From the NCBI RefSeq assembly GCF_030063285.1, contig NZ_JASISU010000004.1, forward strand, positions 186,001-250,000: 64,000 nt of DNA, in the 5' to 3' direction. Shown here piece by piece: positions 1 to 64,000 of the stretch. Every line of letters starts with the position of its first letter. Position 1 is the first letter of the stretch. A program made the translations under genes and the position numbers. Origin of the DNA: Pseudarthrobacter sp. PS3-L1. Lineage in GTDB: Bacteria; Actinomycetota; Actinomycetes; Actinomycetales; Micrococcaceae. The notes beneath the pieces were generated by a model. It was not told the origin of the DNA. It saw nothing but the letters and a program-made list of their open reading frames with translations, and did not search any database.

Positions 1-2342
1 TTGGCTACTTCGTGGCTTCGGCCCACAAGCTGCCTTCTCTTCGTCACTGGTATTGGTTGTCTGCCCGAGCAGCCGGAACGGCTGCACTGCTTGAATGGCT
101 GGCGGAAAGTGAGCGTCGAGGGAGTATTGACGACGTGGGCAATGCCCTCTCGCCGATCATGGTCGCCGCAGTCGTGGTACTTGTGGCCCAGATGGCATTT
201 CCGCTCATCTGTGCATATCGCGGCAGGGCGGCATCCTGGGTTGTAGCCGATGTTGCCGGAAGCCTGGTCTTGACCAGCATCCTGGCTCTTGCGATGGTTT
301 TAACACACCAGGACTATATCTACGGCTATTCAGTCCTGAGCAGGACCCCGGACTTTTCGCTCGTGTCTGCCCTGGCGCAGGGAGCAGTCCTCGGATTCGT
401 TGCCCTCGCCTCAGTAACTGCAGGTTGGGTCCTCTGCGGTAGACCCGGGGCGTGGCTCTTGGCTCCCGGAGTGGCCCTGGTGGTGTTTGGTGCAGGATCA
501 GGGAATATCTTCAGTTGTGAATTTGCTCTTCTGATTTTTGCTGCTTTTAGTTCCGTCATGACTGCGAAGGCGTCCGAGCCGATTGCGAAAGGTTCCTATT
601 TCATTGCAGCGCGGATCCTGTTTGCCGCCCTTGCCGTGCTGGTCACCTACCACTACACGTCGTCGTACGTCGTGGTCTCAGTGTCAATGGCATTGGTTCT
701 CGGAGCCCAGCACTGTGTCCGCTGGTTGCTGCGGCATCGACTTGAGAGCGTTCCCTTCCAGCAGGGAGCCGTGTGGATCACGCTGGCCGGGCAGTGCCTA
801 CTTCCCGTATCCGGGGTTATTTCCCTGCACAGTGGGGTAGCTGCAGCAGAGCGGGGCACGCGGTGGATGATTCTTCTAGAACTTGTCCTTTTGTTGGTAT
901 CGGCTCTATTTGCTGACAGATTCTTCAGGGCACGGGGAGCCAACCACTTTGCTGTTGGCGCGGTACTTGCTGCGGTGGTTGTTCTGGGACCCCTGGGTAC
1001 TTCAAGCACCAACGGCAACCACTTCCTAGCAGGGCAGGTGATCAGCTCCGTAGGAGTGGTCCTGTCCATGGTGTTGATCACAGCCGTCGCCTGTGGAGCG
1101 GGCATCAGGTTCAGCTCCTCGCCCAGCGGAGCCAATCGTTCACTGTGGCTTAGTGCTAGCGGTGGCGGACTGCTGGTAGCGGGCCTCACTCTGGCTATAG
1201 TCCCAGCGGGCTCTTTCACCCTACTGCTCTCGCTGACTGTCCTTGCCGCGGCAGCTGTTTTGCTGATTTCATCACATACGGAGGATCTGGCATTCCTCTA
1301 CCCGCCGGCTGCGATAGCTGGTGTGGTGGGATTTAACGTGCTGAGCCATGCACTTCTGGCGGGTGCAGTAGAGCAGGGCCGGCTCGCAGGCCCATGGGCG
1401 GCCTATCTTCCCCTCCTGACGGGAAGTCTGGTCGCGGGACTCATCCTTTACGGTGCTTTTCTAGCACAGTTTGCACCCGTCCTGTTGGCTTCCGAAAGGT
1501 CCGTGTCGATCAGGAATGGCACCCTTGCCTGGGGAGGGGTCGGCGCTCTTGCACTGCCGGGTGTCCTCGGACTATGGACAAGCGAGACGGTTTGGACTGC
1601 TGCGGTTGTTCTGCTCCTGACAATCGCCGCGGTGGTCCATGCTGTTCCCCGACGTGCCAAGCGCCTCACGCTGGAGATGGGAACAGTCTTTGCTGTGGCA
1701 GCTGTGCAGCAGGCGTCGATTCATAGCATCGGCTTGTGGGGGAGTAATGGGCGCTGGCTGGGAGGGGAAATCTTCAGCGAGCCGTTCTGGGTACTCCAGT
1801 GGTTTGTCGTGTCAGGCGCCGGACTGGCTGCGCTGCGATATTGGCATAACAGCCCACATCTTGGCCGGGCCTACCTGGCCGGCTCAGCTGGCCTGCTCAC
1901 GCTCAGCTCAGCTATTGCCTTGTTTTCCGCGGGTGACGGGCAGCAGCTGGTGATACTGGTGGGGCTGGTCCTGGTTCTTATCGCAGGGCTCTTGGTTCGG
2001 GACCGGCTGTTTGTCTGGTGGGGTGCGTTGGGAGTGACCCTCTGCATTGTCTGGGCGCTCCGGGGCTACACATTCCTGCTGCTCATAGTCATTGCAGTGG
2101 GACTGGTATCTTTCGCACTGTGGCGGCTCATCCGCAGCCGGCCAGAAACGGCCGAGAAGGACTCAATGCCCCAGCCACCGGGAAAAGGACTTGCACCCAG
2201 TGCAGCGGCACGGTGGCCCGGGCACCAGCAGCCAGGCACCCAGCTTCCTCCTGGGCCGGAACGTAGCCCTGCGTCCGGGAACCGCCCCGACGGCGCTGAT
2301 ACGCTGGAGCCAACTGAAAGGGGCGCCTCGTGGGATGGCTGA
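1..2342 (+). CDS. Large multi-pass membrane protein, 5' end cut by window
   Basis: The frame is open from the first bases of the window (GGC TAC TTC then GTG at 12) with no stop or convincing start site, so the gene probably begins upstream. The visible ~778 residues are almost entirely hydrophobic helices separated by short loops with occasional Arg, giving roughly 20 predicted membrane segments. The last ~70 residues are a hydrophilic Pro/Gly/Ser-rich cytoplasmic-type tail. I see no catalytic motif or known domain and do not recognise the family. It precedes the S10 ribosomal operon on the same strand, where tuf often lies in other bacteria. The stop overlaps the start of a small membrane protein at 2330, suggesting coupled translation. 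That it is a polytopic membrane protein is clear; its function is unknown. Confidence 0.75.
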   Translation, partial: GYFVASAHKLPSLRHWYWLSARAAGTAALLEWLAESERRGSIDDVGNALSPIMVAAVVVLVAQMAFPLICAYRGRAASWVVADVAGSLVLTSILALAMVLTHQDYIYGYSVLSRTPDFSLVSALAQGAVLGFVALASVTAGWVLCGRPGAWLLAPGVALVVFGAGSGNIFSCEFALLIFAAFSSVMTAKASEPIAKGSYFIAARILFAALAVLVTYHYTSSYVVVSVSMALVLGAQHCVRWLLRHRLESVPFQQGAVWITLAGQCLLPVSGVISLHSGVAAAERGTRWMILLELVLLLVSALFADRFFRARGANHFAVGAVLAAVVVLGPLGTSSTNGNHFLAGQVISSVGVVLSMVLITAVACGAGIRFSSSPSGANRSLWLSASGGGLLVAGLTLAIVPAGSFTLLLSLTVLAAAAVLLISSHTEDLAFLYPPAAIAGVVGFNVLSHALLAGAVEQGRLAGPWAAYLPLLTGSLVAGLILYGAFLAQFAPVLLASERSVSIRNGTLAWGGVGALALPGVLGLWTSETVWTAAVVLLLTIAAVVHAVPRRAKRLTLEMGTVFAVAAVQQASIHSIGLWGSNGRWLGGEIFSEPFWVLQWFVVSGAGLAALRYWHNSPHLGRAYLAGSAGLLTLSSAIALFSAGDGQQLVILVGLVLVLIAGLLVRDRLFVWWGALGVTLCIVWALRGYTFLLLIVIAVGLVSFALWRLIRSRPETAEKDSMPQPPGKGLAPSAAARWPGHQQPGTQLPPGPERSPASGNRPDGADTLEPTERGASWDG

Positions 2343-2455
2343 TATTTTTGCTGCTCATCATTGCTGTTGTGGGCGGGGTGTTCTGGTTGCGCCGAAATTT
2401 CCGGACCGAGATTGAACGCGCCAAGCGAATCACTCGGAGCCGACGCGATACCTGA
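2330..2455 (+). CDS. Small single-helix membrane protein (41 aa)
   Basis: A GTG at 2330 opens a 41-codon frame that ends in TGA at 2453-2455. An in-frame stop at 2315-2317 rules out a longer version. A purine-rich AAAGGGG site sits about 6 nt before the GTG. The product is one hydrophobic helix (residues ~3-20, starting VGWLIFLLLIIAVVGG), then RR and a strongly basic tail ending RSRRDT, so the C-terminus should be cytoplasmic. It overlaps the end of the upstream membrane protein by 13 nt in another frame, typical of translational coupling. It could be an accessory subunit of that protein. No family is recognised. The ribosome-binding site and hydrophobic-then-basic architecture argue against chance. 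Confidence 0.6.
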   Translation: MGWLIFLLLIIAVVGGVFWLRRNFRTEIERAKRITRSRRDT

Positions 2456-2868
2456 TTCTCCAGCGGTGCGGTCCTGGAGAGCGCCGTGGGCTTTGCGGAA
2501 GCGGGAAAATTGCCTCTATCTAGCGGTCGATTCGCTTCTGCCTTAGATATCAGACATACTGGATGAGTTGTTCAAGCGCTTCCTCGCGTCCCGATCCGGA
2601 TAATGCCGGATGTCAGGGTCCAAGTGGAAGACCAAACATAACCCACTCTCTTCGGAAATTTCGAGTGTGTTCGCGTGAAAAGACGCGACACGCCCGACCG
2701 CGGGGGTCGGTTACGTCGGCAGGTTGAGGAACCCGGATTAGTCCGGATTCAGCTTGTGCGGCGGGTGGTAGTTACAGACTTCAAATGCTGCGGCAGCCAC
2801 ATGCAACACGAATAGTGAACAGAGCAGCCCTAATCGGAGCGGCACTAACTGAAAGAGAGTCAGGCGAC
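2456..2868 (+). promoter_or_regulatory. S10 operon upstream region with two leader hairpins
   Basis: This 413-nt stretch before rpsJ has no convincing gene. A frame starting at 2361 runs through part of it but has no ribosome-binding site. Two adjacent hairpins stand out: 2667-2691 (GTG then a TCGCGT/ACGCGA stem, loop GAAAAG) and 2694-2710 (CCGACC/GGTCGG, 5-nt loop), without a U-run. A GATAAT -10-like box lies at 2599-2604 but lacks a clear -35. The operon promoter and any autoregulatory leader should lie here; I cannot place the promoter precisely. Confidence 0.4.
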
Positions 2869-3177
<309 letters not shown>

Positions 3178-3194
3178 GGAGGTGCTGAGAGACT

Positions 3195-3845
3195 ATGACC
3201 GCAACCCGTAACGTAAAGGGCCTGTTGGGCACGAAGCTCGGCATGACCCAGGTCTGGGACGAGAACAACAAGCTCATCCCCGTCACTGTGGTCCAGGCGG
3301 ATTCGAACGTCATCACCCAGCTGCGCAATGCAGATGTTGATGGCTACGTAGCCGTTCAGATCGGCTACGGCCAGATCGATCCTCGCAAGGTCACCAAGCC
3401 ATTGGCTGGTCACTTTGAAAAGGCAGGCGTCACGCCTCGCCGTCACGTCGTCGAAATTCGTACCGCAGATGCTGCTGAGTACTCGCTGGGCCAGGAGCTC
3501 TCTGTTGAGACCTTCGAAGCCGGCCAGAAAGTCGACGTCATGGGCACCACCAAGGGCAAGGGCTTCGCCGGCGTTATGAAGCGTCACGGCTTCCACGGTG
3601 TTGGAGCTTCCCACGGTGCTCACAAAAACCACCGTAAGCCCGGTTCAATCGGTGGCGCATCCACCCCGAGCCGCGTCTTCAAGGGCATGAAAATGGCCGG
3701 CCGCATGGGCGCCGTTCGCCACACCACGCTGAACCTCACGGTTCACGGTGTCGACGTCGAGAAGTCGCTGCTCCTCATCAAGGGTGCCGTCCCCGGCGCC
3801 CGCGGCCAGGTCGTCCTCGTACGCACCGCCGTGAAGGGAGCCTAG
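3195..3845 (+). CDS. rplC: 50S ribosomal protein L3 (uL3)
   Basis: A 216-residue uL3, an early-binding 23S rRNA protein whose central loop reaches toward the peptidyl-transferase centre. The N-terminal [12 protein letters not shown] motif and the central Gly/His/Lys-rich loop (about residues 116-155, with [14 protein letters not shown]) are typical. A GGGAGG site ends the rpsJ region upstream. rplD starts 4 nt after the stop, so the two are cotranslated in the S10 operon. Confidence 0.97.
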
Positions 3846-3849
3846 TTCA

Positions 3850-4473
3850 ATGGCAAACACTGTCAAGGTTGACCTGCCTGCAGAGATCTTCGACGTACAG
3901 ACCAACGTGCCGTTGCTGCACCAGGTCGTCGTTGCCCAGCTCGCTGCTGCCCGCCAGGGAACCCACAAGACCAAAACCCGTGCTGAGGTTTCAGGCGCAG
4001 GCCGTAAGCCGTTCAAGCAGAAGGGTACCGGCCGTGCCCGTCAGGGCTCGATCCGTGCTCCTCACATGACTGGCGGTGGCGTCGTCCACGGACCGACACC
4101 TCGCGACTACAGCCAGCGGACACCCAAAAAGATGATTGCCGCTGCACTGCGTGGCGCTCTTTCTGACCGTGCCCGTAACGGCCGTATCCACGTTGTCTCT
4201 GAACTGGTTGCCGGCACCAAGCCGTCTGCCCAGGGCGCACTGGCAACACTGCGTGAGGTGTCCGAGCGGAAAAACCTGCTCGTCGTCATCGAACGCGCCA
4301 ATGATGTTGCTGCGCTGTCCGTGCGCAACCTCGAGGCTGTTCACGTTCTTTACGCAGACCAGCTGAACACTTACGACGTGCTCGTCTCCGACGACGTTGT
4401 CTTCACCAAGGCTGCCTACGAAGCATTCGTTGCTCACCGGGCAGTGGCAAAGAACGAGGAGGATGCCAAGTGA
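3850..4473 (+). CDS. rplD: 50S ribosomal protein L4 (uL4)
   Basis: A 207-residue uL4. The extended loop that lines the exit tunnel is visible (about residues 45-95, with [12 protein letters not shown] and [13 protein letters not shown]). In E. coli L4 represses its own S10 operon, but that mechanism is not established here. The stop overlaps the GTG start of rplW (GTGA, 4470-4473), so translation is coupled. Confidence 0.97.
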
Positions 4474-4775
4474 GTGCAGCCACCATCAAAGATCCGCGTG
4501 ACGTCGTGCTTGCACCTGTCGTCTCGGAAAAAAGCTACGGCCTGATCGATGAGGGCAAGTACACCTTCCTGGTGGACCCCCGCTCGAACAAGACCGAGAT
4601 CAAGCTGGCCGTAGAGAAAATCTTCTCTGTCAAGGTCGAATCGATCAACACCATCAACCGTGCCGGTAAGCGCAAGCGCACCAAATTCGGATGGGGAACC
4701 CGCAAGAACACCAAGCGTGCGATTGTCTCCCTCAAAGAAGGCACTATCGACATCTTCGGCGGTCCGCTCGCGTAG
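4470..4775 (+). CDS. rplW: 50S ribosomal protein L23 (uL23)
   Basis: A 101-residue uL23, which lies at the tunnel exit and docks trigger factor and SRP. It starts at a GTG overlapping the rplD stop, with GAGGA upstream. [16 protein letters not shown] near the N-terminus and the basic [13 protein letters not shown] loop are family signatures. Confidence 0.96.
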
Positions 4776-4804
4776 CGGAGACCACTTTAACGAGGAAATA
4801 AATT

Positions 4805-5644
<840 letters not shown>

Positions 5645-5656
5645 GAGCCTGGACAC

Positions 5657-5938
5657 ATGCCACGCAGCCTGAAAAAAGGTCCTTTCGTTGACCAGCACCT
5701 CTTTGTGAAGGTAGCCAGGGAAAACGAAAAGGGCACCAAGAACGTCATCAAGACCTGGTCCCGCCGTTCGATGATCATCCCCGACATGCTCGGGCACACG
5801 ATCGCCGTACACGACGGACGCAAGCACATCCCCGTGTTTGTCACTGAGTCGATGGTCGGGCACAAGCTCGGCGAATTCGCTCCTACGCGGACATTCCGCG
5901 GCCATGTCAAGGACGACCGTAAGGGCAAGCGCCGCTAG
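5657..5938 (+). CDS. rpsS: 30S ribosomal protein S19 (uS19)
   Basis: A 93-residue uS19 of the 30S head, paired with uS13. [14 protein letters not shown] at the N-terminus and [16 protein letters not shown] near the C-terminus are diagnostic. The length is normal. The upstream site is ATAGGAG, partly inside the rplB stop region. Confidence 0.97.
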
Positions 5939-5976
5939 GCGCCTGCACTTACGTCAAAGACGAGAGAAGGAAAGCA

Positions 5977-6342
5977 ATGGAAGCCAAGGCAATTGCGCGC
6001 CACATCCGCGTAACGCCTATGAAGGCCCGGCGCGTCGTCAACCTTGTTCGTGGTTTGCAAGCGAATGAGGCTCTGGCAATTCTGAAGTTTGCCCCACAGG
6101 CAGCTTCGGAGCCGGTATTCAAGGTAGTACAGTCGGCAATCTCCAATGCCCGGGTCCTCGCGGACCGCGACGGCGTTGCGTTTGACGAAAGTGACCTCAT
6201 CATCAGCGAGATGTTCGTTGATGAAGGCCCAACAATGAAGCGGTTCCAGCCGCGTGCTCAGGGTCGTGCATTTCAGATCAAGAAGCGCACCAGCCACATC
6301 ACCGTGGTTGTCGCTACACCTGAGAAAGAGGAGGCTCGCTAA
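5977..6342 (+). CDS. rplV: 50S ribosomal protein L22 (uL22)
   Basis: A 121-residue uL22 whose beta-hairpin lines the exit tunnel. The [19 protein letters not shown] start and the hairpin near residues 85-100 are conserved. A GAGAAGGAAAG ribosome-binding site precedes the ATG. rpsC begins at the next base after the stop. Confidence 0.97.
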
Positions 6343-7188
6343 GTGGGACAGAAAGTTAACCCGCATGGGTTCCGACTCGGCATCACCACGGATCACGTAT
6401 CGCACTGGTTCGCTGACAGCACCAAAGCCGGCCAGCGGTACAAGGACTTCGTTCGCGAAGACATTCGTATCCGCCAGCTCATGTCTACGGGCATGGAACG
6501 CGCTGGTATCGCCAGGGTAGAGATCGAGCGCACCCGTGACCGTGTCCGTGTGGATATCCACACAGCACGTCCCGGTATCGTCATCGGTCGCCGTGGAGCA
6601 GAAGCAGACCGCATCCGCGGCGAGCTGGAGAAGCTCACCGGCAAGCAGGTCCAGCTGAACATCCTCGAGGTCAAGAACCCCGAGATGGAAGCACAGCTTG
6701 TCGCCCAGGGCGTTGCCGAGCAGCTGACTTCACGCGTGGCATTCCGCCGTGCAATGAAGAAGGCTATGCAGTCCGCTCAGCGTGCAGGTGCCAAGGGCAT
6801 CCGTATCGCCTGCTCCGGTCGACTGGGTGGGGCCGAAATGTCCCGCTCGGAGTTCTACCGCGAAGGCCGTGTGCCCCTGCACACCCTGCGTGCGAACATC
6901 GACTACGGCTTCTACGAAGCCAAGACCACCTTCGGCCGTATTGGCGTGAAGGTATGGATCTACAAGGGCGACCTCACTTCCAAGGAACTGGCACAGCAGG
7001 CAGCTGCTGCACCGTCCCGCGGACGTGGCCCGAGTGACCGTCCGGGCCGCCCGGCGGGCGCTGACCGTGGTGACCGCCGTCGTCGCACTGACCGTCCGGC
7101 AGCCGAAGCAGCTCCTGCTGCAGAGGCTCCGGCCGCAGAAGCCGCAGCCGCAGGTTCGGCACAGGCAGTAGAAGGAGGACAGGCTTAA
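6343..7188 (+). CDS. rpsC: 30S ribosomal protein S3 (uS3), extended tail
   Basis: A 281-residue uS3, which helps form the mRNA entry pore. It begins at GTG ([13 protein letters not shown]), has a KH domain with GIVIGRRG near residue 80, and the C-terminal uS3 domain to about residue 215. The remaining ~65 residues are a low-complexity tail, first Arg/Gly/Asp-rich and then Ala/Glu/Pro repeats. This tail makes it clearly longer than the ~230-residue E. coli protein. The stop abuts the rplP start. Confidence 0.97.
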
Positions 7189-7605
7189 ATGCTTATCCCA
7201 CGTCGAGTCAAGCACCGTAAGCAGCACCACCCGGGTCGTTCCGGCAATGCTACGGGTGGTACCAAGGTCTCGTTCGGTGAGTGGGGTATCCAGGCTCTGA
7301 GCCCGGCATACGTCACCAACCGTCAGATCGAGTCCGCTCGTATCGCTATGACCCGCCACATCAAGCGTGGCGGAAAGGTCTGGATCAACATCTACCCGGA
7401 CCGTCCGTTGACGAAGAAGCCTGCCGAAACCCGCATGGGTTCCGGTAAGGGTTCTCCGGAATGGTGGGTCTCCAACGTCAAGCCGGGTCGGGTTCTCTTT
7501 GAGATCTCCGGTGTTGACGAAGAAACGGCCCGCGAGGCACTTCGCCTGGCGATCCACAAACTCCCGTTGAAGGCACGCATTCTGCGTCGCGAAGGTGGTG
7601 AATAG
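7189..7605 (+). CDS. rplP: 50S ribosomal protein L16 (uL16)
   Basis: A 138-residue uL16 of the A-site region of the large subunit. The [14 protein letters not shown] start and the [12 protein letters not shown] core are diagnostic. A GAAGGAGGAC ribosome-binding site lies inside the end of rpsC, so the two genes are coupled. Confidence 0.97.
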
Positions 7606-7607
7606 AA

Positions 7608-7937
7608 ATGGCAGTAGGATCCAAGGATTTGGCTCCGGCACAGCTGGACGGTTTCGATAACGAGCGTCTCGTGGAGGAACTCCGCAAGGCCAAGGAAGAG
7701 CTGTTCAACCTGCGTTTCCAGTCAGCCACCGGCCAGCTGGAGAATCACGGTCGCCTGCGCGCGGTAAAGAAGGACATCGCCCGCATTTACACCGTTCTCC
7801 GTGAGCGCGAGCTGGGCATTCGTGCCGAGGTCATCGCCCCGGTGGTGGAGGCCAAGGAAGAAAAGAAGTCCAAGAAGTCGACAGCAAAGAAGGCCGAAAA
7901 GGCTGAAAAGGCTGAGACCGAGGAGGACGCCAAGTGA
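7608..7937 (+). CDS. rpmC: 50S ribosomal protein L29 (uL29), long basic tail
   Basis: A 109-residue uL29. Residues ~10-75 form the usual two-helix core ([18 protein letters not shown] and [20 protein letters not shown]). Residues ~80-109 add a Lys/Glu/Ala tail with repeated KAEKAE units, beyond the usual ~65-75 residue family length. The GTG start of rpsQ overlaps the stop. Confidence 0.95.
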
Positions 7938-8239
7938 GTGAAAAGGACGAGAACGTGACGGAAGCTGCTACAGACGCCACGGCCGATCTGCGCGGCCAGC
8001 GCAAGACGCGTCGCGGCTACGTGGTCTCGGACAAGATGGAAAAGACCATCGTTGTCCAGGTTGAAGACCGCGTGAAGCACGCCCTGTACGGCAAGGTTCT
8101 GCGCCGCACATCAAAGGTCAAGGTCCATGACGAGGAAAACGGGGCCGGCATCGGCGACCTCGTGCTCATCGCAGAGACCCGGCCGCTGTCAGCCACCAAG
8201 CGGTGGCGTCTCGTGGAGATCCTCGAGAAGGCCAAGTAA
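7934..8239 (+). CDS. rpsQ: 30S ribosomal protein S17 (uS17)
   Basis: A 101-residue uS17, a primary 16S rRNA binder. The core [22 protein letters not shown] is preceded by an acidic N-terminal extension of about 20 residues. It starts at a GTG overlapping the rpmC stop (GTGA) and is the last gene of the S10 unit; a terminator follows at 8263. Confidence 0.96.
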
Positions 8240-8262
8240 CACCGGCCACGGCAACTAAGAAA

Positions 8263-8297
8263 GCCCTCGCTTCCCTTTGGGGAGCGGGGGCTTTTTT
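8263..8297 (+). terminator. Rho-independent terminator after rpsQ
   Basis: GCCCTCGCTTCCC pairs with GGGAGCGGGGGC across a TTTG loop, followed by TTTTTTCTTTT. This is a classic intrinsic terminator and separates the S10 unit from rplN. Confidence 0.85.
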
Positions 8298-8352
8298 CTT
8301 TTGGCGCGCTCCGGCTGAAACGTGCCCACGATGGGGGAGCCGGGCCATTCTG

Positions 8353-8361
8353 TGCTAGGAT
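8353..8361 (+). promoter_or_regulatory. Extended -10 promoter for the spc unit
   Basis: TGCTAGGAT is an extended -10 (TGn-TAnnnT) about 55 nt beyond the rpsQ terminator. No good -35 hexamer is visible, which extended -10 promoters can tolerate. It would start the rplN transcript near 8368, giving a leader of about 240 nt. Confidence 0.5.
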
Positions 8362-8367
8362 ATTGAG

Positions 8368-8607
8368 TTTGTATGGCGCCCTCTGTGCGCCGTCATCAAC
8401 CTCGTAAACAATCGTGCCAAAGCACAGTGCATCCAGCCATTCGGTCTGACCGTTAGGAGCTGGCTGCAACTGCTCCTGGCACTGGCGTTTAGGCTTGGTC
8501 TGGCAAAATCCAGGCAAGTCAAGAGACACCCCGATCAACCGTTCCGCAAGGCTCATTCCGTAGGAATAATTTCGGTCTGAGAACCGGCGCGACGCAAGGA
8601 GTAAATA
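8368..8607 (+). ncRNA. Long structured 5' leader of rplN
   Basis: This ~240-nt stretch has no standard gene. It contains a 27-codon basic frame from the ATG at 8373 to TAG at 8454, lying just past the predicted transcript start and lacking a ribosome-binding site. It also contains a hairpin at 8494-8518 (CTTG and CTGG pairing with CCAG and CAAG, loop CAAAAT). Conservation is unknown; a regulatory leader is an inference. Confidence 0.35.
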
Positions 8608-8976
8608 GTGATTCAGCAGGAGTCGCGACTCAAGGTCGCCGACAACACGGGTGCTAAGGAAATCCTTACCATTCGCGTTCTCGGTGGCTCTGGCCGTCGT
8701 TACGCAGGCATCGGTGACGTTATCGTCGCCACCGTCAAGGATGCAATCCCTGGCGGCAACGTAAAGAAGGGCGACGTCGTCAAGGCTGTCATCGTCCGTA
8801 CAAAGAAGGAACGCCGTCGCTCGGATGGTTCCTATATCAAGTTTGATGAGAACGCAGCTGTGATCCTGAAGGCTGACGGTGACCCCCGCGGTACCCGTAT
8901 CTTCGGACCGGTTGGTCGTGAACTTCGCGACAAGAAGTTCATGAAGATCGTTTCTCTGGCTCCGGAGGTGCTGTAG
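8608..8976 (+). CDS. rplN: 50S ribosomal protein L14 (uL14)
   Basis: A 122-residue uL14 at the subunit interface, first gene of the spc unit. It starts at GTG with a GCAAGGAG site upstream. [18 protein letters not shown] and the C-terminal [19 protein letters not shown] are diagnostic. rplX follows after 3 nt. Confidence 0.97.
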
Positions 8977-8979
8977 TCC

Positions 8980-9339
8980 ATGGCTAAGATCAAAAAGGGT
9001 GACCTGGTTCAGGTCATCACTGGCGCCAAGGCTGAGCGTGGCGGAGACCGCGGCAAGCAGGGCAAAGTCCTGCGCGTATTCCCGGAGGCCAACCGCGTGT
9101 TGGTTGAGGGAATCAACCGCGTCACCAAGCACACCAAGGTTGGCCAGTCGCAGCGCGGCACCAACACCGGTGGCATTGAGGTAGTCGAAGCCTCGATCCA
9201 CATCTCCAATGTGGCCCTGGTGGATCCTTCTACCAAGAAGCCCACCCGCGTCGGTTTCCGCACTGAGACTGTTGAGCGCGATGGCGTTCAGCGCGAAGTG
9301 CGTGTCCGCGTGGCCAAGAGCTCAGGGAAGGACATCTAA
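8980..9339 (+). CDS. rplX: 50S ribosomal protein L24 (uL24)
   Basis: A 119-residue uL24, an assembly initiator with an N-terminal KOW motif ([24 protein letters not shown]). The C-terminal part is typical of actinobacterial uL24. Its stop TAA shares a base with the rplE ATG. Confidence 0.96.
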
Positions 9340-9920
9340 TGACTGAGACTCTCGAGACTCCGGCAGCGAAGATCGTTCCTCGTCTGAAGACCAAGTACGC
9401 GGATTCCATCAAGGGTGCGCTGACTGAGGAATTCAACTACCAGAACGTCAACCAGGTACCCCGTCTGGTCAAGGTTGTTGTGAACATGGGTGTTGGAGAT
9501 GCCGCCAAGGACTCCAAGCTGATCGACGGCGCTGTCCGCGATCTTACCCTGATCACTGGCCAGAAGCCGATGGTCACCAAGGCACGGAAGTCGATCGCAC
9601 AGTTCAAGCTGCGCGAAGGCATGCCCATCGGTGCGCACGCAACCTTGCGTGGCGACCGTATGTGGGAATTCCTCGACCGCCTGGTCTCCCTCGCACTGCC
9701 CCGTATCCGCGATTTCCGCGGCCTCAGCGGCAAGCAGTTCGACGGTAACGGTAACTACACCTTCGGTCTGACCGAACAGGTTATGTTCCACGAAATCGAC
9801 CAGGACTCCATCGACCGCGTACGCGGCATGGACATCACGGTTGTTACCACCGCCAAGACCGATAACGAAGGCCGCTCGCTGCTCAAGGCGCTTGGCTTCC
9901 CGTTCAAGGCCGAAGACTAA
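9339..9920 (+). CDS. rplE: 50S ribosomal protein L5 (uL5)
   Basis: A 193-residue uL5, which binds 5S rRNA and contacts the P-site t[18 protein letters not shown] and [13 protein letters not shown] are conserved. It overlaps rplX by one base. The next gene is rpsH, not rpsN, after an unusually long 92-nt spacer. Confidence 0.97.
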
Positions 9921-10012
9921 TCTAACTACGTAAAAGGTCCGGCGGCGCGTAACTGGAGCAATCCAGGAACATCAGGCCGCGGAAACCGTTATGAGGAAGG
10001 GCAAGAGCCCAC
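9921..10012 (+). other. rplE-rpsH spacer with GNRA hairpin, rpsN absent
   Basis: The spc operon usually carries rpsN (uS14) here. This 92-nt spacer encodes no S14-like residues. It holds a perfect hairpin at 9953-9966 (CTGGA-GCAA-TCCAG, a GNRA tetraloop) flanked by GCGGC and GCCGC arms that can extend the stem. GAGGAAGGG before rpsH is the ribosome-binding site. Confidence 0.6.
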
Positions 10013-10411
10013 ATGACAATGACTGACCCAGTCGCAGACATGCTTACGCGTCTGCGCAACGCAAACTCGGCTTACCACGATTCCGTGTCCATGCCGTACA
10101 GCAAATTGAAGGCACGTGTTGCCGACATCCTGAAGGCCGAAGGTTTTATCGCCGGCTGGAAGGAAGAAGAAGCGGAGGTTGGCAAGAAGCTGACCCTCGA
10201 TCTGAAATTCGGGCCGAACCGCGAGCGTTCAATCGCTGGCATTCGCCGCATTTCCAAGCCGGGTCTCCGCGTTTACGCGAAGTCCACCAACCTGCCGCAC
10301 GTGCTCGGTGGCCTGGGTATCGCTATCCTGTCCACCTCTTCCGGCCTCCTGACTGACAAGCAGGCCGGCAAGAAGGGCGTGGGCGGCGAAGTCCTCGCTT
10401 ACGTCTGGTAA
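10013..10411 (+). CDS. rpsH: 30S ribosomal protein S8 (uS8)
   Basis: A 132-residue uS8, a central-domain 16S binder that in E. coli represses the spc operon by binding its m[17 protein letters not shown] and the C-terminal GGEVLAYVW are diagnostic. It lies directly after the structured spacer that replaces rpsN. Confidence 0.97.
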
Positions 10412-10429
10412 CGGGAAAGGAAGAGAATA

Positions 10430-10966
10430 ATGTCACGTATTGGACGTCTCCCCATCACCGTTCCTGCCGGCGTTGAGGTCAAGGTTGACGGCTCTGTCGT
10501 CACCGTCAAGGGTGCCAAGGGCGAGCTGAACCACACTGTGGCCAGCCCGATCGAGGTTTCACTTGAAGCGGATACCCTGACTGTCGCCCGCCCGAACGAC
10601 GAGCGTAACTCCCGTTCACTCCACGGCCTCACGCGCACCCTGATCTCAAACATGATCGACGGTGTGACAAAGGGTTATGAGAAGAAGCTTGAAATCGTAG
10701 GTACTGGTTACCGCGTTCAGGCCAAGGGAAGCGACCTTGAGTTCGCTCTCGGCTACAGCCACTCGGTTAGCGTCACCGCGCCGGCTGGCATCACCTTTGC
10801 AGTAGAGACCCCGACCAAGCTCTCTGTATCAGGTATCAACAAGCAGCAGGTCGGCGAGGTTGCTGCCAACATTCGCAAGCTTCGGAAGCCGGACCCCTAT
10901 AAGGGCAAGGGCATTCGCTATGCTGGCGAAGTCATCCGCCGCAAGGTCGGAAAGGCTGGTAAGTAA
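10430..10966 (+). CDS. rplF: 50S ribosomal protein L6 (uL6)
   Basis: A 178-residue uL6 near the factor-binding site. [16 protein letters not shown] and the C-terminal [16 protein letters not shown] are signatures. A GGGAAAGGAAGAG ribosome-binding site precedes the ATG. rplR follows after 2 nt. Confidence 0.97.
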
Positions 10967-10968
10967 CC

Positions 10969-11352
10969 ATGGCCATCGCAATTAATAAGAAGCGTACGAA
11001 CAAGAGCAAGTCTGCCAAGCGCAGCCGCCGCCAGCTTCGTATCCGCAAGCGCATCTCAGGTACGGCTCTTCGCCCCCGCCTGGTGGTAAACCGCTCTTCA
11101 CGTCACGTATTTGTCCAGGTTGTCGATGACACCAAGGGACAGACCGTAGCCAGCGCCTCCACTTTGGAAGCTGACCTTCGGGCATTTGACGGTGACAAGG
11201 TGGCCAAGGCCAAGCGCGTTGGTGAGCTCGTTGCCGAGCGTGCCAAGGCTGCTGGTATCGAGGCAGTCGTCTTCGACCGTGGTGGTAACAAGTACCACGG
11301 CCGGATCGCCGCCGTCGCTGATGGCGCACGTGAAGGTGGGCTGTCACTGTGA
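10969..11352 (+). CDS. rplR: 50S ribosomal protein L18 (uL18)
   Basis: A 127-residue uL18 that binds 5S rRNA. The basic N-terminus and the [20 protein letters not shown] core are typical. The TGA stop overlaps the GTG start of rpsE. Confidence 0.97.
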
Positions 11353-12080
11353 CGGAAGCAAACAACGAAAAGGACACTGTGTCTGCAGATCAGAAGGCAA
11401 CTGTTGCCGCAGCTGCACCAGCCACTGACGCTACTGCACCCGCAGCCGCTGCTGACGATCGCCGTGGCGGCGCCCGTCGCGGCGAGCGTGGTGACCGTGG
11501 CCAGGGCCGTGGAGACCGTGGCGGCCGTGGTGGCCGCGACGGTGGACGCGAAGCTGAGAAGAACCAGTTCGTGGAGCGCGTCGTAACCATCAACCGCGTT
11601 TCCAAGGTCGTCAAGGGTGGTCGTCGCTTCAGCTTCACCGCACTCGTCGTCGTTGGTGACGGTAACGGAATGGTCGGCGTGGGCTACGGCAAGGCCAAGG
11701 AAGTTCCCGCAGCCATCGCCAAGGGTGTTGAAGAAGCCAAGAAATCCTTCTTCCGCGTTCCCCGCGTCGGCAGCACCATCCCGCACCGTGTGCAGGGTGA
11801 GGCAGCAGCAGGCGTCGTCATGCTCCGTCCGGCTTCCGCCGGTACGGGTGTTATTGCTGGCGGTCCGGTGCGTGCGGTACTGGAATGCGTGGGAATCCAC
11901 GACATCCTCTCCAAGTCCCTGGGTTCTTCAAACGCCATCAACATCGTGCACGCCACGGTTGATGCCCTGAAGCGACTCGAAGAGCCGGCAGCTGTGGCAG
12001 CACGCCGCGGCCTGCCGCTGGACGAGGTTGCTCCGGCGGCCCTGGTCAAGGCACTGCTGAACCAGAAGACAGGAGCCTAG
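11349..12080 (+). CDS. rpsE: 30S ribosomal protein S5 (uS5), RG-rich N-terminus
   Basis: A 243-residue uS5, important for decoding fidelity, against about 167 residues in E. coli. The extra ~75 N-terminal residues comprise an Ala/Thr-rich stretch and then an Arg/Gly/Asp region with repeated RGDRG units. The dsRNA-binding and C-terminal folds begin at about residue 77 ([18 protein letters not shown]). It starts at a GTG overlapping the rplR stop. Confidence 0.96.
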
Positions 12081-12083
12081 GCC

Positions 12084-12290
12084 ATGGCCAAGAACCTGAT
12101 TCCCTCTGACTCACAGTTGGAGATCACTCAGATCAAGTCCGCCATTGGCGGCAAGCAGAACCAGCGCGACACCCTCCGGTCCCTCGGACTGAAGCGGATT
12201 GGGCACACTGTTGTCCGCACCGCCGATTCCGTAACCGTTGGAATGCTCAACACGGTTCCGCACCTGGTAAAGGTAGAGGAGGCGAAGTAA
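12084..12290 (+). CDS. rpmD: 50S ribosomal protein L30 (uL30)
   Basis: A 68-residue uL30. [20 protein letters not shown] and [13 protein letters not shown] are diagnostic. It is 3 nt downstream of rpsE and abuts rplO. Confidence 0.96.
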
Positions 12291-12785
12291 ATGGCAGAGA
12301 AGAAGACCGCCGTAAAGGCACAGGACGCCACTGCTGAGAAGCAGAACGCCCTGAAGGTTCACCACCTGCGTCCCGCTCCGGGTGCCAAAACCGCCAAGAC
12401 CCGTGTTGGTCGTGGTGAAGGTTCCAAGGGTAAGACCGCCGGTCGCGGTACCAAGGGTACTAAGGCCCGCTACCAGATCAAGGCTGGCTTTGCCGGTGGC
12501 CAGTTGCCGCTGCACATGCGCCTGCCGAAGCTGCGCGGGTTCAAGAACCCGTTCCGGGTTGAGTACCAGGTTGTTAACCTGGACAAGCTCAGCGAGCTGT
12601 TCCCGGATGGTGGCGACGTCACCGTAGAGAACCTGGTTGCGAAGGGTGCCGTTCGCAAGAACCAGCCCGTCAAGGTTCTCGCCACCGGCGACATCACCGT
12701 CAAGGTGAACGTCACCGTTGACAAGTTCTCGGCTACTGCCGCAGAAAAGATCACAGCAGCAGGCGGAACTGTTACTTCGCTCTAG
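12291..12785 (+). CDS. rplO: 50S ribosomal protein L15 (uL15)
   Basis: A 164-residue uL15. After an Ala/Lys-rich start, [22 protein letters not shown] and the Gly-rich [10 protein letters not shown] segment identify it. It is the last gene of this transcription unit; a terminator follows and secY has its own upstream region. Confidence 0.97.
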
Positions 12786-12820
12786 GGATTCCTAGGGCTG
12801 TTACGGTATCGCATGGTGTA

Positions 12821-12868
12821 AAACTCCCGGTTGGGAGGGCTTAGGCCCTTCTGGCCGGGAGTTTTTTT
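12821..12868 (+). terminator. Rho-independent terminator after rplO
   Basis: AAACTCCCGG (12821-12830) pairs with CCGGGAGTTT (12855-12864) around a loop that contains its own GGGC/GCCC stem, followed by a T-run. It separates rplO from secY. Confidence 0.85.
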
Positions 12869-12883
12869 GTTTTGGAAACTCGC

Positions 12884-12919
12884 TAGAATTGCTCCTTGGC
12901 CATGATCACCCGCTAGACT
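12884..12919 (+). promoter_or_regulatory. Putative secY promoter region
   Basis: Two -10-like boxes, GCTAGAAT (TAGAAT 12884-12889) and GCTAGACT (TAGACT 12914-12919), lie between the rplO terminator and secY. Neither has a strong -35. A promoter is needed here because of the terminator upstream. Confidence 0.4.
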
Positions 12920-12979
12920 CGGTTGTTGGGATTATTGACGCCCACCTTTTCCTTTCTTTCCATCCCCTCAGGAGGACGC

Positions 12980-14290
12980 GTGCTTAGCGCAATTGGCCGG
13001 GCGTTCCGGACGCCTGATCTGCGACGTAAGTTGCTGTTCACGCTCGGAATCATCACGATCTTCCGCTTGGGTGCTTTCATCCCCTCGCCGGGTGTGGACT
13101 ACCAGAACGTCCAGCAGTGCCTCCAGAACGGACAAACGGCAGGCGGTTTGTACCAGCTGGTGAACTTGTTCAGCGGTGGTGCACTGCTGCAGGTATCGAT
13201 TTTCGCGTTGGGCATCATGCCGTACATTACGGCCAGTATCATTGTGCAACTCCTGAGGGTGGTCATTCCCCGTTTCCAGCAGCTGCACGAAGAAGGGTCT
13301 TCGGGGCAGTCAAAGTTGACGCAGTACACCCGTTACCTGACTATCGCCCTGGGACTCTTGAACGCCACCACCCTGGTGTCGTTGGCCCGTTCAGGCCAAC
13401 TGCTTCCCGGGTGTGCCCTGCCGATCATTCCGGATGACAGCCTCATCACCACGATCCTCATCATCATCACCCTCACGGCCGGCACTGGTCTCATCATGTG
13501 GATGGGCGAACTGGTGACCGAGAAGGGCGTCGGCAATGGCATGTCGTTGCTGATCTTCACCTCCATCGCTGCGAGCTTCCCCACGTCATTGGGTGCCATC
13601 TGGACGGCCCAGGGCCCTGGCACCTTCCTCATCGTTCTTCTCGTGGGTATCCTCACCGTTGCCCTGGTGGTCTTCGTTGAGCAGTCCCAGCGCAGGATCC
13701 CGGTGCAATACGCCAAGCGCATGATTGGGCGACGCACAGTAGGCGGCACCAGCACCTACATCCCCATTAAGGTGAACATGGCCGGCGTCGTGCCCGTCAT
13801 CTTTGCGTCGTCGATGTTGTACCTCCCCGGGTTGATCTCCCAGTTCAATCAGCCAACGAACGGCGAGCCGGTAGCTCCCTGGGTTGAGTGGATCAACAAC
13901 AACCTCACCCGAGGCGACCACCCCATCTACATGGTGCTGTACTTTGCCATGATTGTGTTCTTCACCTACTTCTACGTCGCGATTACCTTCAATCCTGAAG
14001 AGGTCTCGGACAACATGAAGAAGTACGGCGGCTTTATCCCCGGTATCCGGGCGGGCAAGCCTACCGCTGACTACCTGCAGTACGTCCTGTCCAGAATTAC
14101 GCTCCCGGGTGCCATCTACCTCGGCGCTGTTGCGTTGATTCCGCTGATCGCCCTGGTCCTGATCAACGCGAACCAGAATTTCCCGTTTGGCGGTACCTCA
14201 ATCCTGATCATGGTCGGAGTTGGGTTGGAAACCGTAAAGCAGATTGACGCACAGTTGCAGCAACGTCACTACGAAGGGCTATTGCGATGA
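12980..14290 (+). CDS. secY: Protein translocase subunit SecY
   Basis: The channel subunit of the Sec translocon, 436 residues with ten membrane helices. It begins VLSAIGRAFRTPDLRRKLLFT, with the plug and TM2 region near residues 55-90. The GTG at 12980 is chosen because AGGAGG lies 4 nt upstream and family members start here; a TTG 57 nt earlier is in frame but unsupported. The last codon overlaps the adk ATG (ATGA), so secretion and adenylate kinase genes are coupled, a common bacterial order. Confidence 0.96.
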   Translation: MLSAIGRAFRTPDLRRKLLFTLGIITIFRLGAFIPSPGVDYQNVQQCLQNGQTAGGLYQLVNLFSGGALLQVSIFALGIMPYITASIIVQLLRVVIPRFQQLHEEGSSGQSKLTQYTRYLTIALGLLNATTLVSLARSGQLLPGCALPIIPDDSLITTILIIITLTAGTGLIMWMGELVTEKGVGNGMSLLIFTSIAASFPTSLGAIWTAQGPGTFLIVLLVGILTVALVVFVEQSQRRIPVQYAKRMIGRRTVGGTSTYIPIKVNMAGVVPVIFASSMLYLPGLISQFNQPTNGEPVAPWVEWINNNLTRGDHPIYMVLYFAMIVFFTYFYVAITFNPEEVSDNMKKYGGFIPGIRAGKPTADYLQYVLSRITLPGAIYLGAVALIPLIALVLINANQNFPFGGTSILIMVGVGLETVKQIDAQLQQRHYEGLLR

Positions 14291-14865
14291 CCAGAATGTT
14301 GATTATCGGACCTCCGGGTTCAGGTAAGGGTACCCAGGCGGAAAAGATTTCCGAGCGCCTAGGTGTTGTAGCGATTTCCACCGGAGATATTTTCCGTGCC
14401 AACGTCAAGGGTGAGACCCCCCTGGGCGTCGAGGCCAAAAAATACATGGACGCTGGTGACTTTGTTCCCGACAGCGTGACAAACAAGATGGTGCGCGATC
14501 GTCTGGGCGAGGACGACGTGGACAAAGGATTTCTGCTAGATGGCTACCCGCGCACAACCGCGCAGGTCGATTATCTTGAAGGAATCCTGGCAGATACAGG
14601 GGACAAGCTCGATGTAGTTCTGCAGCTGACTGCAGATGACGAGGAGCTGGTGGTTCGCCTCCTGGGTAGGGCCAAGGACACTGGACGAAGCGACGACAAC
14701 GAGCACGTCATTCGGCACCGGCTGAATCTCTACCACGACCAGACGGAAGCCGTCGTGGCAAAATATTCCGAACGTGGCGTCCTGACCAAGGTTGATGGCA
14801 TTGGCGGAATTGACGAGGTCACGGATCGTGTCATGGCAGCCATCAAACAGGCACAGGGCTCCTGA
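14287..14865 (+). CDS. adk: Adenylate kinase
   Basis: Interconverts ATP and AMP with two ADP in the cytoplasm. The P-loop is GPPGSGKGTQ at residues 7-16, and the NMP-binding part includes ISTGDIFRANV. At 192 residues it is the short form, with a minimal LID (LLGRAKDTGRSDDNEHVIRHRL region) lacking the zinc-finger insertion. It overlaps secY by 4 nt and is followed by a terminator before map. Confidence 0.96.
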   Translation: MTRMLIIGPPGSGKGTQAEKISERLGVVAISTGDIFRANVKGETPLGVEAKKYMDAGDFVPDSVTNKMVRDRLGEDDVDKGFLLDGYPRTTAQVDYLEGILADTGDKLDVVLQLTADDEELVVRLLGRAKDTGRSDDNEHVIRHRLNLYHDQTEAVVAKYSERGVLTKVDGIGGIDEVTDRVMAAIKQAQGS

Positions 14866-14886
14866 TTCAGCCCAGAACGTTCCATG

Positions 14887-14919
14887 AGGCCCCTCCCCGG
14901 AATGGGGAGGGGCCTTTTC
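14887..14919 (+). terminator. Terminator between adk and map
   Basis: AGGCCCCTCCCC (14887-14898) pairs perfectly with GGGGAGGGGCCT (14904-14915) across GGAAT, followed by TTTTC. map starts only about 20 nt later, so this may attenuate rather than fully stop readthrough into map. Confidence 0.75.
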
Positions 14920-14939
14920 GTCTGTGAAAGGACCCGATC

Positions 14940-15767
14940 ATGGCTTTCAGCCAGCCTCGTATTGAATACAAGACCAACCAGCAGATGCGCACCATGGCCG
15001 AGGCAGGAGTCGTCCTCAGCAGGGCCCTTGATGCAGCGGTGGCTGCTGCTACCCCGGGGGCCTCCACCAAGGATCTGGACGCCGTGTTTGCAGGGGTTCT
15101 CCGGGATGCCGGTGCTACGTCCAACTTCCTTGGGTACCACGGCTTCCCGGCCACTATCTGCACATCAGTTAATGAGGAAGTGGTGCATGGGATCCCCGGG
15201 AGCCGCATCCTCAAGGATGGCGACATCATTTCCATTGATGGTGGGGCCATTATCGATGGGTGGCACTCAGACTCTGCACGCACCACCGTTGTTGGCACGG
15301 CGTCCGCGGATGATATGCGTCTCTCAGAGGTCACGGAGGCTGCAATGTGGCGGGGGATCGCGGCGTTGGCCACGGGCAAGCATGTCGGTGACATTGGCGG
15401 GGCCATTGACGATTACGTCTCGTCCGTTCCGGGCAAACCCCTGGGCATCCTCGAGGACTATGTGGGGCACGGTATTGGTTCGGCAATGCATATGGCACCA
15501 GATGTGCTGAACTACCGCACCAGCCATCGCGGTCCGAAGATACGCCCGGGGCTGTGCTTGGCAATCGAGCCGATGCTGGTCCTCGGAAGCATTGAGACGG
15601 CCGTCCTGGAGGACGACTGGACGGTTGTCACCACGGATGGAAAGCGTGCCTGCCAGTGGGAACATTCAGTGGCAGTTCACGACGGCGGCATCTGGGTTTT
15701 GTCATCAGCTGACGGTGGAGCCGCGAAGCTTGCTCCGCTGGGTGTTGTCCCTGTGCCAATTCCCTAG
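14940..15767 (+). CDS. map: Methionine aminopeptidase type I
   Basis: Removes the N-terminal Met from nascent proteins using a two-metal site. The 275-residue product has the expected ligand motifs: ISIDGGAIIDGWHSDSAR (two Asp), GHGIGSAMHMAP (His), LAIEPMLVLG (Glu) and WEHSVAVHDGG (Glu). A GAAAGGA site precedes the ATG. In many bacteria infA follows directly; here an opposite-strand ABC cassette intervenes. Confidence 0.96.
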   Translation: MAFSQPRIEYKTNQQMRTMAEAGVVLSRALDAAVAAATPGASTKDLDAVFAGVLRDAGATSNFLGYHGFPATICTSVNEEVVHGIPGSRILKDGDIISIDGGAIIDGWHSDSARTTVVGTASADDMRLSEVTEAAMWRGIAALATGKHVGDIGGAIDDYVSSVPGKPLGILEDYVGHGIGSAMHMAPDVLNYRTSHRGPKIRPGLCLAIEPMLVLGSIETAVLEDDWTVVTTDGKRACQWEHSVAVHDGGIWVLSSADGGAAKLAPLGVVPVPIP

Positions 15768-15793
15768 TCCCCGTCTCATGGGAGATTCATGAT

Positions 15794-15853
15794 GAACGCA
15801 CTGATCCCTGGTACCGCTGCCGAAAGGCTGCAGTACCAGGGATCAGTGCGTTC
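15794..15853. terminator. Long perfect inverted repeat, convergent terminator
   Basis: A 21-bp perfect inverted repeat (15794-15814 with 15833-15853) continues inward through CGC/GCC pairs to a GAAA tetraloop at 15822-15825, giving about 26 pairs with two mismatches. It lies between the convergent map and ugpB-like genes, so it can fold on either transcript. There is no long U-run on either side, so termination is inferred. Confidence 0.6.
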
Positions 15854-15882
15854 TGTGTGCGGCTGCCATCACGGCAGCGACG

Positions 15883-17229
15883 CTACGCCTTGAGTCGTGG
15901 TTTGACGTCCATCTCATAGATACCCTCAAGAGTGGCCTTCAGCTCGGTCATGGTGGCCTGCACATCTGCTTCCTGTGTCAGGATCTTCGCGGCTGCTTTC
16001 GCCATCTCCTGGTCGGCCCCGGGGATGAAGACGCGGGCGTGGTCCTGCACCCGAGTAACCGCAAGCTGATCCATGGCTGTCTTGATCTGTGGTGTAGTGG
16101 CGAGGACTGCGCTCATGTCTGCTGATTTACGAGTCGGCATGTAGCCGGTGGCAGCTGAGAACGCAGCTGTGTTTTCAGGTTCAGTGATGAACTGCAAGAA
16201 CATGGCTGCTGCGAGCTGCTCTTCCTTGGTGACACCGCTGGGAATACCGAGGCCGGCGCCGCCCGTGGGGCAGACCTCCGTGGTGGCCTTTGGCCCGCCC
16301 GGGAGGAAACCGACACCAACCGGGAAAGGGGCCGACTTCAGGACACCAATCAGTGAACCTGTGGAGGAGAGTGTGGCCGAGGCCAGACCCGCGGAGAAAT
16401 CGTCGGCTGATTCCTTGGACGACACCCCAGCCCACGCATCCTTGTATACCGAATCCTGGGCCGCCTGGAGGGCAGCTACAGATTCCGGTGAATCGCAGGT
16501 CATGGTCCACTCGTTGGACCATGCGCCACCCTGGCCCCACAGGTTGTTCTGAAGTGTCCAGCCTGCGTAGCCGGCCAGCGCGGGGTGCATGAACGCATAC
16601 TGCGCGCCGGTGGCGGCCTTTAGCTTGGGTGCCCAGCCTGCGAATTCCTGCCACGTGGCGGGTGCGCGGTCCGGCAGGCCCGCTGCGGCGAAGTGGTCCT
16701 TGTTGTAATAGAACAGGGGTGTCGACCGTCCGTACGGAAGCGCCCACTGCTTTCCGTCGTATTTGTAGTCGTCCACCAGGGAAGTGCGGAAATCACCAAG
16801 TTGCACATCCAGCTTGGTGATAAGGGAGTCCAAGGGAATGATGCTCTCGTTGAGGTAGTAGCGGAACCACCACACGTCGGAGAGGACCACAAGGGCAGGC
16901 AGCCCAGAATTGGCTGCCTGGGCAGTCTGGAATTTCTGCGCAATTTCCTCATAGTTTGCTCCTGCGGTCACCAGATTGACCTTGATGTCCGGATGCTTTG
17001 CTTGGAATTTCTCGATCAGGCTCTTTTCGACATCCTGCGACTTGCCGGGGTGGGTGGACCAGAAATCGAACGATGCTGCGGGCGTGACACCTGCGAAGTC
17101 GACGTCGGCAGCTGGGGTCGCTGCCGTGTCGGAACCAGTAGCGGGTCCACCGCAGGCGGTCAGTGCGGCGGCGCCGACTCCAGCGCCAGCGAGGGAGAGG
17201 AAAAGCCTTCGATCAAGATTCAGTGCCAT
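15883..17229 (-). CDS. ugpB: ABC importer substrate-binding lipoprotein (UgpB-like)
   Basis: Extracellular solute receptor of family 1, 448 residues. A twin-arginine-type signal (DRRLFLSLAG, Arg7-Arg8) leads to a lipobox LTAC with Cys26, so it should be a lipid-anchored, possibly Tat-exported protein. The mature part (FDFWSTHPGK..., NYEEIAQKFQTAQA, LVVLSDVWWFRYY) resembles glycerol-3-phosphate and sugar-binding proteins of the UgpB group. It is the last gene of a three-gene reverse cluster with two permeases. A GAAAGG site precedes the ATG. The substrate is inferred; an oligosaccharide is also possible. Confidence 0.75.
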   Translation of the reverse strand: MALNLDRRLFLSLAGAGVGAAALTACGGPATGSDTAATPAADVDFAGVTPAASFDFWSTHPGKSQDVEKSLIEKFQAKHPDIKVNLVTAGANYEEIAQKFQTAQAANSGLPALVVLSDVWWFRYYLNESIIPLDSLITKLDVQLGDFRTSLVDDYKYDGKQWALPYGRSTPLFYYNKDHFAAAGLPDRAPATWQEFAGWAPKLKAATGAQYAFMHPALAGYAGWTLQNNLWGQGGAWSNEWTMTCDSPESVAALQAAQDSVYKDAWAGVSSKESADDFSAGLASATLSSTGSLIGVLKSAPFPVGVGFLPGGPKATTEVCPTGGAGLGIPSGVTKEEQLAAAMFLQFITEPENTAAFSAATGYMPTRKSADMSAVLATTPQIKTAMDQLAVTRVQDHARVFIPGADQEMAKAAAKILTQEADVQATMTELKATLEGIYEMDVKPRLKA

Positions 17230-17349
17230 GGGTGATGCCTTTCAATGGTGCCGTGCCCAGCAAGCCTGGGGACCTTGGCGTTTGCGGTGGAGGAGAAAAG
17301 GAAGAGCTCTGAGTTGTCCGGTTAGTGCGGTGGGCCTGGGGCAGGTCAG

Positions 17350-18267
17350 TCAGCCTGTGACACTGCCCTGGGTGAGGCCGGCGACGATATACCGCTGCAG
17401 CATTGCAAACACCACAAGGATGGGCAGGATCACGAGGACTGCGCCGGCCATCATGATTCCCCAGCCGGCGCCGTTGCCCTCGGAGTTCTGGAGCAGTGTG
17501 AGCCCGACAGGGAGGGTCATGCTCTCGGGTTTATCGGTAATGATCAGCGGCCAGATGTATTCGTTCCATTCGCTGACAACCGTCACCAGGGCCACCGTTG
17601 CGATCGTGGGAAGCGAGACAGGCGCGACAACCTGCCATAGGCGTCGCCAATGTCCTGCACCATCGATCTCTGCTGCTTCAAGAATTGAGGCAGGGAGTGT
17701 GAGGAAGTGCTGGCGAAGCAGGAATGTACCGAATGCTGTCCCAAGCCCAGGGAGAATGATCCCCCAGAGGGTGTTTTTTCCTCCCATACCGGCAATGAGG
17801 ATGTAGTTGGGAAGAATCGAGACCTGGGGTGGAACCATAAGGGCAACCAGGATCAGAACGAAGATGGCGTTCTTGAACGGAAAACGGACAAAAACCAAGG
17901 CGTACGCCGTGAGTATCGCCAGCAGGACCTTGATGCTGGAACCAACCACAGTGACGATGGTGCTGTTGAGGAAGAACTGACCGAAAGGGACTGTGGTCAT
18001 TGCGACCCGATAGTTTTCCGGGTCCAGGCCTGCCGGCAGTAACGAGAGGTCGAGTGTTACGATCTCGCCGGGTTTCTTGAAGGAGCTCAGAACCATCCAG
18101 AGCAGGGGAAGGAAGACTACAAGGACGGCAATAATCAGGGGGAGGTAACTGCCAAGCAGTGTGCCGATGAGGTTCGCCCTACTGAAGGGGCCACGTCGCG
18201 CGATGTCTGCCGGCACGGTTTCTGTTCCTGGGCTGGAATCTTTGACAGGTGCAGGGGGAGTGCTCAT
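17350..18267 (-). CDS. ugpE: ABC importer permease (UgpE/MalG-like)
   Basis: A 305-residue inner-membrane permease of the MalG/UgpE class with six membrane helices. The cytoplasmic EAA loop is EAAEIDGAGHWRRLWQVVAP. Its ATG overlaps the stop of the upstream permease gene, so the two are translated together. No ATPase gene is in the cluster, so a shared MsmK/UgpC-type ATPase elsewhere would be needed. Confidence 0.8.
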   Translation of the reverse strand: MSTPPAPVKDSSPGTETVPADIARRGPFSRANLIGTLLGSYLPLIIAVLVVFLPLLWMVLSSFKKPGEIVTLDLSLLPAGLDPENYRVAMTTVPFGQFFLNSTIVTVVGSSIKVLLAILTAYALVFVRFPFKNAIFVLILVALMVPPQVSILPNYILIAGMGGKNTLWGIILPGLGTAFGTFLLRQHFLTLPASILEAAEIDGAGHWRRLWQVVAPVSLPTIATVALVTVVSEWNEYIWPLIITDKPESMTLPVGLTLLQNSEGNGAGWGIMMAGAVLVILPILVVFAMLQRYIVAGLTQGSVTG

Positions 18268-19268
18268 GAGTAGTGCACCTTCCGTTCTACGAAGCGAAGC
18301 TGGACCACTGTGATGACCAGGAGGATCGCAAAAAGTACCACGGAGATGGCAGCAGAGTAGCCAGCCCGGTTGAACGCTCCGAACGCCTGCAGGTAGGACT
18401 CATAAATGAGCGTGCTGGTCCCTGTTCCAAGTGGGGTCATGATGCGAATCAGGTCGAATGCCTGCAGCGAACTGAGCATGGTCGTGATGAGCAGGAAAAA
18501 AGTAGTGGGAGAAAGCAGCGGAAGGGACACACTGACAAAGCGTCGGAAAGGCGTTGCCCCGTCGAGGGCTGCCGCTTCTAGGACGTCGGTTGGCAGCGAC
18601 TGGAGCCCGGCAAGGAAAACGACTGCGCAGTAGCCCAGGTTCTTCCACACATAGACGATGATCACCATGGCCAGGGACAGTTGCGGGTCATTGATCCACT
18701 GCGGGCTTTGCTGGCCCAGCCCACGCAGGAGCCATGACAGCACTCCATAGCCGGGATCGAAGATGAATAGCCAGACCAACCCCACGCCGACGCCTGAGAG
18801 TACATAGGGTGCAAAGACTGCCGAGCGGGCGAATGTGGTGCCGCGGGCCCCAGTGTTGAGGGCCAGTGCCACGAGTAGACCTAGAACCATGGATCCGCCC
18901 ACCGTCGCAAGGGTGAACACGGCTGTGGTTCCCAAGACCTTCGTGGCGTCGGGGCTGGTGAAGAACGTGACATAGTTCTGCAGCCCAACAACTGTTGCTG
19001 ACGCTGATCCGAGCGTCCAGTTCAGGGTGGAGTAATACACGTTGTTGATAAGTGGCAGATACGTGAAGACTGCTATCAGTGCCAGATTGGGTAGGGCCAG
19101 AGCAAGGAAAACGAAGAAATCGCGCCGATTCCTGGCCGACCGGCGTCGTTTGCGGGGAACGTGGTTCATGCTGCCGGACTGATCCGTCCTGCTCTTCTGG
19201 CCGGGATCATGACCTGGTGCAGCGTCAGTGAGCGCAGAACCATGGCGCGGAGTAAGTTGCTGGGTCAT
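18264..19268 (-). CDS. ugpA: ABC importer permease (UgpA/MalF-like)
   Basis: A 334-residue permease of the UgpA/MalF class. A basic hydrophilic N-terminus (~45 residues, PRKRRRSARNRRD) precedes six helices. The EAA loop is EAAALDGATPFRRFVSVSLPLL. It is the first gene of the reverse-strand cluster; a TAAGAG site precedes its start. The promoter must lie in the region shared with infA. Confidence 0.8.
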   Translation of the reverse strand: MTQQLTPRHGSALTDAAPGHDPGQKSRTDQSGSMNHVPRKRRRSARNRRDFFVFLALALPNLALIAVFTYLPLINNVYYSTLNWTLGSASATVVGLQNYVTFFTSPDATKVLGTTAVFTLATVGGSMVLGLLVALALNTGARGTTFARSAVFAPYVLSGVGVGLVWLFIFDPGYGVLSWLLRGLGQQSPQWINDPQLSLAMVIIVYVWKNLGYCAVVFLAGLQSLPTDVLEAAALDGATPFRRFVSVSLPLLSPTTFFLLITTMLSSLQAFDLIRIMTPLGTGTSTLIYESYLQAFGAFNRAGYSAAISVVLFAILLVITVVQLRFVERKVHYS

Positions 19269-19725
19269 CGAACTCTTACGGTGGTGCCCGTGGATGGGGC
19301 TGGCGGATGGGAACTGAGATCACTGAACCACACCCGAAAGTCGTCGATGGCCGAGAACAGCCCAGCTACGCGTTTGTTGTTCGAGGCTTCCAGCGCCGTT
19401 CATGTGCCGTTGTCGCGGGATCACCACAACGTTCCATTCCGGGTCCGGGCTCGAGGGAAGTCGCACGGAGCCCCGAAGCACATTCAGTAGCTTCTTGACA
19501 CCGGGCCTGCTTGGGTACCCTGCCGGCCATGGTGCGCCCAAGCGAGGATTGCGATACCATGACCGGATTTAACTTTCCCGCCGATCTGGCGTAATGTTGT
19601 TTGTTGGTTGTCAGCCCCTTCGCGCCCAATTGGGTCTAGGTGGCGACAACCGACCAAACAAAAACGTTCGTGGTCATGTCAGGTGCAAACCGTCAGGGCT
19701 GCGACAACAACAGTTAGCGGAGGGT
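19269..19725. promoter_or_regulatory. Divergent ugpA/infA regulatory region
   Basis: This 457-nt spacer has no convincing gene; frames on both strands lack ribosome-binding sites and family features. A TTGACA at 19495-19500 with TACCCT at 19516-19521 (15-nt spacing, short) is a candidate infA promoter. A complex inverted repeat follows at 19597-19661. I could not identify the ugpA promoter or operator. Confidence 0.4.
19597..19661 (+). ncRNA. Structured leader of infA
   Basis: TTGTTT (19597-19602) and GGTTGTC (19606-19612) pair with GACAACC (19645-19651) and AAACAA (19656-19661) around a small internal loop. The apical part contains a perfect CCCAATTGGG palindrome at 19625-19634. The element lies ~65 nt before the infA start. 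A regulatory role is inferred from structure alone. Confidence 0.4.
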
Positions 19726-19947
19726 ATGGCCAAGAAGGACGGGGTCATTGAGATCGAGGGTGTTGTGACTGAGGCGCTTCCCAACGCGATGTTTCGCGTT
19801 GAGTTGACGAACAAGCACGTCGTTCTCGCTCACATCTCAGGAAAAATGCGTCAGCACTACATTCGAATCCTCCCTGAGGACCGGGTAGTGGTGGAGCTCA
19901 GCCCGTACGACCTCACACGTGGTCGTATCGTCTACCGCTACAAGTAA
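19726..19947 (+). CDS. infA: Translation initiation factor IF-1
   Basis: A 73-residue OB-fold factor that binds the ribosomal A site during initiation. It starts [14 protein letters not shown] and ends [11 protein letters not shown]. The ATG at 19726 is preceded by GCGGAGGG; an in-frame extension back to 19594 runs through the structured leader and is not part of the conserved protein. rpmJ follows. Confidence 0.97.
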
Positions 19948-20017
19948 ATTGCTGGGCGTCCACGGCATCAGCCGTGTTCGCTTCAGTTGACCACACTGTT
20001 ACACGCAAAGGAACGCC

Positions 20018-20131
20018 ATGAAGGTCAAGCCGAGCGTTAAGCAGATCTGCGAAAAGTGCAAAGTGATCCGCCGTAATGGCCGGGTCATGGTGATCTGCGA
20101 GAACCCGCGCCACAAGCAGCGCCAGGGCTGA
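20018..20131 (+). CDS. rpmJ: 50S ribosomal protein L36 (bL36), zinc-binding form
   Basis: A 37-residue bL36, starting [15 protein letters not shown] and ending PRHKQRQG. Cys11, Cys14, Cys27 and His32 form the zinc ribbon, so this is the C+ type rather than the zinc-independent paralogue. A GCAAAGGAA site precedes the ATG. It sits between infA and rpsM in the usual order. Confidence 0.97.
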
Positions 20132-20151
20132 TTTCTTCTTTCGAGAAGAAA
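20132..20151 (+). other. UUCG-capped hairpin after rpmJ
   Basis: TTTCTTCT and AGAAGAAA pair for 8 bp across a TTCG tetraloop immediately after the rpmJ stop. There is no U-run, so it looks like an mRNA-stabilising or processing hairpin rather than a terminator. Confidence 0.55.
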
Positions 20152-20242
20152 CCCTGGGCTGCAACCCACGCAAGTAAATACAAGGCAGCACAAGCTGGGC
20201 CAGTACGTGAGAACTTACGGAACTGGACAGTTGACCCCCGGT

Positions 20243-20292
20243 CAGAGGCTGGGGCCGCACAGCACGTGCGGGTGTACTGCCTACGACCTCTG
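20243..20292 (+). other. Two-level stem-loop before rpsM
   Basis: Outer arms CAGAGG (20243-20248) and CCTCTG (20287-20292) enclose an inner hairpin CCGCAC/GTGCGG (20255-20271). It ends about 10 nt before the AAGGAG of rpsM, a position suited to translational control. The function is inferred. Confidence 0.4.
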
Positions 20293-20315
20293 GTTTAACA
20301 AGGAGTACCGCCACT

Positions 20316-20690
20316 ATGGCTCGTCTCGCTGGCGTAGACATTCCCCGCGAAAAGCGGTTGGAAATTGCGCTCACTTACATCTACGGCGTGGGTAAGACCC
20401 GTGCACACGAAACCCTGGCTGCCACTGGCATCAGCACCGACGTCCGCGTCAAGGATCTGACTGACGCACAGCTGGTTGAACTGCGTGACTACATTGAAGG
20501 CAACTACAAGGTTGAGGGTGACCTTCGCCGCGAAGTAGCAGCAGATATTCGCCGCAAGGTTGAAATCGGCAGCTATGAAGGAATACGCCACCGTAAGGGC
20601 CTGCCCGTCCGCGGACAGCGTACGAAGACAAATGCCCGTACCCGCAAGGGCCCGAAGCGTACCGTCGCCGGCAAGAAGAAGGCGCGCTAA
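20316..20690 (+). CDS. rpsM: 30S ribosomal protein S13 (uS13)
   Basis: A 124-residue uS13 of the 30S head. [21 protein letters not shown] and the C-terminal [18 protein letters not shown] are diagnostic. An ACAAGGAG site precedes the ATG. It begins the alpha-operon block rpsM-rpsK-rpoA-rplQ. Confidence 0.97.
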
Positions 20691-20789
20691 ACCGCACCTG
20701 CCGATCTCCCCACCCAGGTGGGGAAAGTATCAGGCACGTGAGGGTCCAAGCGTCAGCTTTCCCCCAATAAACTTTCTGTAGGAGAAAAA

Positions 20790-21191
20790 ATGCCCCCGAA
20801 GACTCGTGGCGCGGTTCGCAAGCCGCGTAAGAAGGACAAGAAGAACATCGCGCTTGGCCAGGCGCACATCAAGAGCACATTCAACAACACCATCGTGTCC
20901 ATCACGGACCCGAATGGCGCTGTCATCTCCTGGGCCTCTTCAGGTGAAGTCGGCTTCAAGGGCTCACGTAAGTCCACCCCCTTTGCCGCGCAGATGGCCG
21001 CTGAAGCAGCAGCCAAGCGCGCCCAGGAACACGGCATGCGCAAGGTTGACGTTTTTGTGAAGGGACCGGGCTCAGGCCGCGAAACGGCGATCCGCTCGCT
21101 CCAGGCCGCAGGCCTTGAGGTTGGCTCAATCCAGGACGTCACTCCCGCCGCGCACAACGGCTGCCGTCCGCCGAAGCGCCGCCGCGTCTAA
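20790..21191 (+). CDS. rpsK: 30S ribosomal protein S11 (uS11)
   Basis: A 133-residue uS11 of the 30S platform. [18 protein letters not shown] and the C-terminal [11 protein letters not shown] are signatures. A TAGGAG site precedes the ATG. rpsD, which lies between rpsK and rpoA in many bacteria, is absent here. Confidence 0.97.
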
Positions 21192-21214
21192 GGCTTTACT
21201 TGGCAGCCGGAGCT

Positions 21215-21242
21215 TGCCCGCACCTTGCGAAAGGGGCGGGCA
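21215..21242 (+). other. Hairpin between rpsK and rpoA
   Basis: TGCCCGC (21215-21221) pairs with GCGGGCA (21236-21242), with a further CC/GG pair inside. No U-run follows. It sits in a 135-nt spacer where rpsD would be in other genomes; it may tune rpoA expression. Confidence 0.4.
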
Positions 21243-21326
21243 GGCCCGGCCGCGTTAAGTCTCAAGACAATATTTCCACCACCTGTGTTGCGTCATATAG
21301 CGGATGCTCGCCGAAAGGAAACCTAA

Positions 21327-22337
21327 GTGCTCATTGCACAGCGCCCCACCCTCTCCGAAGAGGTCGTCTCCGATAACCGTTCGCGTTTCATCATTGAACC
21401 GCTGGAACCGGGTTTTGGTTACACCCTCGGTAACTCCCTCCGCCGTACCCTGCTTTCCTCCATCCCCGGCGCTGCTGTCACCAGCATCCGGATCGATGGC
21501 GTGCTGCACGAGTTCACGACGGTCCCGGGTGTCAAGGAAGATGTCACCGAGATCATCCTTAACATCAAGAGCCTGTCCGTGTCCTCCGAGCACGATGAGC
21601 CTGTTGTGGCTTACCTGCGCAAGCAGGGCCCCGGAGTCGTCACCGCAGCGGACATCGCTCCGCCGGCCGGCGTCGAATTCCACAACCCGGATCTGCACAT
21701 TGCCACGCTGAACTCGAAGGGTAAGTTCGAGCTTGAACTGACCATTGAGCGCGGCCGCGGCTACGTTTCGGCAGCTCAGAACAAGTCCGGTGACTCGGAG
21801 ATCGGCCGTATCCCGGTTGACTCCATCTACTCACCGGTGCTGAAGGTTACTTTCCGCGTGGAAGCAACCCGTGTTGAGCAGCGCACTGACTTCGACAAGC
21901 TCATTGTCGACGTCGAGACCAAGCAGGCCATCGCCCCTCGCGATGCCGTTGCTTCCGCAGGTACCACCCTGGTGGAACTGTTCGGTCTGGCCCGCGAGCT
22001 GAATACCGCAGCTGAAGGAATTGAGATTGGCCCATCGCCAACCGACGCTGCCCTGGCAGCTGACATGGCGCTGCCGATCGAGGACCTGGACCTTACAGTC
22101 CGTTCCTACAACTGCCTCAAGCGTGAGGGTATCCACTCCGTGGGTGAACTCGTGGCCCGCTCCGAGGCTGACCTGATGGACATTCGTAACTTCGGTGCAA
22201 AGTCCATTGACGAGGTCAAGGCAAAGCTGGTTGAACTGGGTCTGTCCCTCAAGGACTCACCTCCCGGTTTTGACCTTGCCGCCCGCGCCGCAGCAATTGA
22301 AGAGGACGACGCCGCCTACGGCGACGACGAACTCTAA
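21327..22337 (+). CDS. rpoA: RNA polymerase alpha subunit
   Basis: The 336-residue assembly platform of RNA polymerase. The N-terminal domain starts [20 protein letters not shown] and includes [21 protein letters not shown]. The C-terminal domain, which contacts UP elements and activators, spans roughly residues 250-320 with [20 protein letters not shown]. It begins at GTG with a GAAAGGAAA site. Confidence 0.98.
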
Positions 22338-22356
22338 CAAGCAGATCTTGGCTGGT

Positions 22357-22387
22357 CGGCTGGTGCACTGTTATGCACAGCCAGCCG
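22357..22387 (+). other. Hairpin between rpoA and rplQ
   Basis: CGGCTGG-TGCA (22357-22367) pairs with TGCA and CCAGCCG (22374-22387) with a 3-nt bulge and loop CTGTTA. It ends about 10 nt before the GAGGAG site of rplQ. No U-run follows. Confidence 0.45.
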
Positions 22388-22411
22388 GCTTCCATATGAG
22401 GAGAAACAATT

Positions 22412-22963
22412 ATGCCTACACCCACTAAGGGTCCGCGTCTCGGCGGCGGCGCGGCTCACGAGCGTCTGATGCTCGCGAACCTGTCAGCAGCCCTGTTCGA
22501 GCACAAGCGGATCACCACCACTGTGACCAAAGCAAAGCGACTGAAGCCTTACGCAGAGCGCCTGGTCACTTTCGCCAAGCGTGGCGACCTTGCGTCCCGC
22601 CGTCGCGTACTCGGCCTGATCAGCAACAAGGGCATTGTCCACGAGCTGTTCACCGATATCGCACAGGCTGTTGAAAACCGCGATGGCGGTTACACCCGCA
22701 TCACCAAGATCGGCAACCGCAAGGGCGACAACGCTCCCATGGCTGTCATCGAACTGGTTCTCGAGCCCGTTTCGCCGAAGCAGGCAGTTGTTGCCGAAGC
22801 CACGTCCGCTGCCAAGCGCGACGCCGACAAGAAGGAAGCCGCTGCTGCACCGGCTGCCGAGGCCGACGTTGCTGAGACCGAAGCACCTGCGACTGAAGAC
22901 GCTCCTGCTGCTGAGGCAGCACCGGCTGACGAAGCACCCGCAGAGGCCAAGGACGCGAAGTAG
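22412..22963 (+). CDS. rplQ: 50S ribosomal protein L17 (bL17), extended tail
   Basis: A 183-residue bL17. Residues 1-120 are the conserved core ([39 protein letters not shown]). The remaining ~60 residues form an acidic Ala/Glu/Pro/Asp tail with repeated EAPA and EAAPA units. The core alone matches the ~120-residue family. A TATGAGGAG site precedes the ATG. Confidence 0.96.
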
Positions 22964-22982
22964 TCGCGCAAGCTCAGTGATC

Positions 22983-22988
22983 TAGACT
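22983..22988 (+). promoter_or_regulatory. truA -10 box, leaderless arrangement
   Basis: TAGACT lies 7 nt before the truA ATG, leaving no room for a leader or Shine-Dalgarno. This spacing is the hallmark of leaderless promoters in actinobacteria. Confidence 0.6.
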
Positions 22989-22995
22989 TAGGGTC

Positions 22996-23898
22996 ATGAG
23001 TGACAAGAAGCCCGCCATCTTCCAGCAGGGAGGGGGCGGGTTTCTGCGTATCCGCCTTGATGTTGCCTACGATGGCGCACCCTTCAGCGGCTGGGCCATC
23101 CAACCGGGACTCCGGACTGTGCAGGGGACCCTCGAAGAGGCTCTGGCCCTGATGCTCAGACGCCCTATCCGCGTGACGGTTGCAGGGCGTACCGACACCG
23201 GCGTCCACGCCCTTGGCCAGGTCGTCCACGTGGACCTGCTGGAGTCTGAATGGGCCCAGATGAACAGGGGAGCTGAACTTGACCCAGCTGTGGCTTTGCT
23301 TCGCAGGGTTCGGGGTGCGATGAGCCGGGGACTTCGGGAGCTGTCCGGATCCGTGGAAGTCCGCAACGCCATACTTGCACCTGATGGTTTTGACGCGAGG
23401 TTCTCCGCGCTGTGGCGTCGGTACAGCTATCGCATTGCCGACGGTGACAAGCTGTGGGACCCGCTGCGACGCCATGTCACCCTGTGGCATCCACGACAGC
23501 TCGACGTTGGGTCCCTCAACGAGGCGGCACAGCCCCTTTTGGGCCTCCAGGACTTTACCTCGTTCTGCAAACCACGGCCCCGGGCTACTACCGTCCGAGA
23601 GCTCCAGCGCTTCGAGTTCACGAGGGAAGACGACGGGGTTATCCGTGTCGATATCCAAGCCGATGCGTTCTGCCACAATATGGTCCGGGCCCTGATTGGC
23701 TCGGCGTTCCAGGTGGGGGAGGGGATAGAGGCCCCAGGATGGATGTACCAGCGGCTACAGGCAAAAATGCGTGACGCCCGGTCGGTACTGGCAGATCCCC
23801 ACCCACTTGTCCTGGAGGAAGTTGCCTATCCAACGGACTCTGAACTGCGCCAACGTGCTGAGCTCACTCGAGCCCGGCGGCATGCCGTAACGCCGTGA
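22996..23898 (+). CDS. truA: tRNA pseudouridine synthase A
   Basis: Converts uridines 38-40 of tRNA anticodon arms to pseudouridine. The 300-residue protein has catalytic Asp67 in AGRTDTGVHALGQV and the conserved FHARFSA-like segment (GFDARFSALWRRYSYRI). It follows rplQ as in many bacteria. The start is 7 nt from a TAGACT box with no ribosome-binding site, so a leaderless transcript in addition to readthrough is likely. Confidence 0.95.
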   Translation: MSDKKPAIFQQGGGGFLRIRLDVAYDGAPFSGWAIQPGLRTVQGTLEEALALMLRRPIRVTVAGRTDTGVHALGQVVHVDLLESEWAQMNRGAELDPAVALLRRVRGAMSRGLRELSGSVEVRNAILAPDGFDARFSALWRRYSYRIADGDKLWDPLRRHVTLWHPRQLDVGSLNEAAQPLLGLQDFTSFCKPRPRATTVRELQRFEFTREDDGVIRVDIQADAFCHNMVRALIGSAFQVGEGIEAPGWMYQRLQAKMRDARSVLADPHPLVLEEVAYPTDSELRQRAELTRARRHAVTP

Positions 23899-23942
23899 GC
23901 GGCGCTGCTACCTCTACGCGCCGCCGTCGTGGTGTGGTGCTT

Positions 23943-23972
23943 TTGACCAGCGGGCAGTTATCGCGCTATTCT
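23943..23972 (+). promoter_or_regulatory. rplM-rpsI promoter
   Basis: TTGACC (23943-23948) and TATTCT (23967-23972) are separated by 18 nt, close to the SigA-type consensus. Transcription from about 23979 would give a ~200-nt leader before rplM. Confidence 0.6.
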
Positions 23973-23978
23973 TGGTAG

Positions 23979-24178
23979 TCGTTGTGCGTGTCCTTTCTCG
24001 ATGATGCGTGCCCACCTTGAATCCGGTTGCAGGATAACTCCTTGGTGGTCACATTCGAGACCAATGGATGACTGGTTATCTGGAGTCCTCACCTCTGTTC
24101 CGGTAGCGCATAGATAGTAGGTGCACGAGATCAGTGACGCCTAAACAAGAACGCCAGAATAAGAACGAGGCAAAAACC
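23979..24178 (+). other. Long leader of rplM
   Basis: This ~200-nt stretch contains a 38-codon frame from tandem ATGs at 24001 and 24004 to TAG at 24115. The frame contains a Trp-Trp pair and a third Trp but has no clear ribosome-binding site. No standard gene is present. A leader regulating the uL13-uS9 pair is plausible but unproven. Confidence 0.3.
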
Positions 24179-24622
24179 GTGCGTACGTACACCCCGAAGC
24201 CCGGCGATATCAACCGCCAGTGGCACGTCATTGACGCCACAGACGTTGTCCTTGGTCGTCTTGCTAGCCAGACCGCAATCCTGCTGCGCGGCAAGCACAA
24301 GGCAACTTTCGCCGCTCACATGGACATGGGCGATTTCGTCATCATCATCAACGCCGAGAAGGTTGCCCTCACCGGCGCCAAGCTTGAGCAGAAGCGGGCA
24401 TACCGCCACTCGGGTTACCCGGGCGGCCTGACCTCCGTCAACTACGCAGAGCTCCTTGAATCAAACCCGGTTCGCGCTGTTGAGAAGGCTATCCGCGGCA
24501 TGCTTCCCAAGAACTCGCTTGCTGCACAGCAGATCGGCAAGCTCAAGGTCTACCGTGGCGCCGAGCACCCCCACGCTGCCCAGCAGCCCGCAACATTCGA
24601 AATTACCCAGGTCGCCCAGTAG
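24179..24622 (+). CDS. rplM: 50S ribosomal protein L13 (uL13)
   Basis: A 147-residue uL13, an early assembly protein. It starts [20 protein letters not shown] and includes [18 protein letters not shown]. The GTG at 24179 is chosen since it matches the family start and has ACGAGG upstream; an in-frame GTG at 24134 would add 15 non-conserved residues. It pairs with rpsI as in most bacteria. Confidence 0.95.
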
Positions 24623-24658
24623 TCCTGGCCACCAAGCAACTTATATACAAGGAGAATC

Positions 24659-25168
24659 GTGGCCCAGAACGAAGAACTGACCACCGAAACCGTTGAGGTT
24701 GAGGAAAACCTGACCAGCTACACCTCAGAGAGTGGTGCAGCCGAAGCTGCAGCACCGAAGAAGGAGCGCCCGGCACTGACTGTTGCTGGCGCAGCAGTTG
24801 GCCGTCGCAAGGAAGCCGTTGCGCGTGTTCGCGTTGTCCCCGGCACCGGCAAGTGGATCATCAACGGCCGCGAACTGGCCAACTACTTCCCGAACAAGCT
24901 TCACCAGCAGGACGTCAACGAGCCTTTCCGGATCCTCGATCTGGACGGCGCGTACGACGTTGTTGCACGTATCCATGGTGGCGGCATCTCCGGCCAGGCC
25001 GGTGCACTGCGTCTCGGAATCGCGCGTTCACTGAACGAGATCGACACCGAGAACAACCGCGCTACCCTGAAGAAGGCCGGTTACCTGCGTCGTGACGCCC
25101 GCGTCATCGAGCGCAAGAAGGCCGGCCTCAAGAAGGCCCGTAAGGCTCAGCAGTACTCCAAGCGCTAA
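24659..25168 (+). CDS. rpsI: 30S ribosomal protein S9 (uS9)
   Basis: A 169-residue uS9 whose C-terminal tail reaches the P-site tRNA. The core ([17 protein letters not shown] through [12 protein letters not shown]) ends in the conserved Ser-Lys-Arg. About 40 extra Glu/Thr/Ala-rich residues precede it. It starts at GTG with ACAAGGAG upstream. The last two codons and stop are part of a 50-bp direct repeat. Confidence 0.96.
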
Positions 25169-25208
25169 ATGCGCCTACCCACCCCTCAGTCGCCAAGCGA
25201 CTTTGGGG
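25159..25208 (+). repeat. 50-bp perfect direct repeat, copy 1
   Basis: Begins inside rpsI (its last codons and stop, CAAGCGCTAA) and is identical over 50 bp to 25242-25291. It contains a hairpin: CCCACCCC then AGTCGC pairing with GCGACT then GGGGTGGG, with the right arm completed just past the repeat. In this copy the outer stem is perfect. Confidence 0.9.
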
Positions 25209-25241
25209 TGGGGCCCTTGGCTAATTTACTGCTTGGCTCCA

Positions 25242-25291
25242 CAAGCGCTAAATGCGCCTACCCACCCCTCAGTCGCCAAGCGACTTTGGGG
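25242..25291 (+). repeat. 50-bp perfect direct repeat, copy 2
   Basis: Identical to 25159-25208, 83 bp downstream, including the duplicated rpsI 3' codons. The outer arm after the repeat is GGGGAGGGG instead of GGGGTGGGG, so its hairpin has one mismatch. The true terminator follows at 25298. Confidence 0.9.
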
Positions 25292-25297
25292 AGGGGC

Positions 25298-25332
25298 AAA
25301 GCCCGTCCTGCCATTGGCAGGGCGGGCTTTTT
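25298..25332 (+). terminator. Rho-independent terminator of rplM-rpsI
   Basis: AAAGCCCGTCCTGCC pairs with GGCAGGGCGGGCTTT (one G-T wobble) around a short loop, followed by TTTTT. It is the last of three consecutive hairpins after rpsI. Confidence 0.85.
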
Positions 25333-25400
25333 GCGTCCTGCCCTGATGGTCCCTGGCATTGTGCGCAATGGATAGTTGATGTCCTGGTCTGGACATCATC

Positions 25401-25406
25401 TAGACT
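25401..25406 (+). promoter_or_regulatory. glmM -10 box, leaderless arrangement
   Basis: TAGACT lies 6 nt before the GTG of glmM; TTGATG at 25376-25381 is a possible -35 (19-nt spacing). No Shine-Dalgarno fits, so a leaderless transcript is indicated. Confidence 0.6.
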
Positions 25407-25412
25407 TGGGCG

Positions 25413-26780
25413 GTGTCTAGAATATTTGGAACTGATGGAGTCCGCGGCCTGGCTAACGGAATGCTCACCGCCGAGCTGGCAATGAAGCTCGCCCAGGCTG
25501 CCGCTGTGGTGTTGGGACATGACCGTGCCACAGACGGAAAACGGCCACGGGCTGTTGTGGCGAGGGACCCACGTGCCAGTGGGGAGTTCATTGCAGCCGC
25601 AGTAGAGGCTGGCCTCTCGAGCTCTGGCATCGATGTCTACGATGCAGGGGTCCTCCCGACGCCTGCAGCCGCCTACCTGGTGGCAGACCTTGATGCCGAT
25701 TTTGGCGTCATGATCTCAGCCTCGCATAACCCGGCTCCCGACAACGGCATCAAATTCTTTGCCAAGGGCGGGCGGAAGCTCCCTGACGCTGTGGAAGACG
25801 CCATCGAAACGCAGATGGGCAAGGAACCATACCGCCCCGTAGGCGCCGACGTCGGCAGGATCCAGCGTTTTTCTGACGCCGAGGACCGCTACGTCGTGCA
25901 CCTGCTGGGGACCTTGCCGCACCGCCTTGACGGAATCAAGGTGGTCCTTGATTGCGCGCACGGAGCAGCTAGTGGTTGTTCACCGCAAGTTTTCAAGGAT
26001 GCCGGGGCCGACGTCATTGTCATTGGTGCGGAGCCCGATGGCCACAATATCAACGAGGGCGTCGGCTCGACGCACCTGGGCCCCCTCAAGAAGGCCGTCC
26101 TGGAGCATGGAGCCCACCTTGGAATCGCCCATGACGGTGACGCGGACAGATGCCTCGCCGTGGACCACGAAGGGTCCGAGGTGGACGGCGACCAGATCAT
26201 GGCGATTCTGGCTGTAGCGCTGAAGACCTCCGGGAAGCTCAAGGACGACGTCCTGGTTGCAACTGTCATGAGTAACCTTGGCCTTAAATTGGCCTTGCGG
26301 GACGCCGGAATCAGCATCAGGGAAACAGGCGTAGGGGACCGGTACGTTTTGGAAGGCATGCGTGAGGGCGGGTACAACCTCGGCGGGGAACAGTCTGGCC
26401 ACGTTATTTTTGCAGATCACGCCACAACAGGAGATGGTGTCCTCACCGGCTTGCAGCTGGCTGCGCAGGTTGCGCTGACGGGTCGCTCCCTCAAACAGCT
26501 CGCCACGATCATGACCAAACTCCCCCAGGTCCTGATCAACGTCAAGGGCGTGGACCGCAATCGGGTTAAGGGTGATGCGGTCCTGGCTGAGGCCGTACTT
26601 CAGGCAGAAGTCGAACTTGGCGAGACCGGCCGAGTGCTGCTGCGTCCGTCCGGCACGGAGCCTGTGGTTCGTGTCATGGTGGAAGCGGCAGACGAGCAGA
26701 CCGCTGAATCCATTGCCGAACGGCTAGCTCACGTGGTGCGGAGCGAATTGGCGCTGGAGTTGGTCTCGGACAGCCTTTAA
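25413..26780 (+). CDS. glmM: Phosphoglucosamine mutase
   Basis: Converts glucosamine-6-phosphate to glucosamine-1-phosphate for UDP-GlcNAc and peptidoglycan. The 455-residue protein starts [12 protein letters not shown]. It has the catalytic phosphoserine loop [12 protein letters not shown] (Ser104), the metal loop HDGDADR near residue 243, the substrate loop GGEQSGH, and the phosphate-binding [14 protein letters not shown] near the C-terminus. glmS, the preceding step, is 2 kb downstream. Its stop overlaps the convergent gene by 3 nt. Confidence 0.96.
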
Positions 26781-27610
26781 GGATAACCAGGCGCAGCGTC
26801 GAGGCCCAGGAATTCCTCCAGCGTCGCAATGCCTCCGTCGCGCATTGCCGTTGCTGCTTCACTGCCGACGAAGCGAACGTGCCACGGCTCGTAGAAGTAC
26901 CCGGTGATCGCGTGGAACATCAACGGGTATCTGACGATAAAGCCATACCTGGCGGCGTTCCCCGCCACCCAGATGGCTGCCGGCTGGTCGGCAAAACATG
27001 GCTGGAAGCTGCATGCACCGCCGTCGTCCGCCAGGTCGAAGGACCATCCTGTCTGGTGCTCTGAATACCCTGGCCGGGCAGATGCGGTATCGGCATCGGC
27101 CTGGCCCCGGCTCGAGACGAAACCTTCATACGTGGCACGTTGGGTCTCGAAGGACCGGAAGCCGCTGGCGAGGACCAGCCCCACGCCGTCGGCAGCGGCG
27201 GCTGCAAACATTGCTTCGGCAGCCTGGGCTGTGGTGCTGTTGAGGAGCGCCGCTTCGCCGGTGGCGGCCGTGGAGATCAAAGGGGCTCTGAGGTCCGCTG
27301 GGCGGAAGTCAGCGGGCGCTAGGGGACGCGATTTGTTCACCACCAGCCAAGGGCTTTCTGGGTCAGCGATGGAGTGCTGCACAGGCAGGCCCGCAGCGGG
27401 AGCCGCCGATGGCGTCGGTGTCGCCGCGGGGGGTACTTCAGGGGTGGGCTCCGTGCTAGGGGAAGGAACTACAGTGCGGGAAGGGACCGGGGGGCCTGCG
27501 GAGGCTGATGAAGATGGTGGCCCGCCGGTGCAGGCGGAGAGGACGCCCAAGCCCAAGCCCGTTGCCAGCAGGAAGCTGAACTGCCGTCGTCCAGTGAGAT
27601 GCACATTCAC
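26777..27610 (-). CDS. D-alanyl-D-alanine carboxypeptidase lipoprotein, VanY family
   Basis: Likely trims D-Ala from peptidoglycan stem peptides outside the membrane. The 277-residue protein has a twin-arginine-like signal ([10 protein letters not shown]) and lipobox LSAC (Cys27). A ~45-residue Ser/Pro/Thr linker precedes the peptidase M15B/VanY domain (~100-270). Zinc ligands are visible: His185 and Asp192 in [10 protein letters not shown] and His244 in [16 protein letters not shown] is conserved. Cys200 and Cys205 may form a disulfide. The GTG start has GGAGG upstream. It follows coaA by 47 nt and converges on glmM. Confidence 0.88.
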
Positions 27611-27657
27611 GGTGGTGCCTCCGGATCCTTGTTGTCCGTTGTCCTCCTGGAAAAATC

Positions 27658-28623
27658 CTAGACCTTGCGGAGCAGCATTCGCCGGATGGAGTGGTTGGCG
27701 TCTTTGGACAGTACTAGCTGGGCACGGCCTCGCGTGGGCAACACGTTTTCTTCGAGGTTGGGCTCGTTGATCCGTTTCCAGATATTTCGTGCTGTGCTTT
27801 CGGCCTCAGCGTCGGAGAGCGTGGCGTAGCGGTGAAAATAGGATTCTGGCTGGGCAAACGCTGTGGATCGCAGGCTCCGGAACCGATCGACGTACCATTC
27901 CTCGATGAATGAGGTCTTGGCGTCTACGTAGATGGAAAAATCGAAGAAGTCACTGACTGCCAGTCCCTGCTTGCCGTCCGAGCGTGGCCTGGCAGGGGCC
28001 AAAACGTTCAGTCCCTCAACAATCAGAACGTCAGGTCTGCGGACCACCACTTCCTTACCGGGCACGATGTCATACGTAACATGCGAGTACCAGGGGGCCC
28101 GGACCTCCTCTGCTCCGCTTTTAACCTCGCTGACGAAGCGCAACAGCGCCCGCCTGTCGTAGGATTCCGGGAAGCCTTTGCGCTCCAGGAGATCCCGGCG
28201 CTTCAACTCCGCCAGGGGGTACAGGAACCCATCGGTGGTAATCAGTTCCACGTTGGGTGTTCCTGGCCAGCGGCGAAGCATTTCCCTCAGGACACGGGCA
28301 ATGGTGGATTTCCCTACGGCTACGGAGCCGGCAACGCCAATAACAAATGGGGTCCGCTGCGTCTGCTCGCCCAGGAATGTTGTAGTCGCTGCGTGTAACT
28401 GCCCGGCGGCCTCGACATACAGGTGCAGCAAGCGTGACAGGGGCAGGTACACCTCACGAATCTCCCGCATGTCAAGGGGGTCGCCCAGGCCGCGTAGTCG
28501 CAGGATGTCCTCCTCGTTGAGGGGCTGTTCCATCTGGGCCGCAAGACGGGACCACGTGTGTCGATCCAGTTCCACGAAAGGGGAAGCGCCATCGGCATGG
28601 GATTCATTGCGTTGCAGAGTCAC
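27658..28623 (-). CDS. coaA: Pantothenate kinase, type I
   Basis: ATP-dependent first step of coenzyme A synthesis. The 321-residue protein has the P-loop [12 protein letters not shown] at residues 96-107 and the prokaryotic type I (CoaA) fold motifs TTDGFLYP and [11 protein letters not shown]. It starts at GTG, and CAGAAT lies 7 nt upstream with no ribosome-binding site, suggesting a leaderless transcript. It is divergent from glmS. Confidence 0.94.
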
Positions 28624-28630
28624 CCTAGAG

Positions 28631-28636
28631 ATTCTG
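28631..28636 (-). promoter_or_regulatory. Possible coaA -10 box, leaderless
   Basis: On the reverse strand CAGAAT lies 7 nt before the coaA GTG. The first base departs from TAnnnT, so this is weaker than the truA and glmM cases. Confidence 0.4.
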
Positions 28637-28738
28637 CCCTCCCCGCGGACAGGAGCGAAATGATGGGGGAGGGTAGTGCTCCAGCCAGGCCGCGGGTGGG
28701 GCGTGAGTCTCCTGTCAGCGTCACCCCGTCGGAGACGA

Positions 28739-28744
28739 TAAGCT
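28739..28744 (+). promoter_or_regulatory. Possible glmS -10 box, leaderless
   Basis: TAAGCT lies 7 nt before the glmS ATG at 28752 and no Shine-Dalgarno is at usable distance. It supports both leaderless initiation and the choice of the second start codon. Confidence 0.45.
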
Positions 28745-28751
28745 TGTGTCC

Positions 28752-30644
28752 ATGTGTGGAATCGTAGGATATGTGGGCCATTCGAATGCCCGGGGAACAG
28801 TCGGATACAACGCGTTGGACGTGGTCCTTGAGGGGCTGCGCCGTCTTGAGTACCGCGGGTATGACTCTGCCGGGGTCGCAGTCATCACGCAGGGAGAGGT
28901 GGATGCCCGCAAGAAATCGGGCAAACTCAGCAACCTGCTTGCGGAACTCGAGGAACATCCCCTCCCCGCGGCCAGCACTGGAATCGGTCACACCCGCTGG
29001 GCTACCCACGGCGGCCCTACGGACCAGAATGCGCATCCGCACCTGGCCGACGGCGGCAAATTGGCCCTTATCCACAACGGCATCATCGAAAACTTTGCCG
29101 AGCTCAAGCGTGAACTCCTGGACTCCGGGGTAACTTTCGTATCAGAGACAGACACTGAGGTAGCTGCTGCCCTCCTAGGCCGGATCTTCCGCGAGGACCT
29201 CGACGGGGACACCTCGGATGGCGCCCTGACCCGCGCCATGCAGCTTGCCTGCCAGCGGCTGGAAGGGGCATTCACGCTTCTCGCCGTCCATGCAGATCAC
29301 CCGGACGTTGTCGTGGCAGCCCGCCGCAACTCACCGTTGGTGGTGGGCCTCGGGGATGGTGAGAACTTCCTGGGCTCCGATGTTTCAGGCTTCATCGACT
29401 ACACCCGCCGGGCCGTTGAATTGGGACAGGACCAGATCGTCACCATTACTGCTGACACCGTGGAGATCACAGACTTCTACGGAAATCCGGCCGAGGGCAA
29501 GGAGTACCACGTTGACTGGGACCCTGCCTCGGCAGAAAAGGGCGGTTTCAGCTCCTTCATGGAGAAGGAAATCCACGATCAGCCGGATGCTGTAGGCCAG
29601 ACCCTCCTGGGCCGGTCGGACATTGACGGCAGGCTGACCCTTGACGAACTCCGGATTGATCCCGAGCTCCTGAAGCAGGTCAACAAGATTGTGGTTCTTG
29701 CCTGTGGCACTGCTGCCTACGCCGGAATGGTAGCCAAGTATGCGATTGAAAACTGGTGCAGGATCCCCACGGAAGTGGAGCTGGCCCACGAATTCCGTTA
29801 CCGCGACCCCATCCTGGACTCAAATACGCTGGTCGTTTCCATCAGCCAGTCCGGCGAGACCATGGACACGTTGATGGCGGTCCGCTATGCGCGGGAGCAG
29901 GGCGCAAAGACCATCTCCATTTGCAATACCAATGGTTCAACGATCCCCCGTGAATCCGACGCCGTCCTGTACACCCATGCAGGGCCGGAAATTGCCGTGG
30001 CTTCCACCAAGGCATTCCTGGCGCAGATCACTGCCGCCTACCTGTTGGGTCTTTATCTGGCGCAGCTTCGCGGCAATATCTTCTCCGGCCAGATCAAGGA
30101 TGTCCTGGCGGACCTTGGCAAGATCCCCGCGAAGATCCAGAAAATCATCGACGACGCTGGTCCCCTCCGCGAGCTGGCACGCAGCATGAGTGATGCCCAG
30201 TCGGTCCTCTTCCTGGGGCGGCATGTGGGTTACCCGGTTGCCCTGGAAGGGGCACTCAAGCTCAAGGAGCTCGCCTACATCCACGCCGAGGGATTTGCTG
30301 CCGGTGAGCTCAAGCATGGCCCGATCGCGCTGATCGACGAGGGGCAGCCGGTCTTTGTTGTGGTTCCGTCACCACGGGGCCGGGACTCCCTGCACGCGAA
30401 GGTTGTCAGTAACATCCAGGAGGTCCGCGCACGTGGCGCCCGCACCCTGGTGATCGCCGAGGAAGGCGATGACGCCGTGCGCGACTACGCTGAGTTTGTC
30501 TTCTACGTCCCGGAGACTCCTACGCTCCTCATGCCGCTGTTGACCACTGTCCCGCTGCAGATTTTTGCAGCAGAACTTGCCGCAGCGAAGGGCTATGACG
30601 TGGACCAACCACGTAACCTGGCCAAGAGCGTGACCGTAGAGTAG
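28752..30644 (+). CDS. glmS: Glucosamine-6-P synthase (isomerizing, glutamine-using)
   Basis: Makes glucosamine-6-phosphate from fructose-6-phosphate and glutamine, the entry to UDP-GlcNAc. The ATG at 28752 gives MCGIVGYVG, placing the nucleophile Cys at position 2 so that Met removal exposes it; the GTG 6 nt earlier would bury it. The protein has 630 residues: N-terminal glutaminase ([10 protein letters not shown]), then two SIS sugar-isomerase domains (SQSGETMDT), ending AKSVTVE. No glmS ribozyme is visible upstream. acpS follows after 4 nt. Confidence 0.96.
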
Positions 30645-30648
30645 AGCC

Positions 30649-30996
30649 ATGATTGTTGGCATAGGCGTTGACGTTGTAGACATTGAGCGGTTCGGCAAGC
30701 AGCTGGAGCGCACACCAGGGCTCCGGGACAGGCTTTTTGTTCCTGCGGAACGCGAGCTCAACACGCGGTCCCTGGCAGCACGGTTTGCCGCCAAGGAAGC
30801 GGTGGCGAAGGTTCTCGGTGCCCCGGCTGGAATGAACTGGCAGGACTGCTGGATTGGACTCGACCACAGCGGGCCCACGGTGCAGGTCAAAGGGACGGTC
30901 CTGGCTGTTGCCGAATCCAAGGGCGTCAAACGCTGGCACCTGTCGATGAGCCATGACGGTGGTATTGCCATGGCTACAGTCGTGGCGGAATCCTGA
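30649..30996 (+). CDS. acpS: Holo-acyl-carrier-protein synthase
   Basis: Transfers phosphopantetheine from CoA to acyl carrier protein. The 115-residue protein has the two conserved motifs of the family: [12 protein letters not shown] (metal Asp) and [13 protein letters not shown] (metal Glu). It lies 4 nt after glmS and just before nnr, an order common in actinobacteria. Confidence 0.95.
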
Positions 30997-31012
30997 CGGG
31001 AAGCCCACTCAC

Positions 31013-32581
31013 ATGATCAGCGCCTATACCGGGAACCAGGTCAGGGAAGCCGAAAAGCCCCTGCTGGACCAGGGTATGGGCGCTGTTCTCATGCAACGGG
31101 CCGCCTTCGGGCTCGCAGGAGCCGTGGCCCGGGAGCTACAGGGCCGTGGTGCGCGGCTGTACGGCTCGAGCGCCGTGGTGCTGGTGGGGCAGGGGAACAA
31201 TGGTGGAGATGGGCTCTTTGCCGCCGCACTGTTGGCCCGACGGGGACTGCGGGTACGGGCGGTCCTGATCGGTCCCGAAGCCCACTCGCAGGGGCTTAGC
31301 GCTTGCAGGAAGGCTTTTGTCGAGGTACTCAATGCCGACCAATACGACGCCGGATGGTTGGCTGAACGCTGCCTTGAACCAGACGTCGTGGTCGATGCCT
31401 TGCTCGGCACAGGGAGCAAGGGCGCCCTGCGGGGCATGATGGCCTCTGTCGCAGAGATTCTGGACGGAACGGAAGCCCTGGTATCTAGTGGGCGTCGTAG
31501 GCCGATTGTCATTGCGTGCGATGTCCCCAGCGGACTGGACTCAACAGCCGGAACCACAGCTGGGTCCGTCATCCGTGCCGATCTCACTGTCACTTTCGGC
31601 GGAGTCAAGGTGGGCACCGTGGTGGACCCGGGAGCAGACGCCTCAGGACGGGTTGAGCTGGTGGATATTGGGTTGGAGCCTTACTTGCCGCAGCCTTCCC
31701 TTCGGCGCCTGGAAACGGGCGATCTCGGCAGGCTCCTGCCTCACCCCGGGCGGCGCTCACAAAAATACACCAGGGGAGTCCTGGGAATCATCGCCGGAAC
31801 CGCAGCCTACCCGGGAGCTGCCGTACTGGCGTGCCGCGGCGCCTTGGCTGCAGGGGTAGGGATGGTGCGGTACCTTGGCCCACCAGAAGTTGCTGATGCT
31901 GTCCGCGCTGCCTGCCCAGAAGTGGTCTGTAGTTCCGGCTCCGTTGACAGTCTCCACGTGCAAGCCTGGTTGGTGGGGCCAGGGATGGACAGCTCAGACC
32001 AAGCGCAACTCGAACGGGCCCGGCAAGCATTGGCCTCGGGGCTGCCCGTGGTGGCTGATGCGGGAGCGCTCCCGGTCCTCCCCGCAGAGTTGGGAGCCCA
32101 TGTCCTGCTGACGCCCCACGCGGGAGAACTTGCCAGCCTGATGGCCCGGTTGGGAATCGATGCTGACCGTAAAGAGATTGAAGCGGACACCCTGCAGGCT
32201 GTGCGCAAGGCTGCTGCGGCCTCCGGCGCCACAGTGCTCCTCAAAGGTGCCACCACCGTGATTGCACACCCGGACGGTGAGGTTTTCAGCCAGGCTGATG
32301 GTGTCGCCTGGATGGCGACCGCTGGCAGTGGAGATGTCTTGGGTGGTATTGCCGGAGCCCTTATGGCACAGCTGGGCCACAACGCCGGCGCCTTTGCCTG
32401 GCTTCAACTTCCGGAGCAGGCCCGTTTTGCCGTCATTGGAGCCATGGCTGCAAGCCTCCACGGACGTGCTGGAGCCCAAGAATCTAGCGGCGGTCCCGTC
32501 TCGGCAAGCGGAATCGCTGCTGAGATTCCTGCAGTCTGGGCTAAGATCAGTGAGCTTAGTAATAAGCGGCCCACACTCTAG
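31013..32581 (+). CDS. nnr: Bifunctional NAD(P)H-hydrate epimerase/dehydratase
   Basis: Repairs hydrated NAD(P)H. The N-terminal YjeF epimerase domain (~1-220) has VLVGQGNNGGDGLFAA and a DALLGTG loop. The C-terminal ADP-dependent dehydratase (~230-510) has VGPGMD, HAGELASL and the catalytic AGSGDVLGG. The 522-residue length fits the fused enzyme. The ATG at 31013 (MISAYTGNQVREAE) is preferred; an upstream frame extension overlaps acpS without a ribosome-binding site. Confidence 0.93.
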   Translation: MISAYTGNQVREAEKPLLDQGMGAVLMQRAAFGLAGAVARELQGRGARLYGSSAVVLVGQGNNGGDGLFAAALLARRGLRVRAVLIGPEAHSQGLSACRKAFVEVLNADQYDAGWLAERCLEPDVVVDALLGTGSKGALRGMMASVAEILDGTEALVSSGRRRPIVIACDVPSGLDSTAGTTAGSVIRADLTVTFGGVKVGTVVDPGADASGRVELVDIGLEPYLPQPSLRRLETGDLGRLLPHPGRRSQKYTRGVLGIIAGTAAYPGAAVLACRGALAAGVGMVRYLGPPEVADAVRAACPEVVCSSGSVDSLHVQAWLVGPGMDSSDQAQLERARQALASGLPVVADAGALPVLPAELGAHVLLTPHAGELASLMARLGIDADRKEIEADTLQAVRKAAAASGATVLLKGATTVIAHPDGEVFSQADGVAWMATAGSGDVLGGIAGALMAQLGHNAGAFAWLQLPEQARFAVIGAMAASLHGRAGAQESSGGPVSASGIAAEIPAVWAKISELSNKRPTL

Positions 32582-32660
32582 AGCGTCACAGCCCCATGCC
32601 CCCATGCGCCGTGGCGTAACGTCTGTGGAGACCAATAGAGGCATTTGACGAGGAGTACAC

Positions 32661-34943
32661 ATGGAAATTTGGCCTGGATCGGCGTATCCGCTTGGTGCTA
32701 CCTTCAACGGAACTGGCACCAACTTCGCCATCTTCAGCGATCGTGCCGAAAAGATCGAGCTCTGCCTCTTTGACGAAGCTGGCGCGGAAACTCGCGTGGA
32801 ACTCACGGAGGTAGATGGGTACGTGTGGCACTGCTACCTTCCCCACGTGCAGCCCGGCCAGCGCTACGGCTACCGCGTCCATGGTGAGTACAATCCCGGA
32901 GCCGGTAACCGCTTCAATCCGAATAAACTCCTCCTTGATCCCTATGCGAAGGCGATCCAGGGCCAGATTGACTGGGATCCCTCACTTTTCACGTATGAGT
33001 TCGGCGATCCTGACAGCATCAATAATGATGACTCTGCTGAGCATATGATGATGGGCATTGTCATCAACCCGTACTTCGATTGGGAGGGTGATCAGAACCT
33101 CCGGATTCCGTACCACAAGTCCGTGATCTATGAGGCTCATGTCAAAGGCCTGACCCAGCTGCATCCCGAGGTTCCTGAGGAGCAGCGCGGAACGTACGCG
33201 GGAGTTGCCCACCCATCAGTGGTTTCCCACCTGCAGAAGCTGGGGATTACTGCCATTGAGCTCATGCCGGTCCACCAGTTTGTCAACGACGGCACCCTGC
33301 AGGACAAGGGTCTGAGTAACTACTGGGGCTACAACACCATTGGATTCTTCGCTCCGCAGAACACCTACAGCTCCTCGGGAGACACGGGCCAGCAGGTCCA
33401 GGACTTCAAGGCGATGGTGCGGGCCCTTCACCAGGCTGGGATCGAGGTGATCCTCGACGTGGTCTACAACCACACCGCGGAAGGCAACCACCTGGGCCCC
33501 ACGCTGTCCTTCAAGGGCATTGACAATGAGGCCTACTACCGGTTGATGGATGATGACCCGAAGCACTACATGGACTACACCGGGACGGGAAACTCACTCA
33601 ACGTCCGCCACCCGCACTCACTCCAGCTGCTCATGGACTCGCTGCGGTACTGGGTCACGGAAATGCACGTTGATGGTTTCCGCTTTGACCTGGCCTCGAC
33701 ACTGGCCCGTGAGTTCTACGACGTTGACAAGCTGTCCACCTTTTTCGAGCTGATCCAGCAGGACCCAGTGGTCTCCCAGGTCAAATTGATCGCAGAGCCC
33801 TGGGACATTGGCCCCGGGGGCTACCAGGTCGGTAACTTCCCGCCGCAGTGGACGGAATGGAATGGAAAATACCGCGACACTGTCCGCGACTTCTGGCGGG
33901 GTGAGCACTCAACCCTTGGCGAGTTCGCGTCAAGGTTGACCGGCTCGGCAGATCTCTACGAACACTCCGGGCGCAGGCCCGTGGCCTCCATCAACTTCGT
34001 GACCGCCCACGATGGTTTCACACTTGCTGACCTGGTGTCCTACAACGAGAAGCACAACGATGCCAACGGCGAAGACAACAACGACGGCGAATCCCACAAC
34101 CGCTCCTGGAACTCAGGGGCAGAGGGCCCCACTGATGACCCGGCAGTCCTGGGCATGCGGGCGCGCCAGCAGCGTAACTTCATCTCCACTCTGCTTCTCT
34201 CGCAGGGTGTTCCGATGCTCCTGCACGGCGATGAGCTGGGACGGACGCAGCGGGGAAACAATAACGGATACTGCCAGGACTCGGAACTGACCTGGATCAA
34301 TTGGGAGTCCGTGGACCAGCCGCTGATTGAATTCACGGCCGCTGTCAGTGCGCTGCGGGCAAAACACCCGACTTTCCGTCGCAGCCGCTTCTTTGACGGA
34401 CGCCCTGTTCCCCGGGGTGAGGGCGAACCGTTGCCGGACATCGAATGGCTCGATCCAGCAGGGTCTGCCATGAGCCCGGAGGATTGGGACAGCGGGTTCG
34501 GCCGTGCCGTGGGTGTTTTCCTCAACGGTGACGGCATTCATGCGCAGGACGAACGCGGACGCCGGATCACGGATGTGAATTTCCTGCTGTACTTCAATGC
34601 CCATGACGAGAAAGTCGACTACGTCCTTCCGTCGGACGAGTACGCCCCGGCGTGGGACATCATCATTGATACCGCGGGACACTCTGCGGATGCGCAGGCT
34701 CACGACGCCGGGTCGACGGTAGGTGTGGAAGCAAAATCGCTGGTGGTGCTGCGGGCCCACAGTCTTCCGGAGGTGGAGCCGGATTACTCTGTGGCGGCAT
34801 CCTTGGCGGCACTGACGCATAACACCACCACGGAGACAGCGTCCTTGACGGCACCGGCCGATTACGCCCCGGTACATAGCGCCCCGGTAAATGGTGCAGC
34901 TGGTCCGGACGCCGGTGAGAGCAGCGGGAAGGACAGCGAATGA
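32661..34943 (+). CDS. glgX: Glycogen debranching enzyme GlgX/TreX
   Basis: Hydrolyses alpha-1,6 branches of glycogen to release linear maltodextrins. The 760-residue GH13 protein has an N-terminal CBM48 (~1-100), the catalytic barrel with nucleophile Asp343 in DGFRFDLAS, acid Glu379 in LIAEPWDIG, and [10 protein letters not shown] for the transition-state Asp. A C-terminal Ala/Thr/Pro-rich tail of ~50 residues is not conserved. A GACGAGGAG site precedes the ATG. The stop overlaps the treY ATG, so its product feeds TreY and TreZ directly. Confidence 0.95.
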
Positions 34944-37267
34944 GGACGCCCACCTCTACGTACCGGTTGCAAATCCGGTCCGATTTCACGCTGCACGATG
35001 CTGCGGCGGTTGTCCCGTACCTCCATAACCTGGGTGCCGACTGGGTGTACCTGTCCCCGATTCTCACGGCGGAGAAGGGCTCCGACCACGGCTATGACGT
35101 CACGGATCCCACGGCTGTGGACCCGGAACGCGGTGGCCCGGAAGGGCTCCTCGCGCTCTCCCAGGCAGCCCGCAACGTGGGTATGGGAGTTCTGGTGGAC
35201 ATTGTCCCCAACCACGTTGGTGTTGAGTCACCTGCGCAGAACCCATGGTGGTGGTCACTGTTGAAAGAGGGCAGGGAATCCAGGTATGCCGAGGCGTTCG
35301 ACGTGGACTGGGAACTGTCGGGCGGGAAGGTACGGCTTCCAGTGCTGGGCTCCGAGGATGACCTGGCTGCGCTGAAAATCGTGGACGGTGAGCTGCGGTA
35401 CTACGACCACCGCTTTCCGCTGGCCGCTGGCTCCTGGGCGGAAGGAGATTCTCCCCAGGACGTTCACAGCAGGCAGAACTACGAGCTGGTGTTCTGGAAA
35501 CGGGCTGACAGCGAGCTCAACTACAGGCGGTTCTTTGCCGTCAATTCCCTCGCCGGGATACGAGTGGAGGTTCCCTGGGTCTTTGACGAGGCCCATGCAG
35601 AGGTACGTCGCTGGTTCGAGGACGGGCTTGTTGACGGGCTGAGAGTGGATCATCCCGATGGGCTGGCAGATCCGGCAGCGTACCTTGACCGACTCAAGGA
35701 CATGAGCAGGAATGCCTATGTCCTAGTGGAAAAGATCCTGGAACCAGGCGAGCAGCTCCCCGGAACTTTTGCCACGGAAGGAACCACAGGGTATGACGCG
35801 TTGACTGACGTGGACCGGGTTCTGGTAGATCCGGCCGGTGAGAAGCCCCTGGATATCCTGGACGCCGCGTTGCGCGAAAGCGACAGGCCAGCCAACTATG
35901 AGGACATGATCCGTGGAACCAAGCGTGTTATTGCAGATGGGATCCTACGGTCAGAGATCCTTCGTCTGGCTCGCTTGGTCCCTGCACAGGCTGGACTTGC
36001 AGTCAGTGACAGCGCTGACGCGATCGCTGAGATCATCGCGGCATTTCCGGTCTACCGCTCCTACCTTCCGATTGGCGCCGATGTCCTGAAGAATGCCGCG
36101 GCTGCTGCGGCACGCCACCGCCCGGAGCTGGGGACTGATATAGACAGGCTCCTGCCTGCGCTGCTCGACGGCGGCTCCGACGTGGGACGAAGGTTCCAGC
36201 AGACCTCCGGGATGGTCATGGCGAAGGGTGTCGAAGACACGGCGTTCTACAGGTACAACCGCCTGGGAACACTGACAGAGGTGGGAGCTGATCCCACCGA
36301 GTTTGCAGTCTCACCGCAGGAATTCCACCAGCGGATGGGACAGCGGCAGGCAAACCTGCCGCTGTCCATGACAACGCTGACCACCCATGACACCAAACGC
36401 AGCGAAGATACCCGGGCCCGAATCTCGGTTATTGCCGAACTTCCTAGTCAATGGAGCACCACGCTGAATGCCCTGAGGGCCCTGGCGCCGCTTCCCGATG
36501 GGCCGTTGGAAACATTGGTATGGCAGGCTGTCATTGGTTCCTGGCCCGCGTCCCGGGAACGGTTGCACAGCTACACCGAAAAAGCGGCCCGTGAGGCTGG
36601 CAACTCGACCACCTGGACCGATCCTGACCAGGCCTTTGAGGATAAACTCCGGGCTGCCGTTGACGCCGTCTTCGACAACCCCGACGTGAGTGCCCAGATC
36701 GAGCAGTTCGTCGCGGACATCAAGGCCTACGCCGACTCGAACTCGCTTGCGGCCAAACTTATCCAGCTCACTATGCCGGGTGTTCCGGACGTCTACCAGG
36801 GCACCGAATTCCATGATCGGTCCTTGTGCGATCCGGACAACAGGCGGGCAGTGGACTTTGAACAGCGCAGCGCAGCCCTTACTTCCCTGGATTCCGGGGA
36901 ACTGCCATCCTCCGGGAGCGAAGAGGCAAAACTCCTGGTGACGTCGCGGGCCCTGCGCTTGCGGCGGGACCATCCAGAGCTCTTCGCTGGATACCGGCAG
37001 GTGCCAGTGACAGGCGCTGCGGCCGAGCATGCTGTGGCGTTCAACCGTGGCGGCGACGGAGGTGACGGCGCGATCAGCCTCGCCACCCGGCTGCCTGCAG
37101 GACTGGAGGAGGCTGGCGGTTGGCGCGACACCGCCGTCGAGCTCCACAGGCAGATGACCGATGTATTGACCGGAGCTACATATGGGCCCGGTTCCGTTGC
37201 GGTAGGGGAGATTCTTGCGCAGTTCCCCGTGGCCCTCCTGACACCTGTGGAAGGTAGAAAAGCATGA
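34940..37267 (+). CDS. treY: Malto-oligosyltrehalose synthase
   Basis: Isomerises the reducing-end alpha-1,4 bond of maltodextrins to the alpha,alpha-1,1 bond of trehalose. The 775-residue GH13 protein has STYRLQ at the N-terminus, VDIVPNHVG, the nucleophile Asp237 in [10 protein letters not shown], Glu264 in LVEKIL and the [13 protein letters not shown] segment near residue 480. The long insert in the barrel is typical of TreY. It is overlapped by 4 nt at both ends with glgX and treZ. Confidence 0.96.
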
Positions 37268-39027
37268 CCCTGCAGAACACTGGTGCCGAGCGTTTTGACG
37301 TCTGGGCCCCCAAAGTTGACAGCGTGGTCCTTCATGCTGATGGCGAGCAGTACGCCATGGTCGCGGCAAGCGGAGCTTCGGGCTGGTGGACTGCGCCCCA
37401 GGCACCTGCTGGCGGCGAGGTCCGCTATGGCTACAGCCTGGATGGCGGTGACGTGGTGCCAGATCCGCGGTCCAGGCGCCTCCCGGACGGTGTCCACCGG
37501 CTCTCCGCCACGTTCGATCCTGCAGCCCACGTCTGGCAGGACACATCCTGGAAGGGACGTGACCTGCAGGGCTCGGTCATTTACGAGCTTCACGTGGGCA
37601 CGTTCACCCCGGAAGGGACCCTCGACGCGGCCGTGGAAAAGCTCGATTACCTTGTCACGCTCGGCATCACCACCATCGAGCTGCTTCCGGTCAATGGCTT
37701 CAACGGCACGCATAACTGGGGCTACGACGGCGTCCAGTGGTACGCGGTCCACGAGGGGTATGGCGGCCCAGCAGGCTACCAACGGTTCGTGGATGCGGCT
37801 CACGGTGCCGGGCTGGCCGTGATTCAGGACGTTGTTTATAACCACCTTGGCCCCAGTGGGAACTACCTTCCCATGTTCGGTCCCTACCTCAAGGAGGGCG
37901 ACGCCAATACCTGGGGCGACTCCGTCAACCTCGACGGCGCTGGCTCCGATGTTGTTCGGGAATACATCTTGGACAACGCAGCAATGTGGCTCCGGGACTA
38001 CCATGTGGACGGCCTTCGGCTGGATGCAGTCCATGCGCTCCGTGACGAGCGGGCAGTGCACGTCCTTGAGGACCTGGCGGTTGTAGGCGACACAGTTGCT
38101 GCCGAGACGGGGCTGGTCCGCACGCTCATCGCGGAATCTGACCTCAACAACCCAAAATTGCTCTACCCTCGGGGAGACAACGGGTTCGGCCTTGCCGGGC
38201 AGTGGAGCGACGACTTCCACCATGCAGTCCATGTGGCGGTCAGCGGCGAGACGACCGGTTACTACGGCGACTTCGAATCGCTGGACACGCTCGGCAAAGT
38301 ACTCAGGGATGGCTTCCTGCACGACGGCGGCTGGTCCAGTTTCCGCGAACGCCATCACGGCAGGCCCATCAACAAGGCACTGGTCCACCCGGCAGCCCTG
38401 GTGGTCTGCAACCAGAACCACGACCAGATCGGCAATCGCGCCACAGGCGACAGGCTCTCCCAGTCGCTGGACTACGGCCCTTTGGCACTCGCGGCTGTTC
38501 TGACCCTGACCTCACCGTTCACCCCGATGCTGTTCATGGGTGAGGAATTTGCAGCCAGCACGCCGTGGCAGTTTTTTACCTCCCACCCAGAAGCAGAACT
38601 TGGCAGATTGACGGCAGAGGGACGCATCCGGGAGTTTGAGAAGATGGGCTGGGATCCCGAGGTGGTGCCCGACCCGCAGGATCCGGAAACATTCCTACGC
38701 TCAAAACTGCTTTGGGAAGAAGTCTCTGGCGGGAACCATGCGCGCATGCTCGCTTTGTACCAGGATTTGATCCGGCTGCGGAAATCCGAGGCGGATTTGG
38801 CCAATGCCGGTTTTGCCACGACTGACGTATCTCTGGATTCCGCGGCTGGTTGGCTGCGATTCAGCCGTGGAATGCTGGAGGTCCTGCTGAACTTCTCAGA
38901 CAGTGACGTTGCCCTGCCGGCACCGGGAGCGGAGATCCTGCTGGCCACCGGTCAGGCAACTGGCAGCGGCGAGAGCCTCCTCCTTCCAGCCTTGAGTGCG
39001 GTGGTAATCCGTAAGCCGGCGGCTTAA
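37264..39027 (+). CDS. treZ: Malto-oligosyltrehalose trehalohydrolase
   Basis: Cleaves the terminal trehalose from malto-oligosyltrehalose. The 587-residue GH13 protein has an N-terminal CBM48-like domain (~1-90), [14 protein letters not shown], nucleophile Asp254 in [10 protein letters not shown], acid Glu291 in LIAESDLN and Asp387 in QNHDQIGN. Its ATG overlaps the treY stop. With glgX and treY it forms the complete TreX-TreY-TreZ route, well known in Arthrobacter. Confidence 0.96.
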
Positions 39028-39068
39028 CCGCAGTCCTTCCGTCGGGTTACCCGCATCACAATGGCAAG

Positions 39069-40115
39069 ATGGTGATTATGACTTTCACGGCTGCAGATGA
39101 CCGCTATGACACCATGCCCTACCGACGGGTTGGCCGGAGCGGACTCAAGCTTCCGGCCATCTCGTTGGGGCTGTGGCACAATTTCGGTGATGACAAGCGC
39201 TTTGATGAACAGCGGGCCATCCTGCGGAGGGCTTTTGACCTCGGCGTAAACCACTTCGATCTGGCCAACAACTACGGCCCACCGGATGGATCCGCCGAGA
39301 CCAACTTCGGCCGCCACCTCAAGGACGACTTCCTTCCCTACCGCGATGAGCTGGTCATATCCACCAAGGCCGGCTACTCCATGTGGCCGGGTCCCTACGG
39401 TGACTGGGGATCCAGGAAATATCTTCTGTCCAGCCTGGACCAGTCGCTGCAGCGGATGGGCCTTGACTACGTGGATATCTTCTATAGCCACCGGCCGGAT
39501 CCTCAAACACCTATGGAAGAGACCATGGGAGCCCTGGACCACGCTGTGCGCTCCGGGAAGGCCCTCTATGCAGGCATTTCGTCGTACACCCCCGAACAGA
39601 CCCTTGAGGCTGCCCGCATCCTGAAGGATCTGGGCACGCCACTACTGATCCATCAGCCCAGCTATTCGATGCTCAACAGGTGGACCGAAGACGGCAGTCC
39701 CAACCTCTACGAGGTACTGGACCAGGTCGGCGCAGGTTCCATAGCCTTTTCGCCATTGGCCCAGGGCGTTCTTACGGACCGCTACTTGCAGGGGGTTCCC
39801 GAAGACTCCCGCGCAGCAAAGGCGCGGTTCCTGTCGGAGGAGTCGTTAACCGATGACAAACTGGACCGGGTCCGTGGACTCAATGCCATTGCCGCCGCGC
39901 GTGGCCAGAGCCTTGCCCAGATGGCGATCGCGTGGATCCTGCGAGATCAGCCCAAGGGCAGCCCTGTCACATCAGCGCTGGTAGGGGCGTCCAGCGTCCG
40001 TCAGTTGGAGGACACCCTCTCCGCCATTAGCAACCTGGCCTTCAGCCAGGATGAACTCACCGCGATCGATGAGTTCGCCGTCGAATCAGACATCAATCTA
40101 TGGGCCGTGCGCTGA
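39069..40115 (+). CDS. Aldo/keto reductase, YghZ type
   Basis: An NADPH-dependent oxidoreductase of the YghZ (L-glyceraldehyde-3-phosphate reductase) branch. The 348-residue TIM barrel shows the family opening YRRVGRSGLKLPAISLG, the catalytic Asp and Tyr in FDLANNYGPPDGSAE, STKAG with the Lys, and a C-terminal NADPH-binding VGASSVRQLED. The first ATG at 39069 has CACAAT 6 nt upstream; an in-frame ATG at 39078 is also possible. The physiological substrate is unknown. It follows treZ by 41 nt. Confidence 0.88.
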   Translation: MVIMTFTAADDRYDTMPYRRVGRSGLKLPAISLGLWHNFGDDKRFDEQRAILRRAFDLGVNHFDLANNYGPPDGSAETNFGRHLKDDFLPYRDELVISTKAGYSMWPGPYGDWGSRKYLLSSLDQSLQRMGLDYVDIFYSHRPDPQTPMEETMGALDHAVRSGKALYAGISSYTPEQTLEAARILKDLGTPLLIHQPSYSMLNRWTEDGSPNLYEVLDQVGAGSIAFSPLAQGVLTDRYLQGVPEDSRAAKARFLSEESLTDDKLDRVRGLNAIAAARGQSLAQMAIAWILRDQPKGSPVTSALVGASSVRQLEDTLSAISNLAFSQDELTAIDEFAVESDINLWAVR

Positions 40116-40160
40116 CAGATTTCCTGTCAACGCACACCGTTCCACCAACTAAGGAGTTCC

Positions 40161-41246
40161 GTGTCTACCAATCCCATCCGGGTAGCCATTGTGGGAGTCG
40201 GCAACTGCGCCGCTTCCCTCGTCCAGGGCGTCCAGTACTATCGCGACGCTGACCCCCAGGCCACCATCCCCGGCCTGATGCACGTGGAGTTTGGCAAGTA
40301 CCACGTCAATGACGTGCAGTTCGTCGCTGCGTTCGATGTCGACGGGAAAAAGGTCGGCGTTGATCTTGCCGATGCGATCCTCGCCAGCGAGAACAACACC
40401 ATTAAAATCGCTGATGTCGAACCTACAGGCGTGAGTGTCCAGCGCGGTCACACCCTCGACGGGTTGGGCAAGTACTACCTCGAGACAATTGAGCAGTCCA
40501 CCGAAGAGCCCGTCAACGTGGTGCAGGCCCTCAAGGATGCCAACGTGGACGTTATGGTCTGCTACCTTCCGGTCGGATCGCAAGAAGCGGCCGAATTTTA
40601 TGCACAGTGCGCCATAGATGCTGGCGTTGCCTTCGTGAATGCCCTGCCTGTCTTCCTTGCTGGCACGAAAAAGTGGGCAGACAAGTTCACGGCCGCGGGC
40701 GTTCCCATTGTGGGGGACGACATCAAGAGCCAGATTGGCGCCACCATCACGCACCGCGTCATGGCCAAGCTTTTCGAGGACCGCGGTGTGACGCTTGACA
40801 GGACCTATCAGCTCAACGTTGGCGGCAACATGGACTTCAAAAACATGCTTGAACGCGACAGGCTGGAATCAAAGAAGATATCCAAGACGCAGGCTGTCAC
40901 GTCCAACGTGACGGCGGAACTCGCTGCCAAGGATGTGCACATCGGACCGTCGGACTATGTCCAGTGGCTCGATGACCGCAAGTGGGCGTTTGTTCGCCTC
41001 GAGGGGCGCAACTTCGGCGACGCGCCTGTTTCGCTTGAATACAAACTCGAAGTCTGGGATTCACCCAACTCGGCCGGCGTCATCATTGACGCTATCCGTG
41101 CGGCGAAGATTGGCCTGGACCGAGGTATCGGTGGTCCGCTGCTCTCAGCATCCAGCTACTTCATGAAGTCTCCGCCGGAGCAGGCCAACGATGACCTGGC
41201 CCGAGAAAATGTTGAGGCATTCATCCGGGGAGACCTGCAACGCTAG
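40161..41246 (+). CDS. ino1: myo-Inositol-3-phosphate synthase
   Basis: Converts glucose-6-phosphate to 1L-myo-inositol-1(3)-phosphate, precursor of phosphatidylinositol and mycothiol. The 361-residue actinobacterial-type protein has an N-terminal Rossmann motif ([16 protein letters not shown]) and the signature [13 protein letters not shown] with conserved Lys residues. It starts at GTG with an AACTAAGGAG site. mshA, which uses the same inositol phosphate, lies 3 kb away on the other strand. A strong terminator follows. Confidence 0.95.
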
Positions 41247-41268
41247 TCTGCCCACGCGCAGCAGTACG

Positions 41269-41296
41269 AAAGCCCGCCCCATCGGGGCGGGCTTTT
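41269..41296 (+). terminator. Rho-independent terminator after ino1
   Basis: AAAGCCCGCCCC pairs perfectly with GGGGCGGGCTTT across a 3-nt loop, followed by T. It lies between the convergent ino1 and fhs genes and could work in both directions, though the A-run on the other side is short. Confidence 0.85.
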
Positions 41297-41350
41297 ACTG
41301 TGACGTTGAAGGAACAATCCGTCGTGGTCCCATTGCCGCTGGCCCCGTGC

Positions 41351-43045
41351 CTAGAACAGCCCGGTGACCTGACCGCCGCCGTCGACGTCCATTCGTAGGG
41401 CAGCTGGATCTGCGGGCAACCCGGGCATGGTCATCACCGCACCAGTCAGGACCACAACAAATCCGGCACCCATGCGTGGGAGCAGTTCGCGAACATGAAG
41501 GGTGAAGCCCCGAGGCGCACCGAGGCGCGTCGCGTCGTCGCTGAACGAATACTGGGTTTTGGCTATGCATACAGGAAGGGCCGACCAGCCGTGCCGCTCA
41601 CTGTCGGCCAGCTGCTTCAGCGCCTTCGCGGAAAACTCAACATCGCCGGCGCCATATATCTCCGTGGCAATGGTCCGGATCTTGTCCGCCACAGGAAGCT
41701 CCAGGCCATAGAGGAAACCAAAGGTCGAAGGCTTGTCGAGCGCATCTGCAACGAGCTCGGCCAGCTGGTCACCACCAGCGCCACCGCCGCCATCTGCCCA
41801 GACATCGGCGACGGCGGCCGGCACACCTTCGGCTGCACACCAGGCCAGAAGCCAATCCAGTTCTTCTGCCGTGTCGGAGCCAAACCTGTTGATGGCAACC
41901 ACAGCCGGAACTCCAAAAGTTCCGATGTTGTGGAGGTGCCTACGGAGATTGGCCGCTCCGGCCGCCATCGCTTCCACGTCAGGTACGTCCAGATGGTCTC
42001 GGGCGACGCCACCGTGCATCTTGAGCGCACGGACGGTAGCCACCACCACTGCGGCAGCGGGCGCGACACTCCCAGGACCGGTCCCTGATACCCGAGACGT
42101 GATGTTCATGTATTTCTCAGCACCCAGGTCCGCACCAAATCCCGCCTCGGTCACCACGACGTCTGCCAGGCGGCGTGCAGTCTGCGTCGCTATCAGTGAG
42201 TTGCAGCCGTGGGCAATATTGGCAAATGGTCCACCGTGGATCAGTGCGGGTGTGCCAGCCAATGTTTGCACAAGGTTGGGTTTCAGGGCTTCCTTGAGAA
42301 GGACAGTCAGCACGCCCTGTGCGCCAAGATGTGCCACTGTGAGTGGTTCCCCAGCAGATGTGGCGCCGAACACCATGCGTCCCAGCCGGTCCCGCAGGTC
42401 CGACAGATCCCGCGACAGGCAGAAGACCGCCATGATTTCCGAGGCAACAGTGATCTGGAACCCGTCCTGCCTGGGCACGCCCTGGGTGGGGCCACCCAGC
42501 CCAATGACAATCTCACGAAGCGCTCTGTCGTTCATGTCCAGTACCCGCTTGAATGTCATGCGCCGGGGATCGATCTGGAGTGCATTGCCCTGATGAATAT
42601 GATTGTCCACAAGCGCCATGAGCGCGTTGTTGGCGCTGGTAATGGCATGGAAGTCGCCCGTGAAGTGGAGATTTATGTCCTCCATCGGGACTACCTGGGA
42701 GAGGCCTCCACCGGTTGCTCCACCCTTCATGCCCAGCACCGGCCCAAGGGAGGGCTCCCGCAGGGCAACCATCACGCGGTGACCGGCCCGTGCCAGCGAA
42801 TCGGCAAGGCCAACAGTGAGGGTTGACTTTCCTTCCCCGGCGGGTGTGGGAGACATCGCCGTGACCAGCACGACACGCCCAGCAGGCTCTCCCGCAGTGA
42901 GTAGCGCAGGATCTATTTTTGCCTTGTAGCGCCCGAACGGTTCGAGGGCGTCCTCATCGACGCCGCAGCGCTGCGCTACCTCCGTGATGGGCAGAAGAAC
43001 AGCTTCCCTGGCGATCTCCAGGTCGGTCAGTACAGGGTCAGACAT
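41351..43045 (-). CDS. fhs: Formate-tetrahydrofolate ligase
   Basis: ATP-dependent formation of 10-formyl-THF from formate, supplying purine and initiator-tRNA formylation. The 564-residue protein has the P-loop PTPAGEGKST at residues 66-75, LREPSLGPVLGMKGGATGGG and HGGPFANIAHGCNS. The ATG at 43045 (MSDPVLTDLE) is chosen for the GAGG site 8 nt upstream; an in-frame TTG 12 nt earlier is unlikely. It lies 56 nt after mshA on the same strand and may be cotranscribed. Confidence 0.95.
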   Translation of the reverse strand: MSDPVLTDLEIAREAVLLPITEVAQRCGVDEDALEPFGRYKAKIDPALLTAGEPAGRVVLVTAMSPTPAGEGKSTLTVGLADSLARAGHRVMVALREPSLGPVLGMKGGATGGGLSQVVPMEDINLHFTGDFHAITSANNALMALVDNHIHQGNALQIDPRRMTFKRVLDMNDRALREIVIGLGGPTQGVPRQDGFQITVASEIMAVFCLSRDLSDLRDRLGRMVFGATSAGEPLTVAHLGAQGVLTVLLKEALKPNLVQTLAGTPALIHGGPFANIAHGCNSLIATQTARRLADVVVTEAGFGADLGAEKYMNITSRVSGTGPGSVAPAAAVVVATVRALKMHGGVARDHLDVPDVEAMAAGAANLRRHLHNIGTFGVPAVVAINRFGSDTAEELDWLLAWCAAEGVPAAVADVWADGGGGAGGDQLAELVADALDKPSTFGFLYGLELPVADKIRTIATEIYGAGDVEFSAKALKQLADSERHGWSALPVCIAKTQYSFSDDATRLGAPRGFTLHVRELLPRMGAGFVVVLTGAVMTMPGLPADPAALRMDVDGGGQVTGLF

Positions 43046-43101
43046 CGATGTCCTCAAGGGTCGGGATACAGGCAGGGAACGTGCGCACTGTTGAAAATGC
43101 T

Positions 43102-44358
43102 CTAGAAATGGGCAACCGGTATTCTGCCGTTGCCGATGAAGCTGGCAATGGCAGCGCGGTAACTGTCAGCGGTGATGGCTGCTGTGCGTTGCCATCCCGA
43201 ACTTTGGGCTCGAGCGGCGGCCGCGCGTCCCATATCGTGCCGGGTTGCGGGGTCGTCAAGAAGAAGTTCCAACGCGTCAGCCCAATCCTCGGGCTGGTGC
43301 CCGGTGACGAGCAGTCCGGTTCGTTCGTGGCATACGGCCCGCGTCAGTCCGCCCACCCGCGTTGCCAGCACGGGTGTGCCACATGCTTGGGCCTCAAGGG
43401 CAACCAGGCCAAACGACTCACTGTAGGAGGGCATGACCACAACGTCTGCAGATCTGAACCAACGCGCTAGTTCGGTGGCACTGACGGGAGCAAGCTGACT
43501 GACGACGTCGTCAAGTTTTGATGCGCGGACCAGGGCAGGGAAATCGAAATCCCTGCTGCCGCTCTGTTCGCCCAGGACTGTTACCTGCAGATCCAGGCCG
43601 GGCCGACGCTCTCGCAGGAGTGCTGTTGCACTGAGCAGCACCTGGGGACCCTTCAACCGCTGGATCCTGCCAGCAAAGACCACATGGAATGTCGCAGGGG
43701 AGACCCCCCGCTCGCTCCTGGAACGTGAACGGAATGCTGGTGTGAAAACCTCAAGGTCGACCCCTGGAGGTGCAACGTCGATGTTCTCGGCGTCGGCGCC
43801 ATAGTGGTCCGTCAGCTCGCCTGCCTCGGTCCCGGTATTGGCGATCAACCGCGTGGCGCCCTTCACGATGCTCAGCTCGCCAAGTTCCCGACGTCGGGGT
43901 TCAGGCTTCTCGTTCGGACCCAAGTGCAGGTTCTTGACTTTGGCCATGGTGTGCATGGTGTGTACCAGTGGAATATTCCAGAGCGAAGACAGCTCCACGC
44001 CAGCCATTCCCGACACCCAATAGTGCGAGTGAATAACGTCATACCGACCGTGAGGTTGCCGAGACCGGATTCGCTCAATCTCGGCGACCATGCTGCTGAT
44101 CAGCGCCGGAAGCTCTTCCTTGGGCACTTTGCGTAACGGACCTGCAAAGACATTGTGGACGCAGACCCCAGGCGCGGGGTGTTCCTCTGCTGGCTGGTCT
44201 GCCGATGTGGCGCGGGTGAAGATCTCCACCTGGACCCCGGTGTCTGCAAGGGCCGCGGCCAGCTCGCGGACGTAGACGTTCATTCCGCCAGCGTCCCCCG
44301 ATCCCGGCTGTTCCATGGGGGAGGTATGAAGGGACAGCAGTGCCACACGACGAATCAT
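43102..44358 (-). CDS. mshA: D-inositol-3-phosphate glycosyltransferase MshA
   Basis: First step of mycothiol synthesis, moving GlcNAc from UDP-GlcNAc to inositol-3-phosphate. The GT4 protein (418 residues from the ATG at 44358) has the diagnostic SLHTSPMEQPGSGDAGGM loop, HSHYWVSG, the donor-site AGRIQRLKGP and the E-x7-E motif SESFGLVALEA. A TTG at 44382 with AAGGG upstream could add 8 residues, but homologues align from the ATG. Actinobacteria use mycothiol instead of glutathione. It is divergent from alr. Confidence 0.93.
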   Translation of the reverse strand: MIRRVALLSLHTSPMEQPGSGDAGGMNVYVRELAAALADTGVQVEIFTRATSADQPAEEHPAPGVCVHNVFAGPLRKVPKEELPALISSMVAEIERIRSRQPHGRYDVIHSHYWVSGMAGVELSSLWNIPLVHTMHTMAKVKNLHLGPNEKPEPRRRELGELSIVKGATRLIANTGTEAGELTDHYGADAENIDVAPPGVDLEVFTPAFRSRSRSERGVSPATFHVVFAGRIQRLKGPQVLLSATALLRERRPGLDLQVTVLGEQSGSRDFDFPALVRASKLDDVVSQLAPVSATELARWFRSADVVVMPSYSESFGLVALEAQACGTPVLATRVGGLTRAVCHERTGLLVTGHQPEDWADALELLLDDPATRHDMGRAAAARAQSSGWQRTAAITADSYRAAIASFIGNGRIPVAHF

Positions 44359-44525
44359 TGGCGCGCCAGGCTTTTCAGGCAAGGGCGCCCTTGTGGGGAA
44401 ATCTCAAGATCTTGCATCGACTTAGACTTTACTCCCTGCAGGTGCACCCGGAATGCGGACAGATCGTGCGCAAGGTGCTCCCGCCATCCTCCAGCCATCG
44501 ATTCAGCGGTGAGCGGCTGCGGCAC

Positions 44526-44531
44526 TAGAAT
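44526..44531 (+). promoter_or_regulatory. alr -10 box, leaderless arrangement
   Basis: TAGAAT lies 6 nt before the alr GTG. No Shine-Dalgarno precedes the start, so the operon transcript probably begins at or next to the start codon. Confidence 0.6.
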
Positions 44532-44537
44532 CGTGGG

Positions 44538-45758
44538 GTGACGTACGCAGCAGAAGACCCCCGGGGCGCTCTCCTTTCCGTAAGCGGGGATCCGGTTATC
44601 AGGCCCGAGCGTTCTGCCGTCATTGACCTGTCAGCCATCCAGCACAACATCCGTCGGTTGGCAGCCGTTGCCTCACCGGCCAAGGTCATGGCAGTAGTAA
44701 AGGCTGACGGTTATGGTCACGGAGCCATCCCCGCAGCCCGAGCTGCCCTAACAGCCGGTGCTACGTGGTTGGGCGTAGCCCATATTTCCGAGGCGCTGGC
44801 CTTGCGGGACGCTGGTATCGATGCACCACTGCTGGCCTGGCTCCACACGCCTGAATCCAATTTTGGTGCCGCGGTGGCTGCTGGCATAGACCTTGGCTGT
44901 TCGGGATGGGAGTTGGAACGGATTGCCACAGTGGCGAGGGATCAGGAGCGTCCCGCCCGCGTCCACCTGAAGATAGACACTGGCTTGGGACGCAACGGGG
45001 CAACTGCTGCCTCTTGGGACCGGTTGGTGGGCGAAGCAATGGAATACCAGGATCAGGGGCTGCTGCGCGTGGTCGGAATATTTTCGCATCTGGCCGTTGC
45101 CGACGAACCCCGCCGTCCTGAGACCGATCAGCAACTCGCAGCTTTTCGGGAGGCGCTTGCCACCGCCGAAGATGCTGGCGTCGATCCAGAAGTGCGGCAC
45201 CTGGCCAACACGCCGGCAACGCTGTCCCGGCCGGACACCCACTTTGACCTGGTGCGGGTTGGGCTGGGCATGTACGGATTGTCCCCATTCTCGGACCAGA
45301 CCTCCGCAGACCTTGGGCTTCAGCCAGCCATGTCACTGCGCACCGTCGTGGCGCAGTGCAAAGACGTCCCCAAGGACCAGGGTGTTTCCTACGGACTGCA
45401 CTATCGGACTGCGGATGCCAGCACGCTGGGGCTCATTCCCCTGGGTTACGGGGATGGTATTCCCCGGGTAGCGTCTGGCGGACCGGTTCGGATAGCTGGC
45501 ACCACCTATCCGGTTGTCGGCAGAATAGCCATGGACCAGATGGTCGTTGATTTAGGCGGTCACGCCGAGGGAGCGGACATCGCGGGCGTGGGGTCAGAGG
45601 TGGAGATTTTTGGGTCCGGAATGGCGGGCGGTCCCACTGCCGATGACTGGGCGCGTGCAGCTGGCACCATCAACTACGAAATAGTCACACGCATCAGTTC
45701 GCGCGTTCCCAGGGAATACGTCAATGACCAGGCCAAACCCGTTGTGGAGATGCAGTGA
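44538..45758 (+). CDS. alr: Alanine racemase
   Basis: PLP enzyme making D-alanine for peptidoglycan. The 406-residue protein has the PLP lysine Lys55 in MAVVKADGYGHG, HLANTPAT, and the catalytic-Tyr region GVSYGLHYRT, plus the C-terminal beta domain. It is the first gene of a tight five-gene operon; its stop overlaps the GTG of tsaE. The start lies 6 nt from a -10 box. Confidence 0.96.
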   Translation: MTYAAEDPRGALLSVSGDPVIRPERSAVIDLSAIQHNIRRLAAVASPAKVMAVVKADGYGHGAIPAARAALTAGATWLGVAHISEALALRDAGIDAPLLAWLHTPESNFGAAVAAGIDLGCSGWELERIATVARDQERPARVHLKIDTGLGRNGATAASWDRLVGEAMEYQDQGLLRVVGIFSHLAVADEPRRPETDQQLAAFREALATAEDAGVDPEVRHLANTPATLSRPDTHFDLVRVGLGMYGLSPFSDQTSADLGLQPAMSLRTVVAQCKDVPKDQGVSYGLHYRTADASTLGLIPLGYGDGIPRVASGGPVRIAGTTYPVVGRIAMDQMVVDLGGHAEGADIAGVGSEVEIFGSGMAGGPTADDWARAAGTINYEIVTRISSRVPREYVNDQAKPVVEMQ

Positions 45759-46411
45759 AGGCCACCGACCCGAATACTGGAATGAGAGGGGCAGGAACCC
45801 ACATGGTCGACGCACGGTGGGAATGCTGTATTGAGGTGAATTCGGCCCAAGGGACGCATGACGTCGCCGCCCGGCTGGGAGAACAGCTCCAGGCCGGGGA
45901 CCTGGTGGTTCTCGCCGGTGAGTTGGGTGCAGGGAAGACGACCCTGACCCAGGGGCTCGGTGTGGGCCTAGGCGTCCGCGCCGGAATCATCTCTCCCACG
46001 TTTGTTTTGGTCCGAATCCATCCGAACGTTCCTGACGGCCAGCGCCCTGGAGGACCGCCGCTGGTCCATGTTGATGCGTATCGGCTGGGGTCCGCGGCAG
46101 ACATCGATGACATCGATCTGGAAGACACCCTCGATGCATCAGTCACTGTGGTGGAGTGGGGCCGTGGCCGGGTAGAGCACCTGAGCGCGAGTCGACTCGA
46201 AATAGACCTGCACCGAAGCGTCGGCTCCGGCGGGTCTGCTGTGGCTGGCACTGCTGGGGCAGCAGATGCGCCTGCCGTCCTCGACTTCTCGGACGGTGAC
46301 CCTGATGAGCCGCGCAGCTTGGTCCTGCGGGGGTTTGGCCCTCGGTGGCCTGAGCCGCCGTCGCTTCCGGGTGTCCGTGTGTCTTCCGGGAAGGGGAACC
46401 CAGCATGCTGA
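45755..46411 (+). CDS. tsaE: tRNA t6A synthesis ATPase TsaE
   Basis: ATPase partner of TsaB and TsaD in making threonylcarbamoyl-adenosine at tRNA position 37. The P-loop is AGELGAGKTTLTQ (about residues 54-66), followed by SPTFVL and HVDAYRLG. At 218 residues it is longer than the ~155-residue typical form because of ~20 extra N-terminal residues and a ~55-residue C-terminal Gly/Ala/Pro-rich extension. It overlaps alr by 4 nt and tsaB by 7 nt. Confidence 0.93.
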   Translation: MKATDPNTGMRGAGTHMVDARWECCIEVNSAQGTHDVAARLGEQLQAGDLVVLAGELGAGKTTLTQGLGVGLGVRAGIISPTFVLVRIHPNVPDGQRPGGPPLVHVDAYRLGSAADIDDIDLEDTLDASVTVVEWGRGRVEHLSASRLEIDLHRSVGSGGSAVAGTAGAADAPAVLDFSDGDPDEPRSLVLRGFGPRWPEPPSLPGVRVSSGKGNPAC

Positions 46412-47076
46412 TCCTTGCCATCGATACCTCTGCGGTTGCCAGCGCGGCGCTGCTTTCTGATGATCGGGCCGCTGGCTTGGACTCATCATTTGCCACCTCG
46501 GATACCCGGAGCCATGCTGAGGTCCTTGTGCCGGGGATCCACGACTTGATGACAGCCCACAACGTGGGCGCCGAGGCTATAAACGCGATTGTTGTGGGTG
46601 TGGGTCCTGGGCCGTTCACGGGGCTTCGCTCTGGGATTGCAACTGCGCGGACCCTTGCCTACGTCTGGAACAAGCCCCTGTACGGTGTCATGAGCCTAGA
46701 CGCTGTGGCACTGCAGGTTGCTGAATCGGAGGCAGCTGTCCCTGAATTTGCGGTCGCCACCGATGCGAGGCGCAAGGAGGTCTACTGGGCGACCTACCGG
46801 CTGGATGCCGATCTTCGCCCGCACCTTGCGGAAGGACCCTATGTAGGTCCGGCGAAGGATCTACCGGCGCTGCAGGTGTTTGGGGCGGGCGCTGGCCTCT
46901 ACGCCGACGACCTACTGGCCCATCCTGATTTTTGCAGGGTGCAGCCAGATGCGCTGCACCTTGGCCGCAGTGCCCTGGCCCGCCTGCTGGCAAGCGAACC
47001 CCTGCTCGATTCCACACCGCTGTATCTGCGCGAGTCCGATGCTCAGGTACCTGGTCCCCGGAAGCGCGCGCTGTGA
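46405..47076 (+). CDS. tsaB: tRNA t6A synthesis protein TsaB
   Basis: An ASKHA-fold partner that dimerises with TsaD. The 223-residue protein starts MLILAIDTSAVASAALL and carries VGVGPGPFTGLRSGI. It lies inside the alr-tsaE-tsaB-rimI-tsaD operon; its stop overlaps the GTG of rimI. Confidence 0.94.
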   Translation: MLILAIDTSAVASAALLSDDRAAGLDSSFATSDTRSHAEVLVPGIHDLMTAHNVGAEAINAIVVGVGPGPFTGLRSGIATARTLAYVWNKPLYGVMSLDAVALQVAESEAAVPEFAVATDARRKEVYWATYRLDADLRPHLAEGPYVGPAKDLPALQVFGAGAGLYADDLLAHPDFCRVQPDALHLGRSALARLLASEPLLDSTPLYLRESDAQVPGPRKRAL

Positions 47077-47624
47077 GTGCGCTGACAGTGCCAGCCGGCA
47101 TTGAACTCAGGAGCATGACCGAGGCGGATATTCCTGCTGTGCATGCACTGGAGGTGGACCTCTTTCCGGTGGATGCGTGGCCTCTCCAGATGTTCTTCGA
47201 TGAACTCATGCAGACGCAAACGCGCCACTACATCGTGGCTTGGGAGGGGGCGCGGATTGTGGGTTACGCAGGACTCATGTGCATTGAACCAATTGCCGAT
47301 GTCCAGACCATTGCTGTACGCCCCGACGTCGAGGGCAGAGGAATCGGCTCGGCACTGCTGACGGCACTTATCGACGCCGCGGCAGACCGTCGCGCTGCTG
47401 ATGTCCTGTTGGAAGTGCGGGCAGACAATCCTCGGGCTCAGGCGCTGTACGTCCGTTTTGGGTTTGAACAGATCCACATCCGTCAGCGCTACTACAGGGA
47501 CGGCGTCGATGCATTGATTATGCGTCTGTCTCTTGCTGACGGCGGCATGGCTGACCATGCAGCGGAGCTTCCCGTGAGAGACGAGAGCACAAACAGCCAG
47601 CAGGAAGGCGTAACTCGCCCATGA
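47073..47624 (+). CDS. rimI: Ribosomal protein S18 alanine N-acetyltransferase
   Basis: A GNAT acetyltransferase (183 residues) that in E. coli acetylates the N-terminus of S18. The acetyl-CoA loop [15 protein letters not shown] and the C-terminal [16 protein letters not shown] are clear. The GTG at 47073 overlaps the tsaB stop; an earlier in-frame start lies inside tsaB in another frame and gives a non-conserved extension. Its last bases overlap the tsaD ATG. Confidence 0.92.
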
Positions 47625-48721
47625 ATACCCGCGAACCCCTGGTGCTGGGAATCGAGTCATCCTGCGACGAGACTGGAGTCGGGATTGTCCGGGGAACAAC
47701 CCTGCTGACGAACACGGTTTCCTCATCCATGGCTGAGCATGTCCGTTTCGGCGGAGTCATCCCAGAAATTGCGTCCCGGGCACACCTTGATGCCTTTGTG
47801 CCCACTCTTGATGCGGCCCTCCACTCAGCCAACGTCACCCTCTCGGAGCTGGACGCGATTGCCGTAACGTCAGGACCGGGCCTGGCAGGAGCGCTCATGG
47901 TAGGTGTATGCGCCGCCAAGGCGTTGGCCTTGGCTAGCGGCAAGCCGCTGTACGCCATCAACCACCTGGTGGCACACGTGGGTGTTGGCGTGCTCCAGGA
48001 CCCGAGCCCTTCGGGTGGCCTACGGGAGGCGGGGCTTCCCACTAATCTTGGGGCTCTTCTTGTGTCCGGCGGTCATACGGAGATCCTCAAGGTGGAAAGG
48101 TTGACGGACTCGGTCCAGCTTCTGGGCTCCACCATTGATGACGCAGCAGGTGAGGCTTACGACAAAGTGGCGCGCATCCTTGGCCTGGGCTATCCGGGTG
48201 GTCCTGCAATCGACACGCTGGCAAGAACGGGCAACGCGAAAGCCATCAGATTCCCTCGAGGGTTGAGCCAGCCCAAATTTATGGGTTCGGTGGAAGAGCC
48301 CGGTCCGCACCGTTACGACTGGTCGTTCAGCGGCCTGAAAACTGCTGTGGCACGGTGCGTAGAGCAGTTTGAGGCGCAGTCGCTGGAGGTTCCTGTGGCT
48401 GACATTGCTGCTGCCTTCCAGGAGGCTGTCGTGGATATCATCACGTCCAAAGCTGTCCTGGCCTGCCGGGAACATGGCATCAGTCATGTGTTGCTGGGCG
48501 GCGGCGTGGCAGCAAACTCGAGGCTCAGGCACGTGGCGGAGCAACGGTTCTCAGCGGCCGGAATCACGCTTCGGGTGCCTGCCCTGGACCTGTGCACGGA
48601 TAACGGTGCGATGGTCGCTGCCCTGGGCGCGCAACTGGTCATGGCGGGGGCTAAACCCAGCGGCCTAGACTTTGCCACAGATCCATCCATGCCTGTGGCA
48701 ACTGTTTCAGTGGCAGGCTAG
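47621..48721 (+). CDS. tsaD: tRNA threonylcarbamoyltransferase TsaD
   Basis: Catalytic subunit that attaches the threonylcarbamoyl group to A37 of ANN-decoding tRNAs. The 366-residue ASKHA protein has [14 protein letters not shown], the metal-binding His pair in [19 protein letters not shown], and [12 protein letters not shown]. It ends the operon and converges on the GCS2-type ligase with a gap of only 7 nt and no terminator. Confidence 0.96.
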
Positions 48722-48728
48722 GCCGAGC

Positions 48729-49880
48729 CTATGCGGTGGGGCCCTTGCGCATCTGCTGGACCAAATCGAGGACCACTGACTGTAGATTGCCGTTGTTTTC
48801 CTGGGCCACGCGACGTTGCCGCTGGTAGCCGGCACCGCGGCGGATGATGCTCTCCACGTCGGACAGCTCTGCCGAACAGCCCAGCTTTGCTGCCGTCGGT
48901 TCGAGCCTGTTGAGGGTTTCCATGAGGTGATCGGTGACCAGTTGCTCCGTACCCTTGGCATCGAGGATGATGATGGCGTCAAGGCCGTAGCGCGCAGCGC
49001 GCCACTTGTTTTCCTGGATGTGCCACGGTGGCATGGTCGGGATGGTGCCGCCGTCGTCGAGGACCCCTGAGAACTCGTCGACGAGGCATTGCGTCAGTGC
49101 TGCGATGGCACCAACCTCTTCGAGTGTGGCGAGACCGTCACAGATGCGCATTTCCACGGTGCCGAGTGCCGGTACCGGGCGGATGTCCCAGCGGATCTCG
49201 GAGATTGAGTCGATGACGCCAGTGGTGAACATGTCCTGGACGTACGATTCGTAGTCGTTCCACGTGGCGAATTGGAAAGGCAACCCAGCCGTGGGCAACT
49301 GCTGGAACATCAGTGCGCGGTGGCTGGCGTACCCGGTGTCTTCACCACTCCAGAAGGGGCTCGAGGCGGAGAGTGCCTGGAAGTGCGGAAAGTAATTGAC
49401 CAGGCCATCGACTACCGGGAGCGCCTTGTCCCGGTGGTCCAGCCCGACGTGGACGTGTACGCCATAGATGACCATCTGGCGGCCCCACCACTGGGTCCGG
49501 TCAATGAGCTTTGCGTAGCGTTCCTTGTCCGTGACAGGCTGAAGCTGGGGCGGGCTAAAGGGGTGGCTCCCCGCCGAAAACACTTCCACGCCCATGGGGT
49601 CAGTGATTTCCCGGACCGCGGACAGGGAGCGGTTGAGGTCCTCTTTTGCTTCGGCTGGTGTCTGGCAGATCCCCGTCACCAACTCGACAGTGTTGAGGAG
49701 GAGTTCCTGCTTGATGTGGGGGTGTTCTTCATCGTCCCGCAGCTCTGGATGCTTGCTGGCGACTCCCCGGAGTACCTCATTGGCTACCGAGGCGAGCTCT
49801 CCGGACGTGCCGTCGACGAGCGCGAGTTCCCACTCCACACCAAGAGTCGACTGCTTCGATGAAGCGAAATCAATCTTCAT
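48729..49880 (-). CDS. Glutamate-cysteine ligase family 2 (YbdK-like)
   Basis: An ATP-grasp-like carboxylate-amine ligase of the GCS2/YbdK family (383 residues). TLGVEWELALVD and SAGSHPF near the N-terminus and VHVHVGLDHRDKAL in the middle are family signatures. The ATG at 49880 has AGGTAGGGAA upstream; a longer frame to 49958 lacks support. In E. coli YbdK makes gamma-glutamylcysteine weakly. Actinobacteria lack glutathione, so the real product here is uncertain and an ergothioneine or peptide role is possible. Confidence 0.85.
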   Translation of the reverse strand: MKIDFASSKQSTLGVEWELALVDGTSGELASVANEVLRGVASKHPELRDDEEHPHIKQELLLNTVELVTGICQTPAEAKEDLNRSLSAVREITDPMGVEVFSAGSHPFSPPQLQPVTDKERYAKLIDRTQWWGRQMVIYGVHVHVGLDHRDKALPVVDGLVNYFPHFQALSASSPFWSGEDTGYASHRALMFQQLPTAGLPFQFATWNDYESYVQDMFTTGVIDSISEIRWDIRPVPALGTVEMRICDGLATLEEVGAIAALTQCLVDEFSGVLDDGGTIPTMPPWHIQENKWRAARYGLDAIIILDAKGTEQLVTDHLMETLNRLEPTAAKLGCSAELSDVESIIRRGAGYQRQRRVAQENNGNLQSVVLDLVQQMRKGPTA

Positions 49881-50058
49881 GGGTTCCCTACCTGTTCCTA
49901 TGGTCCGCCGCCAGTCGTATCCAGCACAGGTGCAGCGTTCAGGGGTCGGGCTTCTCAAGTGTAATGCAGGGGTAGCGTCCCCATGATGACCAGGAGAGGG
50001 ACACCCTCACGGACAGAGCTGGCACATCATTACTAAAGATAATGAAAGAAGGACCATC

Positions 50059-50163
50059 ATGAAGGTAAAGATTGCCTGCGGGCTCTCGCAAAAGTTCCTG
50101 GAGCGCAGGTTGTGCATCGCAGGGGACGAATATTTGTTACTAACAAGAGCAACCCCCGGATGA
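50059..50163 (+). CDS. Possible small protein (34 aa)
   Basis: An ATG at 50059 with AGAAGGA about 6 nt upstream opens 34 codons to TGA at 50161. A GATAAT -10-like box lies 15 nt before the ATG. The product starts MKVKIACGLSQKFLERR and contains two Cys. I do not recognise it; it could be a short leader peptide for the aroE-like gene. Length alone makes chance possible. Confidence 0.35.
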   Translation: MKVKIACGLSQKFLERRLCIAGDEYLLLTRATPG

Positions 50164-50173
50164 AAGCACGGCA

Positions 50174-50218
50174 GGGTTAACCCAGCTAACGCGGCTACCA
50201 GAGCTGGATCAGGGTTAA
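50174..50218 (+). promoter_or_regulatory. Palindromic operator-like cluster before aroE-like gene
   Basis: A perfect GGGTTAACCC palindrome at 50174-50183 is followed by the repeated CAGGGTTAA at 50210-50218, with CCAGCT and AGCTGG arms between. This looks like a repressor site or an RNA hairpin immediately before the start at 50227. No regulator can be assigned. Confidence 0.4.
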
Positions 50219-50226
50219 ATGGGGGA

Positions 50227-51048
50227 GTGCCTATCCTCAATAAAGATATGACCCTCTGCATCTCGCTGTCTGCGCGCCCCAGCAACAATGGGACGCGGTT
50301 CCACAATCACCTGTACGGGCAGTTGGATCTCAATTGGATTTACAAGGCCTTCGCACCCACTGATCTGGCGCTTGCTATTGCGGGCATGCGGGGCCTTGGT
50401 ATTCGGGGTTGTGCCGTTTCCATGCCGTTCAAGGAAGACGTAATCGCCCTTGTTGATGAGCTGGACACCTCGGCGCTCGCCATTGATTCGGTGAATACAA
50501 TCGTCAACAACAACGGCCGATTGACTGCCTACAACACCGATTACACGGCCATTGAGGTGCTCTTGGCGGCACATGCCATTCCCCTGGAATCCACAGTCCA
50601 GGTCAAAGGCTCCGGGGGAATGGCGAAAGCCACCGTGGCTGCCCTCCGGGATGCGGGGTTCACCAAGGTCACCATCATTGCCCGCAATGAGCTCGCCGGT
50701 ATGGCGTTGGCCAGCCAGTACGGGTTTGCCTGGTCTCCTGAAGACAGCGGCGAGACTGCGGACCTCATCATCAATGTCACTCCGATAGGAATGGCCGGGG
50801 GCGCGGGCGAAGACGAGTTGTCATTTTCCAAAGCGTCCATTGAAGCTGCAGCTGTGGTATTCGACGTGGTCGCCCTGCCCGCTGAGACTCCATTGGTTCG
50901 TGCCGCCAGGGCTGCCGGAAAGCCGGTGATCACAGGAGCCGAAGTGGCTACGATCCAGGCACTTGAACAGTTTGTGCTGTACACCGGGATCCGTCCGACG
51001 CCAGACCAGGTTGCCGAAGCTGAACGGATTACTCGCAGCGATTCCTAG
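50227..51048 (+). CDS. Shikimate dehydrogenase-like protein
   Basis: A 273-residue member of the AroE/YdiB family. The catalytic Lys69 (AVSMPFKEDV) and Asp105 (NTDYTA) are present, as is a dinucleotide fold (GSGGMAKA from residue 128). The substrate-binding SxS segment reads SLSARPSNNGTRFHN, longer than the usual SPxxHN, and it stands alone away from other aro genes. It may therefore act on quinate, an aminoshikimate-like acid or another small molecule. The GTG at 50227 is poorly spaced from GGGGGA; an ATG at 50248 is an alternative start. Confidence 0.8.
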   Translation: MPILNKDMTLCISLSARPSNNGTRFHNHLYGQLDLNWIYKAFAPTDLALAIAGMRGLGIRGCAVSMPFKEDVIALVDELDTSALAIDSVNTIVNNNGRLTAYNTDYTAIEVLLAAHAIPLESTVQVKGSGGMAKATVAALRDAGFTKVTIIARNELAGMALASQYGFAWSPEDSGETADLIINVTPIGMAGGAGEDELSFSKASIEAAAVVFDVVALPAETPLVRAARAAGKPVITGAEVATIQALEQFVLYTGIRPTPDQVAEAERITRSDS

Positions 51049-51058
51049 TGACGTGCCC

Positions 51059-52288
51059 CTAATCCGCTGGCTGGGGTTCCACCACGATGGCAACGCGTTC
51101 TGTTCCAATCCTGGTTAGGACCAGAGTCGCTGTTGCCTTCGATGATTTCAGTGAAACACCACTGAGGAGTTGGCTTCTGAGCTCCTCAGGAGTGGTGGCA
51201 ACTCCACGCTTCTTGATGTCCAGCACCCCGACGCCGTTGTCCTTGACCCAACGCTTGAGGACCTTGACATTGAGTGGGAGCACCTCGAGGACTCGATACG
51301 CGCGGGCAAAAGGAGTGTCAACCAGCTCGTCTGCGCAAATGTAGGCAATGTGTTCATCAACAAGATGACCTTTGAGGTTCAACGCCAGGTCCGCGACGAG
51401 TCCTGCGCGGATGACTGCGCCGTCTGGTTCGTAGAGAAACCCCTGGATTGTGCCAACGGGAGCCGCCGGGCCGCCGTCGAAATCTGCTGCACTAGTGAGT
51501 TCCACGGCACCCCGGTTTCCTAGCAGGAGGGCTGCTCGGCGGATATCGGGACGCTTGAGCGCGTTGAACCACAGGGCCACTTCGGTGACATCGCCATTAA
51601 CAGACACCCACTGGGCCTCGCAGTGTGCAGGGACGGCGTCGTGCGGCATGCCCGGTCCCATCTTGACACCAACGGCCTTGCCGCCTGCAGCGAGCGAAGT
51701 AACGAAGGACAGGGGAGGGGAGAAAGCCTCGGGATCCCAAATCCTTGCGGTGCCTGAACTGGACGTTGTGCGCCGGGCCGGATCAAGCCAGATGCCATCG
51801 ATGTTTTCCAGGTCCGCCTGTTCGGCATCGCCGTGAACCACTGTTGCCTGGGGGAACGGAATAAGGTTAACGGTCGCGCACGCTGCGGTCAGTTCGTCGC
51901 GTTCGACGGCGGTGACCGCCACGTCCAGCGAGGCAAAAGCGAGTGAATCCGCACCAAGCCCGCAGCCGAGGTCTGCCACATGCTTGATTCCGGCCCGGAC
52001 AAACCGGTCGGCATGCCGGGCGGCAACGGAGAGCCTCGTGGCCTGTTCAAGCCCAGCTTGGGTGAAGAGCATTTCGCGGGCAAATTCACCGAACTTCGCT
52101 TCTGCCCTGGTACGCAACCGGGACTGGGTGAGAACGGCGGAAACCAGCTCTGGGCGGTGCCCTGCTTTCCGGAGCGAATTGTTCAGGGCAAATGCATCAG
52201 CGTCTCGGTAGGGCCCCAGTGAGTTGAGAAGGTCCCATCCTTCGGCAGTCAGCAAAAGGGCAATCTGATCCTGGGATTCGGCAGCCAT
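51059..52288 (-). CDS. Class I SAM methyltransferase with THUMP-like domain
   Basis: A 409-residue protein with a central SAM-binding fold: motif I VADLGCGLGADSLAFA (about residue 112), the acidic residue in VTAVERDE, and the catalytic-region IWLDPARRT resembling an N6-adenine/guanine DPPY-type motif. The C-terminal ~100 residues match the THUMP-like domain of actinobacterial homologues, suggesting an RNA substrate. The ATG at 52288 is chosen because TACTGT lies 7 nt upstream (leaderless); a longer frame exists but lacks support. It converges on the aroE-like gene with a 10-nt gap. Confidence 0.8.
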   Translation of the reverse strand: MAAESQDQIALLLTAEGWDLLNSLGPYRDADAFALNNSLRKAGHRPELVSAVLTQSRLRTRAEAKFGEFAREMLFTQAGLEQATRLSVAARHADRFVRAGIKHVADLGCGLGADSLAFASLDVAVTAVERDELTAACATVNLIPFPQATVVHGDAEQADLENIDGIWLDPARRTTSSSGTARIWDPEAFSPPLSFVTSLAAGGKAVGVKMGPGMPHDAVPAHCEAQWVSVNGDVTEVALWFNALKRPDIRRAALLLGNRGAVELTSAADFDGGPAAPVGTIQGFLYEPDGAVIRAGLVADLALNLKGHLVDEHIAYICADELVDTPFARAYRVLEVLPLNVKVLKRWVKDNGVGVLDIKKRGVATTPEELRSQLLSGVSLKSSKATATLVLTRIGTERVAIVVEPQPAD

Positions 52289-52295
52289 GCCTTCA

Positions 52296-52301
52296 ACAGT
52301 A
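52296..52301 (-). promoter_or_regulatory. -10 box of THUMP-like methyltransferase, leaderless
   Basis: On the reverse strand TACTGT lies 7 nt before the ATG at 52288, with no Shine-Dalgarno. It matches the TAnnnT spacing seen at truA, glmM and alr. Confidence 0.5.
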
Positions 52302-52391
52302 GTCCAGCGTGCCCGGGCCATCGCGCCGTTGCCGTGCATGCTCCCGGGGCAGGCCTGGTGTGGGTAGCCCGTGTTCGCCCGTGAAGAATAG

Positions 52392-52418
52392 TTAGCACTC
52401 GCCTTGACCGAGTGCTAA
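52392..52418 (+). promoter_or_regulatory. CIRCE operator 1 (HrcA)
   Basis: TTAGCACTC-N9-GAGTGCTAA matches the CIRCE consensus exactly. It overlaps the -35 of the groES promoter, so HrcA binding would block RNA polymerase. Confidence 0.95.
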
Positions 52419-52432
52419 CCCTTACATAGAGT
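52404..52432 (+). promoter_or_regulatory. groESL promoter
   Basis: TTGACC (52404-52409) and TAGAGT (52427-52432) are spaced 17 nt. The -35 lies inside the first CIRCE spacer and the start point falls just before the second CIRCE, a typical HrcA-controlled arrangement. Confidence 0.8.
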
Positions 52433-52437
52433 CTTGA

Positions 52438-52464
52438 TTAGCACTCCACCCCGGTGGGTGCTAA
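52438..52464 (+). promoter_or_regulatory. CIRCE operator 2 (HrcA)
   Basis: TTAGCACTC-N9-GGGTGCTAA differs from CIRCE at one base of the right arm. It sits just downstream of the predicted transcription start, so it will be in the 5' leader. Confidence 0.9.
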
Positions 52465-52574
52465 CCATTGAGTTCCGCCAGCCATGCGCTGCGGCCGGCA
52501 CCGCGACGACGGTCGCTCAGCCAGGCAGGCGGCCTCAAAGTCCATAATTTTGCTGACGTAAAGGAGAGGTCCGA

Positions 52575-52868
52575 GTGTCGGTCTCTATTAAGCCTCTTGA
52601 GGATCGTATTGTTGTCCGCCCGCTCGAAGCAGAGCAGACCACGGCTTCCGGCCTGGTTATCCCGGACTCCGCACAGGAGAAGCCCCAGGAAGGCGAAGTT
52701 GTAGCAGTTGGCCCCGGCCGCTTCGAAGACGGTAACCGCGTTCCTGTCGACGTAGCCGTTGGCGACGTTGTCATCTACTCCAAGTACGGCGGAACCGAAG
52801 TCAAGACTGGCGGAACCGAGTACCTCGTTCTGTCCGCCCGCGACGTCCTGGCGATCGTCGTAAAGTAA
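52575..52868 (+). CDS. groES: Co-chaperonin GroES
   Basis: The 97-residue cap of the GroEL chamber. It starts at GTG ([21 protein letters not shown]) with AAAGGAGAG upstream. The mobile loop [21 protein letters not shown] is intact. It is controlled by two CIRCE operators and shares its transcript with groEL. Confidence 0.97.
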
Positions 52869-52874
52869 CTTTTT

Positions 52875-52924
52875 GAACCCCGCGCGGCTGGTCACGTATT
52901 TCGTTGATCCGCCGCGTGGGGTTC
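52875..52924 (+). other. Hairpin between groES and groEL
   Basis: GAACCCCGCGCGG (52875-52887) pairs with CCGCGTGGGGTTC (52912-52924) over 13 bp including a G-T pair, with a 24-nt loop. It lies wholly within the 76-nt intercistronic gap. No U-run follows, so processing or stability control is more likely than termination. Confidence 0.6.
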
Positions 52925-52932
52925 TGTCTTGA

Positions 52933-54555
<1,623 letters not shown>

Positions 54556-54571
54556 TTCATTGCATCATCCG

Positions 54572-54606
54572 AAGAGCCGGACCCGCTGTGCGGGGCCGGC
54601 TCTTTC
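54572..54606 (+). terminator. Rho-independent terminator after groEL
   Basis: AAGAGCCGG and CCCGC pair with GCGGG and CCGGCTCTT with one mismatch, loop TGT, followed by TTTC. It ends the groESL transcript. Confidence 0.8.
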
Positions 54607-54683
54607 GCTTTGCTGCGCCGAATGCTCTCGATATCGCGTAATATTAAACATTTGGTTCGGGGTAGCAGGAAAGTGAGTATGTG

Positions 54684-56744
54684 ATGTCGAGAGCGCTTTC
54701 AGCGCCCCCCAGGCCATCCCAGGCTGCTCCCAGTCCCCGGAAGTCGACGTTCCGCCCAGAGATCCAGGGGCTGCGTTCACTCGCAGTGCTCATGGTTGTT
54801 ACCTACCATGTCTGGTTCGGCCGAGTCTCGGGCGGTGTGGACGTTTTCCTCCTCATTTCTGCCTTCCTGATGACGCTGCAGTTCGTGTCCAAGTTCGACC
54901 AAAAACGTCCGATGGGACTTTTTCGGCACTGGCTGCACCTGTTCCGCCGTCTTTTGCCAGCTGCTGTCACAGTCATCGTTGCGGTCGTCGTGGCGAGCTA
55001 TCTCTTTCTCCCGCGGACCCGATGGCTGGACATCATTGACCAGGGTTGGGCGTCGCTGTTCTATATACAGAACCGCTTGTTACAGGCCGAAGCCGTTGAC
55101 TACTATGCGATGGACCACAGCCTCGCGAGCCCACTCCAGCATTTCTGGTCGCTGTCCATTCAAGGGCAGGTCTTCATCCTGTGGCCCATTATTTTCGCCG
55201 CCTGCGCATGGGTGTCCCGCCGCTATGTGCTGTACTACCGGCGCCTGCTGACGTTCGTTTTTGGCGCGGTCTTTGTTGTGTCTTTGGCCTACTCCATATT
55301 TTTCACGGTTGTTAACCAGTCCCAGGCCTATTTTGATACCGGGGCCCGGCTGTGGGAATTTGCCCTGGGTACGATGGTGGCGCTTTTTCTGCCGGGCCTG
55401 AAGCTCTCCCAAAATGTCAGGATCGCCCTGGGATGGTTCGGCGTGGTGGCAATGCTCAGTTGCGGCATTCTCCTGAACGTCGAGGCTGCCTTTCCGGGGA
55501 TCGCGGCACTGTGGCCCACACTTGCTGCCGCTGCTGTGATCGCTGCAGGGCAGACGGGAAGCCGGTTCGGGGTTGACCGGATCCTCAGTTCGCGATTCCT
55601 AGTTCGTCTGGGGGACAATTCATATGCCCTGTATCTCTGGCACTGGCCCCTGTTGGTCATTGGCCTGTCCGTCAGCGGAAAAGACCATGCTGGTTGGCTG
55701 TCCGGATCCGTCATCATCGGGACTGCACTGCTGTTGGCTTTCCTGACCACGCGTTTCATCGAAAAACCCTGGCGGGAATGGAAATGGCCTGAGGTCAGAC
55801 GTCGGCGCGCAGCCATTGCCATAGTCGCTGCACTGAGTGTGGCAATCATTCCCCTCTCCGGGTGGCAGCTGCAGGTCGAATCAGAGCGTCGTGAGGCGCA
55901 GTCGCAGGCGTGGGTCAACAACCCGGGAGCGCGCGTCCTCGACCCGACTTTCCTCGGCGATGAACCAGCAGATGAGGCCACACTGCTGCCCGCTGCAGCA
56001 GATTTATCCAAGGACTGGGTAACGCTGGACGGCGCATGTACTGACGAGTTGGTTCCGGCGTCGAAAGCCCTTCGTGGAGCCTGTTCGGAGCAGCGCCCCT
56101 CGGGCATCCCAACCCGCAGTGTGCTGGTCTTGGGAGACAGCCACGCCCAGCAGTGGTCCGGTGCACTGAAATCGGTAGCCAAAGCCAACAACTGGCTGTT
56201 GTATTCCATTCTCAAAGGTGGCTGTAAAGTGACGCCCGAGGGGATGGCATCGAACGCTGAGTGCGAGGAGTTCAACGCGGAGGTTCGCGAGGAAGTGACC
56301 CGTCAACGCCCTGACGCGATTGTTGCCATCGGAACTGCTGCGGTTCCTTCTGGTCCTGGAGAGGAACTCACTCCCGGATTTCGCTTGCAGGTCGGTTCTT
56401 GGCTGGACAGTGACTTTGATGTTGTCGCTCTGCGCGACAACCCGCGTTTCAGCTTCAATATGGCCGAGTGTGTAGTCCGCCAGGGGCCCGAATCGTCCTC
56501 CTGTCGTCCGCCCGTGGAAGATAACCTTCGGGCGGACAGTCCTTTCGGCCCCATGGCTGGGGAAGAGTTGCCAGGCCTGCATCTTGTGGACATGACGGAC
56601 AGACTCTGCACGGACGGGGTCTGTCCCGGCGTCATTGGCAATGTTTTTGTTTACCTGGATGACAACCATTTGAGTGCCACGTACGCCGCAAGCATGGCCG
56701 AAGAACTTGGCCGGCGAATCATCGCGTCCACAGGGTGGCAATGA
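54684..56744 (+). CDS. Membrane acyltransferase fused to SGNH domain (copy 1)
   Basis: An OafA-type protein, 686 residues. The N-terminal acyltransferase-3 domain (~25-380) has about ten helices and FRPEIQGLRSLAVLMVVTYH with the conserved Arg and His. After a linker, an extracytoplasmic SGNH hydrolase-like domain has LGDSHAQQW (Ser486) and a C-terminal DDNH (to His662). Such proteins O-acylate cell-wall or exported glycans. A second copy follows with ATGA overlap. An AGGAAAG site precedes; GTG 54681 is an alternative start. The acyl donor and acceptor are unknown. Confidence 0.85.
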   Translation: MSRALSAPPRPSQAAPSPRKSTFRPEIQGLRSLAVLMVVTYHVWFGRVSGGVDVFLLISAFLMTLQFVSKFDQKRPMGLFRHWLHLFRRLLPAAVTVIVAVVVASYLFLPRTRWLDIIDQGWASLFYIQNRLLQAEAVDYYAMDHSLASPLQHFWSLSIQGQVFILWPIIFAACAWVSRRYVLYYRRLLTFVFGAVFVVSLAYSIFFTVVNQSQAYFDTGARLWEFALGTMVALFLPGLKLSQNVRIALGWFGVVAMLSCGILLNVEAAFPGIAALWPTLAAAAVIAAGQTGSRFGVDRILSSRFLVRLGDNSYALYLWHWPLLVIGLSVSGKDHAGWLSGSVIIGTALLLAFLTTRFIEKPWREWKWPEVRRRRAAIAIVAALSVAIIPLSGWQLQVESERREAQSQAWVNNPGARVLDPTFLGDEPADEATLLPAAADLSKDWVTLDGACTDELVPASKALRGACSEQRPSGIPTRSVLVLGDSHAQQWSGALKSVAKANNWLLYSILKGGCKVTPEGMASNAECEEFNAEVREEVTRQRPDAIVAIGTAAVPSGPGEELTPGFRLQVGSWLDSDFDVVALRDNPRFSFNMAECVVRQGPESSSCRPPVEDNLRADSPFGPMAGEELPGLHLVDMTDRLCTDGVCPGVIGNVFVYLDDNHLSATYAASMAEELGRRIIASTGWQ

Positions 56745-58798
56745 ACATCAATGCCGTGACGCGGAACGCAAATGTGGCACGTGGGGGCTTTCGTCCGGAG
56801 CTCCAGGGCCTGCGGGCGCTGGCCGTTCTGCTGGTTGTTAGCTATCACGTCTGGTTGGGTCGCGTTTCTGGCGGAGTTGATGTATTCCTCCTGATTTCCG
56901 CGTTCCTGATGACGCTGTCCTTCGTTCGCAGAGTCAATTCAGGAGGAAGCCTCAACCTTTTCAGGCATTGGCTGCACGTCTTCAAGCGGCTGCTTCCAGC
57001 GGCAGTGGTGGTAATCCTTTCTGTGCTGGCAGGAACGGCAGTTGTACTCCAGCCCAGCCGGTGGCAAGCAATTCTGGACCAGGCGTGGGCAACCCTGTTC
57101 TACGTCCAGAACTGGCTCCTGGCCGCGACAGCGGTTGACTATTACGCTCAGGACCATGCCCGGGCAAGCCCACTCCAGCACTTCTGGTCACTGTCCATCC
57201 AAGGGCAGGTCTTCATTCTCTGGCCCATTATTTTTGTCGCCGCAGCATATGCGCTGAAAGCACTGCGGAAGCGGAACTGGGTTCCGGAGCAGTTCGGATA
57301 CAGCGGCTTGTTGGCAGTCATCTTCGGATCCATTTTTGCTTCGTCACTGGCTTTTTCCATCCAGCAGACGTCAACCAACCAATCTTTTGCCTACTTCGAC
57401 ACTCGCACCCGCCTTTGGGAGTTCGCTTTGGGAACCCTCCTGGCACTGGCGGTCCCGCACCTCAATCCAGGCAAGGCCGTGAGGGTTTTTCTCGGCTGGA
57501 TTGGCCTGGCAGCCATCGTGTCCTGTGGCCTGGTCCTGAGCGTTGACAGCGCATTTCCGGGCTTCATCGCCCTGTGGCCAACACTTGCGGCTGCGGCAGT
57601 CATCATTGCCGGACAGTCGGGTAGCCGTGTGGGTGTGGATCGGCTCCTGACGTGGAAACCCCTGATGAGGTTGGGTGATGTCTCCTACGCCCTCTATCTA
57701 TGGCATTGGCCGATTCTCGTGTTGTGGCTGGCCTGGACTGGCCTTCGCTCACCCACCCTCGTTCAGGGGTTGTTTTTAGTGGGTATTGCCCTGTCTCTCA
57801 GTTTCCTTACCGTCCGCTTTATCGAGAAACCGCTGGGCGCCTGGCACTGGCCGCAGCAGCGGACCCGGCGAAGCGCCGTCGTCGTGCTTGCTTGTGGAGC
57901 CCTGCTGGCTGGTCCCGTCGCAGTCTGGCAGAGCAGCCTCGTGGCTGAGGAGCGGGCTGTTGCGGCACAGCCCAGCGACCTTATCCCTGGTGCGGCGGCT
58001 ATCGGCCCCAACAGCACCGCTATCGAGGTCCCCGAGGCGCGGCTGGTGCCAGCGCCGGCTGCGCTCGAGAATGAATGGTTTTTCCTGGATCAGCAATGCA
58101 GTGATGAGGCGGTTCCGGTGGATGATCTCCTGAAAGATTGCCGCCAGACCAGCCAGGCGGAGCACGTAGCGAAGCGGATTGTTGTCCTGGGGGATTCGCA
58201 CGCACAGCAGTTCATGGCTGCACTGGAGCCCATTGCCCAAGAACGCGGCTGGGAGGTTATTTCGTTGCTTCGCGGCAGTTGCCGGTTTGGTGCCCAGTCG
58301 GAATCGCGGGATCAGGACTGCAACGCCTTCAACCGTGCAAGTTCCAACTACGTCCTGGACCAGCGTCCGGATGCCGTGTTCACGGTTGCGACCATGACGC
58401 ACGCAGAAGAGCCATACGAAACTGCGGTGGATGGCTATCTCGAAGGAGTCCGGCCCTTCTCCGACGCTGGTATCGATGTGGTGGGTATCCGGGACAATCC
58501 ACGCTTCGATTTCAGCATGGCTGAATGCGTTTTGGACCAAGGCCCGGAAGCAGAGGCATGCAACCCGTCCATCGAGGAATCGCTCGCGGCGGTCTCGCCT
58601 CTGGAGGAGTTCCACGACACCCTTGAGAACCTGTCACTGATGGATATGAGTGATTTTTTCTGCGCGGAGGGTGTCTGTCCTGCGGTCGTGGGAAATATTT
58701 TTGTCTACAAGGATGACAGCCATTTGACCAAGAGCTATGTCGAAAGCATGGTTCCCATGTTCCGGGAGCGGCTCCTCGCGGCCACGGGCTGGCAGTAG
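56741..58798 (+). CDS. Membrane acyltransferase fused to SGNH domain (copy 2)
   Basis: A tandem paralogue of the preceding gene, 685 residues and the same architecture: FRPELQGLRALAVLLVVSYH, about ten helices, then LGDSHAQQF (Ser486) and DDSH near residue 661. Long stretches are nearly identical to copy 1, such as SPLQHFWSLSIQGQVFILWP. The ATG overlaps the stop of copy 1, so both are made together and may act as a pair on different positions of one glycan. The C-terminal halves differ more than the membrane halves. Confidence 0.85.
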   Translation: MNINAVTRNANVARGGFRPELQGLRALAVLLVVSYHVWLGRVSGGVDVFLLISAFLMTLSFVRRVNSGGSLNLFRHWLHVFKRLLPAAVVVILSVLAGTAVVLQPSRWQAILDQAWATLFYVQNWLLAATAVDYYAQDHARASPLQHFWSLSIQGQVFILWPIIFVAAAYALKALRKRNWVPEQFGYSGLLAVIFGSIFASSLAFSIQQTSTNQSFAYFDTRTRLWEFALGTLLALAVPHLNPGKAVRVFLGWIGLAAIVSCGLVLSVDSAFPGFIALWPTLAAAAVIIAGQSGSRVGVDRLLTWKPLMRLGDVSYALYLWHWPILVLWLAWTGLRSPTLVQGLFLVGIALSLSFLTVRFIEKPLGAWHWPQQRTRRSAVVVLACGALLAGPVAVWQSSLVAEERAVAAQPSDLIPGAAAIGPNSTAIEVPEARLVPAPAALENEWFFLDQQCSDEAVPVDDLLKDCRQTSQAEHVAKRIVVLGDSHAQQFMAALEPIAQERGWEVISLLRGSCRFGAQSESRDQDCNAFNRASSNYVLDQRPDAVFTVATMTHAEEPYETAVDGYLEGVRPFSDAGIDVVGIRDNPRFDFSMAECVLDQGPEAEACNPSIEESLAAVSPLEEFHDTLENLSLMDMSDFFCAEGVCPAVVGNIFVYKDDSHLTKSYVESMVPMFRERLLAATGWQ

Positions 58799-58896
58799 GC
58801 GCAACACAATCGTGCCCTTGCTCACATTGGCCGCACGGAATAGGGGGATCCGGTGCGAGGTTCTAATATTTACTCAACACTTCTGCACAGGCCAGA

Positions 58897-58910
58897 CCCG
58901 TAATTACGGG
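58897..58910 (+). promoter_or_regulatory. Perfect palindrome upstream of guaB
   Basis: CCCGTAATTACGGG is a perfect 14-bp palindrome, flanked by CCAG and CTGG arms, ~58 nt before the guaB start. A TAATAT -10-like box lies at 58864-58869. The palindrome could be a dimeric repressor site or an RNA hairpin; no regulator is assigned. Confidence 0.45.
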
Positions 58911-58940
58911 CTGGTCATCGGCTGCAACCCCTACCCGTGA

Positions 58941-60479
<1,539 letters not shown>

Positions 60480-60504
60480 CGATCAAGCCCAGGTGGCACG
60501 GCAC

Positions 60505-60510
60505 TAGGAT
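60505..60510 (+). promoter_or_regulatory. ABC exporter -10 box, leaderless arrangement
   Basis: TAGGAT lies 6 nt before the ATG at 60517, with no Shine-Dalgarno between. Confidence 0.55.
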
Positions 60511-60516
60511 GGCCCC

Positions 60517-62370
60517 ATGGCTCCGTCACGACATCCAGGAGAAGTGAGCCCGGCCAAGGATTCCGGGCGCCGCCTTGCGCTGGGACCCTACGCCAAGGCG
60601 GTGGCCCAAGTGCTGCGCGTCAGCTTCCGCGCCTCACCTGGGGCCGTGATCATGAAGGTTCTAGGTTCCGTGATTTCCGCGGTCCTGCCCCTCGTCACCA
60701 CCTACTTCGCTGCACTGACAACCACTGCCCTGGCCGCCGCCTACGCGGGTGATTCCGCGGCCGGGCAGCAAGCCATCGTGTATGTCGTCATTACTGCTGC
60801 GCTGGGCCTGCTGTGGGGTGGATTCAACAGCATCGACCGGTACATCCAGCAGCTGATGAGTTTCAGGGTGGGCGCCATTGTGGGGGACCAGATGTATGAA
60901 CGGTTCCTCGCCCTGGAATTCTGGCGCTACGACGACAAGGAAACTGTCGACCTTTACGACCGTGCGAAGCGATTCTCCGATTCCTATGCCAGGGTCCTGG
61001 ACCGTATTGCTGCCATCTTTACCCAGCTGATCTCCGTGGTCCTGGCGATCGGTGCCCTCCTCCTGGTCAGCTGGTGGATTGCGGCCATCGTGCTGGTGGC
61101 GATTGTGCCCAGTGTGTATCTGCAATTCCGGCTTTCCCGTGAGCAGATGGCGCACTGGAACACGCAGGTGGACTCCCGACGCCAACGGCGGATGATCGAA
61201 ACGAACCTCCTCCGTCCCCAGCACATTGCCGAGATGCGGCTTTACGGGATCGTGGGGTATCTCATGGACTTCCGCTCCAGGCTTCGGGACGCCGATGAGC
61301 GCCGTCGCCTCGACTTCCAGCGGCGCTATATTCCCAAGCAACTGGCAGCCGATGCGCTGCAGTACGGTGCCGAGGTAGTGTCCTTGATCTGGGTGGTTGG
61401 GCAGATCATCACCCGCGCACTTCCGGTAGGGCAGTTTTTGTTTGTCCAGCAGATTGTCAGTCGCGCACTGTCCACGGCCAATAGCCTGGTCTCGTCATTG
61501 AGCTCCATCGACGAAGACCTGGCAAACCTGAAAGACTACGAGCTTTTCATGGCGCTCCCGGCGCATTCTGAGCACGCACCAGCGCTGCTTGGATCACCCT
61601 CGGTTGTGGAGCTGCGCAATATCAGGTTCTCCTACACGGGGAGTGATACTGAAGTTATCCGGGGCATCAACCTCACCATTCGTGAAGGTCAGCACATCGC
61701 CATCGTGGGCGAGAATGGCGCTGGCAAATCGACCCTGATCCGCATCTTGGCCGGGCTGTACAGTCCTGATTCGGGGCAGGTAATGCTCGACGACGTCGAC
61801 TTGGCCGCCGTCGATGTCACCTCGTGGCACCGCCATATGGCAGTCCTTAGCCAGGAATTCCTCAAGTATGAGTTTGCAACGGCCGCCGAGAATATTTATT
61901 TTGGCGACGTTGATGCGCCCCGCAATGACGATCGGATTCGCCGTGCTGCGGCAGATGCCGAAGCTCTGGATTTCATCACCAAGCTTCCCAACGGGCTTGA
62001 AAATCACGTCAGCAACTGGATGGAGGACCCGCGCGGACGCAAGGGCAGTGGGCTGTCCGGAGGTCAGTGGCAGCGACTTGCCATGGCCCGGAATTTCTAC
62101 CGCGATGCTTCATTCATGGTGATGGACGAGCCCACATCAGCCATCGACGCGCTCGCTGAACATAGGATTTTCACAAGGCTCTTCGCCGATCGCAGCAGCA
62201 CCATCATCGCTATCAGCCACAGGCTCGCGACCATTGAAAAAGCCGACGTCGTCTACATGCTCGAAGACGGGCAGATCGTGGAACAGGGCAGCCACCGGGA
62301 ACTTGTCGCACTGAGGGGCAGGTACTTCCGTATGTTCGAGTCTCAGCTTGGCATTGACGAGCCGAGGTAG
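60517..62370 (+). CDS. ABC exporter, fused membrane and ATPase domains
   Basis: A 617-residue half-transporter that should dimerise. The N-terminal ~330 residues hold the membrane helices. The ATPase has Walker A GENGAGKST (398-406), signature LSGGQ (from 513), Walker B FMVMDEPTS (Asp537) and the H-loop ISHR. The substrate is unknown; it lies between two IMPDH-family genes, which may be coincidence. The start is 6 nt from a TAGGAT box. Confidence 0.88.
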   Translation: MAPSRHPGEVSPAKDSGRRLALGPYAKAVAQVLRVSFRASPGAVIMKVLGSVISAVLPLVTTYFAALTTTALAAAYAGDSAAGQQAIVYVVITAALGLLWGGFNSIDRYIQQLMSFRVGAIVGDQMYERFLALEFWRYDDKETVDLYDRAKRFSDSYARVLDRIAAIFTQLISVVLAIGALLLVSWWIAAIVLVAIVPSVYLQFRLSREQMAHWNTQVDSRRQRRMIETNLLRPQHIAEMRLYGIVGYLMDFRSRLRDADERRRLDFQRRYIPKQLAADALQYGAEVVSLIWVVGQIITRALPVGQFLFVQQIVSRALSTANSLVSSLSSIDEDLANLKDYELFMALPAHSEHAPALLGSPSVVELRNIRFSYTGSDTEVIRGINLTIREGQHIAIVGENGAGKSTLIRILAGLYSPDSGQVMLDDVDLAAVDVTSWHRHMAVLSQEFLKYEFATAAENIYFGDVDAPRNDDRIRRAAADAEALDFITKLPNGLENHVSNWMEDPRGRKGSGLSGGQWQRLAMARNFYRDASFMVMDEPTSAIDALAEHRIFTRLFADRSSTIIAISHRLATIEKADVVYMLEDGQIVEQGSHRELVALRGRYFRMFESQLGIDEPR

Positions 62371-62469
62371 CACGGCAGGGGCAGGCCGGCGCAGCGCATC
62401 GCCACGGTGTGATGTGCCCGATGTGTGGGCGTTTACGATTCCGGTCCGTCCTAAGTGTCCTAGCTGGGA

Positions 62470-62475
62470 TAACCT
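62470..62475 (+). promoter_or_regulatory. guaB3 -10 box, leaderless arrangement
   Basis: TAACCT lies 6 nt before the GTG at 62482, and no Shine-Dalgarno is present. Confidence 0.5.
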
Positions 62476-62481
62476 AGAGCG

Positions 62482-63618
62482 GTGACTTACGAGATTGAGA
62501 TTGGCCAAGCCAAGCGCGGACGCCGTGCGTACTCCCTGGATGACATTGCGATCATCCCCAACCGCCGCACGCGCGACCCCCGGGACGTCTCAGTCTCGTG
62601 GCAGATCGACGCCTACCGCTTTGACATGCCGGTGATTGCGGCTCCCATGGACTCTGCAATGTCACCCGCGTCCGCTATTGCGCTGGGCAATCTTGGCGGA
62701 CTGGGAGTCCTAGATCTTGAAGGGCTCTGGACCCGCTACGAGGACCCCCAGTCAGTTCTTGACGAGATCGCCGCACTGCGCGACGAGACCAACAGTCCCG
62801 CAGTTACCGGACGCATGCAGGAGCTGTACCGGGCTCCGATCCAGCCGGAGCTCATCACGTCCCGGCTGGCGGAAATCCGTGCAGCCGGTGTCACGGTTGC
62901 CGGTTCCCTGACCCCGCAGCGCACCCAGGAGCATTACCGTACCGTCCTGGCGGCTGGTGTCGACATCTTCGTGATCCGCGGCACAACCGTCTCTGCGGAG
63001 CATGTCTCGAAGGACCACGAGCCACTGAACCTGAAGCAGTTCATCTACGAACTCGATGTCCCAGTCATTGTTGGTGGAGCAGCCGGTTACACCCCGGCAC
63101 TGCACCTGATGCGAACTGGCGCTGCTGGCGTGCTGGTGGGCTTCGGTGGGGGAGCCACAAGCACCACGCGCCGGGCGCTGGGCATCCATGCGCCCATGGC
63201 CACAGCCATCTCCGATGTCGCGGCGGCGCGTAGGGACTACATGGACGAGTCAGGTGGCCGGTACGTGCACGTGATTGCCGACGGCGGTATGGGCTCCTCG
63301 GGCGACATCGTCAAGGCCATCGCCATGGGTGCCGACGCAGTGATGCTTGGCAGTGCCCTGGCGCGTGCGGATGAGGCTCCGGGCAAGGGCTGGCACTGGG
63401 GCCAGGAAGCACACCACCTTGAGATTCCCCGCGGGGATCGCGTGAATGTCGGGACAGTGGGTCCCCTCGAGGAGGTTCTTTTCGGTCCAGGGCAGCACAC
63501 CAATGGAACCTCCAACCTCATCGGCGCGCTGCGTCGTTCCATGGCGACCACTGGCTATTCGGACCTCAAGGAGTTCCAGCGCGTCGATGTGGTGGTGTCC
63601 CCGTACGGGGGAATCTAG
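62482..63618 (+). CDS. guaB3: GuaB3-type IMP dehydrogenase-related protein
   Basis: A 378-residue IMPDH-fold protein typical of actinobacteria, without CBS domains. The N-terminal part (RAYSLDDIAIIPNRRTRDP) and DGGMGSSGDIVKAIAMGADAV follow the IMPDH barrel. At the catalytic loop the sequence is GGGATSTTR where GuaB has GPGSICTTR, so the catalytic Cys is Ser. It may therefore be inactive as an IMP dehydrogenase or have another role. The start is leaderless-type. Confidence 0.88.
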   Translation: MTYEIEIGQAKRGRRAYSLDDIAIIPNRRTRDPRDVSVSWQIDAYRFDMPVIAAPMDSAMSPASAIALGNLGGLGVLDLEGLWTRYEDPQSVLDEIAALRDETNSPAVTGRMQELYRAPIQPELITSRLAEIRAAGVTVAGSLTPQRTQEHYRTVLAAGVDIFVIRGTTVSAEHVSKDHEPLNLKQFIYELDVPVIVGGAAGYTPALHLMRTGAAGVLVGFGGGATSTTRRALGIHAPMATAISDVAAARRDYMDESGGRYVHVIADGGMGSSGDIVKAIAMGADAVMLGSALARADEAPGKGWHWGQEAHHLEIPRGDRVNVGTVGPLEEVLFGPGQHTNGTSNLIGALRRSMATTGYSDLKEFQRVDVVVSPYGGI

Positions 63619-63666
63619 CCTTAATTCTTCAGTCTCCACCAAGGCTCCCCTGCCCATCCGGCCCGC

Positions 63667-63688
63667 AACAACGTAGTGTTGTTCGAAC
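63667..63688 (+). promoter_or_regulatory. Operator-like palindromes before glpD
   Basis: AACAAC-N5-GTTGTT (63667-63683) overlaps GTTCGAAC (63681-63688), about 30 nt before glpD. Two nested palindromes near the expected promoter suggest a repressor site, perhaps for a glycerol regulator. The regulator is not identified. Confidence 0.4.
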
Positions 63689-63716
63689 GGACTATCAGCA
63701 GTGATGGAGGCTTTCG

Positions 63717-64000
63717 ATGACGAGTGTTTCTTCTTTCGGTGGGGCTATGGGGCCGGAGGCCCGCGAATCCGCCCTGAAGCGTTTCAGGGATACGGCAGAG
63801 CCAGGTCAGGAACTCGATATCCTGATTGTCGGCGGCGGAATCGTTGGCATCGGCGCTGCCCTTGACGCTGTGACGCGCGGACTCAGCGTTGGCATTGTTG
63901 AGGCAAACGACTGGGCCGCAGGAACGTCGTCACGGTCATCCAAACTCATCCACGGTGGCCTGCGCTATCTGGAGATGCTGGATTTCGCGTTGGTTAAAGA
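63717..64000 (+). CDS. glpD: Glycerol-3-phosphate dehydrogenase, 3' end outside window
   Basis: FAD-dependent oxidation of glycerol-3-phosphate to dihydroxyacetone phosphate at the membrane. The visible 94 residues carry the FAD-binding VGGGIVGIGAALDA and the diagnostic GTSSRSSKLIHGGLRYLE. A GGAGG site lies 6 nt before the ATG. The gene continues past the window. A ugp-type importer occurs 45 kb upstream, so glycerol-3-phosphate use is likely. Confidence 0.92.
   Translation, partial: MTSVSSFGGAMGPEARESALKRFRDTAEPGQELDILIVGGGIVGIGAALDAVTRGLSVGIVEANDWAAGTSSRSSKLIHGGLRYLEMLDFALVK

Follow-up and report, generated by a model that had tools for sequence, protein, structure and literature searches.

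In a tandem pair of membrane acyltransferase genes, here called A and B, the module of A formed by the transmembrane helix TM11, a linker and the SGNH half has been replaced between relatives, whereas B is conserved. This asymmetry between an exchanged SGNH half in A and a constant one in B is the main feature of the locus, and it was missed by an earlier, sequence-only reading of the window (the whole stretch of 64,000 nucleotides that was analysed). The explanation that we consider likely is that both genes encode active AT3-SGNH O-acyltransferases, B being constant and A acquiring variable specificity through recombination of its module. The kind of enzyme is known, and the novelty lies in the constant/exchangeable asymmetry within the pair.

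Anatomy of the A/B Locus

The features of the locus are given below, where rows are the family proteins compared in the next section.

52945..54555, + strand: groEL, conserved left flank of the A/B locus
54684..56744, + strand: gene A, AT3-SGNH membrane acyltransferase, 686 aa from ATG (ORF list, Pfam)
54744..55808, + strand: AT3 membrane half of A, conserved, residues 21-375, with Arg31 and His42 (PF01757)
55800..56741, + strand: exchanged module of A, made of TM11 (residues 373-408), the SGNH extension/linker and the SGNH half
56133..56144, + strand: SGNH block I of A, Gly484-Asp-Ser486-His487 (Ser and His in 44/44 A rows)
56658..56669, + strand: SGNH block V of A, Asp659..His662 (44/44 A rows)
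56741..56744, + strand: ATGA, four bases in which the stop of A overlaps the start of B
56741..58798, + strand: gene B, AT3-SGNH membrane acyltransferase, 685 aa from ATG, both halves conserved
56783..57871, + strand: AT3 membrane half of B, residues 15-377 (PF01757)
57863..58795, + strand: TM11, linker and SGNH half of B, conserved in relatives
58968..60479, + strand: guaB (IMP dehydrogenase), conserved right flank of the A/B locus

The description of A and B as adjacent OafA-type fusions of 686 and 685 aa with an ATGA overlap was confirmed, as both are on the + strand and share those four bases at 56741-56744. In Pfam, the two proteins contain PF01757 (AT3) and PF19040 (SGNH fused to AT3), with all four matches well above cut-off. 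They are identical at 339 of 675 positions (50%, BLASTP), but this value is made up of 61.7% in the AT3 halves (219/355), 31.8% in the linkers (28/88) and 40.5% in the SGNH halves (89/220), in such a way that the sequence-only reading was right in calling the membrane halves alike and the SGNH halves divergent.

Structure models were obtained with pLDDT values of 87.3 (A) and 86.6 (B), the alignments used for folding having 56 rows (40 of the 44 A and 16 of the 63 B rows) and 49 rows (41 of the 63 B and 8 of the 44 A rows). In both models, a predicted TM11 helix (residues 373-408 in A and 375-408 in B) joins the AT3 half to a structured extension and an SGNH fold. In the PDB, the A model matched the periplasmic SGNH domain of OafB from Salmonella best (6se1, E 2.1e-6), and a phmmer search found no sequence relatives of the A SGNH half in the PDB at 0.001. 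The host of the locus is a Micrococcaceae (Arthrobacter-like) soil bacterium.

Exchange of the A Module between Relatives

The comparison included 108 rows, namely 106 family ORFs from the fetched loci and the two window proteins. Without a third paralogue of the same genome (L001), which is not counted, there are 44 A and 63 B rows. The sample holds one genome per species, and the exchange is seen between species only. At 60% identity, the AT3 halves of the 44 A rows form one cluster, and so does the TM11-linker-SGNH part in 61 of the 63 B rows. The 29 loci that carry a single A and a single B, a set that does not include L078 with its two A-like copies, give 406 pairs, in which median identities were 74.4% for the AT3 half of A, 74.1% for that of B and 79.2% for the SGNH half of B, and 36.8% for the SGNH half of A. 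When row pairs with AT3 halves at least 80% identical were selected, the SGNH halves were at most 50% identical in 28 of 130 A pairs versus none of 785 B pairs, for which the lowest value was 68%. Six disjoint swap pairs were found in A, and the breakpoints located by change-point analysis in relatives are sharp, at residues 371-422 with a median of 379.

The loci L012 and L036 illustrate the pattern at the DNA level, with identities of 83-94% in the AT3 half of A and about 46-58% in the module; beyond it, most values in the next gene lie again at 81-94%, and B is about 82-97% identical. Their A proteins are 90% identical in the AT3 half and 35% in the SGNH half; the SGNH half of L036 is closest instead to that of L022 (74%), whose AT3 half is only 81% alike. 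Separate phylogenies of the two halves, which had been proposed along with the earlier reading, are in conflict for A: approximately unbiased (AU) tests rejected a single clade for SGNH type 1 on the AT3 data (p 2e-8) and the grouping of L036 with L012/L028 on the SGNH data (p 1.8e-72). The nearest partner differed between the halves in 13/44 A rows versus 3/63 B rows. The trees, the AU tests and the DNA identities are better explained by recombination than by fast point mutation.

The SGNH half of A also tracked guaB least (Spearman 0.21, versus 0.70 for the SGNH half of B, after dropping L013 and L034, which have no full guaB), and this residual weak correlation indicates that the module is in part inherited as well. 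A donor outside the A lineage was searched for among 56 further proteins taken from L082-L141, and none combined an AT3 half less than 70% like A with an SGNH half that resembled an A module at 60% or more. L124, L135 and L136 were considered as chimeras with an A-like module on a foreign AT3 backbone and rejected on full alignment.

Catalytic Residues and Proposed Mechanism

Arg31 and His42 (A numbering), with ten residues between them in TM1 as is expected of AT3-SGNH fusions, are kept in all 44 A rows and all 63 B rows. The SGNH residues Ser486, Asp659 and His662 are present in 44/44 A rows and in 62-63 of the 63 B rows, the remaining cell being an alignment gap, and the Asp485 position of block I is variable among the 44 A rows. 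Since the catalytic residues are kept in nearly all relatives of both copies, neither A nor B is decaying. An inactive copy was thus rejected; inactivation of one copy across relatives, which the sequence-only reading had named as the finding that would speak against it, was looked for and not found in these rows. Intact residues in both proteins, together with like AT3 halves and unlike SGNH halves, give good though indirect support to the view that A and B are both active acyltransferases and differ in acceptor preference.

In the mechanism that we favour, each protein would receive its acyl group from acyl-CoA in the cytoplasm, the membrane half bringing it to the outer face. The Ser-Asp-His triad of the SGNH half would then transfer it to an envelope glycan, at one of its hydroxyls. 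We infer this activity, as well as an acyl group that may be acetyl or succinyl and the nature of the acceptor. The duplication giving A and B would be older than the Arthrobacter/Paenarthrobacter/Pseudarthrobacter radiation. B would be the constant enzyme, its most likely target being an envelope glycan that the group shares, and A would serve as an acyl-delivery base, in which the AT3 half is kept and the module of TM11, linker and SGNH half is swapped between lineages. As this module is replaced between lineages, the glycan or site that A modifies is probably specific to the lineage. The swap would proceed by allelic recombination among A genes, with the conserved AT3 half as left arm and the next gene (B or an intervening gene) as right arm, and the module would set acceptor choice; phages possibly drive the exchange. 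With B constant and the outer half of A, which probably chooses the target, being swapped, the pattern suggests that the surface decoration differs between species.

Comparison with Known Acyltransferases and Specificity Systems

The Salmonella O-antigen acetyltransferases OafA and OafB share with A and B the fused AT3-SGNH architecture, the TM11 linker and the Ser/Asp/His triad, and the best structural match of A comes from OafB. According to the available part of the published work, the final transfer is made by their SGNH domain, whose extension limits which acceptor is used (PMC7448272). In contrast, A and B form a tandem pair in a Gram-positive host without LPS, and they show a TM11-SGNH exchange at one copy that the available part of that source does not describe for OafA/OafB.

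The closest curated full-length model is SucT (Rv1565c; NCBIfam NF058601), also devoted to actinobacterial envelope-glycan acylation. SucT is mycobacterial and succinylates the arabinan of arabinogalactan and lipoarabinomannan. It is conceivable, though we regard it as unlikely, that A and B are SucT-like succinyltransferases of lipomannan or galactan, two position-specific enzymes acting on one glycan in line with the sequence-only reading. Apart from the model match, a galactan cluster of GlfT2 type, with ABC export, and a third AT3-SGNH protein are encoded in the genome, and Micrococcus luteus has succinylated lipomannan, for which the open-licence literature, in its available part, gave no direct statement. 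However, the scores of 385 (A) and 382 (B) bits are far under the 1275-bit SucT equivalog cut-off, which none of 245 family genomes reaches, and the rank of SucT may only reflect that no closer full-length actinobacterial relative has been curated.

We know of no constant/variable asymmetry in OatA/OatB, a paralogous AT3-SGNH pair like A and B. The available part of the published work on this Lactobacillus plantarum pair describes two sites modified in one glycan (PMC9558356). These are peptidoglycan O-acetyltransferases (MurNAc or GlcNAc); the best fold match of A is the O-antigen enzyme OafB.

A parallel for the preferred reading, with B constant and A exchanging its module, is found in type I restriction, where HsdS subunits exchange target-recognition domains, specificity modules being replaced on a constant core as in A. 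The chemistry of A is different, its exchange is seen between species only, and an unsystematic look at the A/B locus noticed no inversion or silent-cassette machinery. As a tentative extension, the A slot might be an allelic specificity system for cell-surface acylation, in which acceptor modules are swapped onto a constant acyl-delivery base via homologous arms, change is selected by phages or other surface-recognising agents, and the coupled B provides a fixed house modification. If true, surface acylation would have in it an equivalent of the target-domain exchange of HsdS.

Decoration of bacterial surfaces by AT3-SGNH enzymes affects phage and immune recognition, and the part that sets the acceptor has been probed in few proteins. 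The A series, with a shared AT3 half and different sequences beyond one junction, together with the constant paralogue B, constitutes a natural domain-swap experiment with a control, which allows a direct test of whether the SGNH module alone decides the acylated sugar. It also points to a modification of wall glycan that differs among closely related members of a common soil genus. In the open-licence literature, no report of SGNH-module exchange was found, and searches on Arthrobacter phage receptors and acyltransferases, on phage resistance and actinobacterial acyltransferases, and on O-acetyl groups of Arthrobacter wall teichoic acid gave nothing useful.

Locus Composition and Coupling of A and B

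The translational coupling claimed by the sequence-only reading is common among relatives, in which start and stop codons overlap in 21 of 29 other adjacent A-B pairs. Coupling, here through ATGA, could serve stoichiometric assembly of an obligate or functional heterodimer, the second proposal of that reading. Nevertheless, the 56 loci with groEL and guaB both in view comprise 27 with A and B, one with two A-like copies, 8 with A only and 20 with B only, counts that refer to this locus only and are not population frequencies, as loci were sampled by similarity to A and A-bearing genomes are enriched. Moreover, five of the 29 adjacent pairs have, between A and B, an opposite-strand gene of about 320 aa (317-322), identified as DUF389 in L012, the one of the five that was scanned. 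Loci with a single copy and split pairs make an obligate heterodimer unlikely, and each protein has a full catalytic set, so that we consider the heterodimer, in either form, improbable. The view retained is that of two enzymes of differing acceptor preference, which may or may not act at different sites of one glycan, the other proposal of the sequence-only reading.

Substitution Rates in the A Module

Synonymous divergence between L012 and L036 rises from a dS of 0.33 in the AT3 half of A to 1.24 in the SGNH half, with B at 0.24. The pair L006/L042 has high dS in both halves (0.85 and 1.08) and is thus weaker DNA evidence. Within a shared module, A is under purifying selection, with SGNH dN/dS of 0.05-0.12 in 16 close same-module pairs hand-picked from the 71 listed. 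Over the whole 71-pair A set the median dN/dS was 0.38 for SGNH and 0.17 for AT3, the former because the set mixes modules. This higher SGNH value is what would favour rapid divergence of the A SGNH half through point mutations, with selection relaxed or diversifying and no recombination, an explanation that we hold to be very improbable, as it is disfavoured by the sharp single-site breakpoint with identity recovering at the next gene, the synonymous jump, the affinity of the L036 SGNH half for L022 and not for its AT3 sister L012, the AU rejections and the low dN/dS inside a shared module.

The A and B genes and their products

Two AT3-SGNH genes, A (686 aa) and B (685 aa), overlap by ATGA between groEL and guaB:

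52945-54555, + strand: groEL, flanking the pair on the A side
54684-56744, + strand: gene A, PF01757 (membrane domain, AT3 half) and PF19040 (SGNH half)
56741-58798, + strand: gene B, PF01757 and PF19040
58968-60479, + strand: guaB, flanking the pair on the B side

The proteins are 50% identical over their whole length and, as the sequence-only reading had noticed, the AT3 halves are alike and the SGNH halves diverged (61.7% vs 40.5% identity). The top full-length NCBIfam model for both is SucT (385 and 382 bits), but they fall far short of its cut-off of 1275 bits. Sampling 245 genomes from the bacterial family gave SucT-like matches in 234, often several per genome and none reaching the cut-off, so that A and B in their basic form appear to be an unremarkable pair of acyltransferases for envelope glycans.

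Arg31 and His42 of the AT3 half and Ser486, Asp659 and His662 of the SGNH half (A numbering) are kept by all 44 sequences of A and all 63 of B, save for one B gap at the last block. Both proteins thus look active, and this speaks against the inactivation of one copy across relatives. In good AlphaFold2 models (pLDDT 87.3 for A and 86.6 for B) an eleventh long helix, TM11 (residues 373-408 in A), links the two halves. Eight cysteines are invariant in the linker and SGNH half (mixed alignment, 56 rows). A resembles Salmonella OafB, whose periplasmic domain (6se1) is its closest solved structure (E 2.1e-6).

Half of A is exchanged between relatives

The data strongly support that A is half constant and half exchanged. 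In 406 comparisons among the 29 loci that carry a single A and a single B, median identities were 74.4% (A AT3), 36.8% (A SGNH), 74.1% (B AT3) and 79.2% (B SGNH). Clustering at 60% identity placed the 44 A rows in one AT3 cluster and 12 SGNH clusters, and 61 of the 63 B rows in a single SGNH cluster. Among pairs with AT3 halves at least 80% identical, the SGNH halves were at most 50% identical in 28 of 130 A pairs and in none of 785 B pairs (minimum 68%). In the 28 discordant A pairs the change point lies at a median residue of 379 (range 371-422), the start of TM11; the exchanged unit comprises TM11, the structured extension and the SGNH domain. At the DNA level, identity drops from the change point and the drop ends at the next gene. 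Between loci L012 and L036 it is 83-94% in the AT3 half of A, about 46-58% in this module, mostly 81-94% in the next, opposite-strand gene and about 82-97% in B; L024/L032, L006/L042 and L031/L034 show the same profile. For the window's A, the nearest AT3 half is that of L020 (80%, with the SGNH half only 32%), and the nearest SGNH half that of L006 (62%).

The AT3 half of the window's B (56783-57871) is more diverged than other B copies, forming a long branch basal to the B rows, at most 73% identical to any relative.

Recombination and fast divergence

Fast divergence of the SGNH half of A, in place of recombination, was considered, and several lines of evidence stand against it. Firstly, the AT3 tree of A does not separate the two main SGNH types, but pairs L006 (type 1) with L042 (type 2; support 100/96) and groups L036 (type 2) with L012 and L028 (type 1; support 100/100). 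Secondly, in AU tests, whose groups were chosen after inspection of the data, against which the test's own note cautions, the AT3 data rejected type 1 as a single clade (p-AU 2e-8), and the SGNH data rejected both a single group made up of every type 1 and type 2 A row (p 1.6e-4) and the grouping of L036 with L012/L028 (p 1.8e-72). Thirdly, synonymous divergence between L012 and L036 jumps from 0.33 to 1.24 at the module, with 0.24 in both halves of B; L006/L042 is less clear, synonymous sites being close to saturation in both halves. Exchange of the SGNH module of A is therefore strongly supported.

Spearman correlation with guaB identity was lowest for A SGNH (0.21), against 0.53 for A AT3, 0.84 for B AT3 and 0.70 for B SGNH. 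Within a shared module the SGNH dN/dS was 0.05-0.12 (16 close pairs hand-picked from 71), indicating purifying selection on modules between exchanges; the median of the full mixed set of 71 A pairs was 0.38. In a further protein set, L121, L122 and L125 have AT3 halves nearest L020/L022 (88-90%) and SGNH halves nearest L010 (62-64%). This set contained no module donor from outside the A lineage, so the simplest route would be swapping among A alleles by homologous recombination.

Arrangement of the locus in relatives

All 76 loci of relatives were retrieved by similarity to A, a sample biased towards A carriers with a single genome per species. groEL and guaB were both in view at 56 of them, with A and B in 27, two A-like copies in one, a single A-like gene in eight and a single B-like gene in 20. 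Leaving aside the window's pair, the start codon overlaps the stop in 21 of 29 adjacent A-B pairs, and two others lie within 15 bases and one at a distance of 128. In the remaining five an opposite-strand gene (DUF389 in the one scanned) stands between A and B. Coupling is thus usual, yet neither gene requires the other as neighbour. The heterodimer proposed from the sequence is disfavoured as an obligate one by the solo loci and the split pairs, the counts referring to the groEL-guaB locus only.

In Arthrobacter horti (L078:5716-9982) two tandem A-like copies lie between groEL and guaB, their SGNH halves mutually nearest (58%). The stretch after groEL varies between relatives (groEL-A and groEL-B intervals of L006, L012, L014, L020, L050, L059 and others), and the 10 proteins scanned from it include LuxR-type regulators, a FAD oxidoreductase, DUF389 and an ATP-dependent DNA ligase; the interval may therefore be an insertion hotspot.

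Possible function and acceptors

The activity of A and B, their acyl group and their glycans are what we infer for the pair. In OafA/OafB the SGNH domain performs the final transfer and a structured extension restricts the acceptor, according to PMC7448272. Since the unit exchanged in A includes such an extension, the natural reading is that acyl delivery by A would be constant and its acceptor choice would differ between lineages, with the acceptor of B fixed.

Homologues are also found in phages, including Arthrobacter phage Peas, Gordonia phage BritBrat and Salmonella phages, the latter carrying the name gtrC or O-antigen acetylase. As a passage of a review (PMC9558356) describes, O-antigen acetylation shields Salmonella against a phage; with the phage-borne homologues, this makes phages a reasonable candidate driver of A variation. 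The full-length homologue of Peas (host Arthrobacter globiformis; NC_048096.1 22904-24976; 28.7% identity over 97% of B) goes by different annotations in its two records, O-antigen acetylase and thioesterase. MT836327.1 and MT835499.1 (unannotated 'Bacteriophage sp.', human faeces) contain full-length AT3-SGNH genes that share about 38-40% identity with A and B; these could represent cargo of phages or else contigs of stray bacterial origin.

Micrococcus luteus has a succinylated lipomannan. Leads for the acceptor come from a cluster elsewhere on the window's contig:

L142:6978-12758 (contig C13 about 431978-437758): GlfT2-type galactofuranosyltransferase, ABC-2 exporter and third AT3-SGNH gene

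Here the genes for the GlfT2-type enzyme, the ABC-2 exporter and the exporter's ATPase precede the third AT3-SGNH gene, and 3 kb beyond it there is an AT3-only gene. This arrangement suggests an exported galactan with a dedicated acyltransferase outside the mycolic-acid bacteria.
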